NCBI GenBank assembly: GCA_016792585.1
Contig: JAEULB010000074.1
Span: 1 to 39,978 of the forward strand
Direction: 5' to 3'
DNA: 39,978 bases
Source of the DNA: Rhodospirillaceae bacterium
GTDB lineage: Bacteria > Pseudomonadota > Alphaproteobacteria > SHVZ01
In this document: positions 1-39,978 of the stretch, piece after piece
Numbering within the stretch: the stretch's first letter is position 1
Layout: each line of letters starts with the position of its first letter
The notes under the pieces: generated by a model
The model's database searches: none
Told to the model about the DNA's origin: nothing
Seen by the model: only the letters and a program-made list of their open reading frames with translations
Translations under genes and position numbers: made by a program

Positions 1-1
1 C

Positions 2-211
2 TGGGCGGTGACCTTCGCCGGCGTCGGCTACATCGTCGGCGCCACCTTCGAGCACCTGCTCGGCGATCTGGCGCTCGGCTTCGGCCTGGTGATGCTGGCG
101 ATCTTCGTCACCGTGATCACCTTGATCACCCGGGCCCAGAAGCGGCGGATCGCGCAGGTCGGCGCCGAGCCGATCCCGGTCCGGGTCGAGACCGACATTC
201 GCCAACGTTAA
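2..211 (+). CDS. DedA-family membrane protein, C-terminal fragment
   Basis: The reading frame is open from the window edge, so only the last 69 residues are present and the true start lies upstream. It begins WAVTFAGVGYIVG, which resembles the Trp/Ala...Gly-Tyr-x-x-Gly segment near the end of DedA (SNARE-associated, VTT-domain) proteins. One long hydrophobic helix follows, then a basic cytoplasmic tail (RAQKRR). DedA proteins are inner-membrane proteins linked to lipid carrier transport and membrane potential. The assignment rests on this short tail, so another polytopic membrane protein is possible. The gene ends 146 bases before the terminator hairpin at 358-401. Confidence 0.6.
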   Translation, partial: WAVTFAGVGYIVGATFEHLLGDLALGFGLVMLAIFVTVITLITRAQKRRIAQVGAEPIPVRVETDIRQR

Positions 212-252
212 AGGGAAGGTTTTTCAAGGACATATCTGCCTGAGGCAGGCGA

Positions 253-280
253 CTTCCGAATATTGATTGCATTTTATATT
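253..280 (+). promoter_or_regulatory. Candidate promoter for the RNA at 287-401
   Basis: CTTCCG at 253-258 and TATATT at 275-280 are separated by 16 bases, in a locally AT-rich patch within otherwise GC-rich DNA. A start near 287 would place the first hairpin (290-310) at the 5' end of the transcript. The -35 match is weak and the call depends mostly on the -10 element and the AT-rich context. Confidence 0.35.
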
Positions 281-286
281 ATTTTG

Positions 287-401
287 AGAGACCGTGTTCG
301 TCTGGCGGTCCAAAACAGGGCGCCATCCGACGGCAAAAAGCCGTCAGCACTGCTTCCACGGCCGGACGTGCCCCTTCAGGCGCCCGGCCGTTTCTTTTTT
401 T
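287..401 (+). ncRNA. Candidate structured small RNA or cupin-gene attenuator
   Basis: Three consecutive hairpins can be read here: GACCG/CGGTC (290-294/306-310), GACGGC/GCCGTC around an AAAAA loop (329-334/340-345), and a strong GC stem with a T-tract (358-401). Together with an AT-rich promoter-like patch this gives a transcript of about 115 nt with an intrinsic terminator, as expected for a small RNA. Alternatively it is the leader of the cupin gene, whose start lies about 50 bases past the T-tract, acting as a transcription attenuator: GACGGC at 329-334 could also pair with GCCGTT at 387-392 and break the terminator. I do not recognise a known RNA family. Confidence 0.4.
358..401 (+). terminator. 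Rho-independent terminator
   Basis: ACGGCCGG (358-365) pairs perfectly with CCGGCCGT (384-391). Inside the loop a further GTGCC/GGCGC stem can form, including one G-T pair. A T-rich run of about ten bases (TTCTTTTTTT) follows immediately. This is a textbook intrinsic terminator on the plus strand. It ends either the upstream DedA transcript or the short RNA starting near 287. Confidence 0.75.
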
Positions 402-449
402 GTCGCGGGTCAGGGGCGCGAGGCGCGCCTGGAGTTTTTCGGAGGCTGT

Positions 450-977
450 ATGTCGCCCAAGGATCGTTCGCCCAACATTGTGCATTGGACCGAGATCGAG
501 GAACCCGACGACAAGCGCTATGCCGGCGACGACGAGCTGCTCAGGATCGGTGCGCCGCTCGCCCGGCATTTCGGGCTGAAGCGTCTCGGCATCCACCACA
601 ACCGCCTGCCGCCCGGCCGCCGCACCTCGTTCCCGCATGCTGAGAGCGCGGAAGAGGAATTCGTTTACGTGATCGAGGGAACGCCCGACGTCTGGCTCGA
701 CGGACATCTGCATCGGCTGAAGCCCGGCGACTCCGTTGGCTTCCCCGCCGGCACCGGCCTCTGCCACACCTTCATCAACAATACCGAGACCGAAGTCCGT
801 CTCCTGGTCGTCGGCGAGGCCGACAAGGAGGAGAACCGGATCGTCTATCCGCTGCATCCGGAGCGGAAGGCGATGCGGAAGGATTGGTGGGACGACGCGC
901 CGGAACGGCCGCTCGGCCCTCATGACGGCATGTCCGACAGGATGCGCGCGGAGAAAGCGCGGAAGCGGACGCCCTAG
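450..977 (+). CDS. Cupin-domain protein
   Basis: A 175-residue single-domain cupin of unknown substrate. The start at 450 is chosen because GGAGG lies just upstream and the cupin homology begins soon after; a longer frame back to 294 would translate through the terminator hairpin. The first cupin motif is PHAESAEEEFVYVIEG and the second is the LKPGDSVGFPAGTGLCHTF stretch, where PAGTGLCH supplies the conserved Pro-x-Gly and His. The first motif has only one His, so metal binding may differ from dioxygenase-type cupins. The C-terminal quarter is charged (KDWWDD...). Its stop codon shares four bases with that of the convergent P450 gene. A role in small-molecule metabolism beside the P450 is possible but inferred. 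Confidence 0.75.
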   Translation: MSPKDRSPNIVHWTEIEEPDDKRYAGDDELLRIGAPLARHFGLKRLGIHHNRLPPGRRTSFPHAESAEEEFVYVIEGTPDVWLDGHLHRLKPGDSVGFPAGTGLCHTFINNTETEVRLLVVGEADKEENRIVYPLHPERKAMRKDWWDDAPERPLGPHDGMSDRMRAEKARKRTP

Positions 978-2227
978 ACCGCGACCGGGATCGTGAGGAA
1001 TCCGCGAAACCGTGCGCGGCCGCCGCGCACCGCTGGGCGGCTGAGCCGGTAGTTCGGGAACCGCTCCAGGAACTTGCCGACCGCGATCCGGCCTTCCATC
1101 CGCGCGATGTTCAGGCCGACGCAGAAATGCACGCCCGAGGCGAAGGCGACGTGCCGGTTGGGGAATCGGCCGATATCCATCTTGTCAGGGTCCGGAAACT
1201 CCGCCGGGTCGCGGTTGGCGGCGGCGATGCCGATGGTGACGAAGGTGCCGGCCGGCATCTCGGTGCCGCCGACGACCGTGTCGCTGGTGACCATCCGGTT
1301 GCCGATCTGCACCGGGCTCTCGAAGCGGAGGAACTCCTCGACCGCGGAATTGATCAGGTTCGGATCGGCGAGCAGGCGGGCCTTCTCTTCAGGCCGTTCC
1401 AGCAGGGCGTAGAGGCCGTTGCCGATCAGGTTGGTCGTGGTCTCGTGGCCGGCGTTCAGGATGAAGATCACGTTGTGCAGCAGTTCGATCTCGGTCAGCT
1501 GCTCGCCGCCCTGCTCGCCCTGGATGAGCCGCGTCAGCACGTCGCGCGACGGGTCGCCCGGGCGTTTCCGCCGGTCGGCGACGAGGACGCGCAAGTAGTC
1601 GAGGAACTCGCGGACGGCCGTCTCGCCGGCGGCCAGCACTTCGCGGCTCGGCGCCGGCTCGAGCGCGCCGAGGATCGCGAGCGACCAGTCGCGCAGCGGC
1701 GCCCGCTCCTCGTGCGGGATCGCGAGCAGGTTGCCGATCACCTCGATCGGCACCGGGGCCGCCAGGTCGGCGATCAGGTCGGCCTCGCCCTTCGCCTGCA
1801 TCGCGTCCAGGAGCCGGTCGACGAGCGCCACCATCGGCGGCTCCATGTCGGCGACCGCGCGCGCGCTCAAGGCTCCGGCCATGATCTTGCGCACGCGCGT
1901 GTGCAGCGGCGGGTCGTTGAAGATCAGGCTCGTGGTGTGATGCTGGTAGAGCAGCCCGTCGCCGAACTTGGGCCCGAACTCGGCCTTCTTGTCGGACGAG
2001 AACAGCTTCGCGTCCTTGTAGACGGCGATGCAGTCGGCGTAGCGCGACAGGAAGTAGCTGCCGTCGGGCATCCGCGCGACGGGACTGTGGTCGCGGAGCG
2101 CGTTGTATGTCGGGAACGGATTGGAGATGAAGTCCGGGCCGATCGCCTTCAGGTCGAAGGCACGCGCGCTCTCGGCGGCCAGATCGCTGGCGACAAAGCG
2201 TGGCGGCGCGGGGCTCGGCTGCAGCAT
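974..2227 (-). CDS. Cytochrome P450 (bacterial soluble class)
   Basis: A 417-residue soluble P450 monooxygenase, the usual size for bacterial class I enzymes. Oxygen-binding I-helix motif AGHETT is at residues 259-264, the K-helix ExxR is E298-R301, and the haem-binding loop FASGVHFCVG ends with the thiolate ligand Cys369. There is no signal peptide or membrane anchor. The family hydroxylates hydrophobic substrates using electrons from a ferredoxin and reductase; no dedicated redox partner lies next to it, although fdxA is 17 kb away. The overall look is of the CYP107/CYP102-unrelated bacterial groups, but the subfamily and substrate cannot be named by eye. It is transcribed divergently from an MFS transporter, with under 70 bases between starts. 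Confidence 0.92.
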   Translation of the reverse strand: MLQPSPAPPRFVASDLAAESARAFDLKAIGPDFISNPFPTYNALRDHSPVARMPDGSYFLSRYADCIAVYKDAKLFSSDKKAEFGPKFGDGLLYQHHTTSLIFNDPPLHTRVRKIMAGALSARAVADMEPPMVALVDRLLDAMQAKGEADLIADLAAPVPIEVIGNLLAIPHEERAPLRDWSLAILGALEPAPSREVLAAGETAVREFLDYLRVLVADRRKRPGDPSRDVLTRLIQGEQGGEQLTEIELLHNVIFILNAGHETTTNLIGNGLYALLERPEEKARLLADPNLINSAVEEFLRFESPVQIGNRMVTSDTVVGGTEMPAGTFVTIGIAAANRDPAEFPDPDKMDIGRFPNRHVAFASGVHFCVGLNIARMEGRIAVGKFLERFPNYRLSRPAVRGGRARFRGFLTIPVAV

Positions 2228-2263
2228 CGTCCTCGTCGGTCTCCCTTAGCGGTTCATGCTAGT

Positions 2264-2280
2264 CTCGGGCCGCACCCGAG
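2264..2280. repeat. Perfect hairpin between P450 and MFS genes
   Basis: CTCGGG (2264-2269) and CCCGAG (2275-2280) form a perfect 6-bp stem around a 5-base loop. It lies just upstream of the preferred MFS start at 2295 in the divergent intergenic region. No T-tract follows, so it is not a terminator. It could be an operator half-site pair or an mRNA leader hairpin; the sequence does not decide. Confidence 0.4.
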
Positions 2281-2294
2281 GCCAAGCGGGTCCG

Positions 2295-7071
<4,777 letters not shown>

Positions 7072-7105
7072 CGCAGGAATCCTTAAGGCAGTAACTGTCA
7101 CGCCC

Positions 7106-8221
7106 TCACACGCGCATCGGCATGATGACGTAGAGCGCGCTCCGGTCCGACGGATCGCGAACGATGGTCGGCGAGGCGGCATCCGCCATCACGAACTCGG
7201 CGCCGTCGCCCTCGATCTGCTGGGTGATGTCGAGCAGATAGCGGGAGTTGAAGCCGATCTCGATCGGTGAGGCGGCGAACTTGACCTGCAGGTCCTCGGT
7301 CGCGGTGCCGTTCTCGGGGCTCGACGCCGACAAGGTCAGCGTGTCGGGCGCCACGGCCAGCTTCACCGCCCGGCTCTTCTCGGTCGAGATCGTGGCGACG
7401 CGGTCGACCGCCTCGGCGAACGACTTGCACTCGACCGTCATGATCTTGTCGTTGTTGACCGGGATCACGCGCTCGTAGTCGGGGAAGGTTCCGTCGATCA
7501 GCTTGGAGGTCAGGATAGTGCCGTCGAAGGCGAAGCGGATTTTGGCTTCCGAGAGCGACAGCGACACCGGGCCCGGCGTCTCCTCGACCAGCTTGCGGAG
7601 CTCGGCGACCGCCTTCCTCGGGATGATGACGCCCGGCATGCCGGCGGCACCCTCGGGCAGCGCCATCTCGACGCGGGCCAGCCTGTGGCCGTCGGTCGCG
7701 ACCGCGCGCAGCACGTCGACGCCGTCCTGCTTGGCGGCATGGAGATAGATGCCGTTCAGGTAGTAGCGCGTCTCCTCGGTCGAGATCGCAAAGCGCGTGC
7801 GGTCGATCAGCGTGCGGAGGCCGTCCGCAGGCAGCTCGAAGCGATGCGGCAGCGTGTCGCCGGACAGCGCCGGGAATTCCTCGGTGGGCAGCGTCTGCAA
7901 CGTGAAGGTCGAGCGTCCGGCGCGAAGCGTGACGCGGCCGGAGTCGGATGCGGCGAGCTCGACCTGCGACCCGTCCGGCAGCTTGCGGACGATGTCGTGC
8001 AGCGTGTGCGCGGGGCAGGTGATCGAGCCCTTCTTCTTCACCTCCGCCGGCACGGACTCGACGATGTCGATGTCCATGTCGGTGGCGCTGATCGAGACCT
8101 TGCCCGAGGCCGCCTGGATCATGACGTTGGAGAGGATCGGGATCGTCGTGCGCCGTTCGACGACGCTCTGGACGTGAGCCAGAGGCTTCAGGAGCGCAGC
8201 GCGATCGAGGGTAAAATGCAT
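7106..8221 (-). CDS. dnaN: DNA polymerase III beta sliding clamp
   Basis: The 371-residue ring-forming processivity clamp. Three repeated clamp domains are recognisable, with the conserved ATDGHRLA segment in the middle domain and the C-terminal YVIMPMRV, which forms part of the pocket for clamp-binding peptides. Length matches the family. The start MHFTLDRAAL is the usual one. It begins the dnaN-recF-gyrB run. The upstream neighbour is a DUF1194 gene rather than dnaA, and a promoter is visible at 8298-8325, so the run is likely transcribed from there with a leader of about 70 nt. Confidence 0.97.
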   Translation of the reverse strand: MHFTLDRAALLKPLAHVQSVVERRTTIPILSNVMIQAASGKVSISATDMDIDIVESVPAEVKKKGSITCPAHTLHDIVRKLPDGSQVELAASDSGRVTLRAGRSTFTLQTLPTEEFPALSGDTLPHRFELPADGLRTLIDRTRFAISTEETRYYLNGIYLHAAKQDGVDVLRAVATDGHRLARVEMALPEGAAGMPGVIIPRKAVAELRKLVEETPGPVSLSLSEAKIRFAFDGTILTSKLIDGTFPDYERVIPVNNDKIMTVECKSFAEAVDRVATISTEKSRAVKLAVAPDTLTLSASSPENGTATEDLQVKFAASPIEIGFNSRYLLDITQQIEGDGAEFVMADAASPTIVRDPSDRSALYVIMPMRV

Positions 8222-8258
8222 GGTTCCGAAGGCCCTTCCAGGGGTCTTTCAATATTGA

Positions 8259-8282
8259 GACGGCCGCCCCCCGGAGGCCGTC
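8259..8282 (-). repeat. Hairpin in the dnaN leader
   Basis: GACGGCC (8259-8265) and GGCCGTC (8276-8282) form a perfect 7-bp stem. It falls in the predicted 5' untranslated leader of dnaN. The palindrome TCAATATTGA (8249-8258) lies directly beside it. There is no T-tract on either strand, so it is not a terminator; it may affect mRNA stability or be a protein-binding site. Confidence 0.4.
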
Positions 8283-8297
8283 GAACGAAGGTCAGCG

Positions 8298-8325
8298 AGT
8301 ATACCACAGAGGGCCGTTCGCCAAG
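8298..8325 (-). promoter_or_regulatory. Candidate sigma-70 promoter of dnaN-recF-gyrB
   Basis: Read on the minus strand, CTTGGC (8325-8320) and TATACT (8303-8298) are 16 bases apart, a close match to the alphaproteobacterial CTTGAC-N16/17-TATACT pattern. The start would be near 8291, giving a leader of about 70 nt before the dnaN ATG. It is the best promoter-like sequence in the 199-base gap between dnaN and the DUF1194 gene. Confidence 0.5.
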
Positions 8326-8420
8326 GGTTTTTGCATCGTCGGGAGAGCCCTCGAATCGCGCGGATATCCCTTGCTTTTCGGCTCGGAAATCCCGGCTGGG
8401 AACGGCCCGGCGGCGCGGCC

Positions 8421-9245
8421 TCAATAAGGCGACTGGTAGCGCCTTTGCCAGAACTCGCGGGACTGCCGCTCGCCGATATCGCATCCGGGCGGGTAGGCGG
8501 ACGAGGCCAGCCGGAACGTCGCTTCCGGGATCCGCCATCGCGCATGGGGCGAGGTGAGGTCGGCGATCTCGATGATCATCTTCCTTCGAATCGCCTCGGC
8601 GAAGGATTCGAACCCCTCGGCGACGACGATGAAGGCGCCCGGGCCGCCGATGACGCAGTGCTGGAAGTAGAGGTCGAGGTCGGGAAGCTGCGGGAAGCCT
8701 GTCACGTTCGGCCGGTTGTTGATGATCGGCACGCCGTTGATCGTGATGCCGCGGGCGATCGCGTTCTCGCGCGAGATGTCGATCAGCTGTCCGGCGTTGT
8801 TGGGGCCGTCGCCGGAGATGTCGAGGACACGGCGGGTCCCCTCGAAGGCACGGCCGTACATCGGCATCGCGTAGTCGATCGCGCCCGAGATCGAGGTCGA
8901 CATCGCCGAGCGGATCGGGAAGGTGGCGAGCTTCGCCGCCGCCGCCTTGGCCGTCGCCTCGTCCTCGATGATCGTCCAGTCGAGCAGCAGGCGCCTGGTC
9001 TCCGGCCCCGACCATTCGAAGTAGGCAATCGCGATCTTGCCCTCGATGCCGGAGCGGATCGCCTTCAGCACCTCGGGATCGTTGAGCGCATTGATGTAGC
9101 CGTCGCGCTGCAGCCTGCCTTCGTCGGCGTCGACCGAGCCTGAGATGTCGATCGCGAGCACGAGCTCGAGGTCGACGCGCTCGATCGCCGCGGCGGCGCC
9201 CATCGTCAGGATGAAGCTAAGCAGAACCAGGAGTGCGCGGCGCAT
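8421..9245 (-). CDS. DUF1194 secreted von Willebrand-A-like protein
   Basis: A 274-residue exported protein of the DUF1194 family. Residues 1-20 are a signal peptide (MRRALLVLLSFILTMGAAAA). A metal-ion-dependent adhesion site follows: DISGS at 33-37, the STSISGAIDYA segment, and DISGDGPNN, which is the von Willebrand factor A arrangement. The family is common in Alphaproteobacteria and has no established function; the MIDAS residues suggest metal-dependent protein binding in the periplasm. GGGGGAAGG a few bases upstream supports the start. It lies 36 bases downstream of recX on the same strand and could share its transcript. Confidence 0.88.
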   Translation of the reverse strand: MRRALLVLLSFILTMGAAAAIERVDLELVLAIDISGSVDADEGRLQRDGYINALNDPEVLKAIRSGIEGKIAIAYFEWSGPETRRLLLDWTIIEDEATAKAAAAKLATFPIRSAMSTSISGAIDYAMPMYGRAFEGTRRVLDISGDGPNNAGQLIDISRENAIARGITINGVPIINNRPNVTGFPQLPDLDLYFQHCVIGGPGAFIVVAEGFESFAEAIRRKMIIEIADLTSPHARWRIPEATFRLASSAYPPGCDIGERQSREFWQRRYQSPY

Positions 9246-9281
9246 CGGCCTTCCCCCTCGTGCGAGCGGCGAAGTCTGCGC

Positions 9282-9845
9282 CTATCCGGCCTCCGCGATC
9301 AAGGCATCGAGGGCATCGCTCGATTCGGCGAGGATGACCTTGCGCGCGATGTCGAACGGAAATCCGGCGCGGCCGAGCACCGCCAGGTCGCGCTCGCGAT
9401 GCTCGCTCCGCTGTGCGGACGGCCGGAACGGACCGATCCGCCGGCGGCGTGCCAGGGTGATGGCGGCGCCCAGCTCCTCGGCCGGCGTCCGCGTCGGCGC
9501 CAGCGCCTCGTCGATCACCTCGCGCCCGACGCCCTTCATCTTGAGCTTCTCCGAGATCGCGCGGACCGAGCGGCCCTGTCGGCGGAGGCTCGCGGTGCGC
9601 GCCTCGGCATAGGCCTTGTCGTCGAGGAGGCCCGAGCGGCGATAGCGCTCGATCAGCGCCTCGATCCAGGCCGCACCTTCCTCGCGGTCGGTATCGTGGG
9701 CGCGGGCCGAGCGCTCGACCTTGCGCAATAGGACGCGCCGCAGGCTCTCGGCCGAGGCGGCGAAGCGTTCGAGATAGGCCAGCGCCGCGCGCTCCAGATA
9801 CGCCGGAGAGACCTTGCGCGGCGGCTTGCGTGGCGCGGCTGGCAT
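9282..9845 (-). CDS. recX: Regulatory protein RecX
   Basis: A 187-residue RecX-family protein, which binds RecA filaments and limits recombinase activity. The three-helix repeats are visible: the first around SPAYLERAALAYLERFAASAESLRRVL, the second with GLLDDKAYAEARTASLRRQGRS, and the third near the C-terminus. The segment RAISEKLKMKGVGREVIDEAL is characteristic. It has a basic N-terminus (PAAPRKPPRK). recA itself is not adjacent. It is divergent from the ABC-2 permease with a 65-base gap. The N-terminal start has no strong ribosome site and could shift slightly. Confidence 0.88.
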   Translation of the reverse strand: MPAAPRKPPRKVSPAYLERAALAYLERFAASAESLRRVLLRKVERSARAHDTDREEGAAWIEALIERYRRSGLLDDKAYAEARTASLRRQGRSVRAISEKLKMKGVGREVIDEALAPTRTPAEELGAAITLARRRRIGPFRPSAQRSEHRERDLAVLGRAGFPFDIARKVILAESSDALDALIAEAG

Positions 9846-9910
9846 GGCGCGACCGTGCCACGGGCGAGGCCCTTGAGGCGAGACCTTCGCGCGCCTATGG
9901 TGCCGGCCCC

Positions 9911-10735
9911 ATGCCCGATACCGCCCCGCCGCGCCGCGAAGCCCGCGCCCTCGACCCGCGCCCGCTTGGGCCGATCAACTGGATCGGCCTCTGGACGCTG
10001 TACCAGAAGGAGGTCTGGCGCTTCTTCAAGGTGGGCATGCAGACGGTGGCGGCGCCGGTGGTGACGACGCTGCTGTTCCTCACGGTCTTCGTGCTGGCGA
10101 TGGGGCGCAGCGGCACCATGGTCGGCGACGTGACGTTCATGGAGTTCCTGGCGCCGGGCCTGGTCATGATGGCGATCACCCAGAACGCCTTCGCCAACAC
10201 CTCGTCCTCGCTCATCATCGGCAAGGTCCAGGGCAACATCGTCGACGTGCTGATGCCGCCTTTGGGACCGGGCGAGCTGGTGATCGCCTGGGCCGCCGGC
10301 GGCGTGACCCGCGGTCTCGTCGTGGGTGCCGTGACCGCAATCGCGATGTGGGTGGTGGTGCCGTTCCAGATGCCGCACCCGATGTTCGCGGTCTTCTACG
10401 CGATCGCCGGTTCGCTGATGCTGGCGCTCTTGGGCGTGCTGGGCGGGCTTTGGGCCGAGAAGTTCGATCATCTGTCGGCGATGACCAACTTCGTCATCAC
10501 GCCGCTGGCGTTCCTGTCGGGCACCTTCTATTCGGTCGAGCGCCTGCCCGAGGCGTGGCGCTTCATCGCGCACCTGAACCCGTTCTTCTACATGATCGAC
10601 GGGTTCCGCTACGGCTTCATCGGCCACGCGGACGGCGATCTCGCGATCGGGATCGCCGTCCTGGCGCTGATCAATCTGGCGCTGTGGCTCGTGGTCGACG
10701 GACTCGTGCGACGCGGCTATCGACTGAAGGCTTAG
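9911..10735 (+). CDS. ABC-2 type transporter permease (orphan)
   Basis: A 274-residue inner-membrane permease of the ABC-2 type, with six hydrophobic segments after a short cytoplasmic N-terminus. The TLYQKEVWRFFKV amphipathic stretch before helix 1 and the late LNPFFYMIDGFRYGFIGH segment are typical of the YadH/NodJ-like group that exports polysaccharides, lipids or drugs. The start at MPDTAPP is chosen because homology begins just after it; upstream in-frame codons overlap the recX start region. No gene for the partner ATPase is adjacent, so the ATP-binding subunit must be encoded elsewhere. Its stop lies one base from the convergent gene's stop. Confidence 0.88.
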   Translation: MPDTAPPRREARALDPRPLGPINWIGLWTLYQKEVWRFFKVGMQTVAAPVVTTLLFLTVFVLAMGRSGTMVGDVTFMEFLAPGLVMMAITQNAFANTSSSLIIGKVQGNIVDVLMPPLGPGELVIAWAAGGVTRGLVVGAVTAIAMWVVVPFQMPHPMFAVFYAIAGSLMLALLGVLGGLWAEKFDHLSAMTNFVITPLAFLSGTFYSVERLPEAWRFIAHLNPFFYMIDGFRYGFIGHADGDLAIGIAVLALINLALWLVVDGLVRRGYRLKA

Positions 10736-10736
10736 C

Positions 10737-11183
10737 TCAGACCGCCGTCCCGACCTTGCAGAGGTTCCAGCTCTTCCCCTTGAGGCCGTAGGTCGCGAGG
10801 ATCTTGTCGGCGCCCGACGTGGTGACGACGACACGGAGCTTGGCGGCGTCGCCGCAGGGGCTGGCGGCACGCGCGGTCGCCGGGATCTTCTTGCTCGCGG
10901 CACAGTCGATGGCCGCCTGCGGCAGGCTGTTCATCGCCTTCAGCGGCTTGCCGTTGACCACCGCCTGGTAGTCGGTGGCGGCACCGCCCTTCACCGTCGC
11001 CATCATCTCGATCCGGCCGAAGCGGCTCCTGTACATGCCTGCCTCCTGCTCGCCGTCGCCCATGCCCTGGGCCACCGGGCGGAAATCGATCGCGGCACAG
11101 GATGGCGGGCCCTTCTTGTCGGCTGCGAGGGCAGGGGAGGTGAGAAGCGCTATGCCGAGGCCGAGCGCTAGGAAGAGACGCAT
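10737..11183 (-). CDS. Small secreted protein of unknown function
   Basis: A 148-residue protein I do not recognise. It has a clear signal peptide, MRLFLALGLGIALLTSPALA, with a predicted cut before ADKKG. The mature part is small, with an even number of cysteines that could form disulfides, and an alternating polar/hydrophobic pattern suggesting beta structure. The start is set by GGAGGA just upstream of this ATG; an upstream codon at 11219 would precede the ribosome site. It is divergent from the DUF1223 gene, another exported protein, and ends almost stop-to-stop with the permease. Confidence 0.75.
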   Translation of the reverse strand: MRLFLALGLGIALLTSPALAADKKGPPSCAAIDFRPVAQGMGDGEQEAGMYRSRFGRIEMMATVKGGAATDYQAVVNGKPLKAMNSLPQAAIDCAASKKIPATARAASPCGDAAKLRVVVTTSGADKILATYGLKGKSWNLCKVGTAV

Positions 11184-11303
11184 GGATTCCTCCAGGAGAG
11201 ACGGGTTGGGGACGCCCAAGTCATCGCTCTCCCGCTGCGCGCCCGCAAGCTCTCACCCGAACGTGACGACTCGCATCGGCGCCGCGCGGGTTAGCATCGC
11301 CGA

Positions 11304-11993
11304 ATGCGCTTCCTCGTCACCTCGCTCGCGGCTTTCGCCATGCTGATTTCCGCCGAATCGGCCAGGGCCGGCGGGCCGGTTCTGGTCGAGCTCTTCACCT
11401 CGCAAGGCTGCAACTCCTGCCCGCCGGCGGATGCCTATCTCGGCGACCTCGCCAAGCGCCGCGACGTGGTCGCGCTCGCCTTCCACGTCGACTACTGGGA
11501 CTACATCGGCTGGAAGGACACTTTCGCCGATGCCGCCTGGACCAAGCGGCAGCGCGAGTATTCGCGCTCGCTCCGTACCGCGCAGATCTATACCCCTCAG
11601 ATGGTCGTCGACGGCGGCCAGCATGCGGTCGGATCCGACCGCCGCGCGGTCGAGCGCCTGATCGGTGACGCGGCGAAGCGCGAGCGGCCGGCACTCGAGC
11701 TGAAGCGCGCGGCCGACGGGCTCGCCTTCAAGATCGATGGGCAGGGCGAGGCCGAGATCTGGATCGTGGGTTTCGATCCCAGGCACGAGACCAAGGTCGC
11801 GCGCGGTGAGAACGCCGGGAAGACGCTGGCCGAGTTCAACGTCGTCCGCGGCATGAGGCGGATCGACGCCTGGAAGGGCGGGGCGCTGTCGAAGACGCTC
11901 GCGGCTGGCGAGTTGCCGCCCGGCGGCGCCCACGCGGTGGTGGTCCAGGAAGCGGGTCTCGGCCGCGTGCTCGCGGTCGCGACCGCGCCTTAG
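11304..11993 (+). CDS. DUF1223 thioredoxin-like exported protein
   Basis: A 229-residue DUF1223 protein. A signal peptide spans about residues 1-22 (MRFLVTSLAAFAMLISAESARA). The conserved family start GGPVLVELFTSQGCNSCPPAD holds a CxxC pair (Cys36, Cys39) in a thioredoxin-like setting, followed by HVDYWDYIGWKD and QIYTPQMVVDG, both hallmarks. The family is thought to act in periplasmic thiol chemistry, but the substrate is not known. Its stop shares TTAG with the htpG stop. Confidence 0.9.
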   Translation: MRFLVTSLAAFAMLISAESARAGGPVLVELFTSQGCNSCPPADAYLGDLAKRRDVVALAFHVDYWDYIGWKDTFADAAWTKRQREYSRSLRTAQIYTPQMVVDGGQHAVGSDRRAVERLIGDAAKRERPALELKRAADGLAFKIDGQGEAEIWIVGFDPRHETKVARGENAGKTLAEFNVVRGMRRIDAWKGGALSKTLAAGELPPGGAHAVVVQEAGLGRVLAVATAP

Positions 11994-13873
11994 ATCACGA
12001 GCCCGCGCTCCATCATCGCTCCCATGCGCCGGGCGAAGGCGCGCGGATCGGCCACCGGCTCGCCCTCGAGCAGGCGCGCCTGATCGAGCAGCAGATGGGC
12101 TGCCTCCTCGAGCACGGGCGAGGTACCTTCCTTGCCGGTCATCTCGGCCAGCTTCTTCACCAGCGCATGCTTCGGATTGAGTTCGAGGACGCGCTTTACC
12201 GCCTTGTCGAGCTGCTTGTGCTGGCGGAGCAGGCGCTCGAGCCGCATGTCGATGTCGCCCTCGGCGGCGACCAGGCAGACGGCGGAGTCAGTGAGCCTGG
12301 CCGAGGCGCGGACATCCTTCACCTCGTCGCCGAGGGCCAGCTTGAACAGCGCCATCAGCGCCCCGAGCTCGGCCGGTGTCTCCTCGGCCTTCGGCTCGTC
12401 CTTGGCGTCGGCCTTGACCTTGTCGAGGTCGAGCGCGCCTCTCGTCGCCGACTTGAACGCCTTACCTTCGTAAGTCCCGACCGACGGCAGCCAGAACTCG
12501 TCGACCGCGTCGGTCAGCAGCAGGACTTCGACGCCCTTGGCGGCGAAGCCTTCGAGCTGCGGGCTGGCACGGAGCGCGTCCAGGTCGTCGCCGCTGGCGG
12601 TATAGATGGCGTCCTGGCCTTCCTTCATCCGGCCGATGTACTCGTCCAGCGTCACCGGCTTGTCGGAAGCGGTCGAGTGGAAACGGGCGAGCTTCAGGAT
12701 TTCCTTCCTATGCTCGTCCTTGTCCTCGTAGAGCCCTTCCTTCAGCACCGCGCCGAAGTTCTGCCAGAAGGTTAGATAGGACTCAGGCTCGTCCTTCGCC
12801 TTCTTCGTCAGCTCCGACAGCACCTTGCGCGTGAGGCCCGAGCGGATCTTGGCCAGCAGCGGATTCTTCTGCAGCAGCTCGCGGCTGACGTTGAGCGGAA
12901 GGTCCGGCGTGTCGACGACGCCCTGAAGGAAACGAAGCCACGCCGGCAGCAGGTCCTTGGCGTCGTCGGTAATGAAGACGCGCTTCAGGTACAGCTTCAC
13001 CCGGTGCCGGCGATCCGGGTTGAACAGGTCGAGCGGCCGCGTGCCCGGCACGTAGAGAAGCGCCGTGTACTCGATCGTGCCCTCGGCCCGGTGATGGATG
13101 GTGAGCCACGGCTCGTCCATCGCATGGCCGACGTGGCGATAGAATTCCTTGTACTGGGCCTCGGTGATCTCGCTTTTCGGCTTCTGCCAGAGCGCCGAGC
13201 CGTCGTTGAGCGCGCTCTTGTCGGCGCCGGCGCGAAGCTCGATCGGCACCGGCACGTGGTCGGAGTAGCGGCGGACGACCTCACGGATCTTGTAGTCGGC
13301 GAGGAACTCGTCCTCGTCCTTCTTGAGATGCAGGATCACGTCGGTGCCGGCCTGTTCGCGCCCGGCCGAAGCGACCGTGAACTCGCCCTTGCCGTCGGAG
13401 GACCAGCGATGGGCCTCGGCCTCGCCGGCACGGCGAGAGACCACATCGACCCGGTCGGCGACCATGAAGGCCGAGTAGAAGCCGACGCCGAACTGGCCGA
13501 TTAGGCTGACGTCCTTCTTGGCGTCGCCGCTCAGGTCCTTGAGGAAGGCCGAGGTACCCGATCGGGCAATGGTGCCGAGGTTTCTGACCAGGTCGTCGCG
13601 GCTCATGCCGATGCCGTTGTCCGAGACGGTCAGCGTCCGGTTCGGCTTGTCGATGGTCAGCGTGATCTGGAAGGGCTGGTCGGCCGGGGCGAGGTCCGGC
13701 TTGGTCTGGGCTTCGTAGCGCAGCCGGTCGCAGGCGTCCGCCGCGTTCGAGATCAGCTCGCGGAGGAAGATCTCCTTCTCGCTGTAGAGCGAGTGGGCGA
13801 CGATGTCGAGGAGCCGGCTGACTTCGGCCTGGAAGCTCAGCTTCTCCTCGGGGGCGGCGGCGGTCTCGGTCAT
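11990..13873 (-). CDS. htpG: Molecular chaperone HtpG (Hsp90)
   Basis: The bacterial Hsp90, 627 residues, the standard length. The N-terminal GHKL ATP site includes ELISNAADACDRLR, DNGIGMSRDDL and GQFGVGFYSAFMVAD, followed by the middle client-binding domain (LPLNVSRELLQ) and the C-terminal dimerisation domain. It folds or remodels client proteins in the cytoplasm using ATP. It is monocistronic between convergent DUF1223 and the divergent helicase. A heat-shock-type promoter at 13912-13942 fits its expected sigma-32 control. Confidence 0.98.
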   Translation of the reverse strand: MTETAAAPEEKLSFQAEVSRLLDIVAHSLYSEKEIFLRELISNAADACDRLRYEAQTKPDLAPADQPFQITLTIDKPNRTLTVSDNGIGMSRDDLVRNLGTIARSGTSAFLKDLSGDAKKDVSLIGQFGVGFYSAFMVADRVDVVSRRAGEAEAHRWSSDGKGEFTVASAGREQAGTDVILHLKKDEDEFLADYKIREVVRRYSDHVPVPIELRAGADKSALNDGSALWQKPKSEITEAQYKEFYRHVGHAMDEPWLTIHHRAEGTIEYTALLYVPGTRPLDLFNPDRRHRVKLYLKRVFITDDAKDLLPAWLRFLQGVVDTPDLPLNVSRELLQKNPLLAKIRSGLTRKVLSELTKKAKDEPESYLTFWQNFGAVLKEGLYEDKDEHRKEILKLARFHSTASDKPVTLDEYIGRMKEGQDAIYTASGDDLDALRASPQLEGFAAKGVEVLLLTDAVDEFWLPSVGTYEGKAFKSATRGALDLDKVKADAKDEPKAEETPAELGALMALFKLALGDEVKDVRASARLTDSAVCLVAAEGDIDMRLERLLRQHKQLDKAVKRVLELNPKHALVKKLAEMTGKEGTSPVLEEAAHLLLDQARLLEGEPVADPRAFARRMGAMMERGLVI

Positions 13874-13911
13874 GGCGCGATTCTCGCAGAAGCTCGGGTC
13901 GAAATCGCCGC

Positions 13912-13942
13912 CTCATATGGGAATGACCCTTGTTCGCGCAAG
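13912..13942 (-). promoter_or_regulatory. RpoH (sigma-32) promoter of htpG
   Basis: On the minus strand CTTG (13942-13939) and CCCATATGAG (13921-13912) are 17 bases apart. This matches the heat-shock pattern with a CTTG -35 core and a C-rich CCCATNT -10 element. It lies about 40 bases upstream of the htpG ATG, leaving a leader of roughly 30 nt. Htp genes are classic RpoH targets, so sequence and context agree. Confidence 0.65.
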
Positions 13943-13944
13943 GG
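13927..13944. repeat. Inverted repeat over the htpG -35 element
   Basis: CCCTTG (13927-13932) and CAAGGG (13939-13944) form a perfect inverted repeat around TTCGCG. One arm supplies the CTTG -35 core of htpG; the other faces the helicase gene. It could be an operator, or could give a mirrored CTTG element in the other direction. Confidence 0.5.
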
Positions 13945-13995
13945 CTCTCTCGCGCCTCCTTGCAGACTGGCCCCGGAAGGCCGATCTTCGAAAGC

Positions 13996-16470
13996 ATGAC
14001 GGCCAGCTTTGGCGGGCGCATCACCGCCGTCCTCGGGCCCACCAACACGGGCAAGACCCATCTCGCGATGGAGCGGATGATGGGTCACGTCACCGGGATG
14101 ATCGGCTTCCCGCTCAGGCTCCTCGCCCGCGAGAACTACGACCGTGTGGCCCGCCTCAAGGGCGAGCGCGCCGTGGCGCTTATTACCGGCGAAGAGAAGA
14201 TCGTTCCGGAGAACCCGCGGTACTTCATCTGCACCGTCGAATCCATGCCGGTCGACCGGCCGGTCTCCTTCCTCGCCGTCGACGAGATCCAGCTCTGCGC
14301 CGACTGGGAGCGCGGCCATGTGTTCACCGACCGGCTGCTCCATGCCCGCGGTCTCGACGAGACGATGTTCCTCGGCGCCGAGACGATCCGGCCGCTTTTG
14401 CGGAAGCTGGTACCGCGAGCCGAGATCATTACCCGGCCCAGGCTCTCGACCCTGGTCTATGCCGGCCCCCGCAAGCTCGCGCGCCTGCCGCGCCGGTCGG
14501 CGGTGGTCGCCTTCTCGATCAACAACGTCTACGAGCTGGCCGAGACCGTCCGCCGCCAGCGCGGCGGCGCCGCCGTGGTGATGGGGGCGCTCAGCCCCCG
14601 CGTCCGCAACGCCCAGGTCGCGATGTTCCAGGCCGGCGAGGTCGATTTCCTGGTCGCGACCGACGCGATCGGCATGGGCCTCAACATGGACGTCGACCAT
14701 GTCGCCTTCGCGCAGCTCAAGAAATTCGACGGCCGCGCGCCGCGCCGCCTGATCCCCTCCGAGATGGCCCAGATTGCCGGCCGCGCCGGCCGCCACATGG
14801 CCAACGGCACCTTCGGCACCACCAACGAGGCCGGCGAGCTCGACGAGGAGGAGGTGAGCCGGATCGAGGAGCACCGCTTCGAGCCGCTGCAGCGTCTCTG
14901 GTGGCGGAATGACGACCTCGACATGCATTCGGTGACCTCGCTGTCGCGCTCGCTCGAGGCGAAGCCGCCGTCGTCGCTCCTGATGCGCAAACGCGACGCC
15001 GACGATCACCTGGCGCTCCAGGTGCTGGCCCGCGATCCGGAGGTCCAACAGCTGGCGGAGTCGAGGGCGAACGTGCGCCTGCTCTGGGAGGTCTGCCAGA
15101 TCCCGGACTTCCGCAAGATCCTGGCCGACGCCCATACGCGCCTTCTGGGACAGATCTACCGTCATCTCACCGGCCCGACCGGGCGGCTTCCGACCGATTG
15201 GGTCGCCCGCCACGTCCAGGCGCTCGACCGCACAGAGGGCGACATCGACACGCTGATGCAGCGCGTCGCCCATTGCCGCACCTGGGCCTATGTCGCCCAT
15301 CGCCCCGACTGGCTCGACCATGCCGGCCAGTGGCGCGAGAAGGCGCGTGCGATCGAGGAGCGGCTGTCAGACGCGCTGCACGAGCGCCTCACCCAGCGCT
15401 TCGTCGATCGTCGTGCCGCGGCGCTGACCCAGAAGCTCGCCGACACCGGCGAGCTCGTCGCCGCGGTCCGCAACAACGGCGAGGTCGTGGTCGAAGGCCA
15501 TTCGGTCGGGCGGCTGGAAGGCCTTCGCTTCGTCCCCGACGTTGGCGACGAGCCCGAGGCCCGCCCCGTGCTTGCGGCCGCACGGCGGGTCGTGCCGCGC
15601 GAGATCGTGCGCCGGGTGGACCGCCTGGAGGCGGCGCCGGACGGCGACTTCCGCCTCGACGGCGCCACGCTCGCGTGGGATGGCGCGCCGATCGCGCGCC
15701 TCGGCCCCGGTCGAACCACGATCGAGCCTCGCATCGAGGTGTTGTCGAACGACTACCTGGAAGCGCCGCAACGCGACCGCGTCGTCCGTCGCCTGGCGGC
15801 CTGGATCGCACGCGATGTCGCGCGGGTGCTCTCGCCGCTGACCCAGCTTCGCGACGCGTCGCTCTCGGGATCGGCCCGCGGGCTTGCCTTCCGCCTGGTC
15901 GAGCGGCTCGGCACCGTGCCGCGGGCCGAGGTCGAGGCACAGGTGGCGGCGCTTACCGCAGCCGACCGCAAGGCGCTGGCCAGGCTCGGCGTCCGCTTCG
16001 GCGTGCATCACGTGTTCATGCCGGCGCTGGCGAAGCCGGCGGCGGGCCGCTTCCTGGCGCTGCTCTGGTCGGTTGCCGCCGGCCGTCCGCCGATCGACGT
16101 CCCGACCGGACTGGCGCCCGCCGCCGATCCCTCGGTGCCGCCCGACTTCTGGGCCGCGATCGGCCGCGCCGTTCTCGGCGGGCATGCGCTCGGCTGCGAG
16201 AGGATCGAGCGCCTCGCCTTCGCCGCGCGGACGCTGGCCGCGCAAGGTCCGTTCCTCGCCACCCAGCAGCTCGTCGACCTCGCCGGCTGCCGCCCGGGCG
16301 AGCTTGCCGGCGTGCTCGCCGATCTCGGGTATCGGGCCGAGGTCCGGCCCGAAGGCACGCTGTTCACGCCCCGCGGCGGAAAGCATCGCCGGCAGAAGCG
16401 CCCGCGCCCGCAACCGGTCGACCAGCGCTCGCCCTTCGCACCGCTTGCCAACCTGCTGAAGCGCTCATGA
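13996..16470 (+). CDS. SUV3-like superfamily 2 RNA helicase
   Basis: An 824-residue helicase related to mitochondrial SUV3, the ATP-driven RNA unwinding subunit of the mitochondrial degradosome. Walker A is GPTNTGKTH (from residue 14), Walker B is the VDEIQ box, and motif VI is QIAGRAGRH; motifs in between (ATDAIGMGLNMD) fit the second RecA domain. The C-terminal 450 residues are helical and end in a basic tail (GKHRRQKRPRPQ). The start MTASFGG is chosen because the helicase domain begins right there. Its last bases overlap the S4 gene start as ATGA, indicating coupled translation. A role in RNA processing or ribosome biology is inferred from family and partner. Confidence 0.9.
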   Translation: MTASFGGRITAVLGPTNTGKTHLAMERMMGHVTGMIGFPLRLLARENYDRVARLKGERAVALITGEEKIVPENPRYFICTVESMPVDRPVSFLAVDEIQLCADWERGHVFTDRLLHARGLDETMFLGAETIRPLLRKLVPRAEIITRPRLSTLVYAGPRKLARLPRRSAVVAFSINNVYELAETVRRQRGGAAVVMGALSPRVRNAQVAMFQAGEVDFLVATDAIGMGLNMDVDHVAFAQLKKFDGRAPRRLIPSEMAQIAGRAGRHMANGTFGTTNEAGELDEEEVSRIEEHRFEPLQRLWWRNDDLDMHSVTSLSRSLEAKPPSSLLMRKRDADDHLALQVLARDPEVQQLAESRANVRLLWEVCQIPDFRKILADAHTRLLGQIYRHLTGPTGRLPTDWVARHVQALDRTEGDIDTLMQRVAHCRTWAYVAHRPDWLDHAGQWREKARAIEERLSDALHERLTQRFVDRRAAALTQKLADTGELVAAVRNNGEVVVEGHSVGRLEGLRFVPDVGDEPEARPVLAAARRVVPREIVRRVDRLEAAPDGDFRLDGATLAWDGAPIARLGPGRTTIEPRIEVLSNDYLEAPQRDRVVRRLAAWIARDVARVLSPLTQLRDASLSGSARGLAFRLVERLGTVPRAEVEAQVAALTAADRKALARLGVRFGVHHVFMPALAKPAAGRFLALLWSVAAGRPPIDVPTGLAPAADPSVPPDFWAAIGRAVLGGHALGCERIERLAFAARTLAAQGPFLATQQLVDLAGCRPGELAGVLADLGYRAEVRPEGTLFTPRGGKHRRQKRPRPQPVDQRSPFAPLANLLKRS

Positions 16471-16847
16471 GCGGCGAGAGCCTTCGGCTCGACAAGTGGC
16501 TGTGGTTCGCCCGTTTCCTGAAAAGCCGGACGATGGCGGCCGATCTCTGCGCCGACGGCCGCGTGCGCATCTCCGGCCGCGTCGTCAGCAAGCCGAGCCA
16601 GACGATCAAGGTCGGCGACGTGCTCACCTTTCCGCTCGGGCCGCATATCCGGGTGATCGAGGTGAAGGCGCTCGGCGCCCGGCGCGGTCCGGCCTCCGAG
16701 GCGCAGACGCTCTATGCCGATCTCTCGCCGCCTCAGCCACGCGCGAGGGAAGATCGGCCGCCGGCCGTTGCCGCGCGCGAGCCGGGCTCCGGCCGTCCGA
16801 CCAAGGCCGAGCGCCGCGCCATCGATCGTCTCACCGGCGAGAGCTGA
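16467..16847 (+). CDS. Hsp15-like S4-domain RNA-binding protein
   Basis: A 126-residue protein with an N-terminal S4 domain: RLDKWLWFARFLKSRTMAADLCADGRVRISGRVV is the canonical alpha-L motif, followed by QTIKVGDVLTF. The C-terminal half is basic and disordered-looking (RPTKAERRAIDRL). Relatives such as Hsp15 bind stalled 50S subunits carrying nascent chains. The ATG overlaps the helicase stop, so the two are made together. The 3' end runs 17 bases into the convergent LysR gene. Confidence 0.88.
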   Translation: MSGESLRLDKWLWFARFLKSRTMAADLCADGRVRISGRVVSKPSQTIKVGDVLTFPLGPHIRVIEVKALGARRGPASEAQTLYADLSPPQPRAREDRPPAVAAREPGSGRPTKAERRAIDRLTGES

Positions 16848-17772
16848 CGCTCCGCCTGCGCGGGCGGGACAGCGCATCCCAATAGGGCTCGGGCCCGAAC
16901 TCTGAAACCAGGAAGTCGACGAAGCGCCGGACCAGCAGCGGCGGCTGGCGGCCTGCCGGCAGCACCGCATGGATCGCGCTGTCGTCGAGCGGCTCGCCGC
17001 ACGGCAGTTCTTCGAGCTCGCCCTTCGCCAGCGCTTCGAAGACGATGAAGGACGGCAGCAGCGCGATGCCGAGGCCGTCGATCGCGGCACGGGCGAGGAA
17101 GTCGCCGTTGTTGGCGGCGATGCGGGCGCGGATCGGCGGTGCCGTGGTCCTGCCGCCGGAACGGAAGCGCCAGACGTCGCCGGCGGCGCGGTTGGTGTAG
17201 AGCAGGCAATCGTGCTGAGCGAGGTCGGCCGGCGTCTTCGGCCGTCCGCGGCGCGCGATGTAGGCGGGGCTGGCGCAGAGCACCATGCGCGACGACGCCA
17301 GCTTGCGGGCGACGAGGCTCGAGTCCTTCAGGCGCCCGATTCGGATCGCCAGCGCATACCCCTCGCCGACCAGGTCGACGAAGCGGTCGTTGAGGTCGAC
17401 GTCGATCTCGACCTCGGGATGATCGGCGAGGAAGCGGCCGACCGCCGGTGCCAGGTGAAGCTGGCCGAACGACATCGGCGCGGCGATCCGCAGCCGACCC
17501 TTGAGATCCGCCGCCGTCGCCATCGCTGTGGCTTCCGCATCGGCAGTCTCTTCGAGCAGTCGGCGCGCGCGCTCGTAGAAGGCGCGCCCGGCCTCGGTCA
17601 GGGCCAGCTTGCGCGTGGTGCGCGCGATCAGCCTGGCTCCGAGGCGTTCCTCGAGCCGGGCAAGGCGCCGGCTGACCAGCGACTTGGCAAGCCCGAGACG
17701 GTCGGCGGCGCCGGTGAAGCTCCCGGCATCGACGACGCGGACGAAGATCTCCATGTCCTCGAGCCGGCCCAT
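16831..17772 (-). CDS. LysR-family transcriptional regulator
   Basis: A 313-residue LysR-type regulator. The N-terminal winged helix-turn-helix spans about residues 5-65 (MEIFVRVVDAGSFTGAADRLGLAKSLVSRRLARLEERLGARL), followed by the linker helix and a periplasmic-binding-like effector domain (about 90-295). It starts three bases after the aminotransferase stop, so the two form an operon, unlike the usual divergent LysR arrangement. ATG at 17754 is an alternative start. The effector is not predictable. Confidence 0.92.
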   Translation of the reverse strand: MGRLEDMEIFVRVVDAGSFTGAADRLGLAKSLVSRRLARLEERLGARLIARTTRKLALTEAGRAFYERARRLLEETADAEATAMATAADLKGRLRIAAPMSFGQLHLAPAVGRFLADHPEVEIDVDLNDRFVDLVGEGYALAIRIGRLKDSSLVARKLASSRMVLCASPAYIARRGRPKTPADLAQHDCLLYTNRAAGDVWRFRSGGRTTAPPIRARIAANNGDFLARAAIDGLGIALLPSFIVFEALAKGELEELPCGEPLDDSAIHAVLPAGRQPPLLVRRFVDFLVSEFGPEPYWDALSRPRRRSVSSRR

Positions 17773-17775
17773 GTC

Positions 17776-18963
17776 CTAGCGCCGGAGGGCTGCGACGGCC
17801 TCGACCGCGACGGCGACCTCGTCCTCGCTGTTGTAGTAGTGAACCGAGGCGCGGGTCATCGAGTCGAGCCCGCGCTGCTCCATGTCGACGCGGGTGCCGT
17901 TGACGGTCGTCGTCGAGACGTTGATCCGCTTGGCGGCGAGCGCGGCCTTCACCTCGTCGGCGGTCTTGCCCGCGACGGTGAAGGTGACGATGCCGCACCG
18001 CTCGGTGCCGAGGTCGCGGGTTTTCACGCCGCCGATCGCGTCGAGCCTGGCGCGGAAGTCGGAGGCGAGCGCCTGGACGCGGGCGTATATCGCCTCCAGG
18101 CCGATGCCCATCGCATAGTCGATCGCGGCGGCGAGCCCGAGGCGCGTCGAGAAGTTGGTCTCCCAGTTCTCGAAGCGGCGTGTGTCCGGTCGCCAGGCGA
18201 AAGTGCTTCTTGCCGGCCAGGTAGCCGCGTGCGTGTCGACCATCGGCGGCTCGATCCGCTCCAGGAAATCGCGGCGGACGAAAAGGAAGCCGGTGCCGCG
18301 GGGGCCGCGCAGATATTTGCGGCCCGTGGTCGAGAGCATGTCGCAGCCGATCGCAGACACGTCGATCGGCATCTGGCCGACCGACTGGCAGGCATCGAGC
18401 AGGAAGGGCACGCCGGCGGCGCGCGCCACCTTGCCGATCGCCGCGGCCGGATTGACGACGCCGCCATTGGTCGGCACGTGCGTGAGCCCGATCAGCTTGA
18501 CCTTGCGGTCGATCATGCTCTCCAGCGCCTGCGCCGATACCTGGCCGCTGTTGTCGTTCGGGATGACCTCGATGACCGCACCGGTGCGCTTCGCCACCTG
18601 CAGATAGGCCTGGTAGTTGCTGACGTACTCGTGCGCGCCGGTGAGGATGCGGTCGCCCGGCGCGAACGAGGCGCCAAGGCCGTAGAAGGCCATGTCCCAG
18701 GCGCGGGTCGCGTTCTCGATGAAGGCGATCTCGTCCGGCGCGGCGCCGATCAGCTTCGCCGCCTTGCCGTAGGTGGCCTCGATCGCGGCGTCGGCTTCGG
18801 CATGCGCCTCGTAGCCGCCGATCGCCGCCTCGCGCTCGAGATAGTCGACCGTGGCCCGGACCACCGGCGCCGGCATCAGGGCGGCCCCGGCATTGTTGAG
18901 GTGGATGACGTTGGCAGTCCCGGGCGTGTCGGCACGGACACGGGCGAGGTCGACGGCTGGCAT
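17776..18963 (-). CDS. Class V aminotransferase (EgtE/epimerase-like PLP enzyme)
   Basis: A 395-residue fold-type I PLP enzyme of the NifS/isopenicillin-N-epimerase group. The PLP lysine is Lys216 in STTGRKYLRGPRGTG; Asp190 and Gln193 in DACQSVGQ contact the ring, and THVPTNGG carries His162. The C-terminal segment RASVHYYNSEDEV has no catalytic Cys of the cysteine-desulfurase type, so a lyase/epimerase role (as in EgtE or isopenicillin N epimerase) is more likely than SufS or IscS function. AAGGAAG supports the start. It lies directly upstream of the LysR gene and divergent from fdxA. Confidence 0.85.
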   Translation of the reverse strand: MPAVDLARVRADTPGTANVIHLNNAGAALMPAPVVRATVDYLEREAAIGGYEAHAEADAAIEATYGKAAKLIGAAPDEIAFIENATRAWDMAFYGLGASFAPGDRILTGAHEYVSNYQAYLQVAKRTGAVIEVIPNDNSGQVSAQALESMIDRKVKLIGLTHVPTNGGVVNPAAAIGKVARAAGVPFLLDACQSVGQMPIDVSAIGCDMLSTTGRKYLRGPRGTGFLFVRRDFLERIEPPMVDTHAATWPARSTFAWRPDTRRFENWETNFSTRLGLAAAIDYAMGIGLEAIYARVQALASDFRARLDAIGGVKTRDLGTERCGIVTFTVAGKTADEVKAALAAKRINVSTTTVNGTRVDMEQRGLDSMTRASVHYYNSEDEVAVAVEAVAALRR

Positions 18964-19109
18964 GGAGGCTTCCTTGGGGGCCGGAGCCCGAGACAGCGTT
19001 TTCAGGCGAGGGCGTCGATGGTATATGAGGCCGCCTTTCGCGCGGCCCCGCGATTCTCCCCTTGTCGTCCTTGAATTGGACCCGCCGCCGCGCCCATCGG
19101 AGATCGGCG

Positions 19110-19445
19110 ATGACCTATGTCGTGAATGAAGCCTGCATCAAGTGCAAGTACATGGACTGCGTCGAAGTCTGCCCCGTTGATTGCTTCTACGAGGGCGAGA
19201 ACATGTTGGTTATTCATCCGGACGAGTGCATCGACTGCGGCGTCTGCGAGCCCGAATGCCCGGCCGAGGCGATCGTCCCGGACACCACCGCGGGCGCCGA
19301 GAAGTGGGTCGAGATGAACCGCCAGTATTCCGAGCAGTGGCCGAACATTACCCGGAAGGGCGACGCCCCTGGCGACGCCGATTCGTTCAAGGGCGTCGAG
19401 GGCAAGTTCGAAAAGTTCTTCAGTCCGAACCCCGCCAAGCGTTGA
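19110..19445 (+). CDS. fdxA: 7Fe ferredoxin FdxA
   Basis: A 111-residue soluble seven-iron ferredoxin carrying one [3Fe-4S] and one [4Fe-4S] cluster. The N-terminal cysteine pattern is Cys9, Cys12, Cys17, Cys21-Pro, and the second is [12 protein letters not shown]. The C-terminal extension ([20 protein letters not shown]) is the family's. The start [12 protein letters not shown] has GGAGA upstream and matches the family N-terminus. It is divergent from the aminotransferase and lies upstream of carD with a long gap. It could supply electrons to the P450 at 974-2227, but nothing in the sequence shows this. Confidence 0.95.
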
Positions 19446-19814
19446 CGCCGGCTCAGGCAGAACCCATCTTTTATCGGAACCCGTGAGTTCCCCCTCAATC
19501 TAGGGGGCGCTGCAAGCAGTGCCCGCGAGATGTTGAGAAGTGGGGGAACAAATGTAGGTAAATCACGGGTTTGCGAGCCGCGAGTTCTCACGGTGGTGCG
19601 ACGTTTCGGCGCTCGCGTCTGGAAATTCGCGGAAAATTGTGCTATACATTATTTCTAGGTGAATACGAAAGGGGCCTCGGACTAGGCCATAGATTCGGCA
19701 CAGGCTCCTTTTCCGCAATTTACTAGTGCTTGGGGGATCGGCGGGGGCGTTAGCTTCCGCCGGCGGGGTACTTGACCGCGTTTCGGCGCGTGCGAGCGAG
19801 AGGGTTGGAGCAAG
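19446..19814. other. Long gene-free region between fdxA and carD
   Basis: No convincing gene lies in these 369 bases. They hold a hairpin CCCCCT/AGGGGG (19490-19507) soon after fdxA without a T-tract, an AT-richer segment with an extended -10 promoter (19640-19648), and two further hairpins in the presumed carD leader: GGCCT/AGGCC (19673-19688) and CGGCGG/CCGCCG (19739-19762). Base composition is lower in GC than the flanking genes around 19600-19660. The stretch 19510-19610 is unexplained. Confidence 0.6.
19619..19648 (+). promoter_or_regulatory. Candidate carD promoter
   Basis: TGCTATACA (19640-19648) is an extended -10 element. A weak -35, CTGGAA, lies at 19619-19624 with 18 bases between. 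Transcription from about 19655 would give a structured leader of roughly 160 nt before the carD ATG. Confidence 0.45.
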
Positions 19815-20906
19815 ATGACCGCGAAAAAGACAAAGGCCAAAGCGCCTGTCGCGGCGAAGAAGGCGAAGGTCGCCTCCGCCGCCAAATCGAAGAAGACGGC
19901 CAAGCCTTCCAAGGCGGCTGCGAAGCCGGCCGTCAAGAAGTCGCAAGGAAAGTCGGTATCGGTGAAGAAGAAGACTCAGGTTCAGGTCAAGAAGCCGGTG
20001 CAGGCTAAGGCGCAGGCGAAGAAGACTCCGATCGTTCGCAAAGTCGAAGCCAAGAAGACGCCGGAAAAGAAGGTCGTCGTCGCGCCCAAGAAGGTCGAAC
20101 CGGCCGTCAAGCAGCCGGCGCCCGAGAAGCTGAACGGCCAGGCGGCGAAGAAGGCCGAGGCCGGCAAGCCCGTCGCGCCGGCGAAGGCCGTCGCCGGCAA
20201 GCCCCCGGTTCCGGCGAAGGCCAACGGGACGAACGGCGCCAAGGCGGTCGCGCCCCGCTCGATGACCATGGCCTCAACGCCGGTCCGCCCGCCCGTGGTG
20301 GCGGTCCCGGGCCAGCCGGCCATCGTCGTGAAGCCGGCGCCGTCGGCGCCGCCGCTGACCGGTGCGCCGCGTCCGTCGGCCGCCGGCGAGTCGGCCAAGC
20401 TCGCGACCCTGATCCGCGCTTCCGGCTTCGCCACCGGCGACCACGTGGTCTATCCGACCCACGGAGTCGGCCGCATTGTCGAGACCGAGACCCAGACCAT
20501 CGCCGGCCAGGACCTGCACCTGTTCGTCATCACCTTCGAGAAGGACCGGATGACCCTCCGGCTCCCGATCGCCAAGGTGCGGACCTCGGGCCTGCGCAAG
20601 CTCGCGACCCGCAAGGAGATGCTGGCGGCGCTGACCCGGCTCAAGGGCCGTTCGCGTGCGCGGCGCACCATGTGGAGCCGCCGAGCCCAGGAGTACGAGG
20701 CCAAGATCAACTCCGGCGATCCGAACTCGATCGCCGAAGTAGTCCGCGACCTCTACCGCAACGCCGGCCAGCCCGATCAGTCTTACTCCGAGCGCCAGAT
20801 CTACCAGGCGGCGCTCGACCGTCTCGCCCGCGAGTTCGCGGTGATCGAGAAGATCGACGAGACCACGGCCGCGCAGCGCCTTGAGCAGATGCTCCGCGCA
20901 GCTTAA
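19815..20906 (+). CDS. carD: CarD-family RNA polymerase-binding regulator with H1-like N-terminal tail
   Basis: A 363-residue protein. Residues about 205-363 are a CarD/CdnL domain: an RNA polymerase interaction module (GDHVVYPTHGVGRIVE, FVITFEKDRMTLRLPIAKV, VRTSGLRKLATRKEM) and a helical DNA-contacting part with the conserved MWSRRAQEYEAKINSGD. Family members bind the polymerase beta subunit and stabilise open promoter complexes. Residues 1 to about 195 are an unusual Lys/Ala/Pro/Val-rich, low-complexity tail resembling histone H1. Typical alphaproteobacterial CarD is roughly half this size. GGAG four bases before ATG and the in-frame lysine-rich start at MTAKKTKAKA support the long form. 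The pseudo-phosphatase follows after 19 bases. Confidence 0.9.
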   Translation: MTAKKTKAKAPVAAKKAKVASAAKSKKTAKPSKAAAKPAVKKSQGKSVSVKKKTQVQVKKPVQAKAQAKKTPIVRKVEAKKTPEKKVVVAPKKVEPAVKQPAPEKLNGQAAKKAEAGKPVAPAKAVAGKPPVPAKANGTNGAKAVAPRSMTMASTPVRPPVVAVPGQPAIVVKPAPSAPPLTGAPRPSAAGESAKLATLIRASGFATGDHVVYPTHGVGRIVETETQTIAGQDLHLFVITFEKDRMTLRLPIAKVRTSGLRKLATRKEMLAALTRLKGRSRARRTMWSRRAQEYEAKINSGDPNSIAEVVRDLYRNAGQPDQSYSERQIYQAALDRLAREFAVIEKIDETTAAQRLEQMLRAA

Positions 20907-20925
20907 GAGGTATCCTTCTCGGCGT

Positions 20926-21720
20926 ATGGCCGATCGGGACAAGTTTGCAGAGTTGAAGCCGAGCGACCGCCTTTGGGCGGTCGCCTCGATTCATGGCGAT
21001 GCCGAGCGCCTCGGCCGCCTGCACGCCGAGCTCGCCGGCCGCCTCGGCTACAACGACCGCCTGATCTATCTCGGCAACTACGTCGGCCACGGCGCCAAGG
21101 CGGCCGAGACCATCGACGAGTTGCTGCGCTTCCGCCTCTGGTTCCTCGCGCGCCCTCTCGCCTTCGTCAGCGACCTGGCCTATCTCCGCGGGGCGCAGGA
21201 GGAGATGTGGCACAAGCTGCTCCAGCTCCAGTTCGCGACCGATCCCCGCGGCGTGCTCGCCTGGATGCTCGATCACGGCGTCGGCGCCACTCTCGCGGCC
21301 TACGGCACCACGGCCGATCAGGGAAAGATCGCGGCCCGCGACGGCGCGCTCTCGATCGGCAAGTGGACCACCCGGATCCGCGAGGCGATCCGCAACCGGC
21401 CGGGCCATGATCCGTTCTTCTCGGGGCTTCGGCGCGCGGCGATCGGCGGGCGCATCCTCTTCTGCCATGCCGGCATCGATCCCTCGCGTCCGCTGGACGA
21501 GCAGACCGACAGCTTCTGGTGGGGAAGCTCCGCCTTCGCCCAGATGGACCGGGCCTATGGCGACTTCGCGACCGTGGTGCGGGGATACGACCGCCAGCAT
21601 CCGGGCCTGGTGGTGACGCCGTTCACGGTGACGCTCGACGGCGGTGCCGGTTTCGGCGGCCCGCTCATCGCCTGCGCCTTCGATGCATCCGGCCAGGTGG
21701 TGGACCAGCTCTCCGTCTAG
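20926..21720 (+). CDS. Metallophosphoesterase-fold protein, degenerate active site
   Basis: A 264-residue protein with the layout of ApaH/PPP-type phosphoesterases but altered motifs. Motif I, normally GDIHG, is ASIHG (Asp replaced by Ser21). Motif II, normally GDYVDRG, is GNYVGHG (51-56 region, both Asp lost). Motif III, normally GNHE, is GAQE (Asn and His lost). The late HAG motif is kept (FCHAGIDPS). The fold is thus likely kept while most metal ligands are gone, suggesting a non-catalytic binding protein. The start MADRDKF follows carD by 19 bases, indicating an operon. Stop codon overlaps the ROK gene's. Confidence 0.75.
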   Translation: MADRDKFAELKPSDRLWAVASIHGDAERLGRLHAELAGRLGYNDRLIYLGNYVGHGAKAAETIDELLRFRLWFLARPLAFVSDLAYLRGAQEEMWHKLLQLQFATDPRGVLAWMLDHGVGATLAAYGTTADQGKIAARDGALSIGKWTTRIREAIRNRPGHDPFFSGLRRAAIGGRILFCHAGIDPSRPLDEQTDSFWWGSSAFAQMDRAYGDFATVVRGYDRQHPGLVVTPFTVTLDGGAGFGGPLIACAFDASGQVVDQLSV

Positions 21721-22805
21721 GCGGCGGTCCTCGTCGTCGCGTTCTTCGCGGTGCTTTCGCGGTTGGTGTAGCTGGCGTTGCCGAGACCGGTGCCCATGGT
21801 CAGCACGCCCCAGTGCTTCACGTCCCGCATCTGCGGCACCTCGCTCAGGCCCTGGACCACGGCGTCGTTGTGCATGACCACCGCGGTATCGCGGCCGCCG
21901 ATCGCGGGGATGCGCTCCTTCAGCACCACGGGCAGGTTGAAGCGGCTGCTCGACCAGTTGCCGGGAAGGTTCTGCGCGCCGCGCGCGATGGTGCCTTTCT
22001 CCTCGATCAGGCCGGGGCAGCCGATGCCGATGAAGGGCGCCAGCTTGAGCCCGTCCTTCTCGGCCTTCTTGATGGAGCGCTGAAGCATCTTCACCAGGCG
22101 ATCGATCACGTCCTCGCGCTTCGGACCATCGTCCGCATGCCGCCATAGCTCGAAGGCCTCGACCTCCGCCTTCGAGAGATCGCGGCCGTCGTTGGTATTC
22201 AACGAAACGACGCCGCAGCGGATGTTGGATCCGCCGACATCGACCGCGAGCACGGCATTGAAACCCTCGAACAGCCAAGGCGGCACCAGCCGGGCGCAGC
22301 CGATCAGCGCCGCCTGGTCCGGGTGGTGGGAGAGCGGCACAAGGTCGACGTCGAGCTTGTCGCTCTTGAGGATCGCCGCCGCACGCCCGATCGCGATCTC
22401 GCCGACGCGGCTCTGGCGCAGGCCGCCGCCGATGGCGATGCGCTCGATCTCGCGCCATGCCTTGAGCCTGAGAAAGCGCTTGGTGACGCCGGCGAGCTTC
22501 TGGGCGAACTCCTCGATGGCGCCGTGGAGGATCCCGGCGGCCAGCGGGTCGCCGGTCCTGAGCAGCTTGTCGAGATCCTTCTTCTTCAGCTGGTTGCTGG
22601 GGACGTCCCCGAACGGGTCGCGATCGCCCTTGGCGACCTCCTTGCGGATCTCGTCGAGGATCGCGCGGAAGGCCTGGCCGCTGGCGCGGTCGCCGACGAA
22701 ACCCTCGTCGTCCTTGATCTCGACGTTGTAGCTGTCGAGCGTGACGTCCGGCAGCTCGCTGGCGCCATGCATGAAGCTCGAATGATCGTGTCCCGGGCTC
22801 GTCAC
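21717..22805 (-). CDS. ROK-family sugar kinase, apparently circularly permuted
   Basis: A 362-residue ASKHA-fold protein. Normal ROK kinases begin with the phosphate-1 DxGGT motif and end with a GGG helix-strand module. Here the terminal module comes first (AGILHGAIEEFAQKLAGV, IAIGGGLRQSRVGE at about 123-136, DQAALIGCARL at 163-173). The N-terminal module follows: AVDVGGSNIRCG at 187-198, IGCPGLI at 261-267, NLPGNW, catalytic NDAVVQG with Asp314, and GTGLGNA at 338-344. The protein ends 18 residues later. The zinc-binding CxCGxxGC segment is absent. GTG at 22805 is preferred as start because GGAG lies nine bases upstream; ATG at 22772 is the alternative. It follows the adenylate cyclase by 98 bases. 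Confidence 0.82.
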   Translation of the reverse strand: MTSPGHDHSSFMHGASELPDVTLDSYNVEIKDDEGFVGDRASGQAFRAILDEIRKEVAKGDRDPFGDVPSNQLKKKDLDKLLRTGDPLAAGILHGAIEEFAQKLAGVTKRFLRLKAWREIERIAIGGGLRQSRVGEIAIGRAAAILKSDKLDVDLVPLSHHPDQAALIGCARLVPPWLFEGFNAVLAVDVGGSNIRCGVVSLNTNDGRDLSKAEVEAFELWRHADDGPKREDVIDRLVKMLQRSIKKAEKDGLKLAPFIGIGCPGLIEEKGTIARGAQNLPGNWSSSRFNLPVVLKERIPAIGGRDTAVVMHNDAVVQGLSEVPQMRDVKHWGVLTMGTGLGNASYTNRESTAKNATTRTAA

Positions 22806-22903
22806 GGGTGGGGTCTCCGTCGGGGATCGCGAGGCGCGACTTCGGGCCTCACATAAACCGGCCCCGCCATGCTTGGTTCCGGTGCGGCCTCGGTTCCGCC
22901 CCG

Positions 22904-24727
22904 TCAGGCCACCCGGAAGAGCTCTATGGCCTCCATCCGGCCGCGCAGCTGGCGGGTGCCGAGGCTCCTGCAGTCGCGGGCCTCCCTGCCTGCCGCCCGG
23001 ATCGTCTCGCTGCTCGCCAGCACGACGACGTCGGCCGAGTCCTCGACGTCCTTGGCCTCGCTCAGGATGCGGGTCGCCGAGTTCACGGTGTCGCCGACGA
23101 TCGTGTAGTTGACGCGGCCGGCCGGCCCGACGTTGCCGACGACGGCCGGGCCGGTGTGGAGGCCGACCGCGACCCGGATCGCGGGCAGCCCGTCCGCCAC
23201 CCGTCGCCGGTTGTCGGAGGCGACCGCGGCGGCGATCGCGCGCGCGGCGCGGATCGCCCGGGCGGCGTGGTCGGGCTCGATCGCCGGCGCACCCCAGAAC
23301 GCCATCACGCTGTCGCCGATGTACTTGTCGACGATGCCTTCCTCGGCGTCGACGACATCGTCGATCAGCGCGAAGTGCTCGTTGAGCAATGCCGCGACCT
23401 CCGCTGCCGACAGCCGCTCGGACAGCGTGGTGAAGCCGCGGATATCGGTGAACAGCACCGTCACGCGCCGCTCGGCGGAGGCGATTGCGGTCGTCTGCCG
23501 GCCGATCAGCTGGCCGACCAGCCGGCGCGGCACATAGGTCTCGAACCAGCGGAGACCGGTCAGCATCTGGTTGAAGGCGCGTCCGGCGTCGTCGAGCTCG
23601 CGCACGACGCTGCGGCGAAGCGGCGGGGAGGAGGCGAGATCGAGGCTCCTGACCGCCTCGGCCGAACGGGCGAGTGCCAGGATCGGCCGGCCAAGCATCC
23701 GGGCGAAGGCGATCGCAGCGATCAGCGCGACCAGCAGCACCGCCGCTCCGGCAAGCGAGGCCTGAAGCAGGCGGAGCAGCTCGCGGTCGACGTCCTGCTG
23801 GTCGAAATAGGTGCCGATGATCCACGGGGTCGGCCCATAGCCGCGCAGCTCGCGGGTGAGGAAGATGTAGGTGCGGCCATCGACCTCGACCTGATGACCC
23901 TCGGTCGAGCCGAGGCGCAACGGCTCCAGGCGAACGCCCTTGGGATCCCAGATCTGGGCGAGGACCGGGTCCTCTACCTGCGCCAAGAGCGGCAGCGGCT
24001 GGCGCTCGTCGGTGGTGATCGAGCGCCTGGCGGCGAGGTTCGGGTGGGCTAGCACCTCGTCGCGGCCGCGCAGGATGAAAGGCCGCCCGATGACCTCGCC
24101 GGGGATCGTCTGCAACGTGCGCGACAGGTTGCCGACCTGGACGACGGCGCCGAGCCCGCCGACGAAGACGCCGTCGCGCCAGAGCGGCGTGCGGAGATTG
24201 ATGAAAGCCCCCAGGCCGCGGGTCCACAGCACCTCGCCCCAGAAGGACTGCTTGGTCTTGCTCGCTTCTTCCAGGCGCTCGCGTGCCGCTGCGTCGTCGC
24301 TCCAGTCGTTGACCAGGACATAGCCGGTGCGCGCGACGAGCGTCGCCTGGTTGGCGGTGTCCAGCAGGATCAGGCTGCTGACCTCGGGGCTTCCGGCCTG
24401 TGCCGCATAGAGCGTCTCGGCAACCTGGGCTCGGTTCCCGATGTCGAGCTCGCGTGCCGCCACCATGCGCGCGATGAACTCGGCCTGATGGCGCGCCGGC
24501 TCGAGATGCAGGCGGATCTGCTGCTCGATCGCGGTCACCACCAGGTCGGCCTTGTCGGAGAGAAGGTCGAAGGTATTGCGCCGGCTGGAACCGAGGCCGA
24601 TCGCCAGCACCGTCAGGACGGCCGCGAGGACCAGGCCGCCGATACCGACCAGCAGGACGCCGACGATCGGGATGCGCGGCAGCCAGAAGCGCCGGCGACG
24701 CGACGCGACCTGCAGGCTCGACCTCAT
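22904..24727 (-). CDS. Membrane-bound class III adenylate cyclase with periplasmic sensor
   Basis: A 607-residue cyclase. Transmembrane helix 1 is about residues 20-45; a roughly 270-residue extracytoplasmic sensor region (probably Cache-like) follows, then helix 2 near 320-345, a HAMP-like linker and a class III catalytic domain from about 420. The metal ligands are Asp428 (FTDIRGF) and Asp472 (YIGDSVMAF). Lys468 in DKYIGD and Asp546 in GDTVNSATR occupy the base-selecting positions and point to ATP rather than GTP. It makes cAMP in response to an unknown periplasmic signal. The ATG overlaps the M48 stop as ATGA, indicating coupled translation. Confidence 0.92.
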   Translation of the reverse strand: MRSSLQVASRRRRFWLPRIPIVGVLLVGIGGLVLAAVLTVLAIGLGSSRRNTFDLLSDKADLVVTAIEQQIRLHLEPARHQAEFIARMVAARELDIGNRAQVAETLYAAQAGSPEVSSLILLDTANQATLVARTGYVLVNDWSDDAAARERLEEASKTKQSFWGEVLWTRGLGAFINLRTPLWRDGVFVGGLGAVVQVGNLSRTLQTIPGEVIGRPFILRGRDEVLAHPNLAARRSITTDERQPLPLLAQVEDPVLAQIWDPKGVRLEPLRLGSTEGHQVEVDGRTYIFLTRELRGYGPTPWIIGTYFDQQDVDRELLRLLQASLAGAAVLLVALIAAIAFARMLGRPILALARSAEAVRSLDLASSPPLRRSVVRELDDAGRAFNQMLTGLRWFETYVPRRLVGQLIGRQTTAIASAERRVTVLFTDIRGFTTLSERLSAAEVAALLNEHFALIDDVVDAEEGIVDKYIGDSVMAFWGAPAIEPDHAARAIRAARAIAAAVASDNRRRVADGLPAIRVAVGLHTGPAVVGNVGPAGRVNYTIVGDTVNSATRILSEAKDVEDSADVVVLASSETIRAAGREARDCRSLGTRQLRGRMEAIELFRVA

Positions 24728-26160
24728 TCGGCGACCACCTTGACGACGGTGCCGGCCGCGGGTGTCGCGCCGGGAGCAAGTCCGTTCATGATGTCGAAGC
24801 GCCGATCGCGGCCGGCATCCGGCACCATGCGCTCGATCAGCGCCGCGCGGCTGTCGCCGGAGCCGACTGTATGCAGGCGGATCCGCTGCGGCCGGGCAGC
24901 GGTCGTTTCGGCCGGCGTCAGCCGGCGGAAGCTCAAGCTGGTGCGACGCAGATCGGCCGCCAGCGTCGGCGTCACGGCCGGCGGCGTCAGGTGGAGGAAG
25001 CGATGCACCGAGGCGTCGACGCGGATTGCGACCAGCCTGAGGTCGAGCGGGCCGCGGCGCGTCTGGATCCTGGTCGAGGCGGTGGCGGCATCGAGGCCGT
25101 CGACCTGAAACCGCTCGACGTCGGCAAGCGAGAGGCTGCGTCCCCAGACGGTGCGCAGATACTCGGTCATCGCGATCGGCTCGGACCGGGAGGAGTCGAA
25201 GACGATCGTCGCCCCGTTCGCGCTCTGCGCGATGACCTGACGGGCGCCGTTGGCGAGGCGGAAGCCCTGCGGCACCTCGAAGCGGATGCCGAGCCTCGGA
25301 TGGATGAAGCTCTGCCCGCGGACCAGGCCATTGTCCGGGTCGTCGCCGAAGACGAGCCCGTCGACGACCTGCAGGTAGGCGTCGCGCTCGCGTCGACCGG
25401 CGCCCGACTGGGCCGAGGCACGCCCGACGCGGTCCAGGGTACGGGGATGCGTCGCCATGATGTTGAGGCCGTCGACCTCGCCCGGCGACCGGCCGGCGAG
25501 CTCGGCTTCCAGGCTCGACTGACGGTCGAGCTTGGCGAGGAACGTGCCCATCGCCTCGACCGCGTATCCGGCGCGCCCGAGATATCGGACGCCGAGCGTG
25601 TCGGCCTCGAACTCCTGGTCGCGGGAATAGCTCTGCAGCACGGCCGAGGCGCCGAACGAGAAGGTCTCGGCGATGTCGTCGGAACCGGTGATGGCGCCGA
25701 CCACGGCGGTGCCGACGCCGGCCACCACCTGCTGGCTGTAGCGCCTCGCGGCATGGCGCGCGGTCACATGGCCGATCTCGTGCGCGATCACGCCGGCGAG
25801 TTCCGCCTCGTCGGACGCGATCGCCATCAGGCCGCGCGTGACATAGACGTAGCCGCCCGGAAGCGCGAAGGCGTTGACCACGGGCGAGTCGAGGACGGTG
25901 AAGGTGAACTTGAGGTCCGGGACCTCGGTCACGCGGGCCAGCGACTGGCCGACCCGGGTCACGTAGTCCTGGACCCGGCGGTCGGCATACGCGCCGCCGA
26001 AGGCCCGGACGATCTCGGGGTGCTGCTCGCGGCCGACCCTGGCCTCGTCCGCCGGCCCCATGAATCCCGTGAAGCTCCGCTCGCCGGTCGCGGGAATGGC
26101 GGAACACCCGCCAAGCGCGGGCGCGACCAGGAGGGCCAGGAGGGCGAGGGCGCGAATCAC
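24724..26160 (-). CDS. M48 metalloprotease lipoprotein
   Basis: A 478-residue BepA/YfgC-like M48 zinc peptidase. With the GTG start at 26160 (GAGG nine bases upstream) the N-terminus is a textbook lipoprotein signal, MIRALALLALLVAPALGG before Cys19. HEIGH (127-131) binds zinc, with the third ligand in FEADTLG. A C-terminal region of about 55 residues (HTVGSGDSRAALIERM...FDIMNGLAPGATPAAGTVVKVV) looks like a LysM-type fold, which would fit peptidoglycan proximity. Family members degrade or help assemble outer-membrane proteins. ATG at 26208 is a possible longer start but would hide the signal peptide. It is coupled to the downstream adenylate cyclase. Confidence 0.9.
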   Translation of the reverse strand: MIRALALLALLVAPALGGCSAIPATGERSFTGFMGPADEARVGREQHPEIVRAFGGAYADRRVQDYVTRVGQSLARVTEVPDLKFTFTVLDSPVVNAFALPGGYVYVTRGLMAIASDEAELAGVIAHEIGHVTARHAARRYSQQVVAGVGTAVVGAITGSDDIAETFSFGASAVLQSYSRDQEFEADTLGVRYLGRAGYAVEAMGTFLAKLDRQSSLEAELAGRSPGEVDGLNIMATHPRTLDRVGRASAQSGAGRRERDAYLQVVDGLVFGDDPDNGLVRGQSFIHPRLGIRFEVPQGFRLANGARQVIAQSANGATIVFDSSRSEPIAMTEYLRTVWGRSLSLADVERFQVDGLDAATASTRIQTRRGPLDLRLVAIRVDASVHRFLHLTPPAVTPTLAADLRRTSLSFRRLTPAETTAARPQRIRLHTVGSGDSRAALIERMVPDAGRDRRFDIMNGLAPGATPAAGTVVKVVAE

Positions 26161-26240
26161 GGTATCGATCCTCACTCCATCATGCGGGTGCGATGCGTTC
26201 TTTGCCAAGCCGCGGGTGCCGTCGCTATGATCCGCGCCCC

Positions 26241-27209
26241 ATGACCCATGCCGACCTATATCCGGAGATCGACCCGCATGCGCATGGTCGGCTCGACCTC
26301 GATAGCCGCCATGTCATGTACTGGGAAGTCTCCGGCAACCCCAACGGGCTGCCGGTGCTGTTCCTGCACGGCGGGCCGGGTGCCGGCGCCTCGCCCACCC
26401 ATCGCCGATTCTTCGATCCGCAGGTCTACCGGATCGTCATCTTCGATCAGCGGGGGTCGGGGCGCTCGACACCTCTCGGCTCGCTCGACAACAACACCAC
26501 GCCGCACCTGATCAGCGACATCGAGACGCTCCGGCGTCATCTCGGCATCGACCGCTGGTTGGTGTTCGGCGGCTCTTGGGGCTCGACGCTGGCGATGGCC
26601 TACGGCCAGGCCCATCCCGAGCGCTGCCTGGCGTTCGTGCTGCGCGGCATCTTCCTGTCGCGGCCGTCGGAGATCGACTGGTTCATCACCGGCATCCGCT
26701 CGGTCTATCCCGAGGCCTGGCGGGCCTTCGCCGAGCCGATCCCGGCAGCCGAACGCGACGACCTGCTGAACGCCTATCACCGCCGCCTCGTGCATCCCGA
26801 TCCCTCGGTCCACCTTCCCTATGCGCGTGCCTGGAGCCGCTACGAGGGCGCCTGCTCGACGCTGCTGCCAAATCCGGAGCTGGTGGCGCAGTTCTCGTCC
26901 GACAGCCACGCCCTCGGGCTCGCCCGCATCGAGGCGCATTATTTCGTCAACGGCTCATTCCTGCCCGAAGGCGGGCTGATGGCCGGTATCGATCGGATCC
27001 GGCGTATCCCGACGGTGATCGTCCAGGGGCGCTACGACATGGTCTGCCCGATCGTCAGCGCCGACGAGCTGACGCGGGTCTGGCCCGAGGCCGAATACAC
27101 GATCGTGCCCGACGCCGGCCATTCCGCCCTCGAGCCCGGGGTGCGCGCGGCCCTCCTCAAGGCCACCGACCGTTTCCGCTCCTTTGCCGAAGAAAAGGTG
27201 ATGACATGA
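26241..27209 (+). CDS. pip: Proline iminopeptidase (alpha/beta hydrolase, S33)
   Basis: A 322-residue prolyl aminopeptidase, the family's usual size, which removes N-terminal proline from peptides in the cytoplasm. The oxyanion motif is FLHGGPGAG, the nucleophile elbow GGSWGS, the FDQRGSGRS loop is characteristic, and the acid and His are in QGRYDMVCP and DAGHS. The start MTHADLYPEID matches the family. It is the first gene of a tight run with the RraA-like and PagL-like genes, its stop overlapping the next ATG (ATGA). It is divergent from the M48 gene with an 80-base gap. Confidence 0.93.
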   Translation: MTHADLYPEIDPHAHGRLDLDSRHVMYWEVSGNPNGLPVLFLHGGPGAGASPTHRRFFDPQVYRIVIFDQRGSGRSTPLGSLDNNTTPHLISDIETLRRHLGIDRWLVFGGSWGSTLAMAYGQAHPERCLAFVLRGIFLSRPSEIDWFITGIRSVYPEAWRAFAEPIPAAERDDLLNAYHRRLVHPDPSVHLPYARAWSRYEGACSTLLPNPELVAQFSSDSHALGLARIEAHYFVNGSFLPEGGLMAGIDRIRRIPTVIVQGRYDMVCPIVSADELTRVWPEAEYTIVPDAGHSALEPGVRAALLKATDRFRSFAEEKVMT

Positions 27210-27952
27210 AGAAGAAGCTTGCGCCGCTGAAGCCAGAGACCAAGAAGCTGCTGGCTCAGTGCTCCTCGGCGACGCTGACCACGCAGCTGTTCAAGCGCGG
27301 GTTCCGCAACGTCTTCCTGGTGGGCCTGAGCCCCGTCAATCCGGACGCGCCGGTCATGGTCGGCGAGGCCTATACGCTCCGCTACATCCCGGCGCGCGAG
27401 GACCTGGACCATCTCGGTGTCTTCGAGGACTGGGAGCATCCGCAGCGGAAGGCGGTCGAGGAGATCCCGCCCGGCCACGTGCTGGTGATGGACTGCCGCG
27501 GCGACATGCGCGCCGCCTCCGCCGGCTCGATCCTGATCACCCGCATGATGAAGCGGGGCGCTGCCGGAGTCGTGACCGATGGCGGTCTCCGCGATTCGCC
27601 CGGCATCGCCGCACTCCCGTTCCCCACATACATGCAGGGCCCCTCGGCGCCGACCAACCTGATCCATCATCACGCGGTCGACCTCAACGTGCCGATCGCC
27701 TGCGCCGGGGTCGGCGTCTATCCGGGCGACGTGATCTTCGGCGACCAGGAAGGCGTCGTCGTGATCCCGCGTCACCTCGCCGACGAGGTTGCCAAGGACG
27801 CGGCGGCACAGGAGCGCTTCGAGCATTTCGTCACCGAGAAGGTCTGGGAAGGCCGTTCGATCTTCGGCCTCTATCCGCCGCGCGATCCGGTCAAGGCCGA
27901 GTACGCGAAGTGGAAGCCGAAGACGGCCAAGGCCAGGAAGGGGAAGAAGTGA
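27206..27952 (+). CDS. RraA-like / HMG aldolase family protein
   Basis: A 248-residue RraA-family protein. This fold includes the RNase E regulator RraA and class II 4-hydroxy-4-methyl-2-oxoglutarate or oxaloacetate-type aldolases. The signature loop GVVTDGGLRDSPGI carries the conserved Arg-Asp pair needed for metal-dependent catalysis, and DFGDQEGVVVIP-like text appears as IFGDQEGVVVIPRHLADEV. It is longer than RraA (about 160), with an N-terminal extension and a Lys-rich tail (KWKPKTAKARKGKK). The intact Arg-Asp favours an aldolase or decarboxylase over a pure RNase inhibitor. Start and stop both overlap neighbours. Confidence 0.85.
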   Translation: MKKKLAPLKPETKKLLAQCSSATLTTQLFKRGFRNVFLVGLSPVNPDAPVMVGEAYTLRYIPAREDLDHLGVFEDWEHPQRKAVEEIPPGHVLVMDCRGDMRAASAGSILITRMMKRGAAGVVTDGGLRDSPGIAALPFPTYMQGPSAPTNLIHHHAVDLNVPIACAGVGVYPGDVIFGDQEGVVVIPRHLADEVAKDAAAQERFEHFVTEKVWEGRSIFGLYPPRDPVKAEYAKWKPKTAKARKGKK

Positions 27953-28452
27953 TGAGGCTTCTCGCAGCGGCGCTGGCCGCGCTCTCGCTCGCCTTCGGCT
28001 CGCCGGCGAAAGCCGCCGAGACCGGCAACGTCCTCGACTTCTCGGTCGGCATCTTCGACATGCTGGACGACGGCGCGGCCGCCGAGCTTCGCGGCGAGTG
28101 GCGCGGCAAGCCGCTCCTCTGGTGGCTTCGCCCGATGGCCGGCGTGATGGCGACCTCCGACAGCGCGGCCTACGGCTATGCCGGCCTCGCCATCGAGGTG
28201 TGGTGGCTGAACAAGCGCCTGGTGCTGACGCCGAGCGCTGCCGTCGGCGCGTATCATCGTGGCAACGGCAAGGATCTCGGCCACACGGTCGAGTTCCGCA
28301 CGGGGGCGGCGCTCCACTATCGCTTCGACAACGACGTCCGCATCGGTCTCGCCTTCCACCACCTCTCCAATGCCGGGCTCGGCAAGAACAAGAAGAACCC
28401 GGGCGAGGAGTCGCTGATGCTCAGCTACGTGATTCCGATCACGTTCAAGTAG
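27952..28452 (+). CDS. pagL: PagL-like lipid A 3-O-deacylase
   Basis: A 166-residue outer-membrane acyloxyacyl hydrolase of the PagL family. Residues 1-21 are a signal peptide (cut near KAA). The rest has the short amphipathic strands of an eight-stranded barrel and ends with the aromatic C-terminus ITFK. The catalytic pair is in FHHLSNAGLG (His137, Ser139), with a nearby Glu at 152-153 for the third residue. The enzyme removes the 3-linked acyl chain from lipid A. Its ATG shares one base with the RraA-like stop (TGATG). The stop overlaps HutD by eight bases. Confidence 0.85.
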   Translation: MRLLAAALAALSLAFGSPAKAAETGNVLDFSVGIFDMLDDGAAAELRGEWRGKPLLWWLRPMAGVMATSDSAAYGYAGLAIEVWWLNKRLVLTPSAAVGAYHRGNGKDLGHTVEFRTGAALHYRFDNDVRIGLAFHHLSNAGLGKNKKNPGEESLMLSYVIPITFK

Positions 28453-29035
28453 CGGCGATAGGAAACAGCCCGACAGCGAGCGCGAGACCGGTCGACCTCA
28501 GCGTCACCTGCGCGGCGCCGTCGACGATGAGCGTGTCGCGGGATCCCAGCTGCATCGGCCCGCCGTCGATCGAGACCGTCCCGCCGCCGCCGACGAAGAC
28601 CGCCAGCGTCGGCGCCATCTGCAGGGCGCGTGCCGTCGGGCTCGCTTCCAGCCGCTCGACGCGATGGCGGATCCGCTGGCGGTCGGTCATCACGTTGAAG
28701 TCCTCGGTCGGGCCTGCGATCAGCGCGCAGCCCGGCGCCCACTCGCCGGAGAAGGCCAGGGGCTGCATCGGCTTGTCGACCCGCGCCGATCCGCGCTCGC
28801 CGAAGTTCAGCACCATGCCGGCACCGGTGATCAGCGCGATCGTGCGGTCGTAGCCGTCGAAGGCCGAGAACGGGCCGGAGCGGTCGATGCGGGCGAGCGA
28901 GAGGCGCCAGAGGAAGCGGCTGTCGACGGTCGCCCCTTCCGGCTCGACCGCGATCTCGGATGTCACGCCGCCGCCGTTCCGCCACGGGACCGTCCGGTAC
29001 TTTGCCGCGGCCAGGTGACGGATACGCAACGCCAT
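28445..29035 (-). CDS. hutD: HutD family protein
   Basis: A 196-residue HutD-family protein with a bicupin-like fold. The conserved N-terminus KYRTVPWRNGGGVTSEIAVEPEG and FLWRLSLARIDRSGPFSAFDGYDRTI is unmistakable for the family. HutD proteins accompany histidine utilisation genes and are proposed to bind formylglutamate and moderate the pathway. No hut genes are present here, so it is a stand-alone copy. It is divergent from the methyltransferase with a 17-base gap and convergent with PagL. Confidence 0.88.
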   Translation of the reverse strand: MALRIRHLAAAKYRTVPWRNGGGVTSEIAVEPEGATVDSRFLWRLSLARIDRSGPFSAFDGYDRTIALITGAGMVLNFGERGSARVDKPMQPLAFSGEWAPGCALIAGPTEDFNVMTDRQRIRHRVERLEASPTARALQMAPTLAVFVGGGGTVSIDGGPMQLGSRDTLIVDGAAQVTLRSTGLALAVGLFPIAAT

Positions 29036-29052
29036 GGTCTCATCCCGGGAAG

Positions 29053-29658
29053 ATGGCCAACGCGCCGGACGATAGCACGCGTCGCGATTTCGCGGCGTAC
29101 TACGAGGGTATCAAGGGACGGCCGCCGCGCCCGACCCTGGTCCGAGCCGTCTCGTCCTTCGCCAGGCCCGGCTTCGCCGTCGATCTCGGCTGCGGCGACG
29201 GACGCGACACGATCGAGCTGCTGCGCCGGGGCTGGCGCGTGCTCGCCATCGATTCGAACGAGGAGGGGATCGGGCGCCTGCGCGCCCGCGACGATCTTCC
29301 CGAAGAGGCCGCGCTCGAGACGAGAGTCGCGCGGATCGAGGCAAGCGCCTGGCCGCCCGCCGACCTGATCAACGCGAGCTTCGTTCTGCCGCTGCTGGCG
29401 CCGGCCGATTTCGGCCGCGTATGGAAGCGGATCGGTGCCAGCCTGGTTCCGGGCGGACGCTTCTCAGGGCAGCTCTACGGACCGAATGACGGCTGGGCCG
29501 ACCGGCCCGGGCTTTCGATCCTCGATCGCGACGCGGTCGAACGGCTTGCCTCGGGCTTCGCGGTCGAGCTGCTGGACGAGGTGGAGAGCGACGAGCCGAC
29601 GGCGAAGGGAGCGCCGAAGCACTGGCACGTCTTCCACCTGGTCTTGAGGAAGCCTTAG
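29053..29658 (+). CDS. Class I SAM-dependent methyltransferase
   Basis: A 201-residue methyltransferase of the TehB-like class. The SAM-binding motif is AVDLGCGDGRDTIELL, followed by the acidic end of strand 2 in VLAIDSNEEG and the FVLPLLAP segment. N-terminal DFAAYYEGIKGRPPRPTLVRA is typical of thiopurine/tellurite-type members. The start at 29053 has GGGA upstream. The substrate is unknown. The stop shares TTAG with that of the M81 gene. Confidence 0.85.
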   Translation: MANAPDDSTRRDFAAYYEGIKGRPPRPTLVRAVSSFARPGFAVDLGCGDGRDTIELLRRGWRVLAIDSNEEGIGRLRARDDLPEEAALETRVARIEASAWPPADLINASFVLPLLAPADFGRVWKRIGASLVPGGRFSGQLYGPNDGWADRPGLSILDRDAVERLASGFAVELLDEVESDEPTAKGAPKHWHVFHLVLRKP

Positions 29659-31184
29659 TCGGCGGCTTCCCACTTGGCGTTCGGGTCGATCGGATAGACC
29701 GGACGCGGCAGGCCCTTCCACGGGTATCGGGAGAGGATCGGCGAGACGAGGCCCGGGCAGTCGACCTCGATCACGCGGTCGGGCGTGAACAGGTGGTCGA
29801 AGCCGGCGCGGAAGTGGCCGCGCGACTTCACCACCAGCGAGCGCATCTGGTCCACCGGCACGCCGAAGCTCTCGAAGTAGCCGTAGTCGAGCGCCTGGGT
29901 GCGGTTGGTGATCACGACGACGCGGATGCCGCCGACCTGCAGCGTCGCGGTCGGCCCGAGATCCATGGTCGTGCCGGCACCGGTGCCGCGGCGGCCGACG
30001 ATGACGCCGTCGGAGAGGTTGCGGACCACCGCCTCCGCCTCGAAGGGCTTCGAGAACTCGTTGGTCTCGGCGCGGTTGAAGCGGGCGCGGAAGCGGGCGC
30101 CGCATCCGAGCTTGTGCGCCTCGGCCGCCAGGTCCTCGTCGTAGAACGGCGTGATCGCCATGTCCTCGACGCCGGCCTCGAAGGCGGCCTTCAGGATCCA
30201 GGTGGTGTTGCCGCGCGCGCCGCCGCCCGGATTGTCGGCGACGTCGGCGAAGAGGAGCGGCGGCTTCGCCTTGTCGCGGTTGAGGTCCTTCATCATGCGG
30301 ACCGCGTCCTCGATCGGCGTCAGCTTGACCTGATAGCGTTCGCGGTCTGCCCAGCCGGACTTGGCGAGATCCTTCGCGAGCCGGTGCCCGGGCTCGGCCG
30401 ATCCCCGGGAGGTCACGACGATCGCAAGCCCGTTGTCGGGCGTGTCGGCCCAGGCGAAGCCGCCCATGATCGTCACGTTGACGATCGCGTTCTCCTTCTT
30501 CTGCCGCGCCTGCCCCATGTTGATGAGGTCGCCGTAGGGGCCGCGCGCGGTCAGCTGCGTGACCGAGGGGGCCACCAGCGGCAGGCGGATGAAGGTGGGG
30601 TAGTAGCGCACGCCGGCGAGCAGTTCGCGGATCGCCTTCGCCGCCTCGACACCGCGGTCCCACATGTCGACGTGCGGGTTGGTGATGTATCCCACCAGCA
30701 GGCTGGTCGCCGACACCATCCGCTCGGAGATGTTGGCATGCAGGTCGAGCGTGGCGACGATCGGCTTGTCCTTGCCCACCACGTCGCGCGCCATCTGGAA
30801 CATCAGCCCGTCCGGGTCGTGATGTTCGGTCGTGATCGCAGCACCGTGCTGGCAGAAATAGACGCCGTCGAGCGGGCCTGCCGCCTCGAGCCGTTTCCTC
30901 ATGTCGGCCATCAGCTCGAGGAAGAAGCCATGGTCGCACGGCCCGGCTGCGGCGCCGTTGGCGAAGATCACCGGCACCGGCTCCCAGTCGCCGGACTCGT
31001 CCATGGTCTTGACGAAGGCGGTCATGCTCTCGTCGATCGCCGGGTAGGGCTTCCGCACCTCGTCCAGGATCTCGCTGCCTTCGAAATAGCCGACCCGCTC
31101 GAAATCCGGGCGCTTCACCGGCGGGGCGAAGCGGTTGCTTTCGAGGATGAAGCCGAGAACGGCGATGCGAGGGCGCTTGGGCAT
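29655..31184 (-). CDS. M81-family metallopeptidase (MlrC-like)
   Basis: A 509-residue member of the M81 family, whose founding protein, microcystinase C, hydrolyses linearised microcystin peptides. The N-terminal IAVLGFILESNRFAP, metal-binding TLDLHANIS, GYITNPHVDMWDRG and DVADNPGGGARGNTT are the conserved blocks. Cytoplasmic: no signal peptide. GGAG a few bases upstream supports the start. It is divergent from the DUF1028 and peptide-transport operon, so it probably hydrolyses an imported peptide or amide. Confidence 0.9.
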   Translation of the reverse strand: MPKRPRIAVLGFILESNRFAPPVKRPDFERVGYFEGSEILDEVRKPYPAIDESMTAFVKTMDESGDWEPVPVIFANGAAAGPCDHGFFLELMADMRKRLEAAGPLDGVYFCQHGAAITTEHHDPDGLMFQMARDVVGKDKPIVATLDLHANISERMVSATSLLVGYITNPHVDMWDRGVEAAKAIRELLAGVRYYPTFIRLPLVAPSVTQLTARGPYGDLINMGQARQKKENAIVNVTIMGGFAWADTPDNGLAIVVTSRGSAEPGHRLAKDLAKSGWADRERYQVKLTPIEDAVRMMKDLNRDKAKPPLLFADVADNPGGGARGNTTWILKAAFEAGVEDMAITPFYDEDLAAEAHKLGCGARFRARFNRAETNEFSKPFEAEAVVRNLSDGVIVGRRGTGAGTTMDLGPTATLQVGGIRVVVITNRTQALDYGYFESFGVPVDQMRSLVVKSRGHFRAGFDHLFTPDRVIEVDCPGLVSPILSRYPWKGLPRPVYPIDPNAKWEAAD

Positions 31185-31242
31185 GGGTGGCTCCGGAGGA
31201 ATAGAAGCTGCATCGTCTCGTTGATTGACCGTCGAGGCAAGA

Positions 31243-31270
31243 TTGCAGCGGTACCCCCTATCGGGATAAC
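31243..31270 (+). promoter_or_regulatory. Candidate promoter of the peptide-transport operon
   Basis: TTGCAG (31243-31248) and GATAAC (31265-31270) are separated by 16 bases in the divergent gap between the M81 and DUF1028 genes. A start near 31277 would leave a short leader containing the strong AGGGGAGGG ribosome site. Confidence 0.35.
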
Positions 31271-31294
31271 GTTGCGCCGCTCAGGGGAGGGCTC

Positions 31295-32005
31295 ATGACC
31301 TGGTCGATCGTCGCACGTGACCCGAAAACGGGCGCGTTCGGTGTTGCCGTCGCCACCAAGTTCTTCGCCGTGGGATCGATCTGTCCCTACGGCCGGAGCG
31401 ACGTCGGCGCGATCTCGACGCAGGCGCTGGTCAACCCCTACTACGGCATCAACGGCCTCAAGATGCTGGCGGCCGGCGTGCCGGCGCCGGATGCGCTGCG
31501 CCTGCTGGTCGAGGCCGATGTCGGCAATGCGAGCCGCCAGTTCCACATCGTCGATGCCGCCGGGCGCAATGCCGCGCATACGGGGCGCGACTGCGTCGAG
31601 TGGAGCGGGCACGTGCTGGGCGAGGGCGTCTCCGTCGCCGGCAACATGCTGGCGGGCCCGCAGGTGATCCACGAGACCCTCAAGGCCTACCAGGCGAACA
31701 TGGACCAGCCGCTCGACGAGCGCCTGCTGCGCGGACTGGAGGCGGGCGATGCCGCCGGCGGCGACAAGCGCGGCCGGCAGTCGGCCTGCCTGGTGATCCA
31801 CGCGGGCGAGGAGTATTCGCAGCTCGACATCCGCGTCGACGACCACACGCTGCCGCTTCCGGAACTCCGCCGGCTCCGCGACGTCGCGCGCACGCATTAC
31901 CTGCCGTTCAAGAGCGCGCTCGCGAAGAAGGGCGACCCGGTCGGCATCTACGAACGCGCCAAGCTGATGGACGTGATCGCCAAAGCCCAGGCGGCGCTCT
32001 CGTGA
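31295..32005 (+). CDS. DUF1028 family protein
   Basis: A 236-residue DUF1028 protein, related in fold to N-terminal nucleophile hydrolases. The opening [27 protein letters not shown] and [17 protein letters not shown] are diagnostic. The second residue Thr2 could become the N-terminal nucleophile if Met1 is removed, which is an inference. The family often sits beside peptide transporters and is thought to cleave unusual amides. AGGGGAGGG precedes the ATG. The stop overlaps the transporter ATPase start as GTGA. Confidence 0.88.
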
Positions 32006-32979
32006 GCGCGCCCCTGCTCGCGGTCGGCGACCTCTCGACCGAGTTCAAGACCGACCACGGCCGCTTCCGTGCCGTCGACGAGGTCTCGTTCTCGCTGCAG
32101 AAGGGCAAGACACTCGGCGTCGTCGGCGAGTCCGGCTGCGGCAAGAGCGTGACCGCGCTGTCGATCATGGGCCTGGTGCCGAACCCGCCCGGCAACATCG
32201 TCGGCGGTTCGATCCGCTTCGAGGGCGAGGAGCTGGTCGGCCTTGCGCCCGAGAAGTACCAGAGCCTCCGCGGCAACCGGATGGGCATGATCTTCCAGGA
32301 GCCGATGACCTCGCTGAACCCGGCCTTCACCGTCGGCGACCAGATCTCCGAGGCGATCCTCCGCCACGCGGAGGTGAGCCAGGAGGAGGCGAAGGCCCGG
32401 ACCATCGAGCTGCTTCGTCGTGTGCGCATCCCCAGCCCTGAGAAGCGCTTCGACGACTACCCCCACAAGCTCTCCGGCGGCATGCGCCAGCGCGCGATGA
32501 TCGCGATGGCGCTGTCGTGCTCTCCCGACCTCCTGATCGCCGACGAGCCGACCACCGCCCTCGACGTCACCATCCAGGCGCAGATCCTGGATCTCCTCGG
32601 CGAGCTCCGGGCCGAAACCGGCATGGCGATCATGCTGATCACCCACGACCTCGGCGTGATCGCCGAGATGGCCGACGAGGTGCTGGTGATGTACGCCGGC
32701 CGCGTCATCGAGCGCGCGCCGGCTGCGGCGCTGTTCTCGACGCCGCAGCATCCCTACACGATCGGCCTGATGGGCTCGGTGCCGCGCCTCGATCTCGAGC
32801 AGGAGCGCCTCGCCGCGATCCAGGGACAGGTGCCGAACCTGACCGCGCTGCCTCAAGGCTGCCGTTTCCGCGCGCGGTGCCCGTTCGCGATCGCGGCCTG
32901 CGCCGAGACCGACCCGCCGCTGGTCGAGGTGGCGCCCGGTCACCAGGCCGCGTGCCTGCGCGCGCCGCTGGAGGCTTGA
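32002..32979 (+). CDS. Peptide ABC transporter ATP-binding protein (DppD/OppD type)
   Basis: A 325-residue cytoplasmic ATPase. Walker A is GESGCGKS, the Q-loop [10 protein letters not shown], the signature [12 protein letters not shown], Walker [13 protein letters not shown] and the switch His in ITHDLG. The C-terminal HPYT segment and the cysteine-rich [11 protein letters not shown]...C region mark the oligopeptide/dipeptide subgroup. It starts with GTG overlapping the DUF1028 stop, so it is translationally coupled. It pairs with the next gene to power the transporter. Confidence 0.95.
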
Positions 32980-32981
32980 GA

Positions 32982-34043
32982 ATGGCCGAGCCGATCCTCA
33001 CCGTCGAAGGCCTGGTCAAACACTTCCCGATCAAGCGCGGCGTGCTCCAGCGCACCGTCGGCCATGTCCGTGCGGTCGACGGCATCGACTTCTCGGTCGC
33101 CAAGGGCGAGACCCTCGGACTGGTCGGGGAATCCGGCTGCGGCAAGTCGACCACCGGCCGCCTGGTGCTGCGCCTGATCGAGCCGACCAGGGGGCGCGTC
33201 ACCTATGACGGCCGCGAGGTCTTCAAGCTTTCGGGCGGCGAGATGCGCCGGCTCCGCCGCGAGCTGCAGATCGTCTTCCAGGATCCCTACGCCTCCCTCA
33301 ACCCGACGATGACCGTCGGCGCGATGCTGCGCGAGCCCTTGGAGCTGCACGGCATCGCCTCGGGCAAGGCGGCGGACGAGCGCATCAGGGAACTCTTGGG
33401 GCTGGTGGGGCTCGCGCCCTATCACGCGCTCCGCTATCCGCACGAGTTCTCCGGCGGCCAGCGCCAGCGCCTCGGCATCGCGCGAGCGCTCGCAGTCGAG
33501 CCCAAGGTGATCATCGGCGACGAGCCGGTCTCCGCGCTCGACGTCTCGATCCGCGCCCAGGTCATCAACCTGATGCAGGACCTGCAGAAGCGCCTCGGCC
33601 TCTCCTACGTCCTGATCGCGCACGACCTCGCGGTGGTGAAGCACATCGCCGACCGCGTCGCCGTCATGTATCTCGGCAAGATCGTCGAGCTGGCGCCGAC
33701 CCGCACGCTGTTCCGCCGGCCGCGACACCCCTATACGCGGGCGCTGCTGAATGCGATTCCGGCGCCGGATCCCCGCCTCAAGCGGCCGCGTGCGCTGCTG
33801 CAAGGCGACGTGCCGAGCCCGATCGACCCGCCGCCCGGCTGCCGCTTCCATACGCGCTGTGCCTTCGCGGTCGAGCGCTGCAAGGTCGAGGAGCCGCCGC
33901 TGATCGCCGACGAGACCGGGCACGCCACCGCCTGCCATCTTTGGCCGCAGATTGCCGACAAAGTAGGCGTCGGCGTCGGCGAACACCGGCTTCCTGAGAA
34001 TCCGCGGCTGGAAAGGCTCAAGGCCGCCTTCCGGCCGGCTTGA
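32982..34043 (+). CDS. Peptide ABC transporter ATP-binding protein (DppF/OppF type)
   Basis: A 353-residue second ATPase. It has the DppF-type N-terminus [19 protein letters not shown], Walker [20 protein letters not shown], the signature [24 protein letters not shown] and the HDLAVVKHI switch. A Cys-containing C-terminal peptide-transporter region ([15 protein letters not shown]) follows. The ATG is two bases after the previous stop. An unconserved tail of about 30 residues extends past the usual end. Confidence 0.95.
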
Positions 34044-34077
34044 TGGGTAGTCTTACTAACGATAGAGTTCGATCCAA

Positions 34078-34100
34078 CGTGGCCTCGGGGGCGAGCCACG
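34078..34100 (+). repeat. Hairpin between ATPase and binding-protein genes
   Basis: CGTGGCCTCG (34078-34087) can pair with CGAGCCACG (34092-34100), nine base pairs with one bulge. No T-tract follows. Hairpins at this position often stabilise or stagger the mRNA so that the binding protein is made in larger amounts than the ATPases; that role is inferred. Confidence 0.4.
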
Positions 34101-34135
34101 GCCTAAAGCACCAATCAAACTCTGGGAGACCGATC

Positions 34136-35638
34136 ATGAAGCGCGTAGTTCTGCCGCTGCTTGCGCTCGGGCTTATGGCCGGCGCCGCCTCGGCGCAGAC
34201 TCTGAGGATCGGCCTTGCCGAGGATCCGGACATCCTGGATCCGACGCTGGCCCGCACCTTCGTCGGCCGCATCGTGTTCATGGGGCTGTGCGACAAGCTG
34301 CTCGACATCGACAAGGACCTGAAGCTGGTGCCGCAGCTCGCGACCGAATGGTCGTGGTCGCCCGACCAGACCGCCGTCACCTTCAAGCTGCGCCAGGGCG
34401 TGAGCTTCCATGACGGCGAGAAGATGGATGCCGAGGCGGTCCGCTACTCGCTCGACCGGCACCTGAACCTCCAGGGCTCGTTCCGCCGCTCCGAGATCAA
34501 CGTCGTCAAGTCGATCGACGTCGTCGATCCGCAGACGATCAAGGTCAGCATGGGGGCGCCGTTCGCGCCGCTGCTGGCGCAGTTCACCGACCGCGCCGGC
34601 ATGATCGTCTCGCCGAAGGCGGCGAAGGACGCGGGCGCCAACTTCGGCGCCAAGCCGATCTGCTCCGGCCCCTACAAGTTCGTCGAGCGGGTCCAGCAGG
34701 ATCGCATCGTGCTCGAGAAGTTCAAGGAGCACTACAACGCCCAGGCCTACGCCTTCGAGCGGGTGACCTACCTGCCGATCGTCGACGGCACCGTCCGTCT
34801 CGCCAACCTGCGCTCGGGCCAGCTCGACATGATCGAGCGCCTGCAGGCGAGCGACGTCGCCGAGGTGAAGAAGGATTCCCGCGTCAGGTTCGCCTCGCAG
34901 ACGGGCCTCGGATACACCGGCATCACCATCAACGTCGCCAACGGCGAGCGGGCGAAGTCGAACGTGCTGGCGAAGGACAAGCGCATCCGTCAGGCGCTCG
35001 AGCTCTCGATCGACCGCGAGGCGATCAACCAGGTGGTGTTCCAGGGCGAGTTCCTGGCTGGCAACCAGTGGGTGCCGCCGACCAATCCCTGGTACGTGAA
35101 GACGGTGCCGTCGCCGAAGCGCGACGTCGCCAAGGCCAAGGATCTGCTCAAGGCCGCCGGCGTCGCCAACCCGTCGTTCACGCTTATGGTGCCGACCGGC
35201 AACGAGGCCCAGCAGGTCTCGCAGGTCATCCAGGCGATGGTGAAGGAGGCCGGCTTCGACATGAAGATCCAGCAGGTCGAGTTCGCGACCTCGCTGCAGA
35301 CCGCGCAGAAGGGCGACTTCGACGCCTACCTGATCGGCTGGTCGGGCCGCGTCGATCCCGACGGCAACATCACCGCCTTCGAGGCCTGCGACGGCGGCCA
35401 GAACGACGGCAAGTTCTGCGACCAGGGTGTCGAGGCGGCGCTCAAGGACACGCGGTCCACCTCGAACTTCGAGCAGCGGGCGACGGCCTACGAGAAGATC
35501 GCGAAGATCCATGCCGACCAGATGCCGCGCGTATACCTCTATCATCCGACCTGGTTCTGGGCGATGAACCCGAAGGTCACCGGCTTCCAGCCGGTTCCCG
35601 ACGGCATGATCCGCCTCGCCGGGATGAAGATGAACTAA
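34136..35638 (+). CDS. Peptide ABC transporter substrate-binding protein (family 5)
   Basis: A 500-residue periplasmic binding protein of solute-binding family 5. The signal peptide is MKRVVLPLLALGLMAGAASA, cut before QTLRIG. Family blocks are visible: WSWSPDQTAVTFKLRQGVSFHDGEKMDAEAV, the GPYKFVER strand, and RIRQALELSIDREAIN. It delivers a peptide or similar ligand to the membrane subunits. The start is set by GGGAGA upstream and the signal peptide; an earlier in-frame codon at 34040 overlaps the ATPase gene end. Leader hairpin upstream. Confidence 0.95.
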   Translation: MKRVVLPLLALGLMAGAASAQTLRIGLAEDPDILDPTLARTFVGRIVFMGLCDKLLDIDKDLKLVPQLATEWSWSPDQTAVTFKLRQGVSFHDGEKMDAEAVRYSLDRHLNLQGSFRRSEINVVKSIDVVDPQTIKVSMGAPFAPLLAQFTDRAGMIVSPKAAKDAGANFGAKPICSGPYKFVERVQQDRIVLEKFKEHYNAQAYAFERVTYLPIVDGTVRLANLRSGQLDMIERLQASDVAEVKKDSRVRFASQTGLGYTGITINVANGERAKSNVLAKDKRIRQALELSIDREAINQVVFQGEFLAGNQWVPPTNPWYVKTVPSPKRDVAKAKDLLKAAGVANPSFTLMVPTGNEAQQVSQVIQAMVKEAGFDMKIQQVEFATSLQTAQKGDFDAYLIGWSGRVDPDGNITAFEACDGGQNDGKFCDQGVEAALKDTRSTSNFEQRATAYEKIAKIHADQMPRVYLYHPTWFWAMNPKVTGFQPVPDGMIRLAGMKMN

Positions 35639-35667
35639 CCAGGGTATAGTCGGCGAAACGGCGAGCC

Positions 35668-36609
35668 ATGCTCACCTACATCGTCCGCAGGCTCCTGATC
35701 AGCGTTCCCACGATCGTCTTCGTGTCGATCGTGGTGTTCGGGCTCCAGCTCCTCCTCCCCGGCGATCCGGCCTTGGCCCTCGCCGGGGAGGAGCGCGACC
35801 CGCAGGTGATCGCGGAGCTGCGCCGGATGTATCACCTCGACGAGCCGATCTGGCGCCAGTACCTGATCTGGGTCGGCAACGTGCTGAACGGCAATCTGGG
35901 CGAGTCGATCCGCCTCAAGATGCCGGTGGGCGAGCTGGTTGCCGCCAAGCTGCCGGTGACGATGCAGCTGGCCTCGATGGCGATCCTGATCGCCATCTGC
36001 ATCGGCATCCCGATGGGCATCATCTCGGCGGTCAAGAAGGAGACCCTGCTCGACTACGGCGCCAACGTGGTCGCGCTCTCCGGCATCTCGGTGCCGAGCT
36101 TCTGGCTCGGCATCATGATGATCCTCCTGTTCTCGGTGAATCTCGGCTGGCTGCCGGCCTCTGGCTTCGTCAAGCCGAGCGAGAGCCTGTCGCAGAACCT
36201 GCAGACGATGATCATGCCGGCCATCGTCCTTTCCAGCGTCACCACCGCGATCTTCATGCGTCACACGCGCTCGGCGATGCTGGCGGTGCTCCGCTCCGAC
36301 TACGTGCGCACGGCCCGCGCCAAGGGCTTGCGCGAGCCCCGCGTCGTCTTCCGTCACGCGCTCCGCAACGCGATCATCCCGGTCGTGACCTTGGGCGCCA
36401 TCCAGCTCGGCGAGCTGATGAGCGGTGCGGTGCTGACCGAGCAGATCTTTACCATCCCGGGATTCGGCAAGCTGATCGTCGATGCCGTGTTCAACCGCGA
36501 CTACGCGGTGGTGCAGGGCGTCGTGCTCTGCACCGCGACCGGCTTCATCTTCCTCAATCTCTGCGCGGACCTGATCTACTTCCTGGTCAATCCGCGGATG
36601 CGCGGCTGA
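35668..36609 (+). CDS. Peptide ABC transporter permease (DppB/OppB type)
   Basis: A 313-residue inner-membrane permease with six hydrophobic segments. N-terminal MLTYIVRRLLISVPTIVFVSIVVFG and the LPGDPA loop are typical of DppB. The cytoplasmic coupling loop with the EAA motif reads YVRTARAKGLREPRVVFRHALRNAI. It forms the translocation pore with the following DppC-type protein. It sits 29 bases after the binding-protein gene. Confidence 0.95.
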   Translation: MLTYIVRRLLISVPTIVFVSIVVFGLQLLLPGDPALALAGEERDPQVIAELRRMYHLDEPIWRQYLIWVGNVLNGNLGESIRLKMPVGELVAAKLPVTMQLASMAILIAICIGIPMGIISAVKKETLLDYGANVVALSGISVPSFWLGIMMILLFSVNLGWLPASGFVKPSESLSQNLQTMIMPAIVLSSVTTAIFMRHTRSAMLAVLRSDYVRTARAKGLREPRVVFRHALRNAIIPVVTLGAIQLGELMSGAVLTEQIFTIPGFGKLIVDAVFNRDYAVVQGVVLCTATGFIFLNLCADLIYFLVNPRMRG

Positions 36610-36613
36610 ACCC

Positions 36614-37486
36614 ATGGTCGCCACCACCGTCGCCGCCACCGATGACACGCTGATCAAGCGTCCGAACGCGTTCCGCCGCCTGATGCGCCGGAAGGGGGCC
36701 ATCGTCGGACTCGTCGTGATCATCCTTTTCGTCCTCATCGCGCTGCTGGCACCGCTGCTGGCGCCCTACGACCCGACCAAGACGAACTTCCTGCTGGTCC
36801 GGAAGCCGCCCTCGGCCGCGCATTGGCTCGGCACCGACGAGATCGGCCGCGACCTGCTGAGCCGGATGATCTACGGGGCCCGGGCCTCGCTGCAGGCCGG
36901 CGTGATCTCGGTGATGATCGCGATCGCCTTCGGCGTGCCGCTGGGCCTGATGTCGGGCTATGCCAAGGGCTGGGTCGACTCCCTGATGATGCGCATCGTC
37001 GATGCGCTTCTGGCCTGTCCGTTCCTGATCCTCGCGATCGCGATGGCGGCCTTCCTCGGCCCCAGCCTCACCAACGCGATGATCGCGATCGGGCTGACCC
37101 AGACGCCGATCTTCATCCGACTCGTCCGCGGCCAGGTGCTGGCGGTGACGGTCGAGGACTATGTCGAGGCGGCGCGAGCGCTGGGCAACCCGCATCTGCG
37201 CATCGCCGTCCGGCACGTGCTGCCGAACATCGTGGCGCCGGTCCTGGTGCAGGCGACGCTGGCGATCGCGACGGCGACGCTTGCCGAAGCGGCACTCTCG
37301 TTCCTGGGCCTTGGTCAGCAGCCGCCGGAGCCGAGCTGGGGCAGCATGCTCAACGTCGCGCGCCAGTTCATCAGCCAGGCGCCGTGGATGGCGTGGTGGC
37401 CGGGGCTTGCGATCGCGACCATCGTGCTTGCGTTCAACCTGCTGGGCGACGGCCTTCGCGACGCGCTCGATCCGAAAGAATCATAG
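36614..37486 (+). CDS. Peptide ABC transporter permease (DppC/OppC type)
   Basis: A 290-residue permease. It has the DppC N-terminus FRRLMRRKGAIVGLVVIILFVLIALLAPLLAPYDP, the HWLGTDEIGRDLLSRMIYGAR block and the EAA loop YVEAARALGNPHLRIAVRHVLPNI. The C-terminus AFNLLGDGLRDALDPK is standard. It starts four bases after the DppB-type stop and ends the operon; a strong bidirectional terminator follows at 37508-37540. Confidence 0.95.
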   Translation: MVATTVAATDDTLIKRPNAFRRLMRRKGAIVGLVVIILFVLIALLAPLLAPYDPTKTNFLLVRKPPSAAHWLGTDEIGRDLLSRMIYGARASLQAGVISVMIAIAFGVPLGLMSGYAKGWVDSLMMRIVDALLACPFLILAIAMAAFLGPSLTNAMIAIGLTQTPIFIRLVRGQVLAVTVEDYVEAARALGNPHLRIAVRHVLPNIVAPVLVQATLAIATATLAEAALSFLGLGQQPPEPSWGSMLNVARQFISQAPWMAWWPGLAIATIVLAFNLLGDGLRDALDPKES

Positions 37487-37507
37487 GCCCGCGCGCGGCC
37501 TCAAAAC

Positions 37508-37540
37508 GAAACGGGCGGCGCCATTGGCGCCGCCCGTTTC
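37508..37540. terminator. Bidirectional terminator hairpin
   Basis: GAAACGGGCGGCGCCA (37508-37523) is perfectly complementary to TGGCGCCGCCCGTTTC (37525-37540), a near-perfect 33-base palindrome. On the minus strand GTTTTG follows the stem; on the plus strand the stem itself ends in TTTC. It lies between the converging peptide-transport operon and the small polycation gene and most likely ends both. Confidence 0.75.
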
Positions 37541-37558
37541 CGTTCCGAGCCTGAAGGC

Positions 37559-37774
37559 TCAGGAAGTCTTCGACATCGCCGGCTTCTTGGCGGCGGCCTT
37601 CTTGGTCGTCGGCTTCTTCTTGGCGGCCTTCTTGGCGGTCGCCTTCTTTGCCTGCGCCGGCTTGGCGGCGGTCGTGCTCGAGGAGGCCTGGGCGTAGGCG
37701 GCGTTGGTCAGGGCCGGCTGGACGGCGAACAGGCCGAGAACGAAAGCGACGGGGAGGAGGATCTTGCGACGCAT
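37559..37774 (-). CDS. Small exported Lys/Ala-rich polycation
   Basis: A 71-residue protein with a strong signal peptide (MRRKILLPVAFVLGLFAV then QPALTNAAYAQA, cut near AYA or AQA). The mature part of about 41 residues is almost entirely Lys, Ala, Thr and Pro in histone-H1-like KKA/KKP repeats. I know no function for it; such polycations could bind anionic envelope polymers or DNA outside the cytoplasm. The start is chosen because the signal peptide begins there; a longer frame back to 37876 adds no recognisable sequence. It lies directly downstream of the sensor kinase gene on the same strand, 114 bases away. Confidence 0.7.
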   Translation of the reverse strand: MRRKILLPVAFVLGLFAVQPALTNAAYAQASSSTTAAKPAQAKKATAKKAAKKKPTTKKAAAKKPAMSKTS

Positions 37775-37888
37775 AGGGGGTACTCTTTGGAAGGAAGTTG
37801 CGAGAATCACAAGATACGCCCCTATTCTAAACAAACGCAAGGTTTGCAAGAATTCGCCAGCGCTTTTTCTTCGCATTTCTCAGGAGTG

Positions 37889-39232
37889 TTACACGGCTGC
37901 CTCTGCCGGGGCCGGCAGATCGAGCGTCGCGGCGAGACCTCCGAGCCCTGAGCGGCTCAAGGTGACATGCCCGCCGTAGAGCAGGGTCAGGTCGCGGACG
38001 ATGGCGAGGCCGTGGCCGCTGCCGGGCACCGATTCGTCGAGGCGCCGGCCGCGCTGGAAGGCCTCGCCGTGAAAGGCCTCGGCCATGCCCGGACCGTCGT
38101 CCTCGACCACCAGCGCCAGCCGCCCTCCTTCGTTCGTCGCGGTCACCCTGACCCGGGTCCGCGCCCATTTGCAGGCATTGTCCATCAGGTTGCCGGCCAT
38201 CTCCTCGAGGTCCTGCCGCTCGCCACGGAACTGGACCTTGGGCGTCGCCTCGACCTCGATCTCGAGATCGCGCTGGACGTAGATCTGGGCAAGCGTGCGC
38301 GAGAGCCCGTCGAGCACGTCGGCGACCGGCGTGCGCCGGTAAACGCCGCCTTCGGGGCCGGCCATGCTTGCCCGCGCCAGGTGATGCTCGACATGCTTGC
38401 TCATCAGCGTCGTCTGCGTCCTGACCACGTCGGCGAGCGTGCCCTTGTCGATGCTGGCGCGGGCGGAGAGCACCGAGATCGGCGTCTTCAGCGCATGCGC
38501 CAGGTTGCCGACATGGGTGCGGGCGCGCTCCATCACCGTCGCGTTGTGGCGGACCAGCTGGTTGATCTCGTCGACCAGCGGCTGCAGCTCGCCCGGGTAG
38601 TTGCCGGCGATCTCGGTCGCCTGGCCGGCGCGCACCTGGGTCAAGGCCCGGCCGACGGCGGCAAGCGGCCTCAGGCCGACGCGAATCTGGACCACGACCG
38701 CGACCAGGAGGCCGACGCCGAGCAGGGCCAGCGCTGCCGAGACCGATCCCGCGAAGCGGCTCGCATGCTCCTCGATCTCGCTGCGGTCGACCGCGACCGA
38801 GAAAGTGTAGGGCGCCTGGGCTCCCGGCATCAGCAGGGTGCGGGTCAGCACGACCAGCTGCTGCTCGTCGGGTCCCTCGACCTGGAGCGGATCGGGATTG
38901 GGCGCCATCGGCAGGCTTTCGTCGCCGAGCGAGCGCGAGCGGAGCGTATAGCCGTCGGCGACGTAGATCTGCCAATAGACGCCGGAGCGCAGCTCCTGAT
39001 AGCGGATGTCGCCATGCGGGCGCTGCAGCGTCGGCTTGCCGTCGGCGGCGACGGAGGTCGCGCCGATCAGGGCGCCAAGGCGCGTCTCCGCGTCGCGGCG
39101 GACGTCGAAGTCGACGCGATCGCTCAACGCGGCATCGAGGAGAACGCCAGCGGCAACGAGGCTGACGACGATCCAGATCCCTGCGGCCAGGACGAGCCGG
39201 CCGACGAGGGATCTAGGCAGTGCCCGCCACAC
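37889..39232 (-). CDS. Sensor histidine kinase, PhoQ-like
   Basis: A 447-residue membrane histidine kinase. Transmembrane helix 1 is about residues 10-33, a periplasmic sensor of about 125 residues follows, helix 2 is near 163-185, then HAMP, the dimerisation helix with His246 in AHALKTP, and the ATP domain with NLMDNACKWA (N box), DDGPGM (G1) and GSGHGLAIV (G2). The AHALKTP H box and overall layout resemble PhoQ-type kinases. The start overlaps the response regulator gene by 20 bases. The signal is unknown; envelope or divalent-cation stress is suggested by family only. Confidence 0.93.
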   Translation of the reverse strand: MWRALPRSLVGRLVLAAGIWIVVSLVAAGVLLDAALSDRVDFDVRRDAETRLGALIGATSVAADGKPTLQRPHGDIRYQELRSGVYWQIYVADGYTLRSRSLGDESLPMAPNPDPLQVEGPDEQQLVVLTRTLLMPGAQAPYTFSVAVDRSEIEEHASRFAGSVSAALALLGVGLLVAVVVQIRVGLRPLAAVGRALTQVRAGQATEIAGNYPGELQPLVDEINQLVRHNATVMERARTHVGNLAHALKTPISVLSARASIDKGTLADVVRTQTTLMSKHVEHHLARASMAGPEGGVYRRTPVADVLDGLSRTLAQIYVQRDLEIEVEATPKVQFRGERQDLEEMAGNLMDNACKWARTRVRVTATNEGGRLALVVEDDGPGMAEAFHGEAFQRGRRLDESVPGSGHGLAIVRDLTLLYGGHVTLSRSGLGGLAATLDLPAPAEAAV

Positions 39233-39899
39233 CGCGTTCGGTGGGGTGCGAGATCAGGTAGCCCTGGCCGCGGACGGTGGTGATCAGGTCGGATCCGAGC
39301 TTCTTGCGAAGCCGGCCGATGAACACCTCGATCAGGTTCGAGTCCTTGTCGTAGGCGTGGTCGTAGATGTGCTCGGCCAGCTCCGAGCGCGAGACCGTCC
39401 GCCCCATGTTGCGCATCAGGTAGGAGAGGATCTTGTACTCCTGGCCCGAGAGGCGGACGAGGTCGCCGGCGTTGGTGACGCGATGGCTCTGGGTATCCAG
39501 CATCACGTCGTTCCAGCGCAGCACCGCCTTGGCGCCGCCGGCCGTCCGCCGGAGGATCGCGCGAAGCCGCACCAGGACCTCTTCCACCTGGAAGGGCTTG
39601 GTCACGTAGTCGTCGGCGCCGGCCTCGAATCCCGCGATCTTGTCGCCCCAGCGCGAGCGCGCGGTCAGGACCAGAACCGGCATGTCGCGGCGCTCGGCCC
39701 GCCAGCGCTTCAGCACCGAAAGCCCGTCGACGGTGGGTACACCGAGGTCGAGCACGACGGCGTCGAAATCGTCCTCGGCGCCACGGGCAAGCGCCTCGGC
39801 GCCATCGGTCGTGAGCTCGACCTGATAGGCGTCGCGCTTCAAGGCCTCGGCCAGGTGGGGGCCGAGCTCGGGATCGTCTTCGACGACGAGAATTCGCAT
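39213..39899 (-). CDS. OmpR-family response regulator, PhoP-like
   Basis: A 228-residue response regulator. The receiver domain has the acidic pair in VVEDDPEL, phosphoacceptor Asp51 in VVLDLGVP, the Thr of LTARS and the Lys in YVTKPF. The C-terminal winged helix includes LSGQEYKILSYLMRN and IEVFIGRLRKKLGSDLITTVRGQGY, the OmpR DNA-binding signature. It partners the kinase gene it overlaps. The start is four bases after the stop of the upstream frame at 39904, implying a longer operon. Confidence 0.95.
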   Translation of the reverse strand: MRILVVEDDPELGPHLAEALKRDAYQVELTTDGAEALARGAEDDFDAVVLDLGVPTVDGLSVLKRWRAERRDMPVLVLTARSRWGDKIAGFEAGADDYVTKPFQVEEVLVRLRAILRRTAGGAKAVLRWNDVMLDTQSHRVTNAGDLVRLSGQEYKILSYLMRNMGRTVSRSELAEHIYDHAYDKDSNLIEVFIGRLRKKLGSDLITTVRGQGYLISHPTERGVAGTA

Positions 39900-39903
39900 C
39901 CGG

Positions 39904-39978
39904 CTAGCGGGACAGCAGGCCGACGATCAGCGCGGCGGTCATCCCACCGGCGGCGAAGACGCCTACGAGTCCCGAGAG
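39904..39978 (-). CDS. C-terminal end of an unidentified membrane protein
   Basis: Only 24 residues plus the stop are inside the window. They read as one hydrophobic helix (GVFAAGGMTAALIVGLL) and end in Ser-Arg. The frame is open to the window edge and stops four bases before the response regulator ATG, which supports it being a real gene upstream in the same operon. Too little is visible to name it. Confidence 0.4.
   Translation of the reverse strand, partial: LSGLVGVFAAGGMTAALIVGLLSR

What the first reader, a model, noticed from the sequence alone, without database searches (positions are those of the whole stretch)
21717..22805. Circularly permuted ROK kinase
The ASKHA motifs appear in the order (GGG helix module, A-x-L-I-G-x-A) then (DVGGSN, CPG, NLPGNW, ND, GTGLG), the reverse of the order in ordinary ROK kinases. 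The break falls just after the phosphate-2 GTG loop, and the zinc-binding segment that normally follows it is absent. All visible catalytic motifs, including the presumed base Asp314, are kept, so the enzyme may be active. I believe similar proteins occur in other Alphaproteobacteria labelled simply as ROK, but I know of no description of the permutation.
Basis: partly seen in the sequence, partly recalled or inferred. Interest (0 to 1): 0.8.

Follow-up and report, generated by a model that had tools for sequence, protein, structure and literature searches.

The report
Circularly permuted ROK sugar kinase family
This bacterial gene encodes a sugar-kinase-type protein whose two halves are joined in the opposite order to that of its ROK-family relatives, an order kept in 238 of 239 close relatives examined, and it is predicted to fold into one kinase that would likely phosphorylate a sugar, probably as part of the bacterium's general stress response.

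Summary
The gene at 22805-21717 (-) encodes 362 aa; residues 70-175 match the C-terminal half of ROK kinases and 184-349 the N-terminal half. A family profile rotated at residue 183 aligns with a canonical ROK profile over 284 columns (score 71.5; native order 138 columns, 51.3). AlphaFold2 gives one confident fold (pLDDT 92, pTM 0.90). On eight solved ROK-type chains, the second half of this model and a separate, weaker model of the first half tile the chain in swapped order, meeting just after the GTG loop. The order is kept in 238 of 239 relatives from Alpha- and Gammaproteobacteria (my pattern could not score one). Catalytic residues are invariant in 96 sequences. One correction: the segment after the break is the N-terminus (residues 13-42), with its His kept and the zinc cysteines gone. 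New: an EcfG-like promoter motif 75 bp upstream, present in relaxed form in 18 of 47 upstream regions, and trehalose-phosphatase as divergent neighbour in Rhizobium and Shinella. My reading is a likely active, zinc-free hexose kinase of the general stress response. Substrate and donor are untested. Seven literature searches with permutation terms found no description of it.

The parts
21717..22805 (-). ORF of the permuted ROK protein (GTG start, 362 aa, stop included)
   Evidence: one match in the genome, G000:C12:21720-22805
22856..22880 (-). EcfG-like promoter motif GGAAC-N16-GGTT, first base 75 bp upstream of the GTG start
   Evidence: only GGAAC-N16..18-GTT match on either strand of the window, which has no match to the strict GGAAC-N16/17-CGTT; kept in the two near relatives at 71 and 74 bp; relaxed motif in 18 of 47 upstream regions against 4 of 415 other genes
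22281..22769 (-). first half, residues 13-175: counterpart of the C-terminal half of ROK kinases
22767..22769 (-). His13, aligned with the His of the ROK ExGH motif; conserved 95 of 96
22680..22703 (-). residues 35-42 GFVGDRAS, counterpart of the ROK GCxExxxS segment without zinc Cys; Asp39 invariant (96 of 96)
22422..22430 (-). GGG (126-128), adenosine-motif glycines
22293..22322 (-). C-terminal-helix equivalent with A-L-I-G-C-A (162-171)
22257..22292 (-). linker (172-183) joining the old ROK C terminus to the old N terminus
21759..22256 (-). second half, residues 184-349: counterpart of the N-terminal half of ROK kinases
22224..22241 (-). phosphate-1 motif DVGGSN (189-194)
21864..21869 (-). 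N313-D314; Asp314 is the presumed catalytic base
   Evidence: invariant 96 of 96; equivalent base D105 in NagK, PMC10031466 (passages)
21780..21794 (-). phosphate-2 motif GTGLG (338-342), followed by the last strand and the new C terminus

Best explanation
The gene encodes a natural circular permutant of a ROK sugar kinase, with the ROK C-terminal half first and the N-terminal nucleotide-binding half second, and the two halves are predicted to close into one ASKHA fold that would transfer phosphate from ATP (or possibly polyphosphate) to a hexose. SHOWN: the order of the halves, the cut point just after the GTG strand, conservation of the order, invariant catalytic residues, loss of the zinc cysteines, and an upstream EcfG-like motif. 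PREDICTED: the single fold. INFERRED: the old N and C termini lie close (in ROK kinases the C-terminal helix packs on the N-terminal domain), so a 12-residue linker can join them while new termini open in the loop that carries ExGH and zinc in ordinary ROKs. Asp189 would hold the metal, Asp314 would deprotonate the sugar hydroxyl, Thr339 would bind phosphate, and His13, with possibly Asp39, would bind the sugar without a zinc site. Transcription is likely driven by EcfG in Alphaproteobacteria, so the enzyme probably works in the general stress response, perhaps feeding hexose phosphate into or out of trehalose or other osmoprotectant metabolism. The family probably arose once; it forms one clade with a long stem.
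Confidence: 0.82

Rival explanations
1. Fusion of two halves from different ROK proteins: the second half from a PPGK-like short ROK, the first half from a long ROK, joined in swapped order rather than one gene permuted.
For: The second half scores 88 against a PPGK-like profile and 48 against canonical ROK; the first half scores 42 against canonical ROK and 15 against PPGK.
Against: PPGK-like proteins lack most of the helical region that would have to match, so the low score may reflect their loss of it; the whole rotated protein aligns over 284 columns with one canonical profile; the tree places the rotated whole in no known subfamily.
Confidence: 0.2
2. A catalytically dead or regulatory ROK-fold protein that only senses sugar or nucleotide.
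For: ROK-fold repressors exist; the ExGH Glu and the zinc cysteines are gone; the gene carries a TAG in one near relative (G526) and is in fragments in another (G525), so it is dispensable there.
Against: The residues equivalent to the metal-binding Asp, the base and the phosphate-2 Thr are invariant in 96 of 96; no DNA-binding domain precedes the fold.
Confidence: 0.15
3. Polyphosphate-dependent rather than ATP-dependent hexose kinase.
For: Its nucleotide-binding half is nearest to PPGK-like proteins among the two profiles tried; 1woq, a polyphosphate/ATP glucomannokinase, is among the profile hits (E 0.0016).
Against: Donor specificity cannot be read from these matches; ManNAc kinase 2yhw scores better (5.1e-5).
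Confidence: 0.2
4. Assembly or gene-calling artefact.
For: None found.
Against: Same order in 239 of 240 family proteins; full-length matches on complete plasmid records.
Confidence: 0.01

Closest known systems
ROK kinases (Pfam PF00480), e.g. S. griseus glucokinase 3vgk, ManNAc kinases 2yhw and 5nck, NagK 7p7w
   Same: Fold (predicted), catalytic motifs DxGG, ND, GTGxG, GGG, C-terminal helix, ExGH-type His
   Different: Order of halves swapped; new termini after the GTG strand; no zinc cysteines; about 360 instead of 300 aa
Polyphosphate/ATP glucokinases (PPGK; 1woq and the P0242-P0361 set, many named polyphosphate glucokinase by their sources)
   Same: Better match of the second half than canonical ROK; GTGxGxA phosphate-2 loop; no zinc cysteines
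   Different: Canonical order, about 250 aa, short C-terminal half that does not match ours
Glk-type glucokinase (PF02685)
   Same: ASKHA glucokinase, present in the same genome at G000:C20:4431-5366
   Different: Separate family; canonical order (recalled)
EcfG/RpoE2 regulon promoters (GGAAC-N16-CGTT, PMC3892343)
   Same: Upstream motif and spacing; most carriers in the class encode NepR
   Different: Window copy reads GGTT in place of CGTT; no expression data

Membership tests
ROK family (PF00480) | Score above Pfam's curated cut-off | tested here: met
   37.9 bits, cut-off 22.9, summed over two stretches. A six-frame search of the own genome with the same family gave 0 matches at E 0.001
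ROK family (PF00480) | Phosphate-1, base ND, phosphate-2 and GGG motifs | tested here: met
   key residues invariant in 96 of 96 sequences
ROK family (PF00480) | Canonical order of N- and C-terminal halves | tested here: not met
   239 of 240 swapped, 1 unassigned; rotation test
ROK family (PF00480) | ExGH motif | tested here: inconclusive
   His13 aligns and is conserved 95 of 96; the Glu is not conserved
ROK family (PF00480) | Structural zinc cysteines CxCGxxGC (motif recalled; the zinc itself in PMC10031466) | tested here: not met
   0 of 232 family proteins (of 240; segment not located in 8) have three or more Cys in the segment; 20 of 30 canonical do. PPGK-like ROKs lack them too, 0 of 120
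ROK family (PF00480) | ROK/ASKHA fold | tested here: met
   predicted models only; both halves match ROK chains, the first half with modest Z
ROK family (PF00480) | Sugar kinase activity | not testable with these tools
   needs an assay
PPGK | Whole-length match to PPGK-like profile in canonical order | tested here: not met
   only the second half matches, also when rotated; NCBIfam PolPhglucPhase 23.5 bits, cut-off 250
EcfG general stress regulon | GGAAC-N16/17-CGTT-type promoter at fitting distance | tested here: inconclusive
   window has GGAAC-N16-GGTT at 75 bp and no strict match; strict motif in 11 of 46 relatives, relaxed in 18 of 47 with the window
EcfG general stress regulon | Genome encodes the NepR/PhyR/EcfG switch | tested here: inconclusive
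   NepR found in G000 and in 20 of 27 carriers; PhyR and EcfG not searched
EcfG general stress regulon | EcfG-dependent expression | not testable with these tools
   no expression data seen

The most novel reading that the evidence does not exclude
A widespread, active family of naturally permuted ASKHA sugar kinases that has gone unnoticed under the label 'ROK family protein': a single event moved the termini of the kinase into its zinc/ExGH loop, made a zinc-free sugar site, and the enzyme was recruited to the alphaproteobacterial general stress response next to trehalose and osmoprotectant genes.
Probability: 0.5. Interest if true: 0.8.

Novelty: new variant of a known kind. Interest (0 to 1): 0.68.

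Why it matters
Natural circular permutation is known in some enzyme families (recalled), but I found no account of one in ROK or other ASKHA sugar kinases in seven searches with permutation terms. A permutant kept from rhizobia to Xanthomonadales suggests that the two-lobed ASKHA machine tolerates new termini at the very loop that binds sugar and zinc, and offers a natural case for asking how such a rearrangement becomes fixed. Sequential profile tools and annotation pipelines show it as a half match. The upstream motif makes a direct link to the general stress response testable in S. meliloti or Rhizobium.

Tried and rejected
Artefact of assembly: rejected, the order is conserved. Conserved operon: not found. 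Of 80 named genome loci only L036 and L037, near relatives, match the window's genes on both sides; a few others match single window ORFs such as the LysR gene (L043, L097, L103). The recurrence table rests on raw ORFs of 37 dereplicated loci, not on gene calls. Sole glucokinase of the host: rejected, G000 has Glk. Un-permuted close relative: none seen in 396 Pseudomonadota genomes with a rotated profile. 22 genomes gave the permuted gene as halves, and 14 gave only weak matches of at most 26.6 bits to canonical ROKs, none spanning the profile. At most five candidates per genome were scored, so this is a limited search. Placement inside ROK: unresolved, with a long stem (quick method). Foldseek with the full model gives only half matches to ROK chains (best E 8.7e-6, 174 columns, TMq 0.38); some human glucokinase rows span 330-339 columns but at 10.8-13.1 A. 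The first version of my order check recognised 0 of 30 canonical and 0 of 120 PPGK controls and was replaced. The strict EcfG pattern found nothing in the window, and I then relaxed it. Papers: PMC3616915 and PMC6180224 (S. meliloti promoters and sigma factors), PMC9611204, PMC12965863 and PMC12696579 were searched by terms only and showed nothing on this gene or on a permutation; supplements were not available. I did not find the S. meliloti 1021 locus tag.

Full report
WHAT IS THERE. The ORF at window 22805-21717 (-) starts with GTG, preceded by a purine-rich GGAGA, and encodes 362 aa. It is found once in its genome, which has 5.1 Mb in 236 contigs and is 88.8% complete; its nearest named relatives are titled as alphaproteobacterial MAGs. 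Pfam gives ROK (2e-9, two stretches). NCBIfam gives four weak matches, all ROK-type sugar kinases and all far under their cut-offs, to residues 183-350.

IS THE ORDER REALLY SWAPPED? A profile from 30 canonical ROKs, taken from loci, hits residues 70-174 with its last third and residues 186-281 with its first part. In profile-profile comparison the native order gives two separate hits (51.3 and 41.5). The profile rotated at residue 183 gives one alignment over 284 columns, score 71.5; of 19 cuts, those at 140, 160 and 180 give 70.8 and the others at most 55.3. With a more diverse family alignment (A2, 96 sequences, 42-85% identity to the window's protein) the rotated profile scores 66.8 over 277 columns against 47.4 over 136. 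Reversed sequences score 15-18.

WHERE THE CUT LIES. In the rotated alignment the C-terminal GTGLGNASYTNR runs into the canonical strand after the phosphate-2 loop, and the N-terminal M-H-G-A-x-x-L-P meets the canonical E-x-G-H segment, His13 on its His; GFVGDRAS meets GCxExxxS. So the zinc/ExGH segment is split off to the N-terminus, not lost. The cysteines are gone: in 0 of 232 family proteins (8 of 240 could not be scored) are there three or more Cys, and 20 of 30 canonical ROKs have them. PPGK-like ROKs lack them too (0 of 120). In NagK the residues D6, T10, D105 and T132 were shown by mutation to matter for metal, phosphate or base, H157 also holds the zinc, and the C-terminal helix belongs to the N-terminal domain (PMC10031466, passages). 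The last point makes a direct join of the old termini plausible.

FAMILY. Two protein searches listed 120 proteins each, out of 8000 and 7885 passing candidates. Only these, without the self copy P0002 and with the window's own protein (240 in all), were checked. 239 are swapped, and P0156, unassigned by the pattern, reads swapped by eye. Names given by sources or record titles include Bradyrhizobium, Rhodoplanes, Nitrobacter, Roseomonas, Dongia and Terrihabitans, and on the gammaproteobacterial side Lysobacter, Pseudoxanthomonas, Luteimonas, Stenotrophomonas and Peristeroidobacter. On plasmids 206 records match, mostly Rhizobium (111) and Sinorhizobium (79), all under 60% identity. In sampled genomes it is patchy: 5 of 142 in the class, 22 of 398 in the phylum, 5 of 60 relatives, one of these only as fragments; the own genome is counted each time. 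The family is one clade with a long stem (SH-aLRT 100, length 2.5; 15 of 65 rows), and its place within ROK is unresolved. The second half is nearer to PPGK-like proteins (88 against 48) and the first half to long ROKs (42 against 15), so a fusion of halves from two ROKs is not excluded.

LIKELY ROLE. The stretch upstream holds GGAAC-N16-GGTT, 75 bp before the start. It is the only GGAAC-N16..18-GTT on either strand of the window, and near relatives keep it at 71 and 74 bp amid diverged sequence. The strict GGAAC-N16/17-CGTT was tried first: it is in 11 of 46 upstream regions of relatives (29 of 3822 background windows) but not in the window, so I relaxed it. Over 47 upstream regions (the window, 37 dereplicated loci and 9 plasmid loci) 18 have the relaxed motif, all 78-137 bp before the His13 codon, against 73 of 4862 background windows and 4 of 415 other genes of the same loci, for which 150 bp before the first start were scanned. 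Some of the 18 are close relatives, so the binomial figure printed overstates the case. 29 lack it, including both Shinella loci and 5 of 7 titled Bradyrhizobium, and two gamma-titled loci have it. The R. etli EcfG motif is GGAAC-N16-CGTT (PMC3892343, passage). NepR is found in 20 of 27 carriers: 20 of 22 in the window's class, this genome included, and 0 of 5 others. The peptidase of the NAGGN osmoprotectant system lies there in both S. meliloti loci, and a glycine-betaine-type transporter in L141. Other neighbourhoods differ. A title in the reference list of PMC3616915 states that RpoE2 of S. meliloti is needed for trehalose synthesis (seen, paper not read). From this I infer a stress-induced hexose kinase; neither substrate nor donor is shown.

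NOVELTY. Seven searches with permutation terms and three on ROK, glucokinase or the stress regulon listed no paper that, by title or abstract start, deals with a permuted ROK or ASKHA sugar kinase; several lists were cut (12 of 142, 15 of 31, 20 of 32). PMC1079889 speaks of circular permutation only as a rule for grouping kinase folds (passages). PMC12696579, on the glucose kinase superfamily, holds no word beginning with 'permut' (term search). The library lacks most subscription papers, so absence from print is not proven. As a member it is a ROK relative that fails the canonical order; as a mechanism it most likely works like a ROK kinase.

Noticed in passing
L135 (G526, same upstream sequence and scores as L036) and L136/L137 (G525): In the window's genus the gene carries a TAG stop in one genome and appears as two fragments in another, so it is dispensable or decaying there (or these are assembly errors).
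   Followed up: partly
L036: A record titled Asaia bogorensis MAG carries a close neighbour set of the window; the organism label looks doubtful.
   Followed up: no
L053: A contig titled Frankia sp. carries a copy at 59% identity among Bradyrhizobium rows; the label is probably wrong.
   Followed up: no
window 20881-21720 (+): Convergent neighbour resembling a calcineurin-type phosphatase with degenerate metal motifs (motif recalled); no Pfam match at 1e-4.
   Followed up: partly
window 22904-24652 (-): Upstream gene has an adenylate/guanylate cyclase domain (7.9e-23) with weaker dCache and HAMP matches at about 1e-5.
   Followed up: no
L161-L164, P0242-P0361: Short PPGK-like ROKs without zinc cysteines occur in Alphaproteobacteria; at least four of the genomes that carry the permuted gene (G066, G223, G417, G330) have one.
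   Followed up: partly
G330, G346: Two copies of the permuted gene in one genome; G330 also has a short fragment of the first half nearby.
   Followed up: no
L182, L185: In two Rhizobium plasmids the permuted gene lies between otsB and repABC, close to the plasmid replication genes.
   Followed up: no
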